Shown piece after piece: positions 1 to 64,000 of a stretch of 64,000 nt of DNA. A program made the position numbers and the translations under genes. This DNA comes from Limnohabitans sp. 2KL-27 (lineage in GTDB: Bacteria; Pseudomonadota; Gammaproteobacteria; Burkholderiales; Burkholderiaceae_C): NCBI RefSeq assembly GCF_001269345.1, contig NZ_CXOP01000002.1, forward strand, positions 1,984,853-2,048,852, given 5' to 3'. Each line of letters opens with the position of its first letter. The first letter of the stretch is position 1. The notes beneath the pieces are model-generated. The model worked only from the letters and a program-made list of their open reading frames with translations. It was not told where the DNA came from and ran no database searches.

Positions 1-1
1 G

Positions 2-556
2 AACAATTTCATCTTCGCCAGCCGTTGGCTGCAACTGCCCTTGTATTTGGGCCTGATCGCCGCGCAAGCGGTGTACGTTTTCCATTTCTGGGTCGAACTG
101 GTGCACTTGCTGGAAGCGGCCTTTGGCAACCAGCAAGCCTTGCAAGCCCTGATCAACAGCATTGGCTACAAAGCCGATGCGCCCATCACCGCGCTCAATG
201 AGACCGTGATCATGCTGGTCGTGTTGGCCCTGATCGACGTGGTCATGATCTCCAACTTGCTGATCATGGTCATCGTGGGTGGTTATGAAACCTTTGTTTC
301 ACGCCTGAATTTGGAAGACCACCCCGACCAGCCCGAATGGCTGGACCATGTGAATGCCTCCGTGCTCAAGGTCAAACTCGGCACGGCCATCATCGGCATC
401 AGCTCGATCCATCTGCTCAAAACCTTCATCAACGCAGCCAACTACGACGAAAAAGTGCTGATGTGGCAAACCCTGATCCACATGGCATTCTTGCTCAGCG
501 CGATTGCGATTGCCTATGCCGACCGCCTGATGTCGCACCACGACAAATCCCACTGA
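2..556 (+). CDS. UPF0114 (YqhA-type) membrane protein, 5' end cut by window
   Basis: The reading frame is open from the first bases, so the true start lies upstream; an internal TTG at 41 is not a credible start. Visible residues begin [18 protein letters not shown], the usual N-terminal region of UPF0114 proteins. Three or four hydrophobic segments can be seen ([36 protein letters not shown] then [48 protein letters not shown]), with the conserved [10 protein letters not shown] stretch. This is an inner-membrane protein of unknown function. It lies 46 bp ahead of the fumarase gene on the same strand, with no terminator between them, so the two may be co-transcribed. Family assignment is by recognition of the motif pattern. 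Confidence 0.8.
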
Positions 557-602
557 GCCACTGACAACGACCGTTTTTTGATTTCCTCGGGATCACATCA
601 CC

Positions 603-2156
603 ATGACCACACTGATCAAACAAGACGACCTGATCGAATCCGTCGCCGCCGCCCTGCAATACATCAGCTACTACCACCCGGCCGACTTCATTTCCCATCT
701 GGCCAGCGCCTACGAGCGAGAACAAAGCCCTGCGGCCAAAGACGCCATTGCCCAGATCCTGACCAACAGCAAGATGAGCGCGATCGGTCACCGCCCGATT
801 TGCCAAGACACTGGCATCGTGAACGTGTTCCTTGAAGTGGGCATGGACGTGAAATTTGACGGCTTCACCGGCAGCTTGGAAGACGCTGTGAACGAAGGCG
901 TGCGCCGCGGCTACAACTATGCAGACAACATGTTGCGCGCCTCCGTCGTGTCCGACCCGCACTTCAACCGCAAGAACACCAAGGACAACACGCCTGCCGT
1001 GATCTTCACCAAGATCGTGCCCGGCCACCATGTGCACGTGACCGTGGCGGCCAAAGGCGGCGGCAGCGAAAACAAGTCCAAGATGATCATGCTCAACCCC
1101 GGCGACAGCATCGTCGACTGGGTTTTGAAGACCGTTCCCACCATGGGCGCCGGCTGGTGCCCGCCTGGCATGCTGGGCATCGGCATTGGCGGTACCGCTG
1201 AAAAAGCCGTGCTCATGGCCAAGGAAAGCCTGATGGACGACCTCAACATGTACCAGTTGCTCGACAAATCGAGCCAAGGCGCCAAGCTCGACCCCGTCGA
1301 AGAAATGCGCCTGGAGCTCTATCACAAAGTCAACGCCCTGGGCATTGGTGCGCAAGGCCTTGGCGGCCTGACCACCGTGCTCGACATCAAGATCAAGATG
1401 TACCCCACCCACGCGGCCTCCAAGCCCGTGGCCATGATCCCCAATTGCGCGGCCACCCGCCATGCCCACTTTGTGCTCGACGGCTCCGGCCCGAGCTACC
1501 TTGAAGCCCCGTCTTTGGACCTGTGGCCCAACGTGGGCTGGACGGCCGATACTGAAAAAAGCCAGCGCGTGGACCTCAACACCCTGACGCCCGAACAAGT
1601 GGCTGCCTGGAAACCCGGCCAAACCTTGCTGCTGAACGGCAAGATGCTCACGGGCCGAGACGCGGCGCACAAGCGCATCCAGGACATGCTGGCCAAAGGC
1701 GAGCCCCTGCCTGTGAGTTTCAAGAACCGCGTGATTTACTATGTCGGCCCCGTGGACCCGGTCGGCGACGAGGCCGTAGGCCCGGCAGGCCCCACCACCG
1801 CCACCCGCATGGACGGCTTCACCGAGATGATGCTGGCCAACACCGGCCTGATCGCCATGATCGGCAAGGCCGAGCGCGGCCCGGTCGCGATCGAAGCCAT
1901 CAAAAAGCACAAAAGCGCTTACCTGATGGCTGTGGGCGGCGCCGCTTACCTGGTGTCCAAAGCCATCAAGCATGCCCAGGTGGTGGGCTTTGGCGACATG
2001 GGCATGGAAGCCATTTACGAATTCGACGTGGTCGACATGCCCGTCACTGTGGCGGTCGATGCAGGCGGCACCAGCGCCCACATCACCGGCCCAGCCGAAT
2101 GGCAAAAGCGCATCGCCACCGGCGAATTCAAGGGCATTGGCGTCACAGCAGGTTGA
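603..2156 (+). CDS. fumA: Fumarate hydratase, class I (iron-sulfur)
   Basis: A 517-aa protein matching the single-chain class I fumarase family, which interconverts fumarate and malate in the cytosolic TCA cycle using an oxygen-sensitive [4Fe-4S] cluster. The three cluster cysteines expected for the family are visible: C67 in HRPICQDTG, C186 in GWCPPGMLG and C282 in IPNCAATRH. The N-terminal alpha-like region is followed by the C-terminal beta-like swivel region (GKMLTGRDAAHKR, PAGPTTATRMD). No strong Shine-Dalgarno sequence precedes the ATG, but the start gives the normal family N-terminus. An intrinsic terminator follows the stop within 20 bp. Class II FumC is excluded by the sequence type. 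Confidence 0.93.
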   Translation: MTTLIKQDDLIESVAAALQYISYYHPADFISHLASAYEREQSPAAKDAIAQILTNSKMSAIGHRPICQDTGIVNVFLEVGMDVKFDGFTGSLEDAVNEGVRRGYNYADNMLRASVVSDPHFNRKNTKDNTPAVIFTKIVPGHHVHVTVAAKGGGSENKSKMIMLNPGDSIVDWVLKTVPTMGAGWCPPGMLGIGIGGTAEKAVLMAKESLMDDLNMYQLLDKSSQGAKLDPVEEMRLELYHKVNALGIGAQGLGGLTTVLDIKIKMYPTHAASKPVAMIPNCAATRHAHFVLDGSGPSYLEAPSLDLWPNVGWTADTEKSQRVDLNTLTPEQVAAWKPGQTLLLNGKMLTGRDAAHKRIQDMLAKGEPLPVSFKNRVIYYVGPVDPVGDEAVGPAGPTTATRMDGFTEMMLANTGLIAMIGKAERGPVAIEAIKKHKSAYLMAVGGAAYLVSKAIKHAQVVGFGDMGMEAIYEFDVVDMPVTVAVDAGGTSAHITGPAEWQKRIATGEFKGIGVTAG

Positions 2157-2174
2157 TGGACCACTTGTTGACCA

Positions 2175-2196
2175 GGCCGCGAAAGCGGCCTTTTTT
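2175..2196 (+). terminator. Intrinsic terminator after fumarase
   Basis: A perfect 6-bp stem GGCCGC/GCGGCC with a GAAA tetraloop is followed at once by six T residues. It closes the fumarase transcript and ends only 15 bp before the murI start codon. Confidence 0.9.
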
Positions 2197-2211
2197 CAAA
2201 CCGCCCGCACC

Positions 2212-3075
2212 ATGACTTCTGACCAGCGCCCCATCGGCGTTTTTGACAGCGGCATTGGCGGCCTGAGTGTGTTGCAGGCCTTGAAAAAAGAACTGCCAAA
2301 CGAACGGTTTGTCTACTTGGCCGACAACGCACACGCGCCCTATGGTGAAAAAAATGAAACCTTCATCAGCGAGCGCACTCATGCGATTACCGATTACCTG
2401 CTGACCCAGCACCACATCAAAGCCCTGGTCGTGGCCTGCAACACCGCCACCGCAGCGGCCATCCATGAATTGCGTGCACGCTACCTTGCACTGCCGATGG
2501 TGGGGCTGGAGCCTGCGCTCAAACCGGCCTTGGCCCTGAGCCACACCCGCCGCATTGGCGTGATGGCCACCCGTGGCACGGTGAACAGCGAGAAATTCGC
2601 CCGCCTGCTGGCCAGCGTGCAAACCGAAGCACATTTTGAGGTGCAAGCCTGCAACGGACTGGCCTTGGCCATCGAACAAAGCACCCTGCCCGCTCAGGCC
2701 GCGGCTGCGCAAGTACAGATCTCGCACTTGCTGCAAACCTACACCCAGGCCTTAGGCCGTTTTGGCAAGGCCCCTGGTCAGATGGACACCCTGGTCCTGG
2801 GCTGCACCCACTATGTGTTTGTCGAAAAAGATTTGCGCCAACTGTTAGGACCCGATGTTCAACTGATCTCGACAGGCGAACCTGTGGCGCGGCAAACGCA
2901 CCGCTTGCTGGCTGCGGCCGAGTTGCTGAACCATGAGACCACCGATGGGGCAGCGCAACCCATGCGTTTGTTGACCACGGGCGATTTGCAAGGCCTGCAA
3001 GCCGCCGCCCAGCGCTGGTTGGACTTGCCTGCCAACTGCTGCGAGGCCGTGCCAGCCTCCCTGCAAGCCGAGTGA
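2212..3075 (+). CDS. murI: Glutamate racemase
   Basis: A 287-aa protein converting L- to D-glutamate for peptidoglycan precursors. The ATG at 2212 gives the standard N-terminus (GVFDSGIGGLSVL). An open frame extends upstream into the fumarase 3' end, but that part is not family-like. The two catalytic cysteines are C76 in VVACNTATAAA and C198 in LGCTHYVF. The start sits only 15 bp after the terminator of the fumarase gene and has no visible ribosome-binding site, so its promoter must lie in or before that hairpin. The stop codon directly abuts the stop codon of the convergent MFS gene. Confidence 0.93.
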   Translation: MTSDQRPIGVFDSGIGGLSVLQALKKELPNERFVYLADNAHAPYGEKNETFISERTHAITDYLLTQHHIKALVVACNTATAAAIHELRARYLALPMVGLEPALKPALALSHTRRIGVMATRGTVNSEKFARLLASVQTEAHFEVQACNGLALAIEQSTLPAQAAAAQVQISHLLQTYTQALGRFGKAPGQMDTLVLGCTHYVFVEKDLRQLLGPDVQLISTGEPVARQTHRLLAAAELLNHETTDGAAQPMRLLTTGDLQGLQAAAQRWLDLPANCCEAVPASLQAE

Positions 3076-4377
3076 TCAGGCGGGCGATTGCGCCGCCAAG
3101 CGGCCACGCTCCACGTCCACCGGCATCAACAACACCAGGCCCAGAACAAACAACAAAGAGGTCGAGCCAATCGCCAAGCGCTGGTTGCCGTCACTGAGCC
3201 AAGTGATCAGTCCATAGGTCAGAGGCCCCAGAATGCTGGCCAGACGGATGGCAAAAGTCCACAGGCCAAAAAACTCACCCAGGCGCTGTGAAGGCACCAT
3301 CAAGCCCGCCATGGCCCGGCCCGAAGACTGGCTCGAGCCCATGCAAAAACCGGCAATCCCCGCCGCCCACCAAAACGTGGCCTTGTCGGTGGACAGCGCC
3401 GCGATGAAGCAGGTTGCCACCCAGCCCACCAGCGTCAATGACAGCGTCAGCTTGTGGCCGATGCGGTCTTGCACATGCCCCAGCAAAAAGGCCCCGGCAA
3501 AAGCGGCCAAGTTGAGCACAAAGATCAGCACCATGGTTTCTTGCGGCTGAAAACCGATGACTTGCTCGGCATAAATGGCCGCCAGCGTGATGGCCACGGC
3601 CACACCGCCCTGATAAGCCACCGCGCATGCCAACAAACGGGTGAAATCTCGGTAAGGCATGGCCTCGCGCAGCGTCTGACGCAACCGGCGCAGGCTTTGC
3701 AACACGGTCACCACCGGGGCATTCGCTTGCGGCGGCGAGTGCTCGCGCAGCAAGGCAAAGGTCACCAAGGCCGCCCCACCATACAGGGCTGCCGTGATCC
3801 ACATGGTCACCGGCACAAACTGCCCCCCTGTCTCGCCACGCGCTTGGGCCGCCAGCACATAAGCCAAGCAGATGCCCAGGGTCAGCATGCCGCCGATGTA
3901 ACCCAAAGACCAACCCCAGCCACTGACACGGCCCATGGCCTGCGGCTTGGCCAGTTCAGGTAAAAACGAGGCCGTCAGCGACTCGCCGTAAGAAAAGAAA
4001 GTGTTCGACAGCACCAGAATGAACAAGCCCAGCGCCACCTGGCCCGGCCCCACCAGTGACAAAGCCGCCGTGCTGATCACACAACCCGCCGTGACCCACA
4101 TCAGCATGCGCTTTTTACCTGCCACCCGGTCGGCCCAGGCACCCAGCCCAGGCATGGTGAGCATCACGATCAAATACGAGAGGCTCAGGCCCGATGTCCA
4201 AGCCAAGGTCGCCCAATCGGCCCCATCGGCCACACCGCCCACAAAATAGGCGGCAAACACGGCCGTGATGACCACCGTGGAATAACCCGAATTGGCGAAG
4301 TCGTACATGGCCCAGCCAAAGACCTCGCGCAAGCGCACACCTGGGTTCAGTGCAGAACGAATGCCTTGGGCGTTCAT
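3076..4377 (-). CDS. MFS transporter, UMF1/Atg22-like family
   Basis: A 433-aa polytopic membrane protein with about 12 hydrophobic segments. The N-terminal signature FGWAMYDFANSGYSTVVITAVF is typical of the UMF1 (Atg22-like) branch of the major facilitator superfamily. The loop after TM2, GAWADRVAGKKRML, is the usual MFS D-R-x-G-[KR]-R/K motif. The substrate is unknown; eukaryotic Atg22 exports amino acids from vacuoles, but this does not transfer safely to bacteria. The gene is convergent with murI with no spacer, and the next gene upstream on its strand (DUF protein) ends 12 bp before its start, suggesting co-transcription with it. Confidence 0.85.
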   Translation of the reverse strand: MNAQGIRSALNPGVRLREVFGWAMYDFANSGYSTVVITAVFAAYFVGGVADGADWATLAWTSGLSLSYLIVMLTMPGLGAWADRVAGKKRMLMWVTAGCVISTAALSLVGPGQVALGLFILVLSNTFFSYGESLTASFLPELAKPQAMGRVSGWGWSLGYIGGMLTLGICLAYVLAAQARGETGGQFVPVTMWITAALYGGAALVTFALLREHSPPQANAPVVTVLQSLRRLRQTLREAMPYRDFTRLLACAVAYQGGVAVAITLAAIYAEQVIGFQPQETMVLIFVLNLAAFAGAFLLGHVQDRIGHKLTLSLTLVGWVATCFIAALSTDKATFWWAAGIAGFCMGSSQSSGRAMAGLMVPSQRLGEFFGLWTFAIRLASILGPLTYGLITWLSDGNQRLAIGSTSLLFVLGLVLLMPVDVERGRLAAQSPA

Positions 4378-4389
4378 GCTGTGGACCGA

Positions 4390-5016
4390 TCAGTGCAGGT
4401 GGCGCGGGCGGCGTCCACCGCCACCATGGCCATTGCCGCCGCCCGGGCCACGAGGCGGTTTGCCAATGTCCAAAGAACTGACCAGACTGTCAAAGCGCTG
4501 GCTGAAGAGTTTGTCGATCTCGGTCACCACGCCTGACAGCTCCGCACCGTCAAAATGGCGCTCCATCATGTTGACCACGTCGTGCACCAGCAAATCGCGC
4601 TGGGCCTGCATGATCGCCCCCGGATCAGGCCCCACGAACAGCATCACGAAATCGTCGCGCGACTCGCCCCCGCTGGCCTCATCCTCGTCGTCGAATTCGG
4701 TGTCGTAAAAGGTGACCTCGATCTGGGTGCCTGCAGAGGACAAGTCATTGAGGTTCATGCACAGGTCATCCATCACCATGCGGAAATCGTCGTCGCCGCG
4801 CACCGTCCAGCACAGGTTCAGGCGCTGGGTGGTGCTGTCAAAACGGATGCCAGGCTCTTCTTCGTAAAGGCTCACAGCGCCTTCTTGCAAAGAGCGCGCC
4901 CCAGCGTAATGCCATAGCGGCTTGAGCGCCTCCTGAATTGCCTTGATCTCCGTGCCGGGTTTGATCGGCACATCACCATGCACGTGAATTTCAAGCGGTG
5001 CGTTATCGTGGTTCAT
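4390..5016 (-). CDS. Conserved Burkholderiales protein (DUF6806-like), Gly/His-rich tail
   Basis: A 208-aa soluble acidic protein starting MNHDNAPLEIHVHGDV. The start is fixed by a good ribosome-binding site (AGAGGAAAA). A longer in-frame extension would run into the tRNA-Leu gene and is rejected. Features are a conserved central block (LYEEEPGIRFD, CWTVRGDDDFRMVMDDLC), an acidic stretch FDDEDEASGGE and a C-terminal tail rich in Gly, His and Arg. It resembles a conserved family of Comamonadaceae/Burkholderiales that I believe is DUF6806; its function is not known. The start lies 18 nt after the mature 3' end of tRNA-Leu on the same strand, so a tRNA-mRNA cotranscript is likely. Confidence 0.7.
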   Translation of the reverse strand: MNHDNAPLEIHVHGDVPIKPGTEIKAIQEALKPLWHYAGARSLQEGAVSLYEEEPGIRFDSTTQRLNLCWTVRGDDDFRMVMDDLCMNLNDLSSAGTQIEVTFYDTEFDDEDEASGGESRDDFVMLFVGPDPGAIMQAQRDLLVHDVVNMMERHFDGAELSGVVTEIDKLFSQRFDSLVSSLDIGKPPRGPGGGNGHGGGGRRPRHLH

Positions 5017-5034
5017 GATGATGTTTTCCTCTGA

Positions 5035-5126
5035 TGGTGCCCCGAGCCGGAATCGAACCGGCACGCCCCTTTTCAGGAAGCAACGGATTTTAAGTCCGGT
5101 GTGTCTACCAGTTTCACCACCGGGGC
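5035..5126 (-). tRNA. tRNA-Leu (anticodon TAA)
   Basis: 92 nt including an encoded CCA end. The acceptor stem GCCCCGG pairs with TCGGGGC. The D-loop contains GGTAGACAC, the anticodon loop is CTTAAAA (TAA), a long class II variable arm follows, and the T-arm GCCGGTTCGATTCCGGC is regular. The first pair of the anticodon stem as I drew it (C/T) is not canonical. It is in the same orientation as the Gly and Cys tRNAs at 7.7-8.2 kb. Confidence 0.95.
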
Positions 5127-5165
5127 AGAGCGCTTATTGTGCCTTGTTAACGCGCGGTTTCTGCT

Positions 5166-5558
5166 TCAGTGGATCTGCAAATTCAGCATGGCCAATGCAA
5201 ACAAGCCCACCACCGTGAGGTACGCCGCCGACCAGACCATGGTGCGCCATTTGGCTTTGTTGGTGACATAGAAAAAAACATAAGCCACCCGCGCAGCAAT
5301 GAAGAACAAGGCCAGAGCGTCCACTGTGACCGGATCGACCCCGGTGAGCAAGGCCAGGACCACACCGACGGCAAAAAACGGAAAAGCCTCGAAACAATTG
5401 GCCTGGGCGGCATTGGCCCGCGCCCTGAACCCGGTTTGGCTGGCCAGCCAAGCACGGGGGTCGCTGTTGTCGTAACCCTTGAAGCCCGATTTGGCAATGC
5501 CTGCACACACCACGGGCATGATGCCCGCCACCAACACGGCGCCATAAGAAATGAACAT
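5166..5558 (-). CDS. MAPEG family membrane protein
   Basis: A 130-aa protein with four hydrophobic segments, matching the MAPEG superfamily (membrane-associated proteins in eicosanoid and glutathione metabolism). Bacterial members such as YecN/Y1077-type proteins mostly have no known substrate. Visible family features are SGFKGYDNSDPRAWLASQTG after the first segment, RARANAAQANCFEAFPFFAVGV (the conserved A-x-N-x-x-E-xx-P region) and ARVAYVFFYVTNKAKWRT. The start is supported by AGGAGAG seven bases upstream. A terminator for the upstream small gene lies 50 bp before it, so it has its own promoter. It is followed by the tRNA-Leu gene on the same strand. Confidence 0.85.
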   Translation of the reverse strand: MFISYGAVLVAGIMPVVCAGIAKSGFKGYDNSDPRAWLASQTGFRARANAAQANCFEAFPFFAVGVVLALLTGVDPVTVDALALFFIAARVAYVFFYVTNKAKWRTMVWSAAYLTVVGLFALAMLNLQIH

Positions 5559-5607
5559 TCAGCTCTCCTGGATGAGCGGCACGACCTGAAAAGGCCCCGC
5601 AAAGATC

Positions 5608-5637
5608 GAAAAAAAAGCCACTGAGTTCATCAGTGGC
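5608..5637 (-). terminator. Intrinsic terminator of the 56-aa protein gene
   Basis: On the minus strand, an 8-bp stem GCCACTGA/TCAGTGGC with a 5-nt loop is followed by a run of T residues. It lies 37 bp after the stop codon of the small basic protein, which supports that gene being expressed as its own unit. Confidence 0.85.
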
Positions 5638-5673
5638 TCGGCACTGGCCCGGCAAACGCCGGACGCACCGGGT

Positions 5674-5844
5674 TCAACCGCCCTTTTTGGAGCGCTTACC
5701 GGGGTTTTTCTTGGTGCGAGTGGCGACACCGCGCTCCAAGCTCACGCGCTGGCCACGGCCGCCTGTGCGCAAGGTCACGCCTGGCAAAGCGGGCAATGGG
5801 GGGGTGAATTTACGATCTGCTTCGGTGACGATTTTGTTGCCCAT
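5674..5844 (-). CDS. Small basic protein of 56 aa, unknown function
   Basis: A short frame beginning MGNKIVTEADRKFTPPLPAL and ending in a Lys/Arg-rich tail (ATRTKKNPGKRSKKGG). It has a GGAG ribosome-binding site in CGGAGCCACAG ahead of the ATG and a strong intrinsic terminator just downstream, so it looks like a genuine monocistronic gene. The charge and the RGQR and KKNPGKR motifs suggest nucleic-acid or ribosome contact, but this is inference only. I have an impression of similar short hypothetical proteins in Comamonadaceae but cannot name a family. Confidence 0.6.
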   Translation of the reverse strand: MGNKIVTEADRKFTPPLPALPGVTLRTGGRGQRVSLERGVATRTKKNPGKRSKKGG

Positions 5845-5975
5845 CTGTGGCTCCGGATAAAAAAATGCAAAACGGTATTAAGCCACAAGAATGCGCCTTT
5901 TTTGCCGTCAGCCCCTTTGAAGTTGCGCCCTGCATGCGCAGATTCAGCGGTTTCGACTGGCGATAAACTGCCCGC

Positions 5976-6515
5976 ATGGACTACACCCTGCTCCTGATCG
6001 TCGCTTATTTCGCCTTGCTGGCGATCAACCTGCGCAAACGCTGGGGCGTCATTGAAGGCCCGTGGCTTTTCTTCTTTCGGGCATTTTTCCCGAATTGGAA
6101 GTTTTACCACGGCATCAACCCCGCGCCGCGCTTGTATGTGCGCGGCCAATCCGAATCCGGCGACTGGACCGACTGGCGGCTGCTTTACCCCCGGATCCCC
6201 AGACAAGCGTGGCACCTTTTTCACAATGCTGCCGTCAATTTGGCCTTGACGCATCAAAACCTGGTTGACCATCTGGCCAACGACATCAACGATTTACCCG
6301 ATGGGGCAGACATCCGTGAACGCGTCACTTACCAACTGGTCAGCCGACTTGCGAGGGAAGCCATCGAGGGTGGTTCTTGGGGCCACGCCCCCATGATGCA
6401 GGCATCACCCGTCGCCAGGCTTTGTGCCTATCAGTTTGAATTGAGGGTCGAACTGCCCGATGGCGCCAGCAGTGAACGCATGCTGCAATCCCCCGTGGTG
6501 CCAACATGGAACTGA
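5976..6515 (+). CDS. Hypothetical membrane-anchored protein, partner of HTTM-like gene
   Basis: A 179-aa protein with one N-terminal membrane segment (YTLLLIVAYFALLAINL) followed by a soluble part. The motif FFRAFFPNWKFYHGINPAPRLYVR and the W-rich stretch DWTDWRLLYPRIPRQAWHLF resemble the sequence that accompanies HTTM-type membrane proteins in some bacteria. The 3' end overlaps the next gene by 10 bp, so translation is probably coupled and the products may act together. No catalytic motif is recognised. The start follows a divergent intergenic region of 131 bp in which I see no clear promoter. Confidence 0.7.
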   Translation: MDYTLLLIVAYFALLAINLRKRWGVIEGPWLFFFRAFFPNWKFYHGINPAPRLYVRGQSESGDWTDWRLLYPRIPRQAWHLFHNAAVNLALTHQNLVDHLANDINDLPDGADIRERVTYQLVSRLAREAIEGGSWGHAPMMQASPVARLCAYQFELRVELPDGASSERMLQSPVVPTWN

Positions 6516-7291
6516 CGCTGGCCATCCGCATTTTTGAAGTGCTGCTGGGCCTGAGCTTGGTCATCCAAACTCTGGAATACCTGCGACTGCCAGTGCTGGA
6601 CCGGGTGACCCTCTGGTCCATGCTGTCGCAGGAAATTCCGACCCAGCCCATGTGGCTCAAGAGCAGCGTGAGCCGACTTCTGCAGCCCGGCCCCTACCGC
6701 GCCATGCTGGGTTTGCGACTGGTGCTGGCCATTGCCTTGATGCTGGGCCTGGTCGGTTTGACCGGTGCTGCAGTGTTGTTTCTGATGGCTTTGCTCCTGC
6801 TTTTGCGCTGGCGCGGGGCATTCAATGGGGGCAGCGATTTCATGACCTTGGTCTGCCTGTCGGGCTTGCTCCTGGCGCATCTGGTGGGCGCCTTCGCGGG
6901 CGAGTCCCTGGGGTGGCAAGCGGGTTTTTGGTACGTCAGCCTGCACACGATCAGCTCGTACTTCGTCTCGGGATGGGTGAAGCTGCTGCGCCCGGAATGG
7001 CGCTCAGGGCGCGCCCTCACGCTTTTTCTGGACACTGGCGTGTACGGCCCACTGCCGCAGAGCAGCGTTTTCAGGAACCCCCAAGTCGCCTGGCTTTGCT
7101 CTTGGTCCTTCACCCTGTGGGAAGGCTGCTTTCCTCTGGCATTGTTGGACATCCGGTTGGCACTGGTTTTGTGCGCTGTGGCCGCCCTTTTCCATTTCCT
7201 GGTGTTCTGGTTTTTTGGCCTGAACCGCTTTTTCTGGGCTTGGCTCAGCACATTTCCGGCCATTGTCTACTGTTCGGGCACCGCCTGGTAA
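6506..7291 (+). CDS. HTTM-like multi-pass membrane protein
   Basis: A 261-aa protein with about six hydrophobic segments. The conserved-looking RWRGAFNGGSDFMTL loop and the block ISSYFVSGWVKLLRPEWRSGRALTLFL resemble the HTTM domain (horizontally transferred transmembrane domain, related to vitamin-K-dependent gamma-carboxylase). Only the membrane part is present; no carboxylase C-terminal domain is seen. It overlaps the upstream anchored protein by 10 bp and forms a two-gene unit with it. The function is unknown. The assignment rests on motif resemblance; another small integral membrane family is possible. Confidence 0.6.
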   Translation: MELTLAIRIFEVLLGLSLVIQTLEYLRLPVLDRVTLWSMLSQEIPTQPMWLKSSVSRLLQPGPYRAMLGLRLVLAIALMLGLVGLTGAAVLFLMALLLLLRWRGAFNGGSDFMTLVCLSGLLLAHLVGAFAGESLGWQAGFWYVSLHTISSYFVSGWVKLLRPEWRSGRALTLFLDTGVYGPLPQSSVFRNPQVAWLCSWSFTLWEGCFPLALLDIRLALVLCAVAALFHFLVFWFFGLNRFFWAWLSTFPAIVYCSGTAW

Positions 7292-7383
7292 GGCCTTTTT
7301 TTCCGCCCCGGGCCATGACGAATTGGCGACTGCGTGGTCCAACCATGCCGCGTACGATGGTGTTTTCAACTGCAAGGTCAACC

Positions 7384-7662
7384 ATGAACTCCCCCACATT
7401 GGAATCGTTCACAGCCCAATCCCTTGAAGAAGGCTTCGACGAAATCATCGTCCGCGAGTGGGATGCCAACCTCCAACTCGATACCCACACCCATGCTTTC
7501 GATGTCAGCGCCTATGTCTTGCGGGGCGAGTATTGGCTCACGGTGGGTCAAGAGGTCAAACACCTGAAGGCCGGCGACTACTTTCGCCTCGCGCGAGATG
7601 TTCCTCATGCCGAGCTTTACGGTGCGCAAGGCGCGACCGTGTGGGTGGCCCGGGCCAATTGA
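7384..7662 (+). CDS. Small cupin-domain protein
   Basis: A 92-aa single-domain cupin. The first motif is THTHAFDVSAYVLRGEYWLTVG (metal-binding His pair, then Tyr/Glu positions) and the second is GDYFRLARDVPHAELYG with a conserved His. Such proteins bind a metal or small ligand in a beta-barrel; no substrate can be deduced. I chose the ATG at 7384 because it gives the normal cupin N-terminus; in-frame ATGs at 7315, 7345 and 7360 would add unrelated residues. It follows the HTTM-like gene by 92 bp and may share its transcript. A hairpin follows the stop. Confidence 0.8.
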   Translation: MNSPTLESFTAQSLEEGFDEIIVREWDANLQLDTHTHAFDVSAYVLRGEYWLTVGQEVKHLKAGDYFRLARDVPHAELYGAQGATVWVARAN

Positions 7663-7670
7663 AAAGTCAA

Positions 7671-7706
7671 TAAAAAATGCCTCAGCGGTGTTGACCACTG
7701 AGGCAT
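7671..7706 (-). terminator. Terminator downstream of tRNA-Cys
   Basis: A 9-bp stem ATGCCTCAG/CTGAGGCAT continues across one mismatch into GGT/ACC around a GTTG loop. The minus strand continues with six T residues. It ends the tRNA-Cys transcript 8 bp after the tRNA and may also stop the convergent cupin transcript. Confidence 0.85.
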
Positions 7707-7713
7707 GATTGTT

Positions 7714-7787
7714 TGGAGGCGCGACCCAGAGTCGAACTGGGCTAGACGGATTTGCAATCCGTTGCATAACCGCTTTGCTATCGCGCC
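7714..7787 (-). tRNA. tRNA-Cys (anticodon GCA)
   Basis: 74 nt with encoded CCA. Acceptor GGCGCGA/TCGCGCC, D-arm TAGCAAAGCGGTTA, anticodon stem ACGGA/TCCGT around TTGCAAA (GCA), T-arm CCCAGTTCGACTCTGGG. It has its own terminator downstream and a tRNA-Gly upstream. Confidence 0.96.
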
Positions 7788-7807
7788 AGAATCAAAAACA
7801 CGGTGAC

Positions 7808-7831
7808 AAAAATGGGAAGCTGGTGCTTCCC
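7808..7831 (-). terminator. Terminator after the second tRNA-Gly
   Basis: A perfect 7-bp stem GGGAAGC/GCTTCCC with a 4-nt loop, flanked by A residues on the plus strand (T on the minus strand). It lies 37 bp downstream of the tRNA-Gly at 7868-7943. The same hairpin recurs after the other tRNA-Gly copy. Confidence 0.8.
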
Positions 7832-7867
7832 ATGTTGCGAAAGATGTTGGCACTTCTTTCTTGTGTT

Positions 7868-7943
7868 TGGAGCGGGAAACGAGGCTCGAACTCGCGACCT
7901 CAACCTTGGCAAGGTTGCGCTCTACCAACTGAGCTATTCCCGC
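7868..7943 (-). tRNA. tRNA-Gly (anticodon GCC), copy 2
   Basis: 76 nt with encoded CCA: acceptor GCGGGAA/TTCCCGC, D-arm AGCTCAGTTGGTAGAGC, anticodon stem CAACC/GGTTG around TTGCCAA, T-arm GCGAGTTCGAGCCTCGT. The sequence is identical to the copy at 8141-8216. Confidence 0.97.
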
Positions 7944-8080
7944 ATTCTGAGCATCAAATTATACAACGAGAAAATGGGTGGCAGATCTGCATGCACTGCA
8001 AAATTCCGGATCAGAGAACTCGTTGATCTTTCTCGCTGGACCCATTTAAATGGCACAAGATAAAAGGCACAAGACCAACG

Positions 8081-8103
8081 AAAAAGGGAAGCATCAGCTT
8101 CCC
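8081..8103 (-). terminator. Terminator after the first tRNA-Gly
   Basis: Stem GGGAAGC/GCTTCCC with loop ATCA, followed on the minus strand by five T residues. Same stem as at 7814-7831 but a different loop, as expected if the tRNA gene was duplicated together with its terminator. Confidence 0.85.
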
Positions 8104-8140
8104 TTTGAGGTTGAAAGAAGTTGGCACTTCTTTCGGTGTT

Positions 8141-8216
8141 TGGAGCGGGAAACGAGGCTCGAACTCGCGACCTCAACCTTGGCAAGGTTGCGCTCTACCA
8201 ACTGAGCTATTCCCGC
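8141..8216 (-). tRNA. tRNA-Gly (anticodon GCC), copy 1
   Basis: 76 nt with encoded CCA, identical in sequence to the copy at 7868-7943. The shared flank TTGGCACTTCTTT precedes both copies on the plus strand, marking a tandem duplication of about 270 bp. Confidence 0.97.
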
Positions 8217-8315
8217 GTATTTCAGAAAACTCGGCATTGTAGGCCTTGTTCGCTGCAATGGTCAAATTGTAATGCAATTTCAGGCCAACTTGGAGGCTGA
8301 TCTGAAAATTTTGCA

Positions 8316-10739
8316 TCAATGTTTCACCGCCTCGGGTTTCACCGTGGCTGTGACAGCAGACAAATCCGCAGCAGCCACCTCTTCATCGCTCAGTGGCGTC
8401 GGCTTGGCTTCCAAAGCCACATCCAGCACCTGGTCAATCCACTTGACGGGCACAATTTCCAGACCGTTTTTGACATTACCGGGAATGTCCTGAAGGTCTT
8501 TGACGTTGTCCTCTGGGATCAACACGGTCTTGATACCACCGCGCAAAGCCGCCAGCAACTTTTCCTTCAGACCACCGATGGCCGTGACTTCACCGCGCAG
8601 GGTGATTTCACCCGTCATGGCCACATCGGCGCGCACAGGGATGCCCGTCATGGCCGACACCATGGCCGTGGTCATGGCCGCACCAGCACTCGGGCCATCC
8701 TTGGGGGTGGCGCCATCGGGCACGTGGATGTGCAAGTCTTTCTTCTCGAAAATCTCGTCCTTGATGCCCAAGAGGCGCGAGCGGCTGCGCACCACCGTGC
8801 GAGCAGCCTCCACCGACTCTTTCATCACGTCGCCGAGCGAACCCGTGCGGGTGATGACGCCTTTGCCGGGCATCAGGGCCGCTTCGATCGTCAGCAAATC
8901 GCCGCCCACCTCGGTCCAGGCCAATCCGACGACCTGACCGACCTGGTTCTTTTGCTCAGCGCGGCCATAGGAGTACTTGCGCACCCCTAAAAAGTCGTTC
9001 AGGTTGTCGGCGTTCACCACCACCTGTGGCGTCATTTGCTTGAGCAGCAAAGCCTTGACCACCTTGCGGCAGATCTTGCCCAGCTCGCGCTCAAGGGACC
9101 GCACACCCGCTTCGCGGGTGTAGTAACGCACCACATCGCGCACGGCCTCTTCGGTCACCTGCAGCTCGGAATCCTTCACACCGTTGTTGGTCATTTGCTT
9201 GGGCAGCAAATACTTCATGGCGATGCTGGTTTTTTCGTCTTCGGTGTAACCCGACAAACGGATCACTTCCATCCTGTCCAACAGGGCCGATGGGATGTTC
9301 ATCGAGTTGGAGGTGGCCACGAACATGACATCGCTCAGGTCAAAGTCGACTTCAACGTAATGATCTCCGAAAGTGTGGTTTTGCTCAGGGTCCAGCACCT
9401 CCAGCAAAGCACTCGAGGGATCCCCCCGAAAGTCGGTGCCCAGCTTGTCGATTTCGTCCAGCAGGAACAGCGGATTCTTGGTGCCCACCTTGTTCAGGTT
9501 TTGCAGCACCTTGCCGGGCAAAGCACCGATGTAGGTGCGGCGGTGCCCACGAATCTCGGCCTCGTCGCGCATGCCGCCCAGCGCCATGCGCACGTATTTG
9601 CGTCCCGTGGCCTTGGCAATCGACTGGCCCAGCGACGTCTTGCCCACGCCGGGTGGCCCGACCAAGCACAGGATGGGGGCCTTGACCTTGTCCACGCGCT
9701 GCTGCACCGCGAGGTATTCCAGGATGCGGTCTTTGACCTTGTCCAGGCCGAAGTGGTCCTGATTGAGAACGTCTTCGGCATTGGCCAGGTCGTGTTTGAG
9801 CTTGGTTTTTTTACCCCAAGGCAAGCCAATGAGCACATCCAGGTAGTTGCGCACGACCGACGCTTCTGCCGACATGGGCGACATGAGTTTGAGCTTTTTG
9901 AGCTCGCCATCGGCTTTTTTGCGGGCCTCGGCCGACATTTTGGCGGCCTTGATCTTCTTTTCGATTTCCTCGATGTCCGCGCCCTCTTCGCCATCGCCCA
10001 GTTCTTTCTGGATGGCCTTGACCTGCTCGTTCAGGTAAAAGTCGCGTTGGTTCTTTTCCATCTGCCGCTTGACGCGGCCACGGATGCGCTTGTCCACGTT
10101 CAGGATGTCCACCTCATGCTCCAACTGAGCAAACAGGTTTTCCAAACGCGACTTGATGTTGGCCAGGTCCAGGACCTGTTGCTTGTTTTCCAACTTGAGC
10201 GGCAGATGCGCTGCGATGGTGTCAGCCAAGCGACCTGGATCGTCGATGCTGGAGATCGAAGTCAGGATCTCAGGGGGAATTTTCTTGTTCAGTTTGACGT
10301 ACTGGTCAAACTGCTGCATCACGGCACGGCGCAGGGCCTCGATTTCGCTGCTGTCATCGGACTGCTCGGAAATGGGGTCCACCGGGGTCACAGAAGCCAC
10401 AAAGTGGGCTTCGCCATCCACGATCGACTTGACCAGGGCCCGTTGCTGACCTTCGACCAGGACCTTCACGGTGCCATCGGGCAATTTGAGCATCTGCAAA
10501 ATGGTGGACACGCAACCCACGTCGAACATGTCTTCGACGCCCGGTTCGTCTTTGGCCGCCGTCTTCTGGGCCACCAGCATGATGCGGCGCTCGGCAGCCA
10601 TGGCCGACTCCAGCGCCTTGATGCTTTTGGGGCGACCCACAAACAGCGGAATCACCATGTGAGGGAAGACCACCACGTCGCGCAGGGGCAACATGGGCAG
10701 TTCAATCAGGGTGGATGGCAAAGGTGTGTGTCCAGACAT
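8316..10739 (-). CDS. lon: ATP-dependent protease Lon (LonA type)
   Basis: An 807-aa cytosolic AAA+ serine protease that degrades misfolded and specific regulatory proteins. Order: N-terminal substrate-binding LON domain (PMLPLRDVVVFPHM), coiled middle region, AAA+ domain with Walker A GPPGVGKT near residue 360 and Walker B LFLLDEIDKLG, then the protease domain with the Ser-Lys dyad (Ser in PKDGPSAG near 682, Lys in GGLKEKLLAAL near 725). Length is normal. The start is preceded by TGAGGGA. It is last in the tig-clpP-clpX-lon series, 98 bp after clpX. A heat-shock sigma-32 promoter would be expected but I could not identify a convincing one. Confidence 0.97.
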   Translation of the reverse strand: MSGHTPLPSTLIELPMLPLRDVVVFPHMVIPLFVGRPKSIKALESAMAAERRIMLVAQKTAAKDEPGVEDMFDVGCVSTILQMLKLPDGTVKVLVEGQQRALVKSIVDGEAHFVASVTPVDPISEQSDDSSEIEALRRAVMQQFDQYVKLNKKIPPEILTSISSIDDPGRLADTIAAHLPLKLENKQQVLDLANIKSRLENLFAQLEHEVDILNVDKRIRGRVKRQMEKNQRDFYLNEQVKAIQKELGDGEEGADIEEIEKKIKAAKMSAEARKKADGELKKLKLMSPMSAEASVVRNYLDVLIGLPWGKKTKLKHDLANAEDVLNQDHFGLDKVKDRILEYLAVQQRVDKVKAPILCLVGPPGVGKTSLGQSIAKATGRKYVRMALGGMRDEAEIRGHRRTYIGALPGKVLQNLNKVGTKNPLFLLDEIDKLGTDFRGDPSSALLEVLDPEQNHTFGDHYVEVDFDLSDVMFVATSNSMNIPSALLDRMEVIRLSGYTEDEKTSIAMKYLLPKQMTNNGVKDSELQVTEEAVRDVVRYYTREAGVRSLERELGKICRKVVKALLLKQMTPQVVVNADNLNDFLGVRKYSYGRAEQKNQVGQVVGLAWTEVGGDLLTIEAALMPGKGVITRTGSLGDVMKESVEAARTVVRSRSRLLGIKDEIFEKKDLHIHVPDGATPKDGPSAGAAMTTAMVSAMTGIPVRADVAMTGEITLRGEVTAIGGLKEKLLAALRGGIKTVLIPEDNVKDLQDIPGNVKNGLEIVPVKWIDQVLDVALEAKPTPLSDEEVAAADLSAVTATVKPEAVKH

Positions 10740-10837
10740 GGTATGTCCCTCAGGTCAATTCAAAGCACGTGGATGCTGCAACTGCGATTTCAACCCATCG
10801 AGACGAAGGGGTATTCATGGGGTGCAGCAACAGTGGT

Positions 10838-12103
10838 TCAGGCCTGCTTGGCCGACTCGCGGTAAACCAGCAGCGGGGGCTTGTTGTCGTCGATGACGGA
10901 CTCGTCCACCACAACTTTTTCGACGTTCGCTTGGTTGGGCAGTTCAAACATGGTGTCGATCAGGGCCTGCTCCATGATGGAGCGCAAACCACGGGCGCCC
11001 GTTTTGCGCGCCAAGGCCTTGCGGGCCATGGCCGTGAGTGCGTTGGGTCGCACTTCGAGCTCGACGCCTTCCATGGCCAGCAATTTGGTGAACTGTTTGA
11101 CGACCGCGTTTTTCGGCTCGGTCAGGATTTGCACCAGCGCCTCTTCACTCAACTCGGCCAAAGTGGCCACCACCGGCAAACGGCCCACCAGCTCGGGGAT
11201 CAAGCCAAACTTGATCAGGTCTTCAGGTTCGACTTCGTTGAACACGTCGGTGAGCGAACGCTGCTTCTTGCTTTTGACCGTGGCGCCAAAACCAATGCCA
11301 CCGGATTCGGTGCGGTTTTCGATGACTTTTTCCAGCCCGGCAAATGCGCCACCGCAGATGAACAAGATGTTGGTCGTGTCGATCTGCAAAAAGTCTTGAT
11401 TGGGGTGCTTGCGACCACCTTGCGGAGGGACGCTGGCCATGGTGCCTTCGACCAATTTGAGCAGCGCTTGTTGCACGCCCTCCCCCGACACGTCGCGGGT
11501 GATCGAGGGATTGTCAGATTTGCGGGTGATCTTGTCGATTTCGTCGATATAAACGATGCCGCGCTGGGCGCGCTCGACGTCGTAGTTGCAGGTTTGCAGC
11601 AACTTGGCCACGATGTTTTCAACGTCCTCGCCCACATAACCGGCTTCGGTCAACGTGGTGGCATCGGCCATGACAAAGGGCACATCCAGCATGCGCGCCA
11701 TGGTCTGGGCCAGCAAGGTCTTGCCCGAACCCGTGGGGCCAATCAGCAAGATGTTGCTCTTGGCCAGCTCCACATCGTCTTTTTTGGCGCCTTCTTTGTG
11801 TTTGAGGCGCTTGTAATGGTTGTACACCGCGACCGCGAGACTGCGTTTGGCCTTTTCCTGGCCAATCACATAGTTGTCGAGGTTGGTCTTGATGTCGAGT
11901 GGCGTGGGCAAGCCTTCTTTGGCACCTTCGCTCACCGTCGAAGTGGCCAATTCATCGCGCACGATGTCATTGCACAAATCGATGCATTCGTCACAAATGA
12001 ACACCGACGGACCTGCGATCAACTTCTTGACCTCGTGCTGGCTTTTGCCGCAAAAGGAGCAGAACAGGTTTTTCTCAGTGCTTGAGCCTTTTTTATCGGC
12101 CAT
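10838..12103 (-). CDS. clpX: ClpX, ATPase subunit of the ClpXP protease
   Basis: A 421-aa AAA+ unfoldase that feeds substrates to ClpP. The N-terminal zinc-binding domain has four cysteines (CSFCGKS and CDECIDLC). Walker A GPTGSGKT lies near residue 120 and Walker B is IVYIDEIDK. The pore loop GYVGEDVE and the ClpP-contact IGF-type loop region ([10 protein letters not shown]) are present. Length is normal. It lies downstream of clpP, but a strong terminator sits between the two, so clpX may depend on read-through or on its own promoter. Confidence 0.97.
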
Positions 12104-12141
12104 AAATGTCGCCTCGGTATCCGTAATTCGTCAATGATAAC

Positions 12142-12181
12142 GAAAGAAAAACGGCGTTCACCCTTTGGGGGTCAACGCCGT
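12142..12181 (-). terminator. Terminator between clpP and clpX
   Basis: Stem ACGGCGTT/AACGCCGT extended inside by ACCC/GGGT around a short loop; the minus strand continues TTTTTCTTTC. It sits 30 bp after the clpP stop and before clpX, so it could set the ratio of ClpP to ClpX. Confidence 0.8.
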
Positions 12182-12210
12182 CAGCCAGGGCGCCGGAAAG
12201 CCGGCAACCC

Positions 12211-12819
12211 TCAAGCACGTTTGGAAATCACTTCGTCAATCAAACCGTAGTCTTTGGACTCGGCCGCTGACAGGTAATAGTCACGCTCGGTATCGAATTC
12301 AATTTTCGACAGCGGCTGTCCGGTGTTCTCGGACAGGATGCGGTTCAACTGGGCACGGGTCTTGACGATCTCGCGGGCCGCGATTTCGATTTCGGTGGCC
12401 TGACCACGCGCACCGCCCAAAGGCTGGTGGATCATGATCTTGGAGTTGGGCAGCGCAAAGCGCTTGCCCTTGGCCCCCGAAGACAGCAAGAACGCGCCCA
12501 TGCTGGCGGCCATGCCGTTGCAAAGTGTGGACACATCGGGCTTGATGAAATTCATGGTGTCGTAAATCGCCATGCCGGCGCTGACCGAACCACCAGGAGA
12601 GTTGATGTAGAGCGAAATGTCCTTTTCGGGGTTTTCACTCTCCAAAAACAGCAACTGGGCCACGATCAAATTGGCCATGTGGTCATTGACCTCACCCACC
12701 AAAAAGATCACGCGCTCCTTGAGCAAACGCGAATAGATGTCATAAGCACGTTCGCCACGGCCCGATTGCTCGATGACCATGGGCACCATGCCCAAATTTG
12801 TGATGTCCAGTGCGCTCAT
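12211..12819 (-). CDS. clpP: ClpP protease subunit
   Basis: A 202-aa serine peptidase that forms the tetradecameric chamber used with ClpX. The catalytic triad is visible: S106 in [10 protein letters not shown]131 in MIHQPLGG and D180 in TERDYYL. The start at 12819 is supported by CTGGAGAAAAG; a longer in-frame extension upstream is not family-like. It lies 123 bp after tig on the same strand, with a 12-bp inverted repeat in between. Confidence 0.97.
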
Positions 12820-12876
12820 CTTTTCTCCAGAAAATTCATGGATTACTTTAACCGGGTTTTCAACCCCACCAAAGAG

Positions 12877-12919
12877 ATGGGGCTTGTGAGCCAGACTGCA
12901 AGCCCGGCACAAGCCCCAT
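12877..12919. repeat. Long inverted repeat between tig and clpP
   Basis: A perfect 12-bp repeat, ATGGGGCTTGTG with CACAAGCCCCAT, around a 19-nt loop. There is no clean T-run on either side, so it is not an ordinary terminator. It lies in the 5' leader of clpP and could be an RNase processing site or an attenuating structure (inference). Confidence 0.7.
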
Positions 12920-12942
12920 GCATCAAGGTTTCAATGGACCGA

Positions 12943-14256
12943 TCAGGCCTGCTGACCCATCAACTCTTCAAAAGAGATGGCTTTTTCGACCACTTTGGCC
13001 TGGGCCAATACGAAGTCGGAGACGTTGCTTTCGATCACCACGGCTTCGACTTCGGCCATGCGCTGGTTGTCGCTGTTGTACCACCGCACCACATCATCGG
13101 GACGCTCGTAGCTGGAAGCGAGCTCCTGGATGTGAGCCTGGATCTGTTCGGCCTTGGCATGCAGGGTGTTGCCACGCACGACTTCGGCCACCACCAGGCC
13201 CAGGCGCACGCGCTGCTCGGCTTGGGGGCGGAAAATATCGTCGGGAATCGGGGCCTTGTCGGCGTCCTTGACACCACGCTGCTTCAGGTCGGCGCGAGCA
13301 CCTTCCTTGAGGCGTTCGATTTCGTTTTGCACGATCGACTGGGGCAGATCCAACTCGGCCTTGGCCACCAAAGCGTCCATGGCCGCTTGCTTGTTGCGGG
13401 CCAGCAAGCGGAACTTCACTTCGCGCTCGAGGTTCTTGCGGATGTCGGCGCGCAGGCCTTCGACGGTCGCGTCGGCGATGCCCAAGGACTTGGCCAGAGC
13501 TTCGTTGACTTCGGGCAAGTTGGCGGCTTCGATTTTCTTGACGGTGACCATGAAGTCAGCGGTTTTGCCCGCCACATCCTGGCCGTGGTAATCCGCAGGG
13601 AAGGCCAAGGGGAAGGTCTTGCTTTCGCCCGACTTCATGCCGCTCACAGCCTCTTCGAACTCCTTGAGCATCTGGCCGTCGCCCAAGATGAACTGGAAGT
13701 CTTCGGCTTTGCCGCCAGCGAACACTTCACCGTCGATCTTGCCTTCAAAGTCAATCGTGGCGCGGTCACCTTCTTGGGCTGCGGCGTCCTGGGCACGCTG
13801 AGCAAAGGTGCGGCGCTGCTTGCGCAGGATGTCCACAGTCTTGTCGATGGCGGCGTCAGAGACCTCGGCGGTCAATTTTTCGACTTCGGTGTCGGCCAGG
13901 TTGCCCAGTTTGACTTCGGGGTAAACCTCAAAAATGGCTTCGAAATTCAGCTCGCCTTCGGGTGCGCCTTCTTTTTCGGAAATGCGGGGTTGACCGGCCA
14001 CGCGCACTTGGGCTTCATTGGCGGCCACAGAAAATGCCTCGCCCACTTTGTCGTTCAACACTTCGTACTGAACCGAGTAGCCATAGCGCTGGGCGACCAC
14101 ATTCATGGGCACTTTGCCAGGACGAAAACCGTCCATCTTGACCGTGCGGGCCATTTTCTTCAGGCGTGCATCCACTTCGGACTGAATGGCCGTCACGGGC
14201 ACAGTCAGGGTGATCTTGCGTTCCAGCTTTTCAAGGGTTTCAACAGTCACAGTCAT
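12943..14256 (-). CDS. tig: Trigger factor
   Basis: A 437-aa ribosome-associated chaperone and peptidyl-prolyl isomerase that meets nascent chains at the exit tunnel. The ribosome-binding signature appears as FRPGKVPMNVVAQRYG near residues 44-60. The FKBP-like domain follows (EGDRATIDFEGKIDGEVFAGGKAEDF) and then the C-terminal arm region. Length is normal. It is first in the conserved tig-clpP-clpX-lon order and lies 66 bp after tRNA-Leu(TAG) on the same strand. Confidence 0.97.
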   Translation of the reverse strand: MTVTVETLEKLERKITLTVPVTAIQSEVDARLKKMARTVKMDGFRPGKVPMNVVAQRYGYSVQYEVLNDKVGEAFSVAANEAQVRVAGQPRISEKEGAPEGELNFEAIFEVYPEVKLGNLADTEVEKLTAEVSDAAIDKTVDILRKQRRTFAQRAQDAAAQEGDRATIDFEGKIDGEVFAGGKAEDFQFILGDGQMLKEFEEAVSGMKSGESKTFPLAFPADYHGQDVAGKTADFMVTVKKIEAANLPEVNEALAKSLGIADATVEGLRADIRKNLEREVKFRLLARNKQAAMDALVAKAELDLPQSIVQNEIERLKEGARADLKQRGVKDADKAPIPDDIFRPQAEQRVRLGLVVAEVVRGNTLHAKAEQIQAHIQELASSYERPDDVVRWYNSDNQRMAEVEAVVIESNVSDFVLAQAKVVEKAISFEELMGQQA

Positions 14257-14321
14257 CGTCGTTCTCGGTTAATTGAATGTCTCTCAGGCCAATGGGTCAA
14301 CACCGTTGGCCAAAAGTCGGT

Positions 14322-14408
14322 TGGTGCGCGGGGCGGGACTCGAACCCGCACAGTGTTGCCACCGTCAGGACCTAAACCTGGTGCGTCTACCAATTTCGCC
14401 ACCCGCGC
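14322..14408 (-). tRNA. tRNA-Leu (anticodon TAG)
   Basis: 87 nt with encoded CCA. Acceptor GCGCGGG/CCCGCGC, D-arm with GGTAGACGC, anticodon loop TTTAGGT (TAG), a long class II variable arm, T-arm GCGGGTTCGAGTCCCGC. It lies immediately upstream of trigger factor, a common arrangement in proteobacteria as I recall. Confidence 0.95.
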
Positions 14409-14524
14409 AGGTCCAAACAAAAAGGGCGACAGGCCCGTCGCACGACCCGAAAGCCCCACGACGCACCTGACCGCCCGGTTGAAATCGGTCAACTTTCTAT
14501 TTTAGCCGCTTCATTTGTCCAAAT

Positions 14525-17500
14525 TCAGGCGCGGGCTTGATTTGGGCGCTCAATTCTGAACCAGGCCGCGTACATGGCCGGCAGCGCCAGCAGGGTCAAG
14601 GCCGTGGCCACGATCAGGCCCCCCATGATGGCCACCGCCATCGGCCCCCAGAAAATACTGCGGGACAATGGAATCATGGCCAGCACCGCAGCAGCGGCGG
14701 TGAGCACGATGGGGCGCAAACGCCGCACCGCCGACTCCACAATCGCCTGCCACGGGGCCATGCCCGCGGCCCGGTCTTGCTCAATCTGGTCGATCAAGAT
14801 GACCGAATTGCGCTGGATCATGCCCATGAGCGCGATCACGCCGAGCAGGGCCACAAAGCCAAAGGGGCGGTCCAGCACCAGCAATGCGCCGGCCACACCC
14901 GCCATGCCCAGGGGTCCGGTCAAAAACACCAACATGGCCCGGCTGAAGCTTTGCAGCTGCAGCATCAGCAAGGTGAAGGTGATGAACAGCATGACCGGCA
15001 CACCCGCTGCGATGGACGCCGAGCCTTTGGCACTTTCCTCCACCGCGCCCGCCACCTCAATGCGATAACCGTTCAGGCCCTGGCCTTGCCAGGTGGCCTC
15101 GGTCTTTTTGAGGTCAGGCAGCAGCTGCGCCGTGACCGTGGCCCCTTGCAGGCCCTCGGCAATGTCGGCCTGCACGGTGATGGCAAACTGCCGACCCTCG
15201 CGCCACATCACGCCCGGCTCCCAGGCCAATACCGGCGTGGCAATTTGCAGCAAGGGGATGAAACGCCCCGAGGCCGTGGGCACATAAGCCTGGCCCAAGT
15301 CCGACAAGGCATCGCGCTCGGCCAAAGGCTGGCGCAGCACGATCTCGATCAGCTTGTCGCCGTCACGGTACTGACCCACCGCGCTGCCCGACAGCAAGGT
15401 GCGCGAAGCCTGCGCGATGGACTGGCTGCTCACGCCCAAAGCGCGGGCTTTGGCTTGGTCCACCTCCAGACGCACCGACTTGACCGACTCGTTCCAGTTG
15501 TCGTTCACGCCGCGCGTGTTGGGGTTCTGGCGCATTTGGGCCTTGATCTCGTCGGCCTTCTGGCGCAGGACCTTGGGGTCCGAGCCCACCACCCGGAACT
15601 GCACCGGGTAAGGCACAGGCGGGCCATTGGGCAGCAATTTCACACGCCCACGCACTTCGGGGAACTCCTGGGCCAGCAAGGCGGGCAGCTTTGCACGCAG
15701 CACTTCGCGGGTTTTCAAGTCGGTCGGCTGCACGATCAACTGCGACACGTTGGTTTGCGGAAACACCTGGTCCAGCGGCAGGTAAAAGCGCGGCACGCCA
15801 GAGCCGACCCAGGCAGTGACCGATTTGACGCCCTGCTCCTGGGCCAAGCGCTGCTCCACGAGGCGCGTGATGTCCTCACTGGCCTGAACAGGAGAGCCCT
15901 CCGGCAGCCACAGGTCCACCATGATCTCTGGACGGCTGGAGTCCGGGAAGAACTGCTGCTGTACCTTGCCCATGCCCACCATGCCCAGGGCAAACAAAGC
16001 GATGGTGATGGCAATCGTTTTCCAGCGGTGGGTCACGCACCAAGTCACCCAAGCGCGAAAGTGCCGGTAAAACGGCGTGTCATACATCTCGGCCGAATCC
16101 AGGTGCTGCGCCGACACGGCGTGCGCGGGCGGCTTGAGCAGCCAAGCCCCCAAATAAGGCACAAAGTAAACCGAAGCCACCCAGCTCACCAACAGCGCCA
16201 CCACCGTGACCGCAAAAATCGCAAAGGTGTACTCGCCCGTCATGGACTTGGCCATGCCGATTGGCAAGAAACCGGCGGCGGTGATCAAGGTGCCCGTGAG
16301 CATGGGCATGGCGGTCAGTTCGTAGGCAAAGGTCGCCGCACGCACCTTGTCATAGCCCTCTTCCATTTTGCGCACCATCATTTCCACCGCAATGATGGCG
16401 TCGTCCACCAGCAAACCCAAAGCGATGATGAGCGAGCCCAGTGAGATTTTGTGCAGGCCAATGCCAAAGTAATGCATGGCCAAAAAGGTCACCGCCAACA
16501 CCAGCGGGATGGTGATGCCCACCACCAGGCCGGGGCGGATGTCCAGCGTCCAGCGCCGCCAAAAGGGGTGTTGACCTGGCCGCTGGTGCAGGCCCAGCGC
16601 CAAGAAGCTCACCGCCAACACAATCACCACCGCCTCGATCAGCACCTTGATGAACTCGTTGACCGAACTCGACACCGCGCTGGGCTGGTCCTGCACCTGG
16701 GTCAGGCTCATGCCCGCAGGCAGGCTGGCCTGCGTGGCCGCGATCGCGACCCGCAAGGACTTGCCCAGGGCGATGATGTCGCCGCCTTTGGCCATGGACA
16801 CCCCCAGCGCGATCACCTCCTGGCCCTCATGGCGAACCTTCACACTGGCCGGGTCCGCATAACCCCGGGTCACCGTGGCGATGTCGGACAGGCGAATTTG
16901 CGCACCCGAGGCCCCGCGAATGGGCAAGGCCTTCAAATCTTCCAGGCTCTGGAACTGGCCGCCCACGCGCACCTGCACCACATCGGCCGGCGACTGGATG
17001 CTGCCCGCCGATTCGACCGCGTTTTGCTGATTCAGCTGGGCCAAGACCGAGCTCATGTCCAGACCCATTTGCGAAAGCCGCTTTTGCGAGACTTCCACAA
17101 AGACCTTTTCATCTTGCACGCCAAACAACTCGACCTTGGCCACATCGGGCACGCGCAGCAACTCCTGGCGCAAGCTGTCGGCCTGGGTTTTGACCTCGGC
17201 CGAGGAGAAGCCCTGGCCGCCCAGCGCGTAAATCACGCCGTAGACATCGCCAAACTCATCGTTGAAAAACGGTCCGATCACGCCCGGCGGGAGGCTGCCG
17301 CGCATGTCACCGATCTTTTTGCGCACGGTGTACCAAATTTGCGGCACATCGCCGGGCTTGGAGTTGTCCTTGATCTGGAAAATGATTTGCGCCTCGCCCG
17401 GCTTGGAATAACTGCGGATCTTGTCGGCAAAGGGCACTTCCTGCAGCGTGCGCTCGATCTTGTCGGTCACTTGCTCAGCCACTTGCTCTGCCGTGGCACC

Positions 17501-17680
17501 CGGCCAATAGGCCCGAACGACCATGGCGCGGAAGGTGAAGGGCGGGTCTTCGTCCTGCCCCAACTGGAAATAAGAAGCCATGCCCAGAACCATCAGCACC
17601 ACCATCAGGTAGCGGGTCAGGGCCGGATGCTCAAGCGCCCAGCGCGAGAGGTTGAATCGGGTGTTGTCGTTGCGGCTCAT
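14525..17680 (-). CDS. RND efflux pump inner-membrane permease (HAE1-like)
   Basis: A 1051-aa proton-driven exporter of the resistance-nodulation-division superfamily. An N-terminal TM (TRYLMVVLMVLGMASYFQL) is followed by the first periplasmic porter domain, TM2-6 with the family Asp-rich region (LIIALGLLVDDAIIAVEMM), then the duplicated second half with the second periplasmic domain and TM8-12 (GPLGMAGVAGALLVLDRPFGFVALLGVIALMGMIQRNSVILID). Length is normal for the family. It is 4 bp downstream of its adaptor gene. No outer-membrane TolC-type gene is in the window, so the pump probably borrows one. The substrate cannot be predicted from sequence. Confidence 0.93.
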   Translation of the reverse strand: MSRNDNTRFNLSRWALEHPALTRYLMVVLMVLGMASYFQLGQDEDPPFTFRAMVVRAYWPGATAEQVAEQVTDKIERTLQEVPFADKIRSYSKPGEAQIIFQIKDNSKPGDVPQIWYTVRKKIGDMRGSLPPGVIGPFFNDEFGDVYGVIYALGGQGFSSAEVKTQADSLRQELLRVPDVAKVELFGVQDEKVFVEVSQKRLSQMGLDMSSVLAQLNQQNAVESAGSIQSPADVVQVRVGGQFQSLEDLKALPIRGASGAQIRLSDIATVTRGYADPASVKVRHEGQEVIALGVSMAKGGDIIALGKSLRVAIAATQASLPAGMSLTQVQDQPSAVSSSVNEFIKVLIEAVVIVLAVSFLALGLHQRPGQHPFWRRWTLDIRPGLVVGITIPLVLAVTFLAMHYFGIGLHKISLGSLIIALGLLVDDAIIAVEMMVRKMEEGYDKVRAATFAYELTAMPMLTGTLITAAGFLPIGMAKSMTGEYTFAIFAVTVVALLVSWVASVYFVPYLGAWLLKPPAHAVSAQHLDSAEMYDTPFYRHFRAWVTWCVTHRWKTIAITIALFALGMVGMGKVQQQFFPDSSRPEIMVDLWLPEGSPVQASEDITRLVEQRLAQEQGVKSVTAWVGSGVPRFYLPLDQVFPQTNVSQLIVQPTDLKTREVLRAKLPALLAQEFPEVRGRVKLLPNGPPVPYPVQFRVVGSDPKVLRQKADEIKAQMRQNPNTRGVNDNWNESVKSVRLEVDQAKARALGVSSQSIAQASRTLLSGSAVGQYRDGDKLIEIVLRQPLAERDALSDLGQAYVPTASGRFIPLLQIATPVLAWEPGVMWREGRQFAITVQADIAEGLQGATVTAQLLPDLKKTEATWQGQGLNGYRIEVAGAVEESAKGSASIAAGVPVMLFITFTLLMLQLQSFSRAMLVFLTGPLGMAGVAGALLVLDRPFGFVALLGVIALMGMIQRNSVILIDQIEQDRAAGMAPWQAIVESAVRRLRPIVLTAAAAVLAMIPLSRSIFWGPMAVAIMGGLIVATALTLLALPAMYAAWFRIERPNQARA

Positions 17681-17684
17681 GCGT

Positions 17685-18854
17685 TCACCGTGGGCTCACC
17701 GCAGGGGCGGATGCAGGAGCCAAAGCGGGTGTCGGCGTTGATCCTTTGCCACCTGGGTGGTACACCGTCACCTTCTGACCAGGCGACAACACATGGACTC
17801 CGGCGCTCACCACCTTCTGTCCGGGTTGGAGCCCGGCACTGACCACGACCTCATTGCCATCGACCGGACCCAGCTGCACCGCTTGGCTGTTGACCGTCAT
17901 CGTGGCCTCATCCAGCACCCAAACGGCCGTGCCCTGCCCCTCCTGACGCAAAGCGCTGGTGGGCAGTTTGATGACCGAGGCCAAAGCAACCGGCGTCCCT
18001 GGTGCTCGCACATTCAAAGTAGCCCCCAAAGGCAAAGCACTCCCCACTCCCGGGGCCAACGCCAGTTTGACCCCATAGGTGCGCGTGACCGGGTCGGCAC
18101 TGGCCGCCAGCTCACGCACCGTGCCCTGCACCTTCTGCCCGGTGCTCAGCACCGTGGCCTGCATGCTCTGGCCAAGCCGGATCGCCATGATGGCCGACTC
18201 GGACACCGCAAACACCGCATCGCGCGGCCCGTCGTGTGCCAGACGCAACACCGGCTGACCCGCCGACAGCACTTGTCCCACTTCGGCCTCCACGGCGGTG
18301 ATCACACCCGCGTGACTGGCTGTTAAACGGGCATAGCCCACTTGGTTGCCTTGTGCTTGAGCCTGCGCTTTAGCCTGACTCAAAGCTGCATCAGCCGCCT
18401 TCAGGCTGGCCTCGCGCCGCTCCAATTCGGCACCGCTGATGAAGTTTTGCGCCTTGAGTGCCTCGAAACGCTTGAATTCGGCAGCTGCCAGATCGCGCTG
18501 ACTTTGTGCGGCAGTCACCTGGGCCTGGGCGGCTTGCGCGGCCAACTGAAAGTCTTGGGCATCCACCAGTGCCAGCAATTGGCCAGCGGACACGCGCTGA
18601 CCCGGTTCGGCGGGCCGCTGGACCAGTTTGCCCCCCACCCGAAAGCCCAAGCGCGACTCCACACGCGCCCGCACCTCGGCCGAGTACTCGCCGCCCAGGT
18701 TCAGATCTCCACCCGCCACCGTGATCAACTTGACCGATCGCAGGGGTTCTTGGGGGGCATCGACCTTGGAACATGCCACCAAAGTCAACACCGAAGCGGC
18801 GAGCGCGCACACACAAGAAACCCGCCGGGTGGCGAGAGGCAACAAAGAGGGCAT
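17685..18854 (-). CDS. RND efflux periplasmic adaptor (membrane fusion lipoprotein)
   Basis: A 389-aa adaptor. The signal peptide ends in a lipobox (LTLVAC, then SK), so it is probably a lipoprotein anchored in the inner membrane. The order is barrel/lipoyl half-motif (GGEYSAEVRARVESRLGF), an Ala/Gln-rich coiled-coil hairpin (AQAAQAQVTAAQSQRDLAAAEFKRF), the second lipoyl half (ASHAGVITAVEAEVGQVLSAGQPV) and a beta-barrel domain. It shares a transcript with the permease. A near-consensus promoter and an operator-like site lie 30-65 bp upstream. The C-terminal tail is Pro/Ala-rich. Confidence 0.93.
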   Translation of the reverse strand: MPSLLPLATRRVSCVCALAASVLTLVACSKVDAPQEPLRSVKLITVAGGDLNLGGEYSAEVRARVESRLGFRVGGKLVQRPAEPGQRVSAGQLLALVDAQDFQLAAQAAQAQVTAAQSQRDLAAAEFKRFEALKAQNFISGAELERREASLKAADAALSQAKAQAQAQGNQVGYARLTASHAGVITAVEAEVGQVLSAGQPVLRLAHDGPRDAVFAVSESAIMAIRLGQSMQATVLSTGQKVQGTVRELAASADPVTRTYGVKLALAPGVGSALPLGATLNVRAPGTPVALASVIKLPTSALRQEGQGTAVWVLDEATMTVNSQAVQLGPVDGNEVVVSAGLQPGQKVVSAGVHVLSPGQKVTVYHPGGKGSTPTPALAPASAPAVSPR

Positions 18855-18875
18855 GGGAGATCCAAGAAAAATAAT

Positions 18876-18919
18876 GACCGATTGGTTAGTAATCTATTCA
18901 AACCGCCCCCAACTGTCAA
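18876..18919 (-). promoter_or_regulatory. Sigma-70 promoter with operator-like site for the RND operon
   Basis: On the minus strand, TTGACA (18919-18914) is followed by a 17-bp spacer and TAGATT (18896-18891). Just past the -10 element lies ACTAACCAATCGGTC, which contains the imperfect palindrome ACC-N4-GGT and lies over the expected transcription start. A repressor of TetR type is the usual partner for such pumps, but no regulator gene is adjacent. The promoter is seen directly; the operator is inference. Confidence 0.75.
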
Positions 18920-18938
18920 GCGACAATAGGAATTGACC

Positions 18939-20027
18939 ATGATCACGCCCCCCCCATTCCAGGAGCACCAACCGGCAAGCCGCACGCCTTCGGGCATGAG
19001 CGCCGCGCAGCGGCAACTGCTGCGCCATGTGTCGCGCTCCTTCGACCTGTCCATCCGCCTGTTGCCCAAGGCGCTTCAAGCCCCGGTGGCCATCGGCTAC
19101 CTGCTGGCCCGCGCCACCGACACAGTGGCCGACACCACCGCCCTGCCCCTGAACGAACGGCAGGTTTTGCTGGACCTTATGACGCAGGCCATCGCCGACC
19201 CGAACAGCTCGGCCGAAGAAAGACGCGACCTGAGCCGTTTGACCCAAGCCTTTGCCACGCAACAAACCGACCCGCACGAACGCGCCTTGATGCAGGCCCT
19301 GCCCCAATGCCTGCCACTTTTAGTCAGCCTGTCGGATGTCGACCAGGCCAGCGTGCGCCAGGTGCTGGGCCACATCACCCGGGGCCAACACCTGGACATG
19401 GCCCGCTTTGGCCCCGGCCTTCAAGCATTGCAAACCGAGGCCGAACTGAGCGAGTACACCTGGCTGGTGGCCGGGTGCGTGGGCGAGTTTTGGACCGAGC
19501 TGTGTGGCCGCCATTTGCCCGGCTACAGCCTGCTGCCGCAGGACGAGATGGTGCGCATCGGCCGCGCCTACGGCATGGGCTTGCAGCGCCTGAACATCAT
19601 CCGTGACGCCGGGGCCGACCTGGCCGCCGGACGTTGTTATTGGCCTGTGGACACCCTGGCACAGGCCGGCATGACCCCGGCCATGCTCGCCCAAGCGGCC
19701 CAAACTGACGCGGCAGACACCCTGAATGCATGGGCCCCGCTTTACAGCCAGTGGCTGGACCAGACGCAAGTCCAACTGGCCGATGGCATGCGCTACGCCT
19801 TGGCGCTCAAGCCCCTGCGCCTGCGCCTGGCCAGCGCCCTGCCCGCATTGATCGGTGCGCGCACCGTGGCGCTGCTGCGCAAGACCGGTCCCGCGGCCTT
19901 GAGCCAGCGCGTCAAAATGCCACGCCACGAGGTCCGCGCCCTGCTGTGGCGCGTCACTTGGGGTCTGGGGTCTGCGGCCGTTCTGGAAAAAGAATTCCGC
20001 CAATTGTCCGAGGTGCCCCGGCCTTGA
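18939..20027 (+). CDS. Squalene/phytoene synthase family protein (squalene-synthase-like)
   Basis: A 362-aa class I terpene synthase fold protein that should condense prenyl diphosphates head-to-head. The two Asp motifs that bind Mg-diphosphate are visible: ATDTVADT (D-x3-D) and NIIRDAGADLAAGRCYWP (D-x3-D). The sequence reads more like farnesyl-diphosphate farnesyltransferase than like HpnC, judging from GYLLARATDTVADT and the length. The start at 18939 is supported by AGGAA at good spacing; a TTG two codons earlier is less likely. It is 30 bp ahead of hpnD. The product (squalene or a relative) is inferred. Confidence 0.8.
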   Translation: MITPPPFQEHQPASRTPSGMSAAQRQLLRHVSRSFDLSIRLLPKALQAPVAIGYLLARATDTVADTTALPLNERQVLLDLMTQAIADPNSSAEERRDLSRLTQAFATQQTDPHERALMQALPQCLPLLVSLSDVDQASVRQVLGHITRGQHLDMARFGPGLQALQTEAELSEYTWLVAGCVGEFWTELCGRHLPGYSLLPQDEMVRIGRAYGMGLQRLNIIRDAGADLAAGRCYWPVDTLAQAGMTPAMLAQAAQTDAADTLNAWAPLYSQWLDQTQVQLADGMRYALALKPLRLRLASALPALIGARTVALLRKTGPAALSQRVKMPRHEVRALLWRVTWGLGSAAVLEKEFRQLSEVPRP

Positions 20028-20057
20028 GCCTGTGTTTGAATGCGAGAATCTCAGCCC

Positions 20058-20897
20058 ATGAGCCCGCAAGACTATGTCCAACAAAAAGCCGCCGCATCGG
20101 GCAGCAGTTTCTATTACGCCTTTTTGTTTTTGCCCCCCGAACGGCGTGCAGCCATCACCGCCTTCTATGCTTTTTGCCGCGAAGTGGACGACGTGGTCGA
20201 CGACATCTTGGACCCCGGTGTGGCCGCCACCAAACTTGCCTGGTGGCAAAAAGAGGTGCTGCAAGCCTATGCGGGCCAGCCCAGTCACCCCGTCATGCAC
20301 GCCCTCATGCCACTGGCCCCCACCTTCGGCATCGAAAGCCGTCACCTGATGGCCGTGATCGACGGCTGCCAAATGGACCTGAACCAAACCCGCTACCTGG
20401 ATTTTGCGGGCCTCAAGACCTATTGCCACTTGGTGGCAGGCGTGGTGGGCGAAGTCGCCGCCCGCATCTTTGGCCAGACCGACGAAGCCACAACGGCCTA
20501 TGCACACAAGTTGGGCCTGGCTTTTCAGATGACCAACATCATCCGCGACGTGGGCGAAGACGCCATGCGTGGGCGCATCTACCTGCCGCTGGACGAGCAG
20601 CAACGCTTTGGGGTCAAGGCCAACGAACTGATCCAGCGCAGTTATTCAGACAACTTCACTGCACTCATGAAGTTCCAGACCGAGCGCGCCCACGCCCTGT
20701 ACGACGAAGCCCTGGCACTCTTGCCCGGCGCCGACCGCCGCGCCCAAAAACCCGGCCTCATGATGGCCAGCATCTACCGCACCTTGCTTAGCGAGATCGA
20801 AGCCTCAGGCTTTCAGGTGCTGCACCAGCGCATCGCGCTCACGCCGCTGCGCAAACTGTGGCTGGCGTGGAAGATGCAGGCGCTGGGGCGGTTTTGA
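20058..20897 (+). CDS. hpnD: Presqualene diphosphate synthase HpnD
   Basis: A 279-aa squalene/phytoene synthase family enzyme. The N-terminus SPQDYVQQKAAASGSSFYYAFLFLPPERRAAI is characteristic of HpnD, which makes presqualene diphosphate from two farnesyl diphosphates. Both Asp-rich motifs are present: REVDDVVDD and NIIRDVGEDAMRGRIYLP. I chose the ATG at 20058, which gives the family N-terminus; an earlier ATG at 20040 adds six residues. It probably forms an operon with the upstream squalene-synthase-like gene. The usual partners HpnC, HpnE and squalene-hopene cyclase are not in this window. Confidence 0.88.
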   Translation: MSPQDYVQQKAAASGSSFYYAFLFLPPERRAAITAFYAFCREVDDVVDDILDPGVAATKLAWWQKEVLQAYAGQPSHPVMHALMPLAPTFGIESRHLMAVIDGCQMDLNQTRYLDFAGLKTYCHLVAGVVGEVAARIFGQTDEATTAYAHKLGLAFQMTNIIRDVGEDAMRGRIYLPLDEQQRFGVKANELIQRSYSDNFTALMKFQTERAHALYDEALALLPGADRRAQKPGLMMASIYRTLLSEIEASGFQVLHQRIALTPLRKLWLAWKMQALGRF

Positions 20898-20921
20898 GGC
20901 GCGAGCCAAAAGTCTCGTCCG

Positions 20922-21572
20922 TCATGGCAGCGCCCGCACACGCTTTTGTGCCTCGCGCTCCATGCACGCCTGCAACCAGCCTGAAACAGCCGGGTATTGC
21001 GCCAACAAGCCCGGGGCCGGGCGAATCCAGTTGGCCACGCTGGCCACACACACATCGGCCACGGTGAAACGATCGGCCGCCAAATGGGCCTGGCCTTGGG
21101 CGTGCTGGGCTTGCAGATGCGCCTCCAGCACAGACAGCGGCACCTTCAAGCGGTTTTCGGCTTGTTCGGCCAGCTCGGGCTTGCGCTGGTCGGCAGGCAT
21201 GGCCATGCGGTGCATGAGCACGGCGAGCGCGTCTTTTTCGAGCTCGGTCACCGTCCAAAAGCTCCAGCGCAGGGCCTCGGCTTCTTCGCGGGGCGTGGCG
21301 GGGGTGATCGACCGGCCATCGGCTTGGCCGTGCACGCGGGCGATGTAAAGCGCGCAGGCCATGCTTTCCCACACGGTGACCGGGCCTTCGGGCCGCTCGT
21401 CCACCACCACCGGAATGTGGCCGTTGGGGTTGAGCGCCAAAAACTCGGGCGTGCGTGTCGCGCCCGCTTTGTAGGTCATGGCGATGTGCTCAAAGGGCAC
21501 GCCCAATTCGATTGCGGCCCACAAGGGCCGCGCGGCGCGGGATGCGCTGATGCCGTAAATTTTCAAAGTCAT
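20922..21572 (-). CDS. Glutathione S-transferase family protein
   Basis: A 216-aa cytosolic GST. The N-terminal thioredoxin-like domain has a Ser-type active-site region (YGISASRAARPLWAAIELG), the cis-Pro loop NPNGHIPVVVDE and the glutathione-contacting ES pair in VWESMACALYIARV. The C-terminal helical domain carries FTVADVCVASVANW, the usual N-capping box with Asp. The substrate is unknown. Its start codon overlaps the stop of the HAD gene (ATGA), so the two are translationally coupled. It converges on hpnD, 24 bp away. Confidence 0.9.
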   Translation of the reverse strand: MTLKIYGISASRAARPLWAAIELGVPFEHIAMTYKAGATRTPEFLALNPNGHIPVVVDERPEGPVTVWESMACALYIARVHGQADGRSITPATPREEAEALRWSFWTVTELEKDALAVLMHRMAMPADQRKPELAEQAENRLKVPLSVLEAHLQAQHAQGQAHLAADRFTVADVCVASVANWIRPAPGLLAQYPAVSGWLQACMEREAQKRVRALP

Positions 21573-22291
21573 GGGGTCTTTCGGGCTGGTTCGTAATCAG
21601 GCCAACTGGCGCACAGCGCGTGCAAGTCCCGCACCTCCAGATGTGGGCGCATGTCGCCATGGGCCCAATCGTGGCCTTCGCGGTTGAGCCAGGCCACCTG
21701 CATGCCCGCGGCCAAAGCGCCCACGCAGTCGGCGTGCGCGTCGTCGCCAATGTGCAGCACCTCATGCGGCTGCACGCCCGCCGCTGCGGCGCCCGCCACA
21801 AAAATGCGCAAGTCCGGCTTGGCCACGCCCAGCGACTGGGCACTCACGCTGGCGTGAAAGTGCTGGCCAATGCCCACGCGGTGCACATCGGCGTTGCCGT
21901 TGGACAAGGCCACCACCGGCATGCGCTGGCTCCAGAACGCCAGCGCAGGCAGCGCATCGTCAAACAAATCCACCCGTTGGCGCTCGGAAAAAAACACCTC
22001 AAAAGCCGCCTCCGCCAGGTGCATGGGCTCCCCGGCTTGCTGCAGCAAAGCCCGGATCGACTCCCGGCGCAGAAACGACAAGTCGTGCGCCCGGTCGGCG
22101 TGGCGGGCATTGATCTCAGCGCGCACGGCTTTTTTGAGTTCGGCATCGGCCGACAAGGCTGCAGCGCCAGGGGCGTGGGTGCTCAGCCAAGTCTGTAAAA
22201 CCACCTCGGCACGCCCAATCGTGGGCCAAACGGGCCACAATGTGTCGTCCAGATCGAGGGTAATGGCTTTGATTCGGGAAATGTCAATCAT
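21569..22291 (-). CDS. HAD-superfamily hydrolase
   Basis: A 240-aa phosphatase-like protein. Motif I is LDLDDTLWP with nucleophile D13 and general acid D15, motif II is VALSNGNADV, motif III is GVAKPDLRIF and motif IV is HIGDDAHADC, so all catalytic parts are present. A helical cap lies between motifs I and II. The physiological substrate is unknown; similar proteins are annotated as phosphoglycolate phosphatase-like or flavin phosphatase-like. The start at MIDISRI was chosen because the 7-codon longer version would overlap the divergent hemH start. The start codons of the two genes are 19 bp apart. Confidence 0.88.
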   Translation of the reverse strand: MIDISRIKAITLDLDDTLWPVWPTIGRAEVVLQTWLSTHAPGAAALSADAELKKAVRAEINARHADRAHDLSFLRRESIRALLQQAGEPMHLAEAAFEVFFSERQRVDLFDDALPALAFWSQRMPVVALSNGNADVHRVGIGQHFHASVSAQSLGVAKPDLRIFVAGAAAAGVQPHEVLHIGDDAHADCVGALAAGMQVAWLNREGHDWAHGDMRPHLEVRDLHALCASWPDYEPARKTP

Positions 22292-22310
22292 GGTGGTGGG
22301 AGAATACCGC

Positions 22311-23399
22311 ATGGCATTTCAAAAAGAACCCTCCTTCCAGCATGGTCAGGCCGCCCGCACCGCGGTGCTGTATTGCAACCTGGGCACGCCCAGCGCCCCC
22401 ACGGCCCCTGCCCTGCGCAAGTACTTGGCCGAGTTTCTGGGTGACAGCCGCGTGGTCGAGATCCCCAAACCCATCTGGTGGCTGATCCTGCACGGCATCA
22501 TCTTGCGCGTGCGCCCGGCCAAATCGGCCGCCAAGTACGCCAGCATCTGGACCGAGCAGGGCTCGCCCCTCAAAGCGTTCACTGAACAACAAGCCCAATC
22601 GCTGGGTACCGAACTGCAAGAACGCGGCCACCACGTGACCGTGCGTTATGCCATGCGCTATGGCCAGCCGTCGATCCCCGAACAGCTCAGCGCCCTCAAA
22701 GCCGAGGGGGTGCAGCGCGTCTTGATCGTGCCCGCCTACCCGCAATACAGCGGCACCACCACGGCCAGCGTGTTCGACGCGGTGTACCGCTGGGGCCTGA
22801 AAACGCGCCTCATCCCTGAAATGCGCTTTGTCAACCGTTACCACGACGACCCGCGCTACATCGCCGCACTGGCCCAAACCGTGCGCGAACACTGGGCCGC
22901 CCATGGTCAAGCCGAGCAACTGGTCATGAGTTTTCACGGTGTGCCCGAGCGCACCCTCCAACTCGGCGACCCCTACCACTGCGAATGCATGAAAACCGGC
23001 CGCCTGCTGGCCGAAGCCCTGGGCTTGTCCAAAGACCAGTACAAACTCACCTTCCAGTCGCGTTTTGGCAAAGCCAAGTGGCTGGAGCCCTACACCGAGC
23101 CCACCCTGGTGGCCATGGCCGGGCAAGGCGTGAAAAAAGTCGACGTCATCTGCCCAGGTTTCACCAGCGACTGCCTGGAAACGCTGGAAGAAATCCAGCA
23201 AGAAGCCCAAGAAGCGTTTTTGCATGCCGGCGGCGAAAGCTTCAACTACATCCCCTGCCTGAACAACAACGCCCAATGGATCGAAGCGCTTGCCGACATC
23301 AGCCTCAGCCACATGCAGGCTTGGGACTTGTCAGCGCCGGACGAAAAGGCGTTGGCTGCGAGTCGGGCGCGCGCTTTGGCGCATGGTGCAAAGGCCTGA
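22311..23399 (+). CDS. hemH: Ferrochelatase
   Basis: A 362-aa enzyme inserting ferrous iron into protoporphyrin IX, the last step of protoheme synthesis. Family features are LYCNLGTPSAPT near the N-terminus, VPAYPQYSGTTTASVFDAV, the metal-site block MSFHGVPERTLQLGDPYHCECMKT with the key His, and CPGFTSDCLETLEEI with the conserved Glu residues. The ATG at 22311 has GGGAGA upstream at good spacing; an open frame reaching further back is the shadow of the HAD gene. The regulatory space shared with HAD is very small, so promoter elements must lie inside the HAD coding sequence. Confidence 0.95.
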   Translation: MAFQKEPSFQHGQAARTAVLYCNLGTPSAPTAPALRKYLAEFLGDSRVVEIPKPIWWLILHGIILRVRPAKSAAKYASIWTEQGSPLKAFTEQQAQSLGTELQERGHHVTVRYAMRYGQPSIPEQLSALKAEGVQRVLIVPAYPQYSGTTTASVFDAVYRWGLKTRLIPEMRFVNRYHDDPRYIAALAQTVREHWAAHGQAEQLVMSFHGVPERTLQLGDPYHCECMKTGRLLAEALGLSKDQYKLTFQSRFGKAKWLEPYTEPTLVAMAGQGVKKVDVICPGFTSDCLETLEEIQQEAQEAFLHAGGESFNYIPCLNNNAQWIEALADISLSHMQAWDLSAPDEKALAASRARALAHGAKA

Positions 23400-23421
23400 G
23401 GTTTGGGGTTTGGGGTTTGGG
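23400..23421 (+). repeat. G-tract repeat after hemH
   Basis: Four G-tracts of 2, 4, 4 and 3 G separated each time by TTT, giving a GGTTTGG-like telomere-style tandem motif. It starts at the last base of the hemH stop codon. It could fold as a two-tetrad G-quadruplex in the hemH 3' end (inference). Confidence 0.6.
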
Positions 23422-23432
23422 CTTGCAGCCCT

Positions 23433-24299
23433 TCAATGGCTGTCGATAAAGCCTGTCACCCACTCGAGATGCTGAAGCACATTGAGCGCCGGTGCATGCC
23501 CGCAACCGGGTACTTCGATGGTTTTGAGCAAGCCCAGCGCACCCGGCCCACGCCGCCGCATATTTTGAACCGTCTCGGGTAACACCAAATCCGATTCGAC
23601 GCCACGCAGCAGCAACACCGGCAACTTCAGGGCGTCGTAATGGTCCCAAATCAGGTAATCGTTGGGGTGCGCGGTGAACTGCGTCACCATGGCCGGATCG
23701 TAGTGTGGCGTCACGCGCCCGTCCGGCAAGCGGCGGGTGGACGTTTCAGCCAGGCGCCGCCACTGGGCGTCGCTGAGCCAACCATAGGGTTTGTAGACCT
23801 GACGGAAAAAGGCTTCGAGTTCGGTCACCGTGGCAAATGCGGGCGGGGTGCCCGCATAGGCCTTGATGCGGTCGATGGCCGCCTGGGCCAGTTCTGGCGC
23901 GTTGTCGTTGAGCGTGAGGCTCAACAGGCGGTGCTTCAACGTGGGCTCGACCAAGCCCGCTGCACACAGTGTGCCAATGGCCCCGCCCATGGAGGTGCCC
24001 ACCCAATGCACGGCGCGCAGCTGCAGGCCGTCCATCAGTTCGCGCGCGATGCGGGCATAAAAAGCCAGGCAGTATTCCTGCTGCGGGTCAGAGCTCCACT
24101 GCGACAGGCCCCGCCCCACCGTATCGGGACAAATCACCCGGTAGCCTTGCGCGCTCAGGTGCGCGGCGAGTTCGTCCATGTCGCGCCCGGTGCGGGCCAA
24201 ACCGTGCCAAGCGATCACGGTGCCTTTTTCGGCTTTGCCCCAATCGGTGTAATGGATTTCCAGACCCGCGCAGCGGAGGTAATTCGATGTGAAAGCCAT
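23433..24299 (-). CDS. Alpha/beta hydrolase encoded in the transporter operon
   Basis: A 288-aa alpha/beta-hydrolase-fold protein. The oxyanion region is AWHGLARTGRD, the nucleophile elbow is GTSMGG with S103, the acid is probably the Asp in LLRGVESDLVLP, and the catalytic His is in GCGHAPAL near residue 272. No signal peptide is seen, so it is cytosolic. It lies 6 bp behind livM on the same strand and looks co-transcribed with the transporter. That context suggests it hydrolyses the imported compound, an ester, amide or ring-cleavage product, but the substrate is not known. Confidence 0.88.
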   Translation of the reverse strand: MAFTSNYLRCAGLEIHYTDWGKAEKGTVIAWHGLARTGRDMDELAAHLSAQGYRVICPDTVGRGLSQWSSDPQQEYCLAFYARIARELMDGLQLRAVHWVGTSMGGAIGTLCAAGLVEPTLKHRLLSLTLNDNAPELAQAAIDRIKAYAGTPPAFATVTELEAFFRQVYKPYGWLSDAQWRRLAETSTRRLPDGRVTPHYDPAMVTQFTAHPNDYLIWDHYDALKLPVLLLRGVESDLVLPETVQNMRRRGPGALGLLKTIEVPGCGHAPALNVLQHLEWVTGFIDSH

Positions 24300-24305
24300 G
24301 GGACC

Positions 24306-25409
24306 TCAACTCTTGGATGCAAGGGGTTTCTCAGACGCCAGCGCCCGCAACGCCGCCCGGCTGCGCAAGCGGCCCACCACGCCCGTCGGAAAGTAATACA
24401 CCGACAGCACAAACAACAAGCCCAGCCAGAGCAACCAGCGGTCGGGTGAGAGCAAGGACGACAGCAAGGGCAATGCGGCCGTGGCCTCGCTGGCCAAGCG
24501 CAGCAGGTCTTGCAAGTAACTCTGAGCCAACAAAAACAGCACCGAGCCAATGGCCGCGCCATAGATGGTGCCCATGCCGCCAATGACCACAATCAGCAAC
24601 ACGTCCATCATGATTTCAAAGCTGAGCGATGTGTCCGGCCCGTTGTAACGCAACCAAAGCGCCAGCATGGCCCCCGCCATGCAGGCATAGAGCGCCGACA
24701 ACACACTCGACAGGGTGCGGTACACCACCACCCGGTAACCGATGGCTTCGGCACGGAACTCGTTTTCGCGGATGGCTTGCAGCACCCGGCCAAAGGGCGA
24801 ATTGACGATGCGCAGCATCGACAGCAGCAAAGCCACCGCCAGCACAAACAAAAGGTAATAGCAGAGCAAACGCCCGTCCAGCGATACCCCCAAGAACGGC
24901 TCATCGCTGAACTCGGTGCTGGGCAGCAGCAGCTCAGGCAACTTGAAGCTCAGCCCATCTTCGCCGCCCGTGAAGTCGGACAGTTGCGAGGCGAGTGTCT
25001 GGAATGCGGCCGCCACGGCCAGTGTGATCATGGCGAAAAAGATGGCCCGCACTCTGAGCGAGAACAGACCAATTGCCAGCGACAGCAACAGCGTCAGGGC
25101 CAGCGACAGCGCAAAACCCGCCGCCAAGGCCCCCCAGGTCGGTCCCCAGGTGTTGGACGAGATGGCGATGCCATAGGCCCCAATGCCAAAGAACATGGTG
25201 TGCGCAAAACTCACGATGCCGGTGTAGCCCAAGAGCAGGTCAAAGCCCGCCACCAGCACCACAAAGATCAGCACCTTGGCCGCGACCGACAAGGCCTTGA
25301 CCCCCGGAAACAAAAACGGGGCCAAGGCCAGGCCCAGCAAGGTCAGCGCCAGCAAAACGGCCAACAGGCGGCTGCGCGGGTGGTCGTTGGAAATCAATCG
25401 GTTGAGCAT
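24306..25409 (-). CDS. livM: Liv-type ABC transporter permease LivM
   Basis: A 367-aa inner-membrane permease of the branched-chain amino acid (HAAT) family with about ten hydrophobic segments. The family core is visible as GYTGIVSFAHTMFFGIGAYGIAI and LRIVNSPFGRVLQAIRENEFRAEAIGY, the cytoplasmic loop that contacts the ATPases. The start has GAGGAAATCTCC upstream. It follows livH by 10 bp. The Liv naming follows the protein family; the substrate need not be a branched-chain amino acid. Confidence 0.92.
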   Translation of the reverse strand: MLNRLISNDHPRSRLLAVLLALTLLGLALAPFLFPGVKALSVAAKVLIFVVLVAGFDLLLGYTGIVSFAHTMFFGIGAYGIAISSNTWGPTWGALAAGFALSLALTLLLSLAIGLFSLRVRAIFFAMITLAVAAAFQTLASQLSDFTGGEDGLSFKLPELLLPSTEFSDEPFLGVSLDGRLLCYYLLFVLAVALLLSMLRIVNSPFGRVLQAIRENEFRAEAIGYRVVVYRTLSSVLSALYACMAGAMLALWLRYNGPDTSLSFEIMMDVLLIVVIGGMGTIYGAAIGSVLFLLAQSYLQDLLRLASEATAALPLLSSLLSPDRWLLWLGLLFVLSVYYFPTGVVGRLRSRAALRALASEKPLASKS

Positions 25410-25419
25410 GGAGATTTCC

Positions 25420-26406
25420 TCAGCGGTTCGCCACGGGGTACACGCCCTGCGGACGCCACAGCAGCACAGCCGCCATCAGCGCAATGTTGGAAAACAGCGC
25501 CAGTTTGGGGGCCAGAAAGCCGGTGTAGTTGGCCATCAGGCCGACCAGCAAGGCCCCAATCAGCGCCCCGCCCGTGGAACCGAGCCCGCCAATGATGATG
25601 ACGATGAAGATCAGCACATTGACCTGCGCGCCCATCTGTGGCACCACATTTTGTTGGTACAGGCCCCACATGACACCGCCCAAGCCCGCCAGCGCGCTGC
25701 CCACCACGAACACGCCCACAAACAGGCGGCGGATGCGGTAACCCAGTGACTCGACCATCTCGCGGTCCTGCACGCCGGCACGAATGAGCAGGCCGATCTT
25801 GGTGCGGCCCAGCACCCACATCTGCGCGGCAAACACGGCCAGGCCTACGGCTACGGCCAGCACACGGTATTTTTCGATGGCCGCTTCGCCCCAGAACACC
25901 GAGCCGCGCATGGCCTCGGGCAAAGGCAAGGCGATCTGCAGCGGGCCCCAGATGACCTTGATGAGCTCTTCGCCAATGATCATGCCGCCCATGGTGATCA
26001 GGATCTGTTTGAGGTGCTGGCCATACACCGGCCGCACGATGAAGCGCTCAAACGCCAGGCCCACGGCCGCGGACACCGCCATGGCGATCCCCATGGCCGG
26101 CAACACCGCCAGCATGTTGCGCCACCACTCGCCCGAGCCTGTCCAGTCGCCCATGGCGCCCAGCACACTGGTCGCAACAAAAGCGCCCAGCGCAATGAAC
26201 AGGCCGTGGCCAAAGTTCAGCACGTCCATCAGGCCAAACACCAGCGTGAGGCCTGAGGCCATGATGAAGATGATCATGCCCATGGCCAGGCCCGCCACGG
26301 TGAGCGTGAGCCAGGTCGAGCCTGAACCGATCAAGGGCCAGGCCAACAAGGCCAGCACGGGCACCAGCAGCAATGGCCGGGTATCGATGTCTTGCAGGAA
26401 TTTCAT
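25420..26406 (-). CDS. livH: Liv-type ABC transporter permease LivH
   Basis: A 328-aa permease with about eight hydrophobic segments. Family blocks are LVFGLMDVLNFGHGLFIALGAF near the N-terminus and RTKIGLLIRAGVQDREMVESLGY in the cytoplasmic coupling loop, then GGLGSTGGALIGALLVG. It pairs with LivM to form the transmembrane channel. Its start codon overlaps the livF stop codon (ATGA), indicating coupled translation. Confidence 0.92.
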   Translation of the reverse strand: MKFLQDIDTRPLLLVPVLALLAWPLIGSGSTWLTLTVAGLAMGMIIFIMASGLTLVFGLMDVLNFGHGLFIALGAFVATSVLGAMGDWTGSGEWWRNMLAVLPAMGIAMAVSAAVGLAFERFIVRPVYGQHLKQILITMGGMIIGEELIKVIWGPLQIALPLPEAMRGSVFWGEAAIEKYRVLAVAVGLAVFAAQMWVLGRTKIGLLIRAGVQDREMVESLGYRIRRLFVGVFVVGSALAGLGGVMWGLYQQNVVPQMGAQVNVLIFIVIIIGGLGSTGGALIGALLVGLMANYTGFLAPKLALFSNIALMAAVLLWRPQGVYPVANR

Positions 26407-27128
26407 AAGGCCAGTCCCAACAAGGATTGCTGCAAGGCGGGGTCTTCGGCCAGTGCTTGCATGCGGCCCGCGTGCACCACGCGGCCGTTGTCCATGACCG
26501 CCACGGTGTCGCCCAACTGCTGCGCAAAATGGATGTTTTGCTCCACCAACAAAATCGTCACCCCGCTGGCCTTGAGCTGCTTGAAGGCGTCGATCATGTT
26601 CTCAATGATGGCCGGGGCCAAGCCCTTGCTGGGCTCGTCAATGATGAGCAAATCACGCGGCTCCACCATCGCCCGCGAAACGGCCAGCATCTGCTTTTGC
26701 CCGCCGGACAATTTGCCCGCCGGGTGGCTCCAGAACTTTTCCACGGCCGGGAAGAGTTTGAAAATCCACTGCAGCCGCGCCTCGTCCATCTGCGCCGCGT
26801 GGCGGGCGCCGCGGGCGGCGAGCAACATGTTTTCCTTGACCGTCAGGTCCGAAAAAATACCCATGTTTTCCGGCACATAGGCGATGTTCATTTGCGCAAT
26901 CGCTGGCGTGTTGAGTGCCGTGATGTCTTCACCACCGAAGCGGATGCGCCCTTGCGAGGCCTGCCACAGGCCCATGATGGTGCGCAGCATGGTGGTCTTG
27001 CCCGCGCCGTTGCGGCCCAACAGCAAGGTGAGCTCGCCACGCGGCACAACCAGATCCACCCCGTGCAGGATGTGGTAAGCCCCGATGTGCGTGTGCACGC
27101 CCTCAAGGCTGAGCAAATGGGGGTTCAT
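26403..27128 (-). CDS. livF: Liv-type ABC transporter ATPase LivF
   Basis: A 241-aa ATP-binding subunit. Walker A is GRNGAGKTT near residue 40, the signature is LSGGQKQML, Walker B is LLIIDEPSKGLAP, and the switch His lies in ILLVEQNIHFAQQ as part of the usual LivF pattern. The ATG at 27128 gives the standard N-terminus (LLSLEGVHTHIGAYHIL); an open frame further upstream is a shadow of livG. It follows livG by 11 bp. Confidence 0.93.
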   Translation of the reverse strand: MNPHLLSLEGVHTHIGAYHILHGVDLVVPRGELTLLLGRNGAGKTTMLRTIMGLWQASQGRIRFGGEDITALNTPAIAQMNIAYVPENMGIFSDLTVKENMLLAARGARHAAQMDEARLQWIFKLFPAVEKFWSHPAGKLSGGQKQMLAVSRAMVEPRDLLIIDEPSKGLAPAIIENMIDAFKQLKASGVTILLVEQNIHFAQQLGDTVAVMDNGRVVHAGRMQALAEDPALQQSLLGLAL

Positions 27129-27139
27129 GGCGACGGGCC

Positions 27140-27904
27140 TCATGCGGCCACCTTGGCTTTGCCCAAATAGGCTTCTTGCACGATGGGCGATGCGATCACG
27201 GCATGGGGCTCGCCATCGGCCACCAAAGAGCCGTTGTGCAGCACGATGATGCGGTCGGCCAGCTCGCGCACCACGTCCATCTTGTGCTCCACCAGCAAGA
27301 TGGTCTTGCTTTTGTCTTGTTTGAGCTGGCGGATCAGATCCAGAATCACCGGCGCTTCGTCGTGGCTCATGCCGGCCGTGGGTTCGTCGAACATGTAAAC
27401 CGAGGGCTCCAGCGCCATGAGCAGGGCCACTTCGAGTTTGCGCTGGTCGCCATGCGGCAGGCTGGCCACAGGGGCGTCCTGCTGCAGGGTCATAGAGACG
27501 GATTGCAAAATCTCCAAGGCGCGACTCGTCAAGGCCGCGTGGTCGCTCCAGATGCTCCACAGGTTCAAGCCTCGGCGGTGCGCCCCCTCTTTCGTGGCCT
27601 GGACCGCCAGGCGCACGTTTTCCAGCACCGACAGGTTCGGAAACAGGTTGGTCAACTGGAAGGCCCGCCCCAGGCCTGCACGGGTGCGGGCCGAGGCGCT
27701 CAGGCCGGTCAACTCGCGCCCGTTCAGGTGCACCGCCCCCGCCGAGGCGGGCAACTGCCCTGAGATCAGATTGAAGTAAGTGGTTTTGCCCGCCCCGTTG
27801 GGGCCGACGATGGCCGTGAGCGTGCCGGGTTCAAAGCGGCACGACACCGCATTCACCGCCACATGCCCGCCAAACCGCACCGTGAGGTTTTGCGTTTCCA
27901 GCAT
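27140..27904 (-). CDS. livG: Liv-type ABC transporter ATPase LivG
   Basis: A 254-aa ATP-binding subunit. Walker A is GPNGAGKTT near residue 34. The signature is the LivG-type variant SLPHGDQRKLEVALLM, Walker B is VYMFDEPTAGM, and the switch region is ILLVEHKMDVV with the conserved His. The LivG-specific insertion between Walker A and the signature (NLFPNLSVLENVRLAVQATKEG) is present. Its start overlaps the livK stop by one base (TGATG). Confidence 0.93.
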   Translation of the reverse strand: MLETQNLTVRFGGHVAVNAVSCRFEPGTLTAIVGPNGAGKTTYFNLISGQLPASAGAVHLNGRELTGLSASARTRAGLGRAFQLTNLFPNLSVLENVRLAVQATKEGAHRRGLNLWSIWSDHAALTSRALEILQSVSMTLQQDAPVASLPHGDQRKLEVALLMALEPSVYMFDEPTAGMSHDEAPVILDLIRQLKQDKSKTILLVEHKMDVVRELADRIIVLHNGSLVADGEPHAVIASPIVQEAYLGKAKVAA

Positions 27905-29091
27905 CAGCGTTTGTTGCGGATGGGCACGTTCATTTCTTCGGGCTTGATCTCACGGATCAGCTCGGGCACACCCCAAGCGAAGGCCGGGTCGATCTTGATC
28001 TTGAAGTGGTACATGCTTTGCATGGCCTGGTGGTCTTCCTTACGGAAGGTCATCTTGCCCTTGGGCGTGTCAAAGCTCATGCCTTCCATGGTGCTGATGA
28101 GCTTGTTGGTGTTGGTATCGCCATTGGTCTTTTTCAGGGCGGTGACCAAAGCCATAGCAGCCGAGAAACCACCGGCCGTGAAGAAGTCCGGAGGCGTTTT
28201 GAACTGTTGGTAATGCGAGGCCACCATGGCGTCGTTGACCGGGTTCTTGGGCATGCCGAAGTAATAGTAGGCCGCACCCTCCATGCCGGGGAACTGCTTG
28301 TAGGCCACCATGGCGGGCAGGATGTTGCCGCCCGTGGCGATCTCGATGCCGTAGCGCTTGAGGTCCATGTCGGCGATCTTGAACGGGTTGCCACCGGCCC
28401 AGATGATGAAGATGATCTTGCGGCCCGGCAAAGCCTTGAGCTTGTCGATCATGCGCTGTGCGCCTGCGGTGAAGTCGGTGGTCGCGGGCGGCAGGTATTC
28501 TTCATGCACCAGCTTGGCTTTTTTGACAGAGTCCCTGAATGCCTTGACGCCATCGCGGCCGAAAGCCGAGTCTTGCGCCATGGTGACGATGCTCACGCCG
28601 TCTTTGTCCACTGCCACGGCGTTGGCAATCGCGTCTTGGCTGCTGTTGCGGCCGGTGCGGAAGATGTATTTGTTCCACTTGTCACCGGTGATGGAGTCGG
28701 CCACAGCAGGCTCCACCAACAGGATTTTTTTGTACTCTTCGGCCACCGGCAGCATGGCCAGCGCCACGGGCGAGGCGGTCGGGCCCACCGCCAGATCCAC
28801 CTTGTCGTCACCATAGGCGGCGGCCAGCAGGTTCTTGCCCAGGTCAGGCTTGCCCTGATCGTCTTTCTCGATCACTACAATCTTGCGGCCGTTGATGGCC
28901 ATGCTGCCGCCGGTGGCGTAACTCAAGCCCATCATCAGCCCGGTCTGGGTCTGTTTGCCATAGGCTTCGAGCGGACCGGTTTTGCTGTAAATGTGGGCGA
29001 TTTTGATGTCTTGGCCCTGGGCCATGACCGCCGGGGCCATAGAAGATGCCAGAGCCAAAGCGGCCAAAGAAATGAGGTGTCGACGGAACAT
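27904..29091 (-). CDS. livK: Periplasmic substrate-binding protein of the Liv-type transporter
   Basis: A 395-aa type I periplasmic binding protein. The start at MFRRHLISLAALALASSM is fixed by AGGAGA upstream; a 26-codon longer frame would cover the promoter and is rejected. A signal peptide runs to about residue 25 (MAPAVMAQGQ). The mature part begins DIKIAHIYSKTGPLEAYGKQ, typical of the Leu/Ile/Val or aromatic-compound binding family. Ligand-pocket identity cannot be read by eye. It is the first gene of the operon and is preceded by a -24/-12 promoter. Confidence 0.9.
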   Translation of the reverse strand: MFRRHLISLAALALASSMAPAVMAQGQDIKIAHIYSKTGPLEAYGKQTQTGLMMGLSYATGGSMAINGRKIVVIEKDDQGKPDLGKNLLAAAYGDDKVDLAVGPTASPVALAMLPVAEEYKKILLVEPAVADSITGDKWNKYIFRTGRNSSQDAIANAVAVDKDGVSIVTMAQDSAFGRDGVKAFRDSVKKAKLVHEEYLPPATTDFTAGAQRMIDKLKALPGRKIIFIIWAGGNPFKIADMDLKRYGIEIATGGNILPAMVAYKQFPGMEGAAYYYFGMPKNPVNDAMVASHYQQFKTPPDFFTAGGFSAAMALVTALKKTNGDTNTNKLISTMEGMSFDTPKGKMTFRKEDHQAMQSMYHFKIKIDPAFAWGVPELIREIKPEEMNVPIRNKR

Positions 29092-29138
29092 GGGGGTCTC
29101 CTGTAGGAATGAGCGTGCGGTTGTCACACAAGCGTATG

Positions 29139-29154
29139 AGCACAACTTGTGCCA
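29139..29154 (-). promoter_or_regulatory. Sigma-54 (-24/-12) promoter of the liv-type operon
   Basis: On the minus strand TGGCAC-AAGTT-GTGCT matches TGGCAC-N5-TTGCW with one mismatch. The invariant GG and GC are separated by exactly 10 bp, as sigma-54 requires. The predicted transcription start is near 29128, about 37 nt before the livK start codon. The gene next door encodes a sigma-54 activator. Confidence 0.75.
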
Positions 29155-29246
29155 GAAAGTGGCCGGCACGTCCCCATCCTAAACCCTTGTCAGGCTTGGA
29201 ATTTTGACCGTTATCGAATGAAGTCGCGTCAATTTGACTAAAAATC

Positions 29247-29278
29247 AGACATTCAATATGTCTATTTAAAAGACATAT
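29247..29278. promoter_or_regulatory. Inverted repeats, candidate activator binding sites (UAS)
   Basis: Three half-sites occur: AGACAT (29247), ATGTCT (29258) and AGACAT (29271). They form AGACAT-N5-ATGTCT and the longer, perfect ATATGTCT-N7-AGACATAT. The block lies about 95-125 bp upstream of the -24 element and ends 19 bp before the activator gene's stop codon. Distance and symmetry fit enhancer sites for a Fis-type DNA-binding domain. Assignment to the neighbouring activator is inference. Confidence 0.65.
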
Positions 29279-29296
29279 GTATTATTTTCAGGCAAT

Positions 29297-30790
29297 TCAA
29301 GGCAGCCGCAAATAGAGCTTGGCGCGAGACACGCCCAGCAGCTTGGCCGCAGCCACTTTGTTGCCTTGGGTGGCTTCCAGGGCTTTGGCCACGGCCAAAC
29401 GCTCCAGCGCCTCCACCTGCTCAGACAAGGGTGCCAACCAATCGTCTGCGTCCTGCGGCCGTGTTGGCAACAACGGCAGCCGCGCTGTGGGCACCGGCGA
29501 GATCTGGCTCAGGCCAGACTCGCGCAACACCAGCGCCACTTCGGCCGCATCCACCACCCCGGTATCGCTGCGCAACAACAATTGTTCAAGGACATTGCGC
29601 AATTCGCGCACATTCCCGCGCCAGTGCTGGGCCGACAACAAGGCCACGGCTTGGGGGCTGAATTCGGGGTGCGGCAAATCGCTGCGCAAAGCCAGCTCCT
29701 CGGCGAGCACCTCGATGAGGGCGGGAATGTCCGAGGCCCTGTCGCGCAAGGGCGGCACCCGCAAGGGCAAGACATTCAGGCGGTAAAACAAATCCTCCCT
29801 GAACTGCCCGGACTGCACAAGTTGGACCAGGTCACGCGAGGTGGCGGCCATGATGCGTGCATCGAAAGGCACCAGGCGGTTGGAGCCCAAGGGCTCGATC
29901 TCGCCTTCTTGCAAGGCACGCAACAACTTGGCCTGCAACCCCAAGGGCATGTCGCCGATTTCGTCAAGGAACAAGGTGCCGCCGTCCGCCAACTTGAACT
30001 TGCCGTCCCGACCCTTTCGGTCTGCACCGGTGTAGGCGCCCGGCGCCACGCCAAAAAATTCTGCTTCCAGCAAAGTTTCGGGCACCGCCGCAATGTTGAC
30101 ACTGACCAGCGGCCCTTTGGCTCGGGGCGATGAGGCGTGAATGGCATGGGCCAACAACTCCTTGCCCGTTCCCGTTTCGCCCAACAAAAGCACCGGACTG
30201 CTCGACTGCGCGGCCCTGCGCGCTTGACGCTTGAGATCGACCACAAGCGCGCTGGAGCCGATGAAACTGGCAAAGCTGTGCCGGGCCTGGCGCAGGCCCA
30301 TCCCCGAGCGGCGTTGCACGGCCAAGGCGTCACGCGCTTCGTCCAGCTCCCGTTGCATCAAAGAAAATTTAGTGAGAAAAGGCTGCAAATTCGATTGGGG
30401 TTGATCGAACAACACCACCCCCAAAGCGCCAATGACCTGGCCGGCATCGTCGTGCAAAGGAAAGCGGCTCACCACAAAGGTGCCGGCCTTGTTGGTCAAC
30501 AAATCGATCAGGATGGGCTTGCCCGTTTCAAGCACCTGCAGCATCTGCGTGTTCTGCACCACCGCCGACACGGGCTTGCCGACAAACTCCTGCTCACTGG
30601 CAAAACCCAGGGCGGGCAAAAACCGCCGGTACTGGTCATTGATCCACACCACACTGCCCGAGCGGTCCACCAGCAGCATGCCCTCGCTGGCATGGGCAAA
30701 GACGTCAAACAGCGACTTGGCCGCCAAATTCAGGATGCTCTGTGCATCCTTGGGCAAACCGGTCAGGTCAGATGATGAAGTTAATGGCAT
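29297..30790 (-). CDS. Sigma-54-dependent transcriptional activator with PAS domain
   Basis: A 497-aa enhancer-binding protein. Residues about 25-135 form a PAS-type sensor domain (EGMLLVDRSGSVVWINDQYRRFL). The AAA+ domain has Walker A GETGTGKE near 203-210, Walker B GGTLFLDEIGDMP and the arginine-finger region FREDLFYRLNVLPL. The sigma-54 contact loop reads GAYTGA instead of GAFTGA. A Fis-type helix-turn-helix ends the protein (GNKVAAAKLLGVSRAKLYLRL). It is transcribed in the same direction as, and lies just upstream of, the liv-type operon. There is no receiver domain, so it probably senses a ligand directly. Confidence 0.92.
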   Translation of the reverse strand: MPLTSSSDLTGLPKDAQSILNLAAKSLFDVFAHASEGMLLVDRSGSVVWINDQYRRFLPALGFASEQEFVGKPVSAVVQNTQMLQVLETGKPILIDLLTNKAGTFVVSRFPLHDDAGQVIGALGVVLFDQPQSNLQPFLTKFSLMQRELDEARDALAVQRRSGMGLRQARHSFASFIGSSALVVDLKRQARRAAQSSSPVLLLGETGTGKELLAHAIHASSPRAKGPLVSVNIAAVPETLLEAEFFGVAPGAYTGADRKGRDGKFKLADGGTLFLDEIGDMPLGLQAKLLRALQEGEIEPLGSNRLVPFDARIMAATSRDLVQLVQSGQFREDLFYRLNVLPLRVPPLRDRASDIPALIEVLAEELALRSDLPHPEFSPQAVALLSAQHWRGNVRELRNVLEQLLLRSDTGVVDAAEVALVLRESGLSQISPVPTARLPLLPTRPQDADDWLAPLSEQVEALERLAVAKALEATQGNKVAAAKLLGVSRAKLYLRLP

Positions 30791-30900
30791 CTCTTGATCT
30801 TACCGATGCCCATCGGCCAAGGTTCGGAACGTCTCAATCGACAGCTTCGGTCGGCAGCGGTGTGCTGTGGGCGAGGGACATGCAGGGGGAAGGGGGAAAA

Positions 30901-30932
30901 GAAAAAACCCGTGTGATGAATCACACGGGTTT
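30901..30932 (-). terminator. Terminator of tRNA-Ser
   Basis: An 11-bp stem ACCCGTGTGA/TCACACGGGT type hairpin with a TGAA loop; the minus strand continues with six T residues. It sits 6 bp past the tRNA 3' end. Confidence 0.9.
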
Positions 30933-30937
30933 CAACT

Positions 30938-31030
30938 TGGCGGAAACGGAGGGATTCGAACCCTCGATGAGGCTCTACACCCCATACTCCCTTAGCAGGG
31001 GAGCACCTTCGGCCACTCGGTCACGTTTCC
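30938..31030 (-). tRNA. tRNA-Ser (anticodon GCT)
   Basis: 93 nt with encoded CCA. Acceptor GGAAACG/CGTTTCC, D-arm TGGCCGAAGGTGC, anticodon stem CCCCT/AGGGA region around TGCTAAG (GCT), a long class II variable arm, and T-arm GAGGGTTCGAATCCCTC. It lies 18 bp after the lysC stop codon on the same strand, so it may share the lysC transcript. Confidence 0.95.
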
Positions 31031-31048
31031 AGTGGGTCAAATTATAAC

Positions 31049-32311
31049 TTAGGCTTGGTCCAGATCGAAGGCCTTGTGCAATGCTCGAACGGCCAATTCC
31101 ATGTATTTTTCGTCAATCACGACCGAGGTCTTGATTTCTGAGGTGGAGATCATTTGGATGTTGATGCCCTCTTCGCTCAAGCTGCGGAACATCTTGCTGG
31201 CCACGCCCACATGGCTGCGCATGCCAATGCCCACAATGGACACTTTGCAGATCTTGGCGTCGCCAGACACTTCGGCTGCACCCAGCGCCGGCAGCACTTT
31301 TTCCTTGAGCAGGTCAAGGGTTTTGGCGTAGTCGTTGCGGTGCACGGTGAAGCTGAAGTCGGTCTTGCCGTCTTTGCTCAGGTTCTGAATGATCACATCG
31401 ACTTCGATGTTGGCATCGGCCACAGCGCCCAAGATTTGGTAGGCAATGCCGGGTTTGTCGGGCACGCCCAACACAGAAATTTTGGCTTCGTCGCGGTTGA
31501 ATGCGATGCCGGAAACGACGGCTTGTTCCATTTGTTCGTCTTCCTCAAAAGTGATCAGGGTGCCCGACTGGGCTTCTTCGTTGATGTCGATGTCCCAAGG
31601 CGTGAAGCTGGAGAGCACGCGCATGGGCACTTTGTATTTGCCGGCGAATTCAACCGAGCGGATTTGCAGCACTTTCGAGCCCAAAGAGGCCATCTCCAGC
31701 ATCTCTTCAAAGCTGACCGTGTGCAGGCGGCGCGCTTCGGGCACCACACGGGGGTCGGTGGTGTAGACACCGTCCACATCGGTGTAGATCAGGCATTCAT
31801 CGGCTTTGAGGGCCGCAGCCACCGCCACAGCCGAGGTGTCAGAGCCGCCCCGCCCGAGGGTGGTGATGTTGCCGTTGTCGTCCACGCCCTGAAAACCCGT
31901 GATGATGACCACCTTGCCAGCGTTCAGATCACCCCGCACGCGCACATCGTCAATCGATTCAATGCGGGCTTTGGTGAAAGCGCTGTTGGTCTTGATGGGC
32001 ACCTGCCAGCCCGCATAGCTGACCGAAGGCTGGCCTTCGGCTTGCAGGGCAATGGCCAGCAAGGCCGACGATGCCTGCTCGCCCGTGGAGGCCAGCTGGT
32101 CGAGTTCGCGGTTGTAATCTTGGCCAGGTTTGGCGGGGGCCAGCTCTTTGGCCAGGCCCAGCAATCGGTTGGTCTCGCCGCTCATGGCGCTGGGAACCAC
32201 CACGATTTGGTGACCAGCACGGGTCCATTTGGCCACGCGCTTGGCGACGTTGCGAATGCGCTCGGTCGAGCCCATCGAGGTGCCGCCGTATTTGTGAACG
32301 ATCAAAGCCAT
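31049..32311 (-). CDS. lysC: Aspartate kinase
   Basis: A 420-aa enzyme phosphorylating aspartate, the first step to lysine, threonine, methionine and diaminopimelate. The N-terminus is VHKYGGTSMGSTERI (K-[FY]-GGTS motif). The kinase core includes GFQGVDDNGNITTLGRGGSDTSAVAVAAAL. Two C-terminal ACT domains (VSGIAFNRDEAKISVLGVPDKPGIAY and CKVSIVGIGMRSHVGVASKMF) point to feedback control by end products. The ATG at 32311 is the family start; a 114-codon upstream extension is a shadow. No clear ribosome-binding site is seen. Confidence 0.95.
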   Translation of the reverse strand: MALIVHKYGGTSMGSTERIRNVAKRVAKWTRAGHQIVVVPSAMSGETNRLLGLAKELAPAKPGQDYNRELDQLASTGEQASSALLAIALQAEGQPSVSYAGWQVPIKTNSAFTKARIESIDDVRVRGDLNAGKVVIITGFQGVDDNGNITTLGRGGSDTSAVAVAAALKADECLIYTDVDGVYTTDPRVVPEARRLHTVSFEEMLEMASLGSKVLQIRSVEFAGKYKVPMRVLSSFTPWDIDINEEAQSGTLITFEEDEQMEQAVVSGIAFNRDEAKISVLGVPDKPGIAYQILGAVADANIEVDVIIQNLSKDGKTDFSFTVHRNDYAKTLDLLKEKVLPALGAAEVSGDAKICKVSIVGIGMRSHVGVASKMFRSLSEEGINIQMISTSEIKTSVVIDEKYMELAVRALHKAFDLDQA

Positions 32312-32382
32312 GTGCAGTTCTGAAAAGAAAGAGAAAGCAGGCACGGGTTTCAAGAAATTAAGTGAAGCCAGCACTGCCCAAT

Positions 32383-32404
32383 AAAAAAGGGGTTTTGGCC
32401 CCAG
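32383..32404 (-). terminator. Weak terminator after tilS
   Basis: On the minus strand a short GGGG/CCCC stem with a 6-nt loop is followed by TTTTTTATT. The stem is short, so strength is doubtful, but it falls in the tilS-lysC gap where a stop would be expected. Confidence 0.5.
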
Positions 32405-32507
32405 CAAAGCCTGTCGATTGTACCAACCGGGCTGACGCCTAAATGACCCGACAAACCGCCCCTGCCCTGCCGGCCAACGGGAACCTGCATGCCCCCCAGG
32501 GCGCCCT

Positions 32508-33452
32508 CTATGAAGCCAGGTAGGACAAACAGCCGCCATCCCGGGTGACAAAACCACGCCCCACCTTGAGCTGCAATTGATGGCCGCGCGTCGTGCACGC
32601 GGCCACTTGGTCCAGCAGTTCATGCAGCTGCGCGGTGCTGGGCGTGGTGGCATGGTGAAGCCTCAACCAGTGGCGCAACACCAGCACTTGGCGAGCGCGG
32701 CTGAGCTGCTGCAAAGCCTGGATGCGTGGCGGCACACCCACATGCGCCAAGTCTTGCGCCGCCACTTCGTTCAAAACCTCTTGTGCCTGGGCAGCGTGCT
32801 CGGCGCTGCGGGCAAAGGTTTCGCGAAAAGCGGGCAACGCCTCGGCCAGTGCAGGCAAGACGCGGGCGCGGATGCGGTTGCGGGTGAACGTCTCGAGGGT
32901 GTTGCTGGGGTCTTCGACCCAGCTTTGGCCTTGGCTTTGCAGCCATTGACGCAAGGCTGTGCCGGGCACGGCCAAGCATGGGCGATGCCAGTTCAAGCCC
33001 AGCCGCTGCCAATGCGCCGGCATGCTGGCCAGACCGGGCAAACCGGCGCCGCGCGACAAGGCGATCAGCAAGGTTTCAACTTGGTCATCGGCGTGCTGGG
33101 CCAAGGCCACATCACGCACCTCGGGCCATTCGTTTTTCACCGCTTCGGCCAGCGCTTGGTAACGGGCTTTGCGGGCGGCGTCTTCCGGGCTTTGGCCGGG
33201 CGCATGTCCGGCCTGCACGCGACGCAGGGCCAGCGGGATACCCCACTGCGCACAGACAGCGCGGCAGTACGCCTCAAAACCATCGGCGGCCGCTTGCAAG
33301 CCGTGGTGGATGTGCACCGCCCTCACCTGCCCGGGCCAACGCCGGGCGCAGGCCACAAGGAGCGCGGTCGAGTCGGCGCCGCCACTGAAGGCCACAGCAA
33401 AAGGAAGGCCCGGACTGAAATCAGCCAGGGCCTGTTCAAGGGTTTGCGCCAT
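32508..33452 (-). CDS. tilS: tRNA(Ile)-lysidine synthase
   Basis: A 314-aa enzyme that converts the wobble C of the CAU-anticodon isoleucine tRNA to lysidine so it reads AUA. The PP-loop ATPase motif is SGGADS at residues 23-28, followed by VHIHHGLQ and AQHADDQVETLLIALSRGAGLPGLASM. At 314 aa it is shorter than E. coli TilS (about 430), lacking much of the C-terminal region, as is common in betaproteobacteria. The ATG at 33452 gives the normal N-terminus; the long upstream extension is a shadow of accA. It lies 29 bp after accA. Confidence 0.93.
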   Translation of the reverse strand: MAQTLEQALADFSPGLPFAVAFSGGADSTALLVACARRWPGQVRAVHIHHGLQAAADGFEAYCRAVCAQWGIPLALRRVQAGHAPGQSPEDAARKARYQALAEAVKNEWPEVRDVALAQHADDQVETLLIALSRGAGLPGLASMPAHWQRLGLNWHRPCLAVPGTALRQWLQSQGQSWVEDPSNTLETFTRNRIRARVLPALAEALPAFRETFARSAEHAAQAQEVLNEVAAQDLAHVGVPPRIQALQQLSRARQVLVLRHWLRLHHATTPSTAQLHELLDQVAACTTRGHQLQLKVGRGFVTRDGGCLSYLAS

Positions 33453-33481
33453 CTGGGAAGCCTGACGGCTCAACGCGGGGA

Positions 33482-34456
33482 TTACTTGCCCACTTTGGTG
33501 TCGGTGAAGCGGCCGTAGCTGTTCAGGCGCTCGTAGCGACGCTCCTGCAGCTCTTTGGGCTTGAGGTCGGCCAGCTGACGCCAGGCATCGCCCAAGGCGC
33601 GCTTGAGGAAAGCCACCATTTGCTCGGGGTCCCGGTGGGCCCCACCCACGGGCTCGTTGACGATCTTGTCCACCAAGTTCAAGGCCTTGAGGCGGTGCGC
33701 GGTGATGCCCAGGGCATCGGCAGCCACCTCGGCTTTGTCGCTGGTTTTCCACAAAATCGAGGCACAGCCTTCGGGGCTGATGACCGAGTAGACCGAGTAC
33801 TGCAGCATCAGCACTTGGTCTGCCACCGAAATCGCCAATGCGCCGCCGGAGCCACCTTCACCAATGATGGTGGTGATGATCGGCACTTCCAGCTGCGCCA
33901 TCTCGAAGATGTTGCGGCCAATGGCTTCGGACTGTCCGCGCTCTTCGGCGTCGATGCCGGGGTAGGCGCCGGGTGTGTCCACAAAAGTGAACACCGGCAG
34001 CTTGAACTTTTCCGCCGTTTTCATGAGGCGCAGCGCTTTGCGGTAGCCCTCAGGTTTGCTCATGCCAAAGTTGCGCAAGGTGCGCTCTTTGGTATCGCGC
34101 CCTTTTTGCTGACCCAGCACCATGCAGGCCTGGCCATTGAAGCGGGCCAAGCCCCCCACAATCGACAAATCGTCGGCAAAGTGGCGATCGCCGTGCATCT
34201 CGACAAAATCGGTGAAGATGCCGTGGATGTAGTCCAGGGTGTAAGGCCGCTCAGGGTGACGGGCGATTTTGGTGATCTGCCAGGGGGTCAGATCGCTGTA
34301 AATGTCTTTGGTCAGTTGCTGGCTTTTTTTGCTCAGCTGGTCGATCTCGAGGGTGATGTCCACCGCCGACTCGGTCTGCACATAGCGCAACTCTTCGATC
34401 TTGGCTTCGAGTTCGGCAACGGGTTGCTCAAAGTCGAGAAATGTTTTTTTGGCCAA
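33482..34456 (-). CDS. accA: Acetyl-CoA carboxylase carboxyltransferase subunit alpha
   Basis: A 324-aa subunit that, with AccD, transfers the carboxyl group from biotin to acetyl-CoA to make malonyl-CoA for fatty acid synthesis. Hallmarks are [18 protein letters not shown] at the N-terminus, [36 protein letters not shown] and [25 protein letters not shown], then [39 protein letters not shown]. The start codon is TTG (TTG GCC AAA), supported by a strong AGAGGAG site. It is followed by tilS on the same strand. Confidence 0.96.
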
Positions 34457-34501
34457 GTTTGACTCCTCTGTTCATGAACGGGTGGACGCCTCGTCCTGCC
34501 C

Positions 34502-35145
34502 TCAATACGCCACCGGCACGGGGTCCAGCGAGCGCCAAATATACCAAGTTGCCACGGTCGAATAAGGGCTCCAGGCTTGGGCCACCTCACGGGCGTCACT
34601 GCGGCTGACCGGCTCACCGGAAAAGTAGTTGCGGCTGATGCCGTTGATCAGGCCCACATCATCGAGCGGCAGCACATTGGGCCGCATCAGGTGAAAAATC
34701 AGGAACATCTCGGCCGTCCAGCGGCCGATGCCGCGGATGGCCACCAGCTCGTCGATGATGGCGTCGTCGTCCATCTCTTGCCAGGCTTTGACGTGCACCG
34801 TGCCGGAGCTGAAATGCATGGCCAAGTCGACCAGGTATTCCACCTTGCGGGCCGACAAACCGGCCGCACGCATGTCGTCCACCTTGAGTTTGAGCACACC
34901 AGCCGGCGTCAGGCGTTTGGTCAACACAGAAAAACGGTCCCAGACCGATTGCGCCGCCTTGACCGAGATTTGCTGCCCCACGATGGAACGCGCCAAAGTG
35001 ACGAAAGCATCCCCCCGGGTTTCCAAAATGGCGTTGCCGAACTGGGGAATGAGCTTTTTCATGACCCGGTCTTTTTTGGCCAGGTGTGCACACGCCTCGG
35101 CCCAATACGCGGGCGTGACGGGCATCACCGCAGGCGTCACGGCAG

Positions 35146-35149
<4 letters not shown>
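34502..35149 (-). CDS. DNA-3-methyladenine glycosylase, AlkA-like HhH-GPD
   Basis: A 215-aa base-excision repair glycosylase removing alkylated bases. The helix-hairpin-helix is [19 protein letters not shown] and the catalytic Asp follows in [28 protein letters not shown] is the usual start of the HhH-GPD domain. No iron-sulfur cysteines are present at the C-terminus, so it is not Nth/MutY type, and the N-terminal domain of E. coli AlkA is missing. Its start overlaps the cysS stop (ATGA), indicating coupling. Confidence 0.88.
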
Positions 35150-36522
<1,373 letters not shown>

Positions 36523-36692
36523 GTCAGATCAAAGATTCTTTTTAGTACAACCACCCACACGACAGTGTCCGGCATCGGCATCTGATCGGCTCAGGAAAAT
36601 TCAAAAACTCAAGGCCATGAAGCGGATTCCAAACCCAATTTTCGGGTGGGCATCTCCCCCTGCCAACGGCCTGCTGGCCGCCTGCCCTCCGC

Positions 36693-36698
36693 TACAAT
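36693..36698 (+). promoter_or_regulatory. Candidate -10 element for the TPR gene
   Basis: TACAAT in GCTACAATGG is a one-mismatch -10 box about 75 bp upstream of the chosen start. No good -35 box is visible. Its position argues against the alternative ATG at 36701, which would lie ahead of the transcription start. Confidence 0.45.
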
Positions 36699-36772
36699 GG
36701 ATGTTCAGTATATCCCCGACGGGACTCCTGCTCCCAATTCCTGGCAGCCCGAATTCAACCCTTTTGGCGCGC

Positions 36773-37285
36773 ATGCAAGCTCTACTTTCGTTCGTATTGA
36801 CCGGTCTTTTGCTGCTCTCCTGTGTGGGTGCCCAGGCGGACGTTTACCAGGACGTGAACCGGCTGGTCGGGGCAGCAGAGTGGTCCAAAGCGCAAACGCA
36901 AGCCCAAGAACACCTCAAGACCCGTCCAACCGATCCGCAAATGCGCCTGTTGCTCAGCCGCATTCAGGATGGCCTGGGCCAGACCGCATTGGCCATGGAC
37001 ACCCTGCAGGCCTTGACCCAGTCGTACCCAGAGTTGCCCGAACCGCACAACAACTTGGCCGTCCTGCTGGCCCGTCAAAACCGCTATGCCGAGGCCTTGG
37101 TCCAGTTGCAAGACGCTGTGCGTGCTCGGCCCGATTACGGCACCGCCCTGGAAAACCTGGGTGATGTTTACATTGCACTGGCCATTGAGGCTTACCAAAA
37201 CGCCAGCCGATCAGCAGCCCAGCAAAGCCGGGTGACCAGCAAGCGTCTGGCCGCTGAACAGCTGCTGAAGTCATCGGCCCCTTAA
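36773..37285 (+). CDS. Exported TPR-repeat protein
   Basis: A 170-aa protein with a signal peptide (MQALLSFVLTGLLLLSCVGAQA) and about three tetratricopeptide repeats, seen in PEPHNNLAVLLARQNRYAEALVQLQDAVRARPDYGTALENLGDVYIALA. The signal ends GAQA-D (signal peptidase I type); the Cys in LLSCVG does not make a convincing lipobox. TPR proteins of this kind scaffold periplasmic or envelope complexes. It is the first gene of a run that continues with two cyclophilins and lpxH, so a role in envelope biogenesis is plausible but inferred. Confidence 0.82.
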   Translation: MQALLSFVLTGLLLLSCVGAQADVYQDVNRLVGAAEWSKAQTQAQEHLKTRPTDPQMRLLLSRIQDGLGQTALAMDTLQALTQSYPELPEPHNNLAVLLARQNRYAEALVQLQDAVRARPDYGTALENLGDVYIALAIEAYQNASRSAAQQSRVTSKRLAAEQLLKSSAP

Positions 37286-37357
37286 GGCGGCACCACAACT
37301 GAGCGCCTCATCCAGCTCACCCCTGCCCTGACCCCTCTGACCCGTTGGAAGAACACG

Positions 37358-38047
37358 ATGCGCCGCAACCGATTTTTGAGAACTTTGGCCCTGACGCTGG
37401 CCCTGCCTTTGGCATTGGCGATGCCCCTGGCCAGCCAGGCTCAGACGGGCGGCGTGAGCAAAGTGCGCATCAGCACGTCCATGGGTGACATCGAAGCCGA
37501 GCTCTACGCGGACAAAGCCCCCAAAACCGTCGCCAACTTTTTGCAGTACGTGAATGACAAGCACTACGACGGCACGATCTTTCATCGGGTGATTGCGGGC
37601 TTCATGGTGCAAGGTGGCGGCTTCGATGCCCAATACAAAGAAAAGAAAACCCGGGCCCCGGTGCAACACGAGGGACGCCAAGCGCTCGCTGGTGGCCTGA
37701 AAAACACCACCGGCACGCTGGCCATGGCCCGCACCAACGACCCCCAATCGGCCACCGCACAGTTCTTCATCAATGTGGTGGACAACGCATTTTTAGACCC
37801 CACCCCGATCCCGGACGGTGACCCGGTCGCCAAATTCCAATACCAGGGCCGTGTTTACGAAAACGTGGCCCGTGCCCAATTGCTGAACGCCCCCCAACTG
37901 TTTGGCTACACCGTTTTTGGCAAAGTCACGTCCGGCATGGACGTGGTCCAAAAAATCCGCAACACGCCCACGGGCGCTGGCGGCCCCTTCCCGACCGATG
38001 TTCCACGGACGCCGGTTGTCATCCAATCCATCACTTTGTTGAAGTAA
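37358..38047 (+). CDS. ppiA: Periplasmic peptidyl-prolyl isomerase (cyclophilin)
   Basis: A 229-aa cyclophilin with a signal peptide ([22 protein letters not shown]). The catalytic region is intact: [16 protein letters not shown] with the active-site Arg, then [18 protein letters not shown]. An extra loop of about 20 residues ([21 protein letters not shown]) precedes the C-terminal strand, unlike the cytosolic paralogue next door. The start has GGAAGAACACG upstream. It probably assists folding of exported proteins. Forms a tandem pair with ppiB. Confidence 0.93.
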
Positions 38048-38051
38048 CACC

Positions 38052-38558
38052 ATGAGCAACCCACAAGTCGAACTGCACATCACCGGCTACGGCGTCATCA
38101 CCCTCGAACTGGATGCTGAAAAAGCCCCCAAGTCGACCGAAAACTTTCTGGCCTATGTGAACAAGGGCCACTACAACAACACGATTTTTCACCGCGTGAT
38201 CCCGGGCTTCATGGTCCAAGGCGGCGGCTTTGAGCCCGGCATGGGCCAAAAGCCCACCGACGCCACCATCGAGAACGAGGCCAACAACGGCCTCAAAAAC
38301 GACGAGTACACCGTGGCCATGGCCCGCACTTCAGCCCCCCACTCTGCCTCCTCGCAGTTTTTCATCAACGTCGCCAAAAACGACTTTTTGAACCACACCG
38401 CCCCCTCCATGCAAGGCTGGGGCTATGCGGTGTTCGGCAAAGTGGTCAAGGGCACTGAAGTGGTCGACCAGATCAAGGGCGTTAAAACCGGCAACCGCGG
38501 CGGCCACGGTGACGTGCCCAAAGAGGACGTCGTGATCGAAAAAGCCGTCGCCATCTGA
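38052..38558 (+). CDS. ppiB: Cytoplasmic peptidyl-prolyl isomerase (cyclophilin B)
   Basis: A 168-aa cyclophilin without a signal peptide. The active-site block is [23 protein letters not shown], with the substrate pocket [21 protein letters not shown]. It follows ppiA by 4 bp and precedes lpxH by 12 bp, as in many betaproteobacteria. It catalyses cis-trans isomerisation of X-Pro bonds in the cytosol. Confidence 0.95.
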
Positions 38559-38570
38559 GCGTGACCCGCC

Positions 38571-39350
38571 ATGTCTGACCCGCGCACCACCCGGCCGAGC
38601 ATCGGCTTGTTGTCTGCGCCTGAGACATGGCACACCGTGGATCTGATTTCGGACCTGCACCTGCAGGCCTCTGAGACCGCCACGTTTGAAGCCTGGCGGG
38701 ACTACATGGCGAGCACCCCCGCCGACGCGGTGCTGATCTTGGGTGACCTGTTTGAGGTCTGGGTCGGCGACGATGCCGCCGCCCTGGACCCTTTCTTGCA
38801 AAGTTGTGCCGAGGTCTTGCGCCAAACGACGCAAGGCAAGCACGTCGCCTTCATGCCTGGTAACCGCGATTTTTTGGTAGGCCCGGAGTACTTGGGCCGA
38901 TGTGGCGTTGAGCCCTTGACCGACCCCACCTTGCTGACCCTGGGACAGCAACGCATTTTGCTCACCCACGGCGACGCCCTGTGCCTGGACGACAAGCCTT
39001 ACCAGGCCTTCAGACTGCAGGCGCGCAGCCCCGAATGGCAGCAAGCGTTTTTGGCCAAGCCTTTGGCCGAACGCCAGGAATTTGCCCGGAGTTTGCGGGC
39101 GCTGAGCGAGTCACAAAAGCACGAGGGCATGAGCTTTGCCGATGCCGACTTGGACATGGGCCTTTTCTGGCTGGCACAGGCCCAGGCCGATCTCTTGGTG
39201 CATGGCCACACCCACCGCCCCGCAGACCATGCCTTGGGCCCGGCTCTGCGCCATGTGCTGAGCGATTGGTCACTGGACCACGCCCCTTTGCGTGCTCAGG
39301 TGTTCAGGCTGCAGCGCGATGGCGGTTCACAGCGCATCGATTGGCTTTAA
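38571..39350 (+). CDS. lpxH: UDP-2,3-diacylglucosamine diphosphatase
   Basis: A 259-aa calcineurin-like metallophosphoesterase that cleaves UDP-2,3-diacylglucosamine to lipid X in lipid A synthesis. Metal-ligand motifs are ISDLHL, LGDLFEVWVGDD, FMPGNRDFLVG, LTHGDALCLDD and HGHTHRP. The N-terminal 20 residues are longer than in E. coli LpxH. It is the last gene of its unit and is closed by a bidirectional terminator. It works upstream of LpxK, which is also encoded in this window. Confidence 0.94.
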   Translation: MSDPRTTRPSIGLLSAPETWHTVDLISDLHLQASETATFEAWRDYMASTPADAVLILGDLFEVWVGDDAAALDPFLQSCAEVLRQTTQGKHVAFMPGNRDFLVGPEYLGRCGVEPLTDPTLLTLGQQRILLTHGDALCLDDKPYQAFRLQARSPEWQQAFLAKPLAERQEFARSLRALSESQKHEGMSFADADLDMGLFWLAQAQADLLVHGHTHRPADHALGPALRHVLSDWSLDHAPLRAQVFRLQRDGGSQRIDWL

Positions 39351-39380
39351 AACGGCTCTCTTTTCAATACCCGCACCTCG

Positions 39381-39412
39381 AAAAAAAACGGCCGCTCGAG
39401 AGCGGCCGTTTT
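39381..39412. terminator. Bidirectional terminator between lpxH and the DUF349 gene
   Basis: A 10-bp stem AACGGCCGCT/AGCGGCCGTT with a CGAG loop. It is preceded by six A and followed by two further T, giving T-runs on both strands. It separates two convergent genes. Confidence 0.9.
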
Positions 39413-39428
39413 GCATGCAAGGGGCTGA

Positions 39429-42203
39429 TCAGCCGCGCAGCAGGTTCTTCAAAACATTTTGCAAACGGCGCGCAGCGGCCTCTTCATGCGGGCCGGACAG
39501 AACCTGGGCCACATCCTGACCCCAGGTTTCGCGGGGGCCGGGCTGGTTGCGTTGGGTCAGCAGTTGCAATTGCAGCATGCGGCGCTCGCTCAAACTGTCG
39601 GCTGGTGTGGGCACTTCGGCGGCCATTTCCAAGCGCAACAACGCCGTGGCAGCCGCCGCTTTGGCGGGGGTGCTGACCGCTTGTGCCCAAGCCTGGCGGG
39701 TCGCAGCGTTGATGGCACGACCCAACTCTTGTGCGCTCGGCAAGGCATCGGCCTGACGCTCTTGCCAGGCGCCCATCAAACGGGTCAGTGTTTCGCCGTG
39801 GGCTTGCGCGGCCAGTTTGCGCAGCGACATTTCGGCGCGCTCCAACGCTTCGCGCTGGGCGCGGAAAGCCGCATCACCCAAGCGTGGCCCACGGTCTTCG
39901 CGCAGATCACGGCCTTCACCGCGTGCGCCGCGGTCACCAAAACGGTCGCCACCACGCTCACCCGGGCGGCCAGGACCCCGATCACCACCGGGGCGCGCAC
40001 CGCGCTCACCGGGACGGCCGTCACGCCGGCCATCGCGACCTGCAGCAGCTTCTGTTTTCTTTTGGCCGGGACGGTCATCACCACGCACGGCCACAACAGG
40101 CTTGGCCGGTTTCGGTGGGGCCACGGGGGTGACTGGCGCCTCGACTTCGGCAGCAACCGTGCTGTCGCCCGCCACGTCGGACGCCGGAGCCCCTTCGCCC
40201 GGCTCGGCAGCGGTTGGGGCCTCATCGGCGAGAACGTCTGCCGCTTGAGCCGCAGCAGACAGAGGGGCCACGGTCACGGTGGGTGCCGGATTTTGTGCAG
40301 TTTGCGCTTGCAGGGCTTGGCCACGCAAGGCGGCATCCAGGGCGGCCATGGCTGCGCGGATTTGGCTGGCATCGCCACCCGCATTGGCCTCGTCGAGGGC
40401 TTTGGACGCGTCGATCACGGCGCGGTCGCGGGCCGTCAAAGGGGCCGCCGAGGTGTGGCGCTCGGTGCCTTTGCGTTGGAAGGCTTCGTCCAGCGGCGCG
40501 CGGAACACTTCCCAGAGTTTTTGTTCGGTCTTGCGGTCCAGCGGCACGGCTTGGGCTTCCACTTGCCAGCGTTGCTGCAAGGCCTTGACGGCGTCCACAC
40601 GCAAAGCAGGGGCAGCGCCCAACTCACGCGCTTCGTTGATCAGGGCCTGACGGCGTTCAACGCTGGCTTTCTGGGCGGCTTCAAGACGGGCAGCAGCGAC
40701 TTTGAAAATCGCCTTCCACTGGGTCTGCATCTCGCCAAAGGCTTTTTCACTCAGGTGGCCCGCATTGCGCCAGCGGTCGGCAAACTGGTGCAGCGCACGC
40801 AACTGGGCACGCCAGTCCTCGCTCTCGGCGTTGGCCGCCGTCCAAGCTTTGACCTCGTCCATCAGGGCCACGCGTTGGGCGCGGTGGTCAGCGGACTCTT
40901 TTTTCATCTGCTCGAGCCAAGACAGCACCGCTTTGTAGGCTTCGTTGCATGCGGCATCGAAGCGCTTCCACAGGGCGTGATTGGGCAAACCGCCTTGATC
41001 GGTTTGCTTCCAGCTGTCGCGCAATTGGCGCAACTTGTCCTGCATTTTGCGACCGCCCATGGTGGGCACCTTTTCGGCGTCCAGCAGGCCTTCGGCCTGG
41101 GCCACCAGGGTCTGACGCACCTGGTCGGCCAGCCAGCGTTGCCAGCCCTCGGCGTCGCCCCCTGCGGTCAAGGCCTTGTGCAATCGCTCGTCCAACGTGG
41201 TGTCCAAGTTCTTGCCGTGGGTTTTGAGAGCCACGCGCAAAGCCTGGGTCCCCTCGGTCAATGCAGCGCCCTCACTCTCGGTGATCTGCTTTTCGAGGGC
41301 TTCAAGCACCGGTGTCACGGCCTTGAGCGCTTGCTCGCGCAGGGCCTGGCGTTGGGCCGCATCCATCTTGGGCTTGGCAGGCTTGGCCTCCTTGGCCACA
41401 TCACTGGAAACAGTCCCTGCGGGGGCAGGCTGCTCGGCCACAGCCTCTCCGCGCAAACGTCGAATTTCATCGGCCCACACAGGCACAGAGGGCAAAGCGG
41501 CAGTCGCATCGGTCTGGGCTTGCAGTGCCAGTTCCAAAGCGGCCGAAAAACCCTGCCAGACGGCCTGCAGCTGGCTTTGCGCGGCATCAAGCTGGGCCGG
41601 AAATTTCAAGTCTACGCTGGGCCAGACGGGGTTGGTGCTGAGCTGCCCGGCTTGGGCTTGCCACTGGGCCACATCGGCCTTCACGCCGTACAAGCCGGCT
41701 TGGGCCTCGGCCATGGGCTTGGTCGAGAGCACTTCGATGCGCTGCGCCAGCAAGACAGCGGCTTCGCGCTGCACCATCACCTGGTGTTGCAGGTCTTCCA
41801 CACCTTTGACCACTTCAGCCAAGCGCAGCTTCAAGCTGGCCAAGGGTTCCCGCGAGAGGGGTGCGCCCGCTTTGGCTGCGTCGCGCTGCCAAGCCATGGC
41901 GTCACCCATGTTCAGGCGCGGGGCTTGCAACATCTGCTGAGCTTTTTGTGCCCAGTCGCTGGCCAAAGCGTCTTGTCCGTGCAAGCGCTTGAGCTCGTCG
42001 AGCTTCTCCTTCAGGAGCTTGGCTGCGCCTTTATCCCGCAAGGCCATCTCGCGGTAGACCTCGGCCAAGGCGTCAGCAGTGGGTTCGGTCGTGAGCCATT
42101 CGCGCAAACGGGCACTGCGCTCGCCTGAGGTGATGGCATGGAAGGCCCCACCGGTCAAGGAGTCAAGCGCGGCGAGGTCTAGAGGCTTTGAAGATGAAGT
42201 CAC
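39429..42203 (-). CDS. DUF349 domain protein with Arg/Gly-rich linker
   Basis: A 924-aa largely helical protein. Several DUF349-type repeats are recognisable by WKxxxx and W-x-x-F blocks such as QLRDSWKQTDQGGLPNHALWKRFDAACNEAYKAV and FGEMQTQWKAIFKVAAARLEAAQ. Residues about 700-770 form a low-complexity Arg/Gly/Asp-rich stretch (DGRPGERGARPGGDRG type), then a final helical domain. The start codon is GTG (GTG ACT TCA). DUF349 proteins are often proposed to act on nucleic acid or ribosomes, but the function is not established. It is convergent with lpxH. Confidence 0.85.
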   Translation of the reverse strand: MTSSSKPLDLAALDSLTGGAFHAITSGERSARLREWLTTEPTADALAEVYREMALRDKGAAKLLKEKLDELKRLHGQDALASDWAQKAQQMLQAPRLNMGDAMAWQRDAAKAGAPLSREPLASLKLRLAEVVKGVEDLQHQVMVQREAAVLLAQRIEVLSTKPMAEAQAGLYGVKADVAQWQAQAGQLSTNPVWPSVDLKFPAQLDAAQSQLQAVWQGFSAALELALQAQTDATAALPSVPVWADEIRRLRGEAVAEQPAPAGTVSSDVAKEAKPAKPKMDAAQRQALREQALKAVTPVLEALEKQITESEGAALTEGTQALRVALKTHGKNLDTTLDERLHKALTAGGDAEGWQRWLADQVRQTLVAQAEGLLDAEKVPTMGGRKMQDKLRQLRDSWKQTDQGGLPNHALWKRFDAACNEAYKAVLSWLEQMKKESADHRAQRVALMDEVKAWTAANAESEDWRAQLRALHQFADRWRNAGHLSEKAFGEMQTQWKAIFKVAAARLEAAQKASVERRQALINEARELGAAPALRVDAVKALQQRWQVEAQAVPLDRKTEQKLWEVFRAPLDEAFQRKGTERHTSAAPLTARDRAVIDASKALDEANAGGDASQIRAAMAALDAALRGQALQAQTAQNPAPTVTVAPLSAAAQAADVLADEAPTAAEPGEGAPASDVAGDSTVAAEVEAPVTPVAPPKPAKPVVAVRGDDRPGQKKTEAAAGRDGRRDGRPGERGARPGGDRGPGRPGERGGDRFGDRGARGEGRDLREDRGPRLGDAAFRAQREALERAEMSLRKLAAQAHGETLTRLMGAWQERQADALPSAQELGRAINAATRQAWAQAVSTPAKAAAATALLRLEMAAEVPTPADSLSERRMLQLQLLTQRNQPGPRETWGQDVAQVLSGPHEEAAARRLQNVLKNLLRG

Positions 42204-42603
42204 GGTAAAAACTTTAAAACACAGTCCATGCCAAATACGGCATCAGCGTCAGGCCGGTCACGCCCACACAGTGGGCAGCGCAACACAGGCGACAAGGTCG
42301 TATTTTCGCCGGTATTTGGGCCGAGCCGATCCCTTTTGAGGAATACGGGCCAATCTCTTGTGAATTCGATCGCGCTCGGAATTCCATATATCAATATCGA
42401 ATAACTTACTATTTTGATAGTATTGACTCGTTATTAAATGTTCCTAGAATTCGCCCATCCCAAGATCAGGGATAACCCGACACCTCTGCCACTTTGAACG
42501 GGTGCCTTTGCGTCAGACCGATGCGCTGCAAGCCCCGCTCCCCACCCCAACCACCCGCGCTGGCTGATGTCCAACACCATCGCGAGCCAAGAAAGGAAGT
42601 GCC
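42204..42603. other. 400-bp intergenic region with AT-rich promoter block
   Basis: I see no gene here. Bases 42380-42460 are notably AT-rich against the GC-rich surroundings and hold an inverted repeat (TACTAT-N4-ATAGTA, 42407-42422) directly before a sigma-70-like promoter on the plus strand. The rest (42204-42380) holds only short random frames. Confidence 0.6.
42423..42450 (+). promoter_or_regulatory. Sigma-70 promoter of the lytic transglycosylase gene
   Basis: TTGACT (42423-42428), a 16-bp spacer and TAGAAT (42445-42450). The start of transcription would be near 42457, giving a leader of about 147 nt. The inverted repeat TACTAT/ATAGTA abuts the -35 box and could be a regulator site. Confidence 0.65.
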
Positions 42604-43371
42604 ATGACGGCGCCACTGAGCATGTCACGCCTGAGCCTGTGCCTAGAGACTTGGGCCTCCGATGTCCGTGCAGGTTTTGTGGAAGTCACCCGCCACGGCC
42701 TGGCCCTGTTCGGCTTGGTGGTGGTGATCGTGAGCCTGGGCTTTTTGGCTCGCCCCAGCCTGCAAACAGCCGCCAGCGACATGCTTTTGGGTTGGCTCGA
42801 AATCCGCCAGAGCGTCGCCTTGGAGCCACCTGTCGTGGGACACGCGGCCAACCGCTCAACCACACAAAGTTTGGACAATTTGACGCCAGACCAGGCGGCT
42901 GTGACCCTTTGGCTCAGCCGCAAATACCGCGTCTCCACCGAGCCCATGGGGGCCATGGTGGCCGAGGCCTGGCGCTTGGGCGAGCGCAGCCAACTGCCCC
43001 CCAGCCTGATCCTGGCCATCGTGGCGATTGAGTCCCGATTCAACCCGTTTGCCTCGGGCAGCCAAGGCACCGTGGGCCTGATGCAACTGGAAATCAAGGC
43101 CCATGCGGAAGTGCTGGGCCAGTTTGGCGGCCCCTTGTCGGCTTTCGATCCCCTGACCAATGTGCGCGTGGGGGTTCGGCATTTGCAAAGCCTGCTGCAG
43201 CAAAGCAGCACACTGGAAGAAGCTTTGGCGCTCTATGGCACGTCTTCAGGCCAAGCCCTGGAGAGCCAGTACGTGGACCGTGTCCGGGCAGAGCAAAGAT
43301 TGCTGGAACAAGTCACTCAAGCACAAGGTAGCGCCGCTGTGCTCACCCAGAACGGACTGGCACGGCTTTGA
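42604..43371 (+). CDS. Membrane-anchored lytic transglycosylase (SLT domain)
   Basis: A 255-aa protein with one N-terminal membrane segment (residues about 32-50, LALFGLVVVIVSLGFLA) and a periplasmic SLT domain that cleaves peptidoglycan glycan strands. The catalytic Glu is E143 in AIVAIESRFNPFA, and the conserved GLMQ follows in GTVGLMQLEIKAHAE. N-V-R-V-G-V-R-H-L is the usual distal motif. A strong AAAGGAAGT site precedes the ATG. It is monocistronic, with a long leader. Confidence 0.88.
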   Translation: MTAPLSMSRLSLCLETWASDVRAGFVEVTRHGLALFGLVVVIVSLGFLARPSLQTAASDMLLGWLEIRQSVALEPPVVGHAANRSTTQSLDNLTPDQAAVTLWLSRKYRVSTEPMGAMVAEAWRLGERSQLPPSLILAIVAIESRFNPFASGSQGTVGLMQLEIKAHAEVLGQFGGPLSAFDPLTNVRVGVRHLQSLLQQSSTLEEALALYGTSSGQALESQYVDRVRAEQRLLEQVTQAQGSAAVLTQNGLARL

Positions 43372-43414
43372 GTGATCTGGGACCGAAAGGCCGCAGCGCT
43401 CGGCTACACTAGCA

Positions 43415-43638
43415 AGGTGCGCGACTGGCGATAGGAGCCCCTTCTTTTCCAAGACAAGGTGGGATCACTCTGACGTGGAGCGCGGTGGCCGCCTGGCCAC
43501 CCCAGAACCACTGGGAAGCGCACAGCCCGGAGCTGGCCTTAGAGGCCCGCCACGGGTTTTCAGCCGTTCGCCTGGGCAGCCCTTGTTGGGAACTTTTCAC
43601 AAGTTGCCCGGCGAGGTTCCATCATCTGAAGGACTGCC
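43415..43638 (+). other. Long structured leader of glyA
   Basis: A possible -10 box (TACACT, 43404-43409) leaves a leader of about 220 nt. Helices visible are GGTGGCC/GGCCACC (43484-43501), CCCAG/CTGGG (43501-43515), GCGC/GCGC enclosing both (43480-43521), CAGC/GCTG (43523-43535) and ACTT/AAGT (43592-43604). Together they look like a multibranch fold ahead of a metabolic gene. I cannot match it to a named riboswitch class. Confidence 0.45.
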
Positions 43639-44883
<1,245 letters not shown>

Positions 44884-44895
44884 TCGGCGCGCGCG

Positions 44896-45345
44896 ATGAA
44901 ATGCCCGTTTTGCGGCCACCTCGAAACCCAGGTGGTCGAGACACGTCTGGCCGAGGACGGGGATTTCATCCGGCGACGCCGCCAATGTGGGGCCTGTGAA
45001 AAGCGCTTCACCACTTACGAAAAGCCTGAAGTCAATTTCCCGGCCATCGTCAAAAAGGATGGCCGGCGCATCGATTACCAGCGCGACAAACTGCGCGGCA
45101 GCCTGAATCTGGCCTTGCGCAAACGGCCCGTCAGCACCGAACAGGTGGACAGCGCCATCGAGCGCATCGAAGAAAAACTTTTGAACCTGGGCATCCGCGA
45201 GGTGGCTTCTCACCGCATCGGCGAATTGGTCATGCGCGAGCTCAAAAAGCTCGACAAAGTGGCGTATGTGCGCTTTGCCAGCGTGTACCGCAACTTTGAA
45301 GACATCGACGAATTCAAGACCTTGGTGGACGAGGTCCAAAGCTGA
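44896..45345 (+). CDS. nrdR: Transcriptional repressor NrdR
   Basis: A 149-aa repressor of ribonucleotide reductase genes. The N-terminal zinc ribbon has C3, C6, C31 and C34 (MKCPFCGH and QCGACEKRF), followed by the ATP-cone domain ([19 protein letters not shown]). The C-terminal tail [17 protein letters not shown] is standard. It lies 12 bp after glyA, as in many betaproteobacteria, so it is co-transcribed with it. Its targets (NrdR boxes before nrd genes) are not in this window. Confidence 0.97.
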
Positions 45346-45378
45346 GGGTGCTCGGGGCGATGGGCCCGAGCCTGGACT

Positions 45379-45954
45379 TCAAGGGCATTCCTGCGGTGTG
45401 TAGCTGGCCATCCTAGGCTTGCCCAAAGCGTTGCTGACCACCTGCCAGCCGACCGAAGATGAAGCCCGGCAAAAGCGCCAGGTCCCGGCCATGAACGCAC
45501 CATTGGCGGTCGCACTGCGCCCCTCTGGCCCATAGGAAAAGTAAGTTTTCAAAGTGCTGGTCGCGGTCAGTCTCAGGCCCGGCGGCAAGGCGGCGTGCGT
45601 CTCGATCAGCGCCTCACCGGCATCTTGCAGGCCGTTGTCGTTTCCATCTACAAACACCAGCCAGCCTTGTTGCCATTGGCCGTTGGCGTCACAGCCACCC
45701 CCACTGGCCTGAGCGCACAAGCTGATGCGCTGCTGGCGGCGCAAGGCCTCCGAGCGCGCGAGCACCAGGCTGTTCAGCAATCCCTCGGCTTGGGCTTGCA
45801 GTTGGTGCCTGGCCCGCAAATCCGACATGGCGGGCGCGCCCATGCCCACCAAAATGCCCAGCAAAACCAACACCACCAAGGCCTCGATCAAGGTAAAGCC
45901 TTGGGCGTGGGCGCTTGGCTGTGCCTTGACGGGGTTTGAAGAGGGATGACGCAT
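45379..45954 (-). CDS. fimT: Type IV minor pilin, FimT/GspH family
   Basis: A 191-aa pseudopilin. The prepilin leader ends AQG, with cleavage before FTLIEALVVLVLLGILVGMGAPAM; Phe+1 and Glu+5 are both canonical. The GspH/FimT domain contains WLVFVDGNDNGLQDAGEALI, an EF-hand-like loop common in this family. The ATG at 45954 was chosen because it gives a short leader of about 18 residues; the longer frame is a shadow of the divergent pilE-like gene. It is divergent from the other four pilin genes. Probably part of the priming complex for pilus assembly. Confidence 0.88.
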   Translation of the reverse strand: MRHPSSNPVKAQPSAHAQGFTLIEALVVLVLLGILVGMGAPAMSDLRARHQLQAQAEGLLNSLVLARSEALRRQQRISLCAQASGGGCDANGQWQQGWLVFVDGNDNGLQDAGEALIETHAALPPGLRLTATSTLKTYFSYGPEGRSATANGAFMAGTWRFCRASSSVGWQVVSNALGKPRMASYTPQECP

Positions 45955-46020
45955 GGTGGGTTGCACTGTACAAGATGAATACATAAGGCCACAATAAAAA
46001 CAAACAACAGGAGAGCATTC

Positions 46021-46491
46021 ATGCCCGTGGCCCTCAGGGGTATGGCCCCGCCCCAACGCCACCCCCTCCCAAACAGCCGAGGTTGGACTTTGGCCGAACT
46101 GCTGGCCGTGGTGGCCTTGATGGGGCTGCTCGGGGCCCTGGCCCTGCCCACTTACCAACAGCAGCAGCGCCAGGCCCGCCGCAGCGATGGGCAAGCGGCG
46201 CTGCTGCAACTGCAAATGGACCAAGCCCGCTGGCGCAGCCAGCACGACAGCCACGCCGACAACCTGAGTGACCTCGGCTGGGCCAGCGATCGCTCACCCT
46301 TGGGGCACTACCAGATCACCTTGACCGAAGCCAGCGCCGAAGGCTATGCGGCCCAAGCCATCCCCTTGAACAGCCAGGCCTCAGACCGGGACTGCACGCC
46401 TTTGCGCCTGAGCTGGCAAGGCAGCGCCACCGCGCTGTTGGGCGCTGGCGAACACCTGGACAGCGATCCCCACCGCTGCTGGCGGCGGTGA
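46021..46491 (+). CDS. pilE: Type IV pilin-like protein (PilE family) with Trp at +1
   Basis: A 156-aa prepilin. The leader MPVALRGMAPPQRHPLPNSRG is followed by WTLAELLAVVALMGLLGALALPTYQQQ; the cleavage Gly and Glu+5 are present, but residue +1 is Trp instead of the usual Phe or Met. The globular part is short with two C-terminal cysteines (RDCTPLRLSW and PHRCWRR), as in pilin D-regions. A strong AGGAGAG site precedes the ATG. It is the first of four pilin genes on this strand. PilE here is a family label; it is probably a minor, not the major, pilin. Confidence 0.82.
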   Translation: MPVALRGMAPPQRHPLPNSRGWTLAELLAVVALMGLLGALALPTYQQQQRQARRSDGQAALLQLQMDQARWRSQHDSHADNLSDLGWASDRSPLGHYQITLTEASAEGYAAQAIPLNSQASDRDCTPLRLSWQGSATALLGAGEHLDSDPHRCWRR

Positions 46492-46495
46492 CCAC

Positions 46496-47134
46496 ATGGC
46501 AGACGAGCACATGACAGGCGCGCATGAACGGGGGGAAACCTTGATGGGCCTGCTGGTGGGCTTGTCGGTCGGGTGGGTCGTGCTGGCGGCTGGCAGCGCC
46601 TTGCTCTCCACCCACCTGCGTGGCCACCGCATGGCCTTGCACGACAGCCATCTGCACCACGACCTGCGCTCGGCCATGGACTGGATGGCCCGGGAGCTGC
46701 GCAAAGCCCATTACAGCGCCGGCGCCTGGGCAAGCCGTTCACCTGCGGCCTGCAAAGACGCGTTTTGCGATGGCCCGGAAGACTTCAGCATCAAGGGCAA
46801 GCAGATCGAGTTCAGCCACGACCGCAACCACAACGGCGAGCAAGACAAGAACGAATGCATGGGGTTTCGGCTGAGTGGCAAGGCGCTGCAAACCAAAAGG
46901 TCCTGCAGCGCCAGCGGTGATTGGCTGGCCATCACCGACAACGCCAACCTGCAGATCACCGATTTGCGCTGGCAACTGCGCTGTGAGCAGCGCCAAGGCT
47001 GGCTGCACCGCAGCGTTGAAATGGCCTTGACGGCGCAATGGCCCAACGACCCCTCGCGGCAGGTCAGCCTGACGCACACCGTGCATTTGCGCAACGACTT
47101 GCCGGCCAGCCAACAGGCGCTGTTTTGCCCATGA
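46496..47134 (+). CDS. pilW: PilW-like minor pilin with atypical prepilin motif
   Basis: A 212-aa protein in the PilW position. After the expected Gly the sequence reads ETLMGLLVGLSVGWVVLAAGSALL: Glu stands at +1 and Gly at +5, so the nearly universal Glu+5 is missing. The globular part contains HDRNHNGEQDKNECMGF, an EF-hand-like loop seen in PilW relatives, and several cysteines. Its stop overlaps the next start (ATGA). It follows the pilE-like gene by 4 bp. A second in-frame ATG five codons in is a possible alternative start. Confidence 0.78.
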   Translation: MADEHMTGAHERGETLMGLLVGLSVGWVVLAAGSALLSTHLRGHRMALHDSHLHHDLRSAMDWMARELRKAHYSAGAWASRSPAACKDAFCDGPEDFSIKGKQIEFSHDRNHNGEQDKNECMGFRLSGKALQTKRSCSASGDWLAITDNANLQITDLRWQLRCEQRQGWLHRSVEMALTAQWPNDPSRQVSLTHTVHLRNDLPASQQALFCP

Positions 47135-48339
47135 CACGCCATCGCGCCTTCAAACAAAGCGGCGCCATCACTTTGCTGGTGGCCATCGCTTTGGTGATCC
47201 TGGCCAGCTTGACCAGCTTTTACAGCATACGCAGCGTGTTGGTGGACCAATTGGCCAGCCAGAACCACGCCCGCGCCAAGCAAGCGCAGTTGGCGGCTGA
47301 AGCGGCTTTGGCCCATGCACAGGCCATGCTGCTGACCACGCCCATCCAGGATCTGTTGAATCACCCAACCCCCTGCCCCAAAGGCTTGATCGGCCTGCAG
47401 TGGCAATGCAGTGCATTGGGGCTGATGCCACACCCGGCCCTGCCGCAAGCGCAGCTGAGCGCCATCGCCGCGCGCGACCTGCTCACGTCGCCGCATGTGC
47501 TCACACTGCACGCCAGCGCCAACATGGCCGGACAGCACAGCCAGGCCTTGGTGCGAGAGAGCCTGTTCGCGCCCACCGTGGCCCCAGCGCCCACCCTGGC
47601 AGCGCCCGCGGCGCTCGTGCTCAATGGCTGCGTCAGCGAAAGCGCAGCCGCCAAGCTGCGGGTCTGTCCGCTAAACAGCCAAGGCCCTGCCTGCGCCAAC
47701 AGCGTCAAAGGCCCTGCGGTGCTCAGTCATTGGGCAGCGGACACCGACGGCAATGGCAGCCTCTCCAGCGCCGAAAAAAATGCCTGCCTGGCCCTGAGCG
47801 CCGCCAGCTTGCCCGGTGGAGGCAGCCAAAACGGACCTGACACCGCCAGTCCCCGCAGCCCCTGCACACGCGCCGCTTGGCGCAGTGTGTTGGGTGACAT
47901 CACCGACGCACAACTGCAAGCCTGGTCCTCAGCCCAAGAACGCAATGGCCTGACCGCGCGCAGCACCCCTGCGCGCACCATTTACTGGATTGACAGTCCC
48001 GCCGACTGGCAAGACAACGTGGGCTCGGTGGACAACCCGGCTCTGCTGGTGTTTTCAGCCCAGGCCTGTGCCCAGCGCTGTCCGCGCATCGGCGTGGGTG
48101 TGCGCATTCACGGCAGTGTCCTGATCGATTCGGGCTGCAACGACGACAAAATGCGCGGCTGGCAGGCCGGGACCATCGAAGGCCAGCTGGTGGTGGAGTC
48201 GGGCCTGCCCGAATGGCGATCGGGCACCGTGCTGGCGCGGCCCGAAGGGCGCAACGCCTACATCCTCAACTGGCCGCAGGGCATCGATGCCACACGCCTG
48301 CAGCGCATTCAAGGCAGCTGGAGCGAGGGCGCGCCATGA
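47131..48339 (+). CDS. pilX: PilX-like minor pilin / pseudopilin, EF-hand loop
   Basis: A 402-aa protein with a short basic leader, MTRHRAFKQSG, then a hydrophobic helix AITLLVAIALVILASLTSFYS. There is no Glu+5, as is usual in PilX-type proteins. The large globular part has many cysteines and a perfect 12-residue EF-hand pattern, DTDGNGSLSSAE, near residue 210. It is longer than typical PilX (about 200 aa). Both ends overlap neighbours by ATGA, so the four genes are translationally coupled. The assignment rests on position and on the N-terminal helix. Confidence 0.72.
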   Translation: MTRHRAFKQSGAITLLVAIALVILASLTSFYSIRSVLVDQLASQNHARAKQAQLAAEAALAHAQAMLLTTPIQDLLNHPTPCPKGLIGLQWQCSALGLMPHPALPQAQLSAIAARDLLTSPHVLTLHASANMAGQHSQALVRESLFAPTVAPAPTLAAPAALVLNGCVSESAAAKLRVCPLNSQGPACANSVKGPAVLSHWAADTDGNGSLSSAEKNACLALSAASLPGGGSQNGPDTASPRSPCTRAAWRSVLGDITDAQLQAWSSAQERNGLTARSTPARTIYWIDSPADWQDNVGSVDNPALLVFSAQACAQRCPRIGVGVRIHGSVLIDSGCNDDKMRGWQAGTIEGQLVVESGLPEWRSGTVLARPEGRNAYILNWPQGIDATRLQRIQGSWSEGAP

Positions 48340-48785
48340 CCCGCACCGCATCAGCCCAGCAAGGTGTGGCCCTGATCGAAGCCCTGATCGCTTCGGCCGT
48401 TCTGGGCATTGGCCTGGTGGGAGCCACGCAGTTGACCCTCAGAACGCTGAACACCGCCAGCGAAAACCGCCAACACACGGTGGCCCAACACCTGGCGCAA
48501 GAAGCGATGGACTGCCTGCAGGTCCAAGCCAGAACGGCCCTCGCTGTGTGCCCGCCACAGACCCTTGTGCAGGTGCAGGGTGTGCGCTACCAGAGGGAAG
48601 CAAGCAGCAAACCCCGTGGTGATGGGGCGCTGACCGACTTGCATGTGCGTGTGCAATGGGCCGCCCCAGGCCGACGCTCGGCCGCAGCCGCTGACCTCCA
48701 ATCGCAGGCCAGCTCAGACAAAAGCATCGACTGGCACAGCAGCACGTCGGCATTGCCCGGCTGGCTTGGCGTATCCTCGCCCTAG
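48336..48785 (+). CDS. pilV: PilV-like minor pilin
   Basis: A 149-aa prepilin. The leader MTRTASAQQG is followed by VALIEALIASAVLGIGLVGATQL; Glu+5 is present. The rest is a short globular domain with C-terminal residues rich in Ser and Ala. It overlaps the PilX-like gene by 4 bp and ends the pilin set; ribD follows within 50 bp. Confidence 0.82.
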   Translation: MTRTASAQQGVALIEALIASAVLGIGLVGATQLTLRTLNTASENRQHTVAQHLAQEAMDCLQVQARTALAVCPPQTLVQVQGVRYQREASSKPRGDGALTDLHVRVQWAAPGRRSAAAADLQSQASSDKSIDWHSSTSALPGWLGVSSP

Positions 48786-48827
48786 TCCGTGTACGCTTTG
48801 CCCTACACCTTCTGACCCTCTGAACTC

Positions 48828-49994
48828 TTGACTGCTGTGCCGCATTTGACCGATCACCCCAGCCCTCTGTCCCCAGCTCTGGACAAGGCCCTGAGCCTCG
48901 CCCGCGAGGCCCTGTGGCTGACCTCACCGAACCCGCGAGTGGGCTGTGTCATCACCGCAGCCGACGGCACCGTGCTGGGCCAAGGCCACACCCAACGGGC
49001 AGGTGGCCCGCACGCCGAAATCATGGCCCTGCGCAATGCTGCCGAACATGGACACAGCGTGCAAGGCGCCACCGCCTGGGTGACGCTGGAGCCCTGCGCC
49101 CACCAAGGCAGAACGGGGCCTTGCTGCGACGCGCTGGCGGCAGCGGGCATCGGCCGTGTGGTGGCGGCATCGACCGATCCCAACCCCCAAGTGGCGGGTC
49201 AGGGCATGGCGCGGCTGGCGGCTGCGGGCGTCCAGACCGAAACACTGCATCCAAACGACACCCTTGCTGTGCAGGCACGTGAGCTGAACATCGGCTTTTT
49301 CAGCCGCATGGAAAGGGGTCTGCCCTGGGTGCGGATGAAAATAGCCACCTCTTTAGACGGGCAAAGCGCCCTGCAAAACGGTCAAAGCCAATGGATCACC
49401 GGGCCTGAGGCTCGCGCCGACGGCCACGCCTGGCGCGCTCGCGCCTGCGCCATCCTGACCGGGATCGGCACCGTGCTCGAAGACGATCCGCAACTGAACG
49501 TGCGCGGTCTGAATGCACCTCGCCAACCGCACCTGGTGGTGGTGGACAGCCGCCTCGACATGCCCTTGAACGCCCAACTGCTGGACACCCAAGGCGCAGG
49601 CGATCAGGCCCGCCAGATCTGGGTTTACACCGCGGTCGATCCGGCCCATCCAGAGCAAGCCGACAAACGAGCCGCGCTGATCGCACGCGGTGTCACCGTG
49701 GTCGACATGCCCGGCCCCGGGGGCAAGGTCGATCTGGCCGGCATGCTGCGCGATCTGGCCCGGCGAGAGATCAACGAGCTGCATGTGGAAGCCGGACACA
49801 AGCTCAACGGGTCATTCATCCGCGAAGGTCTGGTGGACGAGTATTTGGTCTACCTGGCCCCCCAGCTGATCGGGCCTGGACAAGGCATGGCCCATTTACC
49901 AGTGCTGTCTGCGCTGAGCGACACACTGAAGCTGCGCTTTCATTCGGTGGACCCGATAGGCCCTGATTTGCGGCTGCTGCTGCGGCGGGCCTGA
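48828..49994 (+). CDS. ribD: Bifunctional riboflavin deaminase/reductase RibD
   Basis: A 388-aa enzyme for two steps of riboflavin synthesis. The N-terminal deaminase domain has the zinc site GGPHAEIMAL and EPCAHQGRTGPCC. The C-terminal reductase domain begins RGLPWVRMKIATSLDGQSA, with ITGPEARADGHAWRARACAILTGIGTVLEDDPQLN and a C-terminal NELHVEAGHKLNGSFIREGLVDEYLVYLAP. No ATG or clear ribosome-binding site precedes the conserved part; TTG at 48828 or GTG at 48837 must serve as start, so the first residues are uncertain. Confidence 0.93.
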   Translation: MTAVPHLTDHPSPLSPALDKALSLAREALWLTSPNPRVGCVITAADGTVLGQGHTQRAGGPHAEIMALRNAAEHGHSVQGATAWVTLEPCAHQGRTGPCCDALAAAGIGRVVAASTDPNPQVAGQGMARLAAAGVQTETLHPNDTLAVQARELNIGFFSRMERGLPWVRMKIATSLDGQSALQNGQSQWITGPEARADGHAWRARACAILTGIGTVLEDDPQLNVRGLNAPRQPHLVVVDSRLDMPLNAQLLDTQGAGDQARQIWVYTAVDPAHPEQADKRAALIARGVTVVDMPGPGGKVDLAGMLRDLARREINELHVEAGHKLNGSFIREGLVDEYLVYLAPQLIGPGQGMAHLPVLSALSDTLKLRFHSVDPIGPDLRLLLRRA

Positions 49995-50030
49995 AGCTCG
50001 CCCGAACAAAAAGTTGCGCCTTCTGTTTAT

Positions 50031-50061
50031 CCTGTGGCAGCGAGCACCTGCTCGCGAATGG
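50031..50061. repeat. REP-like palindrome after ribD
   Basis: CCTGTGGCAGCGAGCACC followed by TGCTCGCGAATGG contains the perfect hairpin GCGAGCA/TGCTCGC. It strongly resembles the REP palindromes of Pseudomonas (GTGGGAGCGAGC...GCTCGCGAA type), recalled from memory. It lies between convergent ribD and rpiA, the usual place for REPs. Confidence 0.55.
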
Positions 50062-50129
50062 ATGTTGAGCCGCTGAAAACATTCGGCTACAGGGGCAGCC
50101 TCCTTCAGAGTCAGCAGGCATCTGGCCGC

Positions 50130-50145
50130 AGAGGCGGCCTGCACG
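50130..50145. repeat. GC-rich hairpin after rpiA
   Basis: A perfect 6-bp stem GGCCGC/GCGGCC with loop AGAG, 15 bp past the rpiA stop. No T-run follows on either strand, so terminator function is uncertain. Confidence 0.5.
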
Positions 50146-50160
50146 AAAACTCCGCCCCCA

Positions 50161-50832
50161 TCAAAAGTTCAGCGTCTTGACCCCAGCTGAAGTCCCCAGC
50201 AAGCACACCTGGGCTTTTTGCAGCGCAAACACCCCTACCGTCACCACACCCGGCCACTGGCTGACGGTGTTCTCAAAAGCCACCGGGTCGGTGATCTTCA
50301 GGCCCTTCACATCGACGATGTGCTGACCGTTGTCGGTGACCAGCGGCTGGCCGTCCTGGAGGCGCACGGCGGCTGTCCCGCCCATGGCCGCAAACTGGCG
50401 CATGACGCGGGTCGTGGCCATCGGGATCACTTCCACCGGCAATGGGAAGGCGCCCAGCGCATCCACCAGCTTGCTCTCGTCGGCGATGCAAACAAACTGC
50501 TTGCTCAGCGCCGCCACGATTTTTTCTCGGGTGAGCGCTGCGCCACCGCCCTTGACCATGTGGCCCTGGTGGTCGATCTCGTCGGCACCATCGATGTAGA
50601 CCGACAGGCTCTCGACCTCGTTGCTGTCAAACACCGGAATGCCCAGGGCTTTCAGCCGCACAGTCGAGGCCTCGGAGCTCGACACTGCGCCTTTGATGGA
50701 GTCTTTCATGCTGGCCAGGGCATCGATGAATTTGTTCACCGTGGAGCCGGTGCCCACGCCGACGATCTCGCCAGGGACAACGTATTTCAGGGCGGCTTGG
50801 CCCACCAGGGCTTTGAGTTCGTCTTGGGTCAT
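50161..50832 (-). CDS. rpiA: Ribose-5-phosphate isomerase A
   Basis: A 223-aa enzyme interconverting ribose-5-phosphate and ribulose-5-phosphate in the pentose phosphate pathway. Hallmarks are [47 protein letters not shown] and the catalytic Glu/Lys region. Length is normal. It is divergent from pyrD; the 103-bp gap contains GACAAT, a possible -10 box for pyrD. Confidence 0.96.
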
Positions 50833-50935
50833 GAAAGGGGCTCTGTTGGAAAGATAAAGAGGCGGGCCAGGGTTTGCGACAATCGGGTCAAGCGATCCCC
50901 GCGCAACACCCCATGCACCAGCCCGGAATTATCCA

Positions 50936-51979
50936 ATGTCCCTGATCCCTTATTGCCTGACCCGCCCAGTTTTGTTCAGAATGGACCCCGAAGAGGCCCA
51001 CGATCTGACCATCGAAGGTCTCGCCCGCACCCAGAACACCCCGCTCGACCGCCTTTACCGTCAGCCTTTTGTGGCCCAACCCCTCACCCTGGCGGGTTTG
51101 CAGTTCCCCAACCGCGTGGGTTTGGCCGCGGGTCTGGACAAAAATGCGCGGTGCATCGACGGCCTGGGCGCCATGGGTTTTGGCTTTGTCGAAGTGGGCA
51201 CCGTCACCCCCAAGGCCCAACCGGGCAACCCCAAGCCGCGCATGTTCCGCCTGCCCCAAGCCCAAGCGCTGATCAACCGCTTGGGCTTCAACAACGACGG
51301 ACTGGACGCCTTCATCGCCAACGTCAAGCGCTCCAAATTTCGCCAACAAGGCCGGCTGCTGGGCCTGAACATCGGCAAAAACGCGACCACCCCGATTGAA
51401 AACGCCACCGATGATTATTTGATCGCCCTGGCCGGCGTCTACCCGCATGCCGACTATGTGACGGTGAACATTTCCAGCCCCAACACCAAGAACCTGCGGG
51501 CCCTGCAAAGCGACGAGGCCCTGGACGGCCTGCTGGGGGCCCTGGTGTCACGGCGTGAGGAACTGGCCAACGAACATGGCCGCCGCGTGCCCATGTTCCT
51601 GAAAATCGCCCCCGATCTGGACGAAACCCAGGTCGGCGTGATCGCCGCCACCTTGCAAAAGCACGGCATGGACGGCGTGATTGCGACCAACACCACACTG
51701 GCGCGTGATGCGGTGAGCGGCCTGGCCCATGCAGAGGAAATGGGAGGCCTGTCCGGCGCGCCCGTGCTCGAAGGCAGCAACCGCGTGATCCGCCAACTGC
51801 GTGCGGCTTTGGGCCGGGACTTCCCCATCATCGGCGTGGGCGGCATCCTGAGCGGGCACGACGCGATATCCAAAATAGAAGCCGGGGCCGATGTGGTGCA
51901 GATCTACACCGGCCTGATCTACAAAGGCCCGGCACTGGTCACCGAAGTGGCCAGTGCGCTGCAGCAGATGAAACGCTGA
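50936..51979 (+). CDS. pyrD: Dihydroorotate dehydrogenase (quinone), class 2
   Basis: A 347-aa membrane-associated flavoenzyme of pyrimidine synthesis that passes electrons to quinone. The N-terminal helical extension ([24 protein letters not shown]) marks class 2. Catalytic and FMN sites are seen in [35 protein letters not shown] and [12 protein letters not shown], with Ser as the class 2 base, then [12 protein letters not shown] and [34 protein letters not shown] precedes the start. Confidence 0.96.
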
Positions 51980-52003
51980 TCACAGCGAGCCCTGGCTCAG
52001 TCT

Positions 52004-52294
52004 TCAAGACTGCGTCGGGTGTTCAGCCAGATAGCGCCTCAAAGCCTGGTTGATGCGCGTTTGCCACCCCTGACCCTGGGCGCGAAACGCTTCCAGAATG
52101 TCCTTGTCCAAGCGGATCGCCACCTGTTCCTTGATACCGCTGCCCGATGGCCTGCCGCGTTTGCGGGCCAAAGCCAAACCGTGCACCAACTCCTCAGGCG
52201 TCGCCGGTCGTTCGTCCTCATCCTGGCCGTCCCACACATAAGGGGCCTCGCGCTCTTTGACCTTCAAAGCTGTGATCACGTCTTTACGGCTCAT
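52004..52294 (-). CDS. brnA: BrnA-like antitoxin
   Basis: A 96-aa protein with a C-terminal ribbon-helix-helix-like region (KEQVAIRLDKDILEAFRAQGQGWQTRINQALRRYLAEH), the BrnA signature ending common to this antitoxin family. It should bind and neutralise BrnT and repress the operon. The chosen start, MSRKDVITALK, overlaps the toxin gene by 11 bp, the usual BrnT-BrnA arrangement. A longer upstream frame lies in the toxin and is not family-like. Confidence 0.88.
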   Translation of the reverse strand: MSRKDVITALKVKEREAPYVWDGQDEDERPATPEELVHGLALARKRGRPSGSGIKEQVAIRLDKDILEAFRAQGQGWQTRINQALRRYLAEHPTQS

Positions 52295-52583
52295 CGCATT
52301 CGTTTTCAATCCAGACAAGGTACGCCTCTCTTTCTTCACGGCTGGCACGTCGGAAACTGATGATTCTGCAAGACCCATCACGCCCGACATGGACCACCGA
52401 CAGGACTGCCAGAAAACCCATCGCATACGACATGGACAAAGTTCGGGTTTCTGAGCCTCGGACCACTGGAATGTCCAGCCGGTAACGGGAATCCAGAACA
52501 GCCCCCGCCAAAGCAAAGTCCAGCCCGTGCTTGCGCAGGTTGATTTGCCTCTTTTTTTCATCCCAACTCAGCTTGGCATGCAT
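52284..52583 (-). CDS. brnT: BrnT-like ribonuclease toxin
   Basis: A 99-aa protein of the BrnT family, a RelE-fold ribonuclease that halts growth. Family motifs are WDEKKRQINLRKHGLDFALAGAVL near the N-terminus and CRIISFRRASREEREAYL, the R-I-I-S-x-R-x-A-x-x-E block, near the C-terminus. The ATG at 52583 is preceded by a TTG that would add one residue. The start region carries GCATC-N11-GATGC, a possible autoregulatory operator. Confidence 0.88.
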   Translation of the reverse strand: MHAKLSWDEKKRQINLRKHGLDFALAGAVLDSRYRLDIPVVRGSETRTLSMSYAMGFLAVLSVVHVGRDGSCRIISFRRASREEREAYLVWIENECDEP

Positions 52584-52655
52584 CAAATTAATGTAGATGC
52601 AAATAATCCAGCCGTCAAGACCATTGAACAGGCAGAAGCCACGAGCCCAAAAGGC

Positions 52656-53495
52656 TCAATCCTTGAAATACACCAGTTGGTGCGTGCTGGCCAGCAGCTG
52701 GCCCTCGGGGCTCCAGAGTTCGCCCGTCTGGTCAAAGTAGCCGTGGCGGTAATTGAGGGCCTTGGCCACGCCCAGCACGTGGCGCTTGCCCAGCTGCGCC
52801 AGCAAGGCGCTGTCGGCGTGGAAATAAGTGGTCAGTGACACCGTGCCGATCATGGCCCGGCGGCGGCGGCGGACATAGATGCGTGGGAAAAAGCTGTCGC
52901 TCATGGCCGCCAGCGAGGCAAAGTCCATCGCCCGCTCGGGTTCGTCGCGCACCCACAGGGTCGAGCGCGAGTGGGTTTGTTCTTGTTCGTCAAAGGCCGT
53001 CGGGAAAGCGCCTTCGACAAAACGCATGTCGTAGCGCTGGGGCCAAGCGGGCATGCCCTTCACGGGCATGCGGGGCACGGCATAGGGCGCGGGCACATTG
53101 GCGGGCATGACCGCTTCCACATTGGACCAGGTCTCGCGCCGGACTGCGAACACGGCGGTGGCGGTGGCCACCACGCCTTCGCTTTGATTGTCGGTCTGGT
53201 GGGCTTCGATGATCCAGTGCTGTGTGGAGCGGTTGGTGCGCACGGGCCGCGCGACAAAGCGGATCTCGCCATCGGCCACTGGCGCCGCAAAGTTCACCGT
53301 GAGCGCCACCGGCTCGCCCAAGCGATCGGGGTGCAACAAGGCGGCCTGCAACAACTGTGCAGCGGTGGTCCCCCCAAAGGGGCCGACCATGTTGGCGTAG
53401 GCCGGGTGGGTGGAACCCGTGAATTCGTGGGGCGCGTTCTGAAGTGCACAGGCGCGCAGGTCAATGGCTTCGTCAAAAGGGTGCATGCGCGCCAT
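52656..53495 (-). CDS. Acyl-CoA thioesterase family protein (hot-dog fold)
   Basis: A 279-aa double hot-dog protein of the TesB-like / 4HBT_3 group. Features are YANMVGPFGGTTAAQLLQAALLHPDRLGEPVALTVNFAAPV in the first half and SLTTYFHADSALLAQLGKRHVLGVAKALNYRHGYFDQTGELWSPEGQLLASTHQ in the second, which ends with the typical D-Q-x-G-x-L-W-x-x-x-G-x-L pattern. I chose the start at 53495; a longer version from 53552 would overlap the oxidoreductase gene. The acyl substrate is unknown. It lies 40 bp after the oxidoreductase on the same strand. Confidence 0.85.
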   Translation of the reverse strand: MARMHPFDEAIDLRACALQNAPHEFTGSTHPAYANMVGPFGGTTAAQLLQAALLHPDRLGEPVALTVNFAAPVADGEIRFVARPVRTNRSTQHWIIEAHQTDNQSEGVVATATAVFAVRRETWSNVEAVMPANVPAPYAVPRMPVKGMPAWPQRYDMRFVEGAFPTAFDEQEQTHSRSTLWVRDEPERAMDFASLAAMSDSFFPRIYVRRRRRAMIGTVSLTTYFHADSALLAQLGKRHVLGVAKALNYRHGYFDQTGELWSPEGQLLASTHQLVYFKD

Positions 53496-53535
53496 GATAG
53501 GTGCGCCCTCGCCGCCTGCGCTGTCCCGAAAGCGA

Positions 53536-54645
53536 TCAAGCCAGGCGGGCACAGACCTCGTCAGCCATCGCCAGCGAACTGGTCAGGCCTGGCGACTCGA
53601 TGCCCAACAAATTCACCAGCCCTGGCACACCGTGCTCGGCCGGGCCCTGGACCATGAAGTCGGCCGCCGTTTCGTGCGGGGCGTTGATCTTCGGACGCAT
53701 GCCGGCATAGCCCGGTTGCAGTGCACCATCTTGCAAAGCGGGCCAGTATTTGCGCACCTCGGCATAAAAGGCGTCGCCCCGGCGCGGGTCCACCTGCAGG
53801 TCGGCAGGGTCATCGACCCATTGCACATCCGGGCCGAACTTGGCCTGCCCACCCAGATCCAGCGTGAGGTGCACGCCCAGCCCCGCCGCTTCGGGCACGG
53901 GGTAGATCAAACGGGAAAACGGCGCCTTGCCTGCCAAGGTGAAGTAGTTGCCTTTGGCGTAATGGGCTTGCGGCAGCAGGGAGGGATCCAGTCCAGCCAT
54001 GCCGCGCGCCAGCGCCACCGCGCTCAGACCCGCAGCATTGACCAGCACTTGGCAGGCCAGCTCGGTGCCGTCTTTCGTGGTCACGCGGATGGGGTGCGTG
54101 GGCGTGCCGTGTTGCAGCCCGATGTGCTGCACGGGCGAGACCAGCGCCAGCAGACCGCCTGCGTTTTCCATATCCCCTTGCAAGGCGAGCATGTAGCCGT
54201 GACTGTCAATCACGCCAGTGCTGGGCGACAGCAGCGCCGCTTCGCAAGCCAGCGCAGGCTCCAACGCTTGGGCCTGGGCAGCCGTGAGTTTTTGCAGGTC
54301 ATGCACGCCGTTGGCGGCGGCTTTGGCCCTGATGCCTTCGAGCGCCAGCACTTGCTCCGGGCTGGTGGCCACGATCAGCTTGCCCAGGCGCTGGTGCGCC
54401 ACGCCGCGTTCGGCGCAATAGGCGTAAAGCATCTGCTTGCCCTGCACACACAAGCGCGCCTTGAGGGAGCCAGCCGGGTAATAAATGCCCGCGTGGATGA
54501 CCTCGCTGTTGCGCGAGCTGGTGCCCGTGCCAATGGCGTTTTCCGATTCGAGCACCAACACCTCGCGGCCCGACAGCGCCAGCGCCCGCCCCACAGCCAG
54601 GCCGACCACGCCGGCCCCGATCACGACAGCATCCACTTGTTCCAT
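53536..54645 (-). CDS. FAD-dependent oxidoreductase, L-2-hydroxyglutarate oxidase-like
   Basis: A 369-aa DAO-family flavoprotein. The FAD-binding Rossmann motif is [27 protein letters not shown] at residues about 5-32. [29 protein letters not shown] is the characteristic block of the LhgO/L2HGDH branch. The C-terminal FAD-contact motif is [22 protein letters not shown]. It probably oxidises an alpha-hydroxy acid and feeds electrons to quinone. The start at [10 protein letters not shown] was preferred to the ATG three codons earlier. It is divergent from the SDR gene. Confidence 0.88.
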
Positions 54646-54759
54646 GGACAGCATTGTGGCTCAGGCCAATCAAGGTGGGTCGGCGCGGTGACACCCGCAA
54701 GACAGACACCTGGTGCGCACACGGGCAGACTGCCCAGCATTCAACAAGGAGACCGTTTC

Positions 54760-55521
54760 ATGTCGCTGTTCAATCTCACAGGGAAAGTCGCCGTCGTCAC
54801 GGGCTCCAGCCGGGGCATTGGCCGATCGATCGCGCACCAATTGGCCCGCCAAGGCGCCAAGGTGGTCGTGTCCAGCCGCAAGCTGGACGCCTGCGAAGTG
54901 GTGGTCCAGGAAATCCAGGCCGCTGGCGGCGAGGCCATGGCAATAGCGGCCAGCATCTCCAGCAAAGAGCAGTTGCAAAACCTGATCGAGCAGACCCGTG
55001 CCGCGTGGGGGCCCATCGACATCCTGGTGTGCAACGCGGCCACCAACCCGTATTACGGCCCCACCACAGGCATGAGCGACGAGGTGTTCGACAAGGTCAT
55101 GCGCAACAACGTGTTGTCCAACACTTGGCTGTGCACCATGGTTTATCCGGACATGAAGGCCAAGAAGGACGGTGCGATCGTGATCGTGTCTTCCATTGGC
55201 GGCCTGCACGGCTCGGCCATCATCGGCGCGTACAACATCTCCAAAGCCGCCGACATGCAGCTCGCGCGCAACCTGGCGGTGGAATGGGGCCCAGACAATA
55301 TCCGCGTGAACTGCATCGCCCCAGGCCTGATCAAAACGGACTTTGCCAAGGCGCTGCACGAGGACCCGGTGCTGAGCGCCAAGTACAACAACGAGACCCC
55401 GCTGCGCCGCATGGGCGAGCCGGACGACATTGGCGGTGTGGCGGTGTTTTTGGCCAGTCGGGCTGGGCAGTATGTGACGGGTCAGACCATCGTTGCGGAT
55501 GGCGGGATGATGATTCGCTGA
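54760..55521 (+). CDS. Short-chain dehydrogenase/reductase (SDR)
   Basis: A 253-aa classical SDR. The cofactor motif is TGSSRGIGRSIA at residues 14-25, with NAATNPYYGP following, the catalytic Ser in VSSIGGLHG and the Tyr-Lys pair in YNISKAA. R42 in VVSSRKLDAC suggests NADP preference (inference). AAGGAGA precedes the ATG. The substrate is unknown. The last codons (ATT CGC TGA) are the first unit of a nine-copy 8-bp tandem repeat that runs on past the stop. Confidence 0.92.
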   Translation: MSLFNLTGKVAVVTGSSRGIGRSIAHQLARQGAKVVVSSRKLDACEVVVQEIQAAGGEAMAIAASISSKEQLQNLIEQTRAAWGPIDILVCNAATNPYYGPTTGMSDEVFDKVMRNNVLSNTWLCTMVYPDMKAKKDGAIVIVSSIGGLHGSAIIGAYNISKAADMQLARNLAVEWGPDNIRVNCIAPGLIKTDFAKALHEDPVLSAKYNNETPLRRMGEPDDIGGVAVFLASRAGQYVTGQTIVADGGMMIR

Positions 55522-55582
55522 TTCGCTGATTCGCTGATTCGCTGATTCGCTGATTCGCTGATTCGTTGATTCGCTGATTCGT
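55511..55582 (+). repeat. Nine tandem copies of an 8-bp unit (TGATTCGC)
   Basis: Nine head-to-tail units of TGATTCGC; units 7 and 9 read TGATTCGT. The array begins inside the last codons of the SDR gene and each unit contains TGA. The SDR stop codon is the first triplet of the second unit. The rest of the SDR-sodB gap (to 55779) holds hairpin copy A but no gene. Confidence 0.95.
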
Positions 55583-55610
55583 TGTCAGGTGCGTTGTGCT
55601 GTGGGCGCCG

Positions 55611-55684
55611 CTGAGCACAGGCTGGAGCCGGGCACCTCATGAGGGGGTACCCAAAATCGGCGCCCGGCCCCAGCCCATGCTCAG
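55611..55684. repeat. Hairpin element copy A (conserved 28-nt loop)
   Basis: Nested complementary arms: CTGAGC/GCTCAG (outer), GCTGG/CCAGC, and GCCGGGC/GCCCGGC (inner), separated by a 4x4 internal loop and one mismatch. The loop 55634-55661 contains CTCATGAG, GGGTACCC and CAAAATCG. The same loop, with three changes, is found in copy B at 56529-56604 on a different stem. Confidence 0.85.
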
Positions 55685-55779
55685 CTCAGAGGTTGATCGA
55701 TGGTCTTTCCAGACAGCGGGCTGTTGGCTCTGGGCAATCCGGTCCACCCAGTGTCACATTCACCTTCTTCCCATGAAGC

Positions 55780-55805
55780 AAAAAGCCCGCATCCGCGGGC
55801 TTTTT
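55780..55805. terminator. Bidirectional terminator after sodB
   Basis: Stem AAAAAGCCCGC/GCGGGCTTTTT with loop ATCC. T-runs occur on both strands. It lies 19 bp beyond the sodB stop and also faces the SDR transcript. Confidence 0.92.
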
Positions 55806-55824
55806 GACTTGGAGAAAACGTCGA

Positions 55825-56406
55825 TCAGGCGAAGTTTTTCTCGGCGAAAGACCAGTTCACCAGCTTGTCGAGGAAAGTCTCAACGAACTTGGGACGCATG
55901 TTGCGGTAGTCGATGTAATAAGCGTGTTCCCACACGTCCACGGTCAGCAAGGCGGTGTCACCGGTGGTCAGGGGGGTGCCGGCAGCGCCCATGTTGACGA
56001 TGTCGACCGAGCCGTCGGCTTTCTTGACCAGCCAAGTCCAGCCGGAGCCAAAATTGCCCACGGCGCTCTTGACGAAGGCTTCCTTGAAAGCGGCGTAGCT
56101 GCCGAACTTGGCGTTGATGGCTGTGGCCAAAGCGCCTGTGGGCTCGCCGCCGCCGTTGGGCTTCATGCAGTTCCAGAAGAAGGTGTGGTTCCAGATCTGG
56201 GCCGAGTTGTTGTACACACCACCGCTGGATTTTTTGATGATCTCTTCGAGGGACATGCTCTCGAATTCAGTGCCTTTTTGCAGGTTGTTCAGGTTCACCA
56301 CATAGGCGTTGTGGTGCTTGCCATGGTGGAATTCCAGGGTTTCCTGGCTGTAATGGGGGGCCAATGCGTCGATGGCATAAGGCAGAGCGGGCAAGGTGTG
56401 TTCCAT
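55825..56406 (-). CDS. sodB: Superoxide dismutase (Fe type)
   Basis: A 193-aa SOD. The metal ligands are visible: H27 in [10 protein letters not shown]75 in WNHTFFWN, D158 and H162 in [14 protein letters not shown]. The motif [14 protein letters not shown] and length favour the Fe-type family, although Fe or cambialistic Mn use cannot be fixed by eye. AAGGACA precedes the ATG. It is flanked on both sides by the conserved-loop hairpins and has its own terminator. Confidence 0.96.
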
Positions 56407-56528
56407 GAGGGTGTCCTTTTGTTGTTGCGGGTTGAGGGTAGACCCATGCATTTTAGGGGTTGCCTGATCGCCCTTTGGAGCGGCAGGTCACTGGCGCGCA
56501 TTCCTGCGATGGTGATCTGAACGACATC

Positions 56529-56604
56529 GCCTTGGCGGGGTGGGGCCAGGGCTCCTCATGAGGGAGTACCCAAAATCGTCGCCCTGGCCCCACCCCGCCA
56601 AGGC
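56529..56604. repeat. Hairpin element copy B (conserved 28-nt loop, 24-bp perfect stem)
   Basis: The 24-nt arm at 56529-56552 is perfectly complementary to 56581-56604 (outer part GCCTTGGCGGGG, inner part TGGGGCCAGGGC). The loop 56553-56580 contains CTCATGAG, GGAGTACCC and CAAAATCG and matches copy A at 25 of 28 positions. No T-run follows on either strand. It ends 17 bp from the xseA stop codon. Confidence 0.9.
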
Positions 56605-56621
56605 TTACCCCAAAAGCTCCA

Positions 56622-57977
56622 TCAACCAGACACCGTCAAAGGCACCACACCGTCAGACAAGGTCGCCTGAACGCTCTGCCCGGGCTCAAACTGCCCGGCA
56701 TGGGTCAAAGCCTGGCCCTTGTCGTCGCTCAGCCAGGCATAGCCGCGCTCCAGCACCCGGCGCGGATCCACTGACGACAAACGCAAAGCGGCCCGCTCCA
56801 GGCGCTGGGCACTTTGCTGCACTTGCTGGCCCCGATTGAATTTCAAGCGGTCATCGAGCCGCGTCAGCTGGTGGCCACTGGCCACCAACCGGGTTTGAGC
56901 ACCCGCTTGCAAGCGGTGCGCCAACTGCGCCAGCCACTGGCCGTGCTGGCCCAGCAGCGCTTGCGGGCGGCTCAAGCGGACGGCGATGGCACTGAGCCGT
57001 TGGGCTTGGCGGTCTTGCTGCCGGGCCAGGCCTGCGCCCCATCGGGCGGCCACACCGTCCAGTTGCTGGGCCTGCCGGTCTTGCTGGCGCAGCAGGCCTC
57101 GGGTCAATCGGTGCTCCAACACGCTCAAAGCCTCAAGACCCACACCCCGATCGGTCGCAGCCATCTCGGCAGCGGCCGTGGGCGTTGGGGCTCGCACATC
57201 GGCCACAAAGTCAGCGATGGTGAAATCGGTCTCATGGCCCACGCCGCAAATGAGCGGCACAGGGCTTTGGGCGATCACGCGGGCCAGGTTTTCATCGTTG
57301 AATGACCACAGGTCTTCCATCGAGCCGCCCCCACGCACCAACAAAATCACGTCCACCGGGGGCGACAGCGGGTTGTCTTCGGCCGTGAGGGCATAGATGT
57401 TTTGCAAGGCCTGCACCAGCGTGGCGGCAGCGCCTGCGCCCTGCACCAAGGCCGGGGCCATCAACACGGGAATGTGCGGCACGCGCCGCTGTAAAGCGGT
57501 CACCACATCGTGCCAAGCGGCAGCGCCCAGCGAGGTCACGACCCCAATGGCTCGGGGCTGGGCGGGCAAGTCGCGTTTGTGGGCGGGGTCAAACAGGCCC
57601 TCGGCTTCGAGCTGGGCCTTGAGGCGCAAAAACTGCTCGAACAAAGCCCCCTGCCCGGCCCGCTCCATGGACTCGACGATCAACTGCAGATCGCCACGGG
57701 CCTCGTACACCCCCAAACGCCCCCGCACCTCGACCAGTTCACCGTCGAGCGGCGCAAAGTCCATCAAACTTGCGGCGCGCCGAAACATGGCGCAGCGGAT
57801 CTGCCCGGTGTCGTCCTTGATCGAGAAATAACAATGCCCGCTGGCAGCGCGCGAGAAGCCCGACATCTCGCCGCGCACCGTGACCGGGTTGAACTGGGCG
57901 TCCAGCGTGTCAGCCATGGCGCGGCACAGCGCAGAAACTGTCCACGCACGCGGCTTCAAATCGTCATTCAAGGGCAT
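56622..57977 (-). CDS. xseA: Exodeoxyribonuclease VII large subunit
   Basis: A 451-aa subunit of the ATP-independent single-strand exonuclease VII. The N-terminal OB-fold (RGEMSGFSRAASGHCYFSIKDDTGQIRCAMF) is followed by the catalytic domain with GVVTSLGAAAWHDVVTALQRRVPHIPV and the Arg/Gly/Glu-rich block LLVRGGGSMEDLWSFNDENLARVIAQSPVPLICGVGHETDFTIADFVADVRAPTPTAAAE. A long Gln/Arg-rich helical C-terminus follows. Length is normal. The gene for the small subunit, xseB, is not in the window. Confidence 0.95.
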   Translation of the reverse strand: MPLNDDLKPRAWTVSALCRAMADTLDAQFNPVTVRGEMSGFSRAASGHCYFSIKDDTGQIRCAMFRRAASLMDFAPLDGELVEVRGRLGVYEARGDLQLIVESMERAGQGALFEQFLRLKAQLEAEGLFDPAHKRDLPAQPRAIGVVTSLGAAAWHDVVTALQRRVPHIPVLMAPALVQGAGAAATLVQALQNIYALTAEDNPLSPPVDVILLVRGGGSMEDLWSFNDENLARVIAQSPVPLICGVGHETDFTIADFVADVRAPTPTAAAEMAATDRGVGLEALSVLEHRLTRGLLRQQDRQAQQLDGVAARWGAGLARQQDRQAQRLSAIAVRLSRPQALLGQHGQWLAQLAHRLQAGAQTRLVASGHQLTRLDDRLKFNRGQQVQQSAQRLERAALRLSSVDPRRVLERGYAWLSDDKGQALTHAGQFEPGQSVQATLSDGVVPLTVSG

Positions 57978-58309
57978 GGCATTGAGGATTGATCAGCGTT
58001 GCAAAAGGGTTTCAGGCGGCAAACCCAGCACGGTTGCGGTCAAGTACTCCACAAACCAGGCGTGAGGCGGATTCGGGCGAAGGTCCGGCGCGCCGAAGAA
58101 GCAAAATTTTGCAAGTCATTGATTTCATGGGATATTTTAAAAATCACCGGTCAAATTTTGAAAAAATTCTATGTACCGGAGTATGCTGAAAATCAACAAG
58201 GTCAAAGTTCTTCACAAAGTTATCCACAGAAATGGAAGCCCGCCCACAGGACACGGGCATTGACCGATAATCAGGCGCTTTGATCACGAAAAACCGGGAA
58301 GGACTTTTC
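57978..58309. other. 332-bp intergenic region between xseA and exbB
   Basis: No gene is seen. The right half is AT-rich. It contains a 12-bp perfect palindrome, GCAAAATTTTGC (58101-58112), a possible promoter for exbB (TTGCAA, 18-bp spacer, TATTTT near 58133) and two DnaA-box-like 9-mers (58209-58228). Confidence 0.6.
58209..58228 (+). promoter_or_regulatory. DnaA-box pair upstream of exbB
   Basis: TTATCCACA (58220-58228) is a perfect DnaA box. TTCTTCACA (58209-58217) lies in the same orientation 2 bp before it and differs at one position from TTATNCACA. No dnaA, dnaN or gidA genes are near, so this is unlikely to be oriC; DnaA-controlled transcription is possible. Confidence 0.55.
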
Positions 58310-58927
58310 TTGCTGTCCATCATACAAGCCGCCGGCTGGCCCATCTGGCCCCTGATTTTGTGTTCCATTTTGGCCTTGGCGCTGATCCTGGAGCGCAGCT
58401 TGCAGCTGCAGGACGCCAAGGTCATGCCTGCCAACATCCTGAGCCAAACCATCGAGGCCACACAACGCGGTGTGCCCCTGCCCGAGATGATCCAGACCTT
58501 GGACCAAGCCGGGGCCATGGGCCCGGTGTTGGCCAGCGGGCTCCGCTGCTTGCAAGCGAACCCCAAAGCCACGTACGAAGACATCCAGGCCCATATGCAA
58601 ATGGCGGGGCGCTTGGCAGCCCAAGGGCTGGAGCGCTTCTTGCCCGCGCTGGCCACCATCGCCTCGGCAGCACCGCTGCTGGGCTTGCTGGGTACGGTGG
58701 TGGGCATGATCGAGATTTTTGGGGCCCACACAGCCGCCAACAACCAGCCTGCCTTGTTGGCCCACGGCATTTCGGTCGCGCTGTACAACACGGCTTTTGG
58801 TTTGATCGTGGCGATTCCAGCCTTGATGTTTTGGCGCTACTTTCGCGCTGTGGTGGACCGCCATGTGCTGGCCATGGAAGTGGCGGCCGAGCGCTTTGCC
58901 CGCCACCTCAGCCGCACCAGCACCTGA
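58310..58927 (+). CDS. exbB: ExbB/TolQ-family proton-channel protein
   Basis: A 205-aa inner-membrane protein with three TM segments: WPIWPLILCSILALALILE, ALATIASAAPLLGLLGTVVGMIEIF and GISVALYNTAFGLIVAIPALMFW. The second and third carry the conserved Thr/Gly-rich MotA/TolQ/ExbB signature. It forms the proton-driven motor with ExbD. The start codon is TTG at 58310, set by AAGGA six bases before it; a TTG ten codons earlier is less good. It pairs with exbD 9 bp downstream. The partner TonB is not in the window. Confidence 0.92.
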   Translation: MLSIIQAAGWPIWPLILCSILALALILERSLQLQDAKVMPANILSQTIEATQRGVPLPEMIQTLDQAGAMGPVLASGLRCLQANPKATYEDIQAHMQMAGRLAAQGLERFLPALATIASAAPLLGLLGTVVGMIEIFGAHTAANNQPALLAHGISVALYNTAFGLIVAIPALMFWRYFRAVVDRHVLAMEVAAERFARHLSRTST

Positions 58928-58936
58928 AGGTTGCCT

Positions 58937-59359
58937 GTGAACTTCAAAACGCCACGTGCCGCCCCAGAGCCCGAGATCAACCTGGTCCCGTTCATTGACG
59001 TGCTCTTGGTGGTGCTGATCTTTTTGATGCTCACCACCACATGGTCGCGCCTGACCGAAATCCAACTGAACTTGCCCACGGCCGATGCCATCGCCTCCAG
59101 CCCAAAACCCCGCCAAATTGTGCTCACCATCACCTCTCAAGGGCATTACGCCATCAACAAATCCCCTGTCGGTGCCAGCTCGGTGGGCGCATTGGTGGCG
59201 GTACTCACCCCCCTGGCCGACAAAGACGCGATGCTGATCATCAGTGCAGATGCCTCCGCCTCGCACCAAAGCGTCATCCATGCCATGGAGGCGGCACGCC
59301 GCAGCGGATTGTCCAAAATCACCTTCGCCGCCCAGACGGCCGAAGTGCCAGGCTCTTGA
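58937..59359 (+). CDS. exbD: ExbD/TolR-family protein
   Basis: A 140-aa single-pass inner-membrane protein. The N-terminus [35 protein letters not shown] contains the essential Asp of the TM helix ([14 protein letters not shown]). The periplasmic domain follows. The start codon is GTG at 58937, supported by GAAGG at good spacing. It is followed 5 bp later by lpxK, the gene order usual for this group. Confidence 0.93.
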
Positions 59360-59364
59360 TCGGC

Positions 59365-60378
59365 ATGGGCCTGTCCAAGTTCTTGCACCAAGCGCTGCCC
59401 CGACTATGGCAAGGGCGCGGCCCGGTGGCCTGGTCCTTGCGCCCAGTGGCGGCCATTTATGGCGCCTTGATAGCGATGCGACGCATGGCCTACGCCCGAG
59501 GCCTTTTCAACACCCGACGGGTTCCCGCCTTGGTCATCGTGGTGGGCAATGTGGTGGCAGGCGGTGCAGGCAAAACCCCCGTCACGATCGCCTTGGCCCA
59601 GCACTTGCAGGCCAGGGGCCTGCGGGTCGGGGTGATTTCTCGCGGACACGGACGCCAAACCCGTGACGCCCGTGCGGTGACTCACGACAGCCACCCGATG
59701 GATGTGGGCGACGAACCTTTGCTGATTCACCAAGCCACTGGGGTGCCCGTTTGGGTCGCCCGAGCCCGGGCCGATGCGGCACTGGGCTTGTTGCAAGCTC
59801 ACCCGCAAGTGCAAGTGTTGCTTTGCGACGATGGCTTGCAGCACTTGGCCTTGGCCCGTGACCTCGAAATTTGTGTGATGGACGAACGCGGCGTAGGCAA
59901 CGGCTGGTTGTTGCCGGCAGGTCCTCTGCGCGAAGCCTGGCCACGCAGGGTCGATTGGGTGCTGCACACAGGCCCAAGCCCCTCGGTCAGTGGGGCCGGG
60001 GACGAACAGGTACCGCATTTCCTGGCCACACGGCAGCTGGCGGACCACGCCATCACAGCCACGGGCCAGCGCATTGCCCTGAGCGAACTGATCAACCGTC
60101 CATTGCATGGGGTGGCCGGGCTGGCTCGGCCAGAGGCTTTTTTCCAGATGCTGCGCGAATCGGGTCTGAGCCTGAGCTCCACCACCGCCTTGCCCGATCA
60201 CCACAGCTACCAAGACTGGCCAGCCCAACCGGAGCGCACCTGGCTGTGCACCGAAAAGGACGCCGCCAAACTCTGGCCCCATGAACCCAGTGCGCTGGCC
60301 GTGCCCTTGGTGGTCACGCCCGAAGAGGGTTTCTGGTCAGCGCTGGATGCGCGGCTGGACGCCCTCTTGCAACGCTGA
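59365..60378 (+). CDS. lpxK: Tetraacyldisaccharide 4'-kinase
   Basis: A 337-aa membrane-associated kinase that phosphorylates the 4' position of the lipid A precursor. The P-loop is [23 protein letters not shown] near residues 54-75. Further family blocks are [35 protein letters not shown] and [19 protein letters not shown], with [15 protein letters not shown] near the C-terminus. An N-terminal helix ([21 protein letters not shown]) is the membrane contact. The ATG at 59365 gives the family start. Confidence 0.95.
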
Positions 60379-60483
60379 CCTGGCCCACCTGCGCCTCGCG
60401 GGCCTGCGGGCACAACTGATGCAGCAGCCAACGCATGATGCGCACGCACCCGCCCAGACCGGGGTCCCGTTATCATTGGCGGC

Positions 60484-60690
60484 ATGGACACCAAATTGCT
60501 CGAACTGCTGGTTTGCCCGGTCACCAAAGGCCCACTCAACTTTGACCGCGAACGTCAAGAACTGCTCTCGCGCAGCGCACGCTTGGCTTATCCGGTGCGC
60601 AAAGGCATCCCCATCCTGCTGGAAAACGAAGCCCGCCCTTTGAGTGACGAAGAAATTGACCAACTGGCCGCCCTGCGGCCGGCGCTCTGA
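60484..60690 (+). CDS. Trm112-family small zinc-ribbon-like protein (YcaR)
   Basis: A 68-aa protein: [49 protein letters not shown]. This is the Trm112/YcaR family, which lies between lpxK and kdsB in many proteobacteria. Only one Cys of the zinc ribbon is present (CPVTKG), so metal binding is probably lost. Eukaryotic Trm112 activates methyltransferases; the bacterial role is not clear. TATCAT 15 bp before the start may be a -10 element. Confidence 0.9.
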
Positions 60691-60699
60691 GTCCAGACC

Positions 60700-61476
60700 A
60701 TGAACGTTGTTCCTGCGCCACAGGGCTTCACCGTGGTGATTCCTGCCCGCATGGCGTCCAGCCGTCTGCCCGACAAACCCCTGGCCGACATTGGCGGATT
60801 GCCCATGGTGGTGCGCGTGGCGCAGCGGGCGCTGCAGTCGCAGGCCAGCCAAGTTGTGGTGGCCGCCGATGACGAACGCATCGTGGCCGCTTGTGCGGCA
60901 CACGGCGTGCAGGCGCTGTTGACGCGCCAAGACCATCTCAGTGGCAGCGACCGGCTGGCTCAAGCCTGCCAATTGCTGGGCCTGCCCAACGATGCGGTGG
61001 TGGTCAATGTGCAAGGCGATGAACCACTGATCCCGCCCGCGCTCATCAACGACGTGGCCCGCGTGCTGCGCGAGCGGCCCGACGCCAGCATGAGCACAGC
61101 TGCTCATGCGATCGCATCACTCGAAGAGTTCACCAATCCCAATGTGGTCAAAGTGGTCATGGACGCACGCCAGATGGCGCTTTATTTCAGCCGGGCCCCC
61201 ATCGCCTGGTGGCGAGATGGCCAGTCGGACTCGGGTTTCAAGGCCCTGCCCAACCCAGCGCCCTTGCGCCACATTGGCATTTACGGTTACCGGGCTGGTT
61301 TTCTGGCGCTCTTTCCGACCTTGACGCCCGCACCCATTGAAACCATGGAATCACTGGAACAACTGCGTGCCCTGTGGCATGGCCACCGGATCGCGGTCCA
61401 TGTGACCCGCGAGGCACCCGGCCCAGGCGTTGACACCCCCGAGGACCTGGCGCGTGTGCGCCAGCTGATCCCCTGA
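60700..61476 (+). CDS. kdsB: CMP-KDO synthetase (3-deoxy-manno-octulosonate cytidylyltransferase)
   Basis: A 258-aa cytosolic enzyme activating KDO with CTP for addition to lipid A. The nucleotide motif is [29 protein letters not shown], then [13 protein letters not shown] with metal-binding Asp. The block [15 protein letters not shown] and the C-terminal [20 protein letters not shown] are standard. It lies 9 bp after the Trm112-family gene. Confidence 0.96.
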
Positions 61477-61536
61477 ACGGCAAACCAGGGCTGACGCCGT
61501 AAGCCAACTTTGAGGCTGGCGTGATATTCTCAATAA

Positions 61537-62256
<720 letters not shown>

Positions 62257-62274
62257 TCCTTCACTCACGACACC

Positions 62275-62307
62275 AGCACAAAGCCCCGTCATGCGGGGCT
62301 TTGTGCT
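62275..62307. terminator. Bidirectional hairpin terminator after adk
   Basis: A perfect 14-bp stem AGCACAAAGCCCCG/CGGGGCTTTGTGCT with loop TCATG. It lies 18 bp after adk and 12 bp before the convergent asparaginase stop. T-runs are short and interrupted. Confidence 0.75.
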
Positions 62308-62319
62308 TTGCGGGGCCGA

Positions 62320-63288
62320 TCAGCCCTGGCCCATCAAATCCAGCATCAAGCTCACCCGGGCCTTGAACGCATTGAGCCCTCTGGGCGACATTTGCAAATC
62401 GGGTTGCCCCACAACTTGACCTTCGGCGCAGCGGGAGGTCAGGCGCACACCGACGCCTTGATCCTGAGCTTCGACCAGCGCGGACATGAGACTTTGGTGC
62501 ACCGTGCCATTGCCGGTGCCCGCCACCACCAGGCCCTTCACGCCAGCGGCCACCAGGGCACGCACCTGGCGGGCATCGGCTCCGGCATGGCTGAACAACA
62601 CCTCGACCCAGGGCCAACCGGCAGCGGGCAGCTGCAAAGCCAAGTGGGCATGGGCATGCGCCACCGGCCAAGCGCCCGGGTCGGACCAACGCACATGGCC
62701 TTGCTCCACCCAGCCACGCGGGCCAGCCTCGCCTGAGCTGAAAGCGTCCAACCGGTAAGGATGGACTTTTTGCACGTCTCGGGCACTGTGGATCCGGCCG
62801 GCACAAACGGCCAGGACACCCCGTGCCATCGGGTCGCAGACCACGGCCATCGCGTCCAGCAGGTTTTGCGGGCCATCGGGCGCAAGGGCTGTGGCCGGCC
62901 GCATGGCACACGTGAGCACCACCGGTTTATGGGCGTGCAGCAGCATTTGCAAAAGCCACGCGGTTTCTTCGAGCGTGTCGGTGCCATGCGCGATGACGAT
63001 GCCACCCACGTCAGCCTGCTCGAGCCAGTGGACACAACGCAGCGCGAGTGCCTGCCAAGTGGCGTGGTCCATGTCCTTGCTGTCCAACTGCGCCACTTGC
63101 TCGCACACCAACAAACCGCCCTGCAAAACCGCGTCCAACCCTGGCACCGCGTCCATCAATTGCTGCACCCCCAACTGCCCGGCGCTGTAAGACGTGTGGT
63201 CAGCAGCGCTGGCAGCCGTGCCGGCGATGGTGCCGCCTGTGCCCAAAACCACGACTTTCTGAATTTTTTTTGCGTCAACCACTTGCAC
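62320..63288 (-). CDS. L-asparaginase family protein
   Basis: A 322-aa type I/II bacterial asparaginase. The first catalytic Thr is in VVVLGTGGTIAGTA and the second is in IVIAHGTDTLEETAW; the Lys of the second site lies in VVLTCAMRPATALAPDGPQN only in modified form. No signal peptide is seen, suggesting a cytosolic enzyme. No ATG is available near the start; GTG at 63288 or 63282 must be used. The start lies 12 bp from the LexA box of the divergent lexA gene. Glutaminase activity is possible. Confidence 0.88.
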   Translation of the reverse strand: MQVVDAKKIQKVVVLGTGGTIAGTAASAADHTSYSAGQLGVQQLMDAVPGLDAVLQGGLLVCEQVAQLDSKDMDHATWQALALRCVHWLEQADVGGIVIAHGTDTLEETAWLLQMLLHAHKPVVLTCAMRPATALAPDGPQNLLDAMAVVCDPMARGVLAVCAGRIHSARDVQKVHPYRLDAFSSGEAGPRGWVEQGHVRWSDPGAWPVAHAHAHLALQLPAAGWPWVEVLFSHAGADARQVRALVAAGVKGLVVAGTGNGTVHQSLMSALVEAQDQGVGVRLTSRCAEGQVVGQPDLQMSPRGLNAFKARVSLMLDLMGQG

Positions 63289-63315
63289 AGCCTCAAAAAC
63301 TGGTTAAAAATACAG
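63283..63315 (+). promoter_or_regulatory. lexA promoter with SOS box
   Basis: CTGG-TTAAAAAT-ACAG (63300-63315) matches the LexA box CTGT-N8-ACAG at seven of eight fixed positions. It overlaps the -10 region of a likely promoter whose -35 box is TTGCAC (63283-63288). It fits the expected autorepression of lexA and may also affect the divergent asparaginase gene. Confidence 0.75.
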
Positions 63316-63361
63316 TCACTGGATAGAACAACAGTTCCACCAGTCCCCCAAGGAGACCGCA

Positions 63362-64000
63362 ATGACCGACAGCCCCAAACTCACCGCCCGGCAGCAGGAA
63401 ATTCTGGAATTGATCCAGAACACCATCGCCAACACCGGTGCCCCCCCCACGCGTGCCGAAATCGCCAGCGTGCTGGGCTTCAAGTCGGCCAATGCGGCAG
63501 AAGAACACCTCAAGGCCTTGGCCCGCAAAGGCGCCATCGAGCTGGTCAGCGGCACTTCACGGGGCATTCGCCTCAAAGGCAGCAACCGCCACCCACTCCG
63601 GGCACCGTCCGATTTGTTCAGCCTCACCCTGCCCGGCTTGGGTCAATTGAGTTTGCCTCTGGTCGGTCGTGTCGCAGCAGGTTCACCCATTTTGGCTCAA
63701 GAGCACGTGGACAGAACCTACCAGATCGAAAGCAGCTTGTTTGCTGAGCAGCCCGACTACTTGTTGCGCGTTCGCGGCATGTCCATGCGAGACGCGGGCA
63801 TCATGGACGGTGACCTGCTGGCCGTGAAATCCACCAAGGAAGTGCGCAACGGCCAGATCGTGGTGGCCCGACTCGGCGATGAAGTCACCGTCAAGCGGCT
63901 GCGCAAAACCAGCGGTGGCATCGAGCTCTTGCCCGAAAACCCCGACTACCCCACCATCGTGGTCAACCCCGAGGAGCCATTCGACATCGAAGGCTTGGCC
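63362..64000 (+). CDS. lexA: LexA repressor, 3' end cut by window
   Basis: 213 residues are visible; only the last few are missing. The N-terminal winged helix-turn-helix is [53 protein letters not shown]. The self-cleavage site is A106-G107 in VGRVAAGSP, the nucleophile is S141 in RGMSMRDAG and the base is K178 in VTVKRLRK. It represses the SOS regulon and is cleaved on RecA activation. CAAGGAGACC precedes the ATG. An SOS box lies 47 bp upstream. Confidence 0.97.

Follow-up and report, generated by a model that had tools for sequence, protein, structure and literature searches.

The locus lies within a 64,000-nt stretch of DNA from Limnohabitans sp. 2KL-27, referred to here as the window, in which sodB stands between a short-chain dehydrogenase (SDR) gene and xseA, with one conserved hairpin, A or B, in each of the two intervals. 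Pfam matches support these gene assignments, which a preliminary description of the same DNA had already proposed, and the two hairpins that it placed around sodB are borne out by the sequence, their 28-nt loops agreeing at 25 positions with 3 differences. The features are listed below by their positions in the window.

54775..55521, plus strand: SDR gene, short-chain dehydrogenase (Pfam adh_short_C2, 1.6e-63; start chosen by the analyst), its 3' end toward element A
55609..55686, minus strand: element A, 78 nt, between SDR and sodB (match to covariance model R1, 78.3 bits, E 8.6e-16), folding into an outer stem, an internal loop and an apical hairpin
55636..55659, minus strand: conserved 24-nt core of A, CGATTTTGGGTACCCCCTCATGAG
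55780..55805, no strand assigned: intrinsic-terminator-like hairpin, AAAAAGCCCGC..GCGGGCTTTTT, between sodB and element A, also seen at the A sites of relatives
55825..56451, minus strand: sodB, Fe/Mn superoxide dismutase (Pfam Sod_Fe_C and Sod_Fe_N)
56528..56605, minus strand: element B, 78 nt, between xseA and sodB (R1 match, 81.8 bits, E 1.3e-16)
56555..56578, minus strand: conserved 24-nt core of B, CGATTTTGGGTACTCCCTCATGAG
56622..57977, minus strand: xseA, exonuclease VII large subunit (Pfam Exonuc_VII_L, 3.3e-93), its 3' end toward element B

Two instances of the 24-nt loop pattern are present in the window, whereas 100 shuffles gave a mean of 0, and both A and B fold far better than shuffled sequences on either strand (z -6.4 to -8.8). 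Since the terminator-like hairpin at 55780-55805 separates sodB from A, element A is assigned to the region 3' of SDR and is not expected to form part of the sodB transcript. The interval also holds a tandem repeat of the octamer TGATTCGC (8.9 copies, window 55511-55581), which begins at the SDR 3' end and differs among relatives.

The two strands of the hairpins are not equivalent. Copy A forms an uninterrupted 27-bp stem on the minus strand and a broken stem on the plus strand, because its apparent mismatches are G.U wobbles on the minus strand; four such wobbles are marked there, one at position 2, and the same positions are A.C mismatches on the plus strand. Folding with DNA parameters gives -33.8 kcal/mol for the minus strand of A compared with -27.8 kcal/mol for its plus strand, while the strands of B are nearly equal (-39.2 and -38.6 kcal/mol). 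The preliminary description had read the less stable strand; its perfect 24-bp stem in B stands, and the interruptions that it saw in A are confined to the plus strand.

The minus strand gives the best reading of the element: an outer stem of 26 bp, free in sequence, leads to an internal loop, CGAUUU/YAUGAG, beyond which lies a short apical hairpin that covaries. What had been taken for an open loop of 28 nt is thus actually a 5x5 internal loop capped by an apical stem with covarying pairs. Across the 230 unique elements selected by pattern, the two arms form Watson-Crick pairs in 67-95% of cases from position 3 through position 26, but in 53, 41 and 26% at positions 27, 28 and 29, so the stem has a length of 26 bp irrespective of its sequence. 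At position 1, A.G stands in 144 elements and C-G in 72, and position 2 is most often G.A (109); these two positions probably form tandem sheared G.A pairs, for which Watson-Crick pairs can be substituted. The outer apical letters swap jointly in the same 230 (CT..AG 159, GT..AC 27, TC..GT 16, TG..CT 12), with only the inner pair canonical in the TC..GT and TG..CT forms. The elements used for pairing, context, flank, cluster, wobble and pair counts were picked by a regular expression fixing most core letters, so the invariance of the core is partly by construction; searches with the covariance model did recover variant apical parts, reaching elements with other apical stems and other loop lengths in which CGATTT and ATGAG are kept. 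The part of the element that stays constant is thus the internal loop, with a free stem on either side. The right flank, on the outer side 12-17 nt beyond the stem, is weakly rich in A (40-49% A).

The freedom of the stems is matched by compensatory change. An alignment of 52 diverse elements shows changes on both sides in 26 of 27 outer pairs and in 2 of 4 apical pairs. Doubly changed cells number 518, where shuffles give 150.5, and the covariation score is 0.829, whereas slid partners reach 0.174 at most. Paired cells make up 90.9% of these rows compared with 56.9% after shuffling, the former being an upper figure: the 52 were hand-chosen for intact arms among 70 of a diverse set of 88, a choice that excluded elements whose right arm is broken (L037, L051) as well as others. 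The same behaviour is seen at single sites, where grouping by flank similarity yielded 12 clusters of at least 4 elements. The cluster of the window's A site comprises 14 loci with 11 distinct sequences, one of which has lost its right arm, some loci being overlapping fetches of one genome; 92% of its cells pair, GT cells outnumber AC cells 12 to 4, and 5 pairs have changed on both sides. Other site clusters are 77-97% paired, one having 15 GT and 0 AC cells; the first flank cluster merges neighbouring hairpins of one locus, and another further down, of 5 rows with 77% paired, groups copies that have nothing but repeated flanks in common. Because the site clusters keep pairing despite their changes, the stem drifts in place and still pairs. 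At the B site, the element is missing in L015, and its loop is oppositely oriented in several relatives. Covariation, also at single sites, thus strongly supports the preliminary proposal that a conserved loop with compensating stems reflects selection on structure. That proposal had named two findings that would count against it, an absence of copies in relatives and arms conserved as sequence; both were looked for, and further copies with compensatory changes were found instead.

Hairpins A and B are members of a large dispersed palindromic family in freshwater Comamonadaceae, apparently without a name. The own genome holds 6 loop copies at up to 3 mismatches and 14 covariance-model matches, 4 of the latter within uvrA. 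Across the genus, the loop pattern (up to 3 mismatches) is present in 82 of 90 genomes, with 1 to 31 matches per positive genome, and the reversed control matched once in each of four genomes. Model R1 detects the element in 62 of the 299 genomes searched in the family Comamonadaceae, and in 41 of 135 genera there, the elements being 76-82 nt long. In a separate scan of named genomes, the matches listed include Limnohabitans, Rhodoferax, Polaromonas and other Comamonadaceae or Burkholderiales, together with a few records under other titles that may be mislabelled bins. Beyond the family, an order-wide pattern search was positive in 6 of 399 genomes and an order-wide model search in 3 of 200, one of these lying outside the home family; this element (L240, 1501-1613), whose apical part is about 35 nt longer, is the sole positive among 28 genomes of its family. 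Two of the six pattern matches, with one mismatch and outside the home family (L185, L186), gave no fit to the covariance model up to E 1, and a model search of a family inferred to be Alcaligenaceae, that of G225, found no element in 200 genomes. No viral contig matched the exact pattern, on which ground a phage origin of the element was rejected. The preliminary description knew of no named family that fits, and Rfam 15 agrees for the stretches scanned: the window copies matched only miRNA models below gathering scores, and L224, L225, L164 and L228 matched only a tRNA. No paper on the element itself was found by an open-licence literature search.

The arrangement of the copies is that of a dispersed intergenic repeat. 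Among 237 copies with distinct context, 199 have a gene within 1 kb on both sides, 38 rows being left out; gene calls for context and wobble counts came from a simple ORF picker, not annotation. Single copies (n=111) lie 40 times between convergent, 63 times between co-directional and 8 times between divergent genes, and clustered copies (n=88) 22, 56 and 10 times, respectively. At least one gene 3' end faces the copy in 103 of the 111 single copies. Some picked ORF covers 52 of the 237 rows; in one of these, over 240 bases of the ORF remain on each side. After deduplication, neighbours less than 400 bp apart (n=72) are 66 times '-+', 4 times '++' and 2 times '--', a separate tally without deduplication giving 54, 6 and 2; by eye, paired hairpins carry different stems. 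Limnohabitans and Polaromonas contain homologous composite units at several places per genome, with spacers and ends partly conserved, as is also the case for BIMEs, and in some Limnohabitans the hairpin lies within a GGGGTCAGATCAACATTAATT inverted repeat that includes a GGGGTCAGA part. The spacers of paired hairpins in L231, L232, L048, L108, L093, L078, L133 and L148, several of which are titled Polaromonas, hold further palindromic motifs such as GGTAGCGCGCTACC. Gene-specific regulation was rejected as an explanation, the neighbouring genes being diverse. The preliminary remark that each hairpin sits at the 3' side of a gene holds for position, and the copies are better described as a REP/BIME-like dispersed repeat than as a gene-specific 3'-UTR element.

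Copies also occur within a coding frame. The gene for a tandem UvrA of 2,123 aa (L282:609-6980; own genome C2:743608-749979) carries four hairpin copies, spread over the three linkers between its domains and translated in frame into peptides that include GSSYGGGTPKSS and GDDFGVPPPHEEP, and the UvrA proteins of relatives have hairpin peptides in the same linkers. Among named organisms, the closest relatives of this UvrA are Limnohabitans, at 86-90% across the region used as query. Among 120 matches listed of 7,997 scored, 112 contained both anchors of linker 1, which ranges from 28 to 159 aa; both peptides were present in 44, one in 46 (26 reverse only, 20 forward only) and none in 22, classes that rest on peptide patterns, 3 of the 22 'none' linkers being long enough for remnants. 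In-frame copies were found only in tandem uvrA, in a search that was not exhaustive. UvrA proteins, whose linker 1 may hold no insert encoded by a hairpin, one or two, constitute a natural panel in which gain and loss are directly testable.

The wobble pairs indicate which strand folds. On the CGATTT strand, GT/TG cells outnumber AC/CA cells 348 to 73 at positions 4-22 of the 230 elements, an asymmetry implying that the fold of this strand matters. The bias follows the element and not the gene: elements antisense to both neighbours have GT:AC 88:16 (by element, 36 against 2, with 6 equal), sense elements 98:29 (32 against 4, with 7 equal), convergent elements 85:21 and divergent elements 22:5. 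The direction GT>AC holds in stricter non-redundant sets, in which the small divergent group is not significant, and 17 uvrA copies from four loci give 10:2 in antisense and 10:0 in sense orientation. Because the bias does not reverse in antisense elements, selection is unlikely to act on the element as a cis-acting hairpin in mRNA, while the counts fit a fold that the CGATTT strand, and not its complement, adopts as single-stranded DNA. Between RNA and extruded DNA, the two possibilities named in the preliminary description, the independence from gene orientation favours extruded or replicating DNA over mRNA; the asymmetry would equally fit an independently transcribed RNA.

The reading that we prefer, to which we give about an even chance, is that these are REP/BIME-like palindromes whose CGATTT strand folds when single-stranded and would be bound by a putative strand-specific DNA enzyme, the fold being under selection. 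What the sequences show directly is the family with its fold and compensatory change, a strand asymmetry that ignores gene direction, the inverted pairs, and copies both between genes and in frame; single-stranded DNA rather than RNA, an enzyme and mobility are what we infer here. The CGATTT strand would fold when exposed during replication or repair, the putative enzyme would bind the folded strand through its internal loop, and it may once have spread the element, inverted pairs included, or may still do so. A copy that came to lie at a distance from promoters, 3' of a gene or in a UvrA linker would be tolerated, with its fold staying under selection. Somewhat doubtfully, the element might go further and represent a new class of single-stranded DNA recognition, in which a non-RAYT enzyme would read the internal loop (tandem G.A) 26 bp from the foot on one strand, with inverted pairs as its substrate, placed in frame into UvrA linkers.

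RAYT proteins are unsupported as the partner. Of 59 genomes that carry the element, 47 have a Y1_Tnp match, as do 14 of 17 genomes without it, which leaves 12 and 3, respectively, lacking one, so there is no association, and no match to the element model was found in 40 fetched loci around Y1_Tnp matches. Among the Y1_Tnp (RAYT-type) loci of the genus, 8 of 10 have GGGGTCAGA and TCTGACCCC on the two sides instead of the hairpin (L175, L177-L183).

Small structured RNA provides an unlikely alternative, in which each copy would be a tiny RNA gene transcribed independently from the CGATTT strand, its internal loop serving as a protein-binding motif. Tolerance of wobbles, the covarying apical stem and the exchange of non-canonical for Watson-Crick pairs near the core (position 1, A.G or C-G) are all typical of RNA. 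Against this, copies lie within the uvrA coding frame in both orientations, the Rfam scans of the stretches gave nothing above gathering score except the tRNA, and no promoter or terminator signal is conserved in 141 non-redundant flanks to about 100 bases beyond the stem, where the information content is 0.24 bits at most and hexamers close to the -10 or -35 consensus show no preferred offset.

Roles in mRNA stability, as an RNase III site or in processing have been proposed for the REPs of E. coli, and a cis-acting 3'-UTR or intercistronic hairpin would act here in the same way, including processing between cistrons. The many copies faced by a gene 3' end accord with it, as do those between co-directional genes, in some cases presumably boxB-boxA and aldehyde dehydrogenase-DUF779 to judge by their sequences. 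As the selected function it is distinctly improbable, given that single co-directional copies are 31 times sense and 32 times antisense, that the GT excess remains on the CGATTT strand in antisense copies, and that a terminator-like hairpin stands between sodB and element A; an effect of the hairpin on mRNA is likely as a side effect.

Decay offers a further explanation, namely a MITE-like repeat whose fold is no longer under selection and whose palindromes are kept by template switching during replication. Collapsed and half-deleted copies exist (L081, L017), such as that at about 4080-4120 of L081, which has lost its loop and inner arms and retains a short perfect palindrome, and the enclosure of the element by GGGGTCAGA repeats in some Limnohabitans points the same way. 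L164 has, to the right of 11243 and of 12721, additional 3' halves of the hairpin repeated in tandem, which look like products of slippage from loop to flank; decay would also explain such half-hairpins. Template-switch repair of palindromes could mimic part of the compensatory change, but it predicts neither the GT excess nor a kept non-canonical loop; the two sides of the internal loop remain non-complementary even though the stems vary freely, and the outer apical letters swap together, leaving decay a very unlikely account. Against the preferred reading, neither a clean empty site nor a target duplication was found, one of the two comparisons having counted divergent copies as empty, and in 7 filtered close pairs the other genome had a partial or collapsed element or a different interior, with no exact excision. 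Because many sites are old and orthologous, mobility at present is conjectural. An intrinsic transcription terminator, suggested by a strong GC-rich hairpin downstream of genes, was rejected as extremely improbable, for no T-tract follows the hairpin on either strand, the right flank being A-rich and T-poor and the left flank C-rich, and the A site has a separate terminator-like hairpin.

The family is defined by its fold with free stem sequence, unlike the usual sequence-defined palindromic repeats of bacteria, and searches by sequence tend to miss it for that reason. The strand test, asking whether wobble bias follows the gene or the element, helps to separate mRNA function from DNA function on the basis of sequence alone and is applicable to REPs, Rickettsia palindromic elements (RPEs) and similar repeats. 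Should the preferred single-stranded DNA reading be true, an enzyme that acts on hairpins of one strand would still await discovery in bacteria that are common in fresh water.

Integron attC sites and IS200/IS605 ends are strand-specific single-stranded DNA hairpins recognised by fold rather than stem sequence, and the Comamonadaceae element would resemble them in the fold of one strand, PF01797 being the enzyme domain covered in this comparison. The Polaromonas motif of PMC5217627 consists of letters other than those of the element in the part of that source consulted. BREs, as described in the consulted part of PMC3110155, are similar in being 75-91 bp long, GC-rich and intergenic, with some coding copies, and are reported in Comamonadaceae; they are defined by more than 70% sequence identity, form tandem units or VNTRs and are common in Bordetella. 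The present element, whose stems differ freely and whose close neighbours are inverted, does not form tandem units more than 70% identical, and with 0 of 200 genomes positive in the family inferred to be Alcaligenaceae it is set apart from BREs by description, not by letters. RPEs, in the excerpts seen of PMC10969869 and PMC3733652, are likewise palindromes translated in frame in conserved genes, but they belong to another host group and the in-frame copies here are restricted to tandem uvrA, a likeness by description rather than by letters.

The closest comparison is with the GTAG/CGTC REPs, BIMEs and REPINs, which, according to the portions consulted of PMC3733652, PMC2817692 and PMC3116915, are palindromic and intergenic, lie mostly between unidirectional or convergent gene pairs and form inverted dimers. 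Inverted dimers and rarity between divergent genes are found here as well (66 of 72 pairs '-+'; a divergent context for 8 of 111 single copies and for 10 of 88 clustered ones). GT pairs in the stems and copies within uvrA and other repair genes are described for GTAG/CGTC REPs in the available part of PMC3733652, and the uvrA location reported there for REPs of other bacteria is a striking parallel. The differences, as far as these excerpts of the REP literature go, lie in a stem of 26 bp of free sequence compared with 5-13 bp, in a conserved internal loop compared with an unpaired GTAG/CGTC tag at the hairpin foot, no tetramer being conserved beyond the stem in the 141 flanks (maximum 0.24 bits), and in the REPtron arrangement, where the REP flanks a gene for a Y1 tyrosine transposase (RAYT), as the present element does not at the 40 Y1_Tnp loci. 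The Comamonadaceae element thus behaves like a REP or BIME, yet by tag, stem length and transposase it is not a GTAG/CGTC REP.
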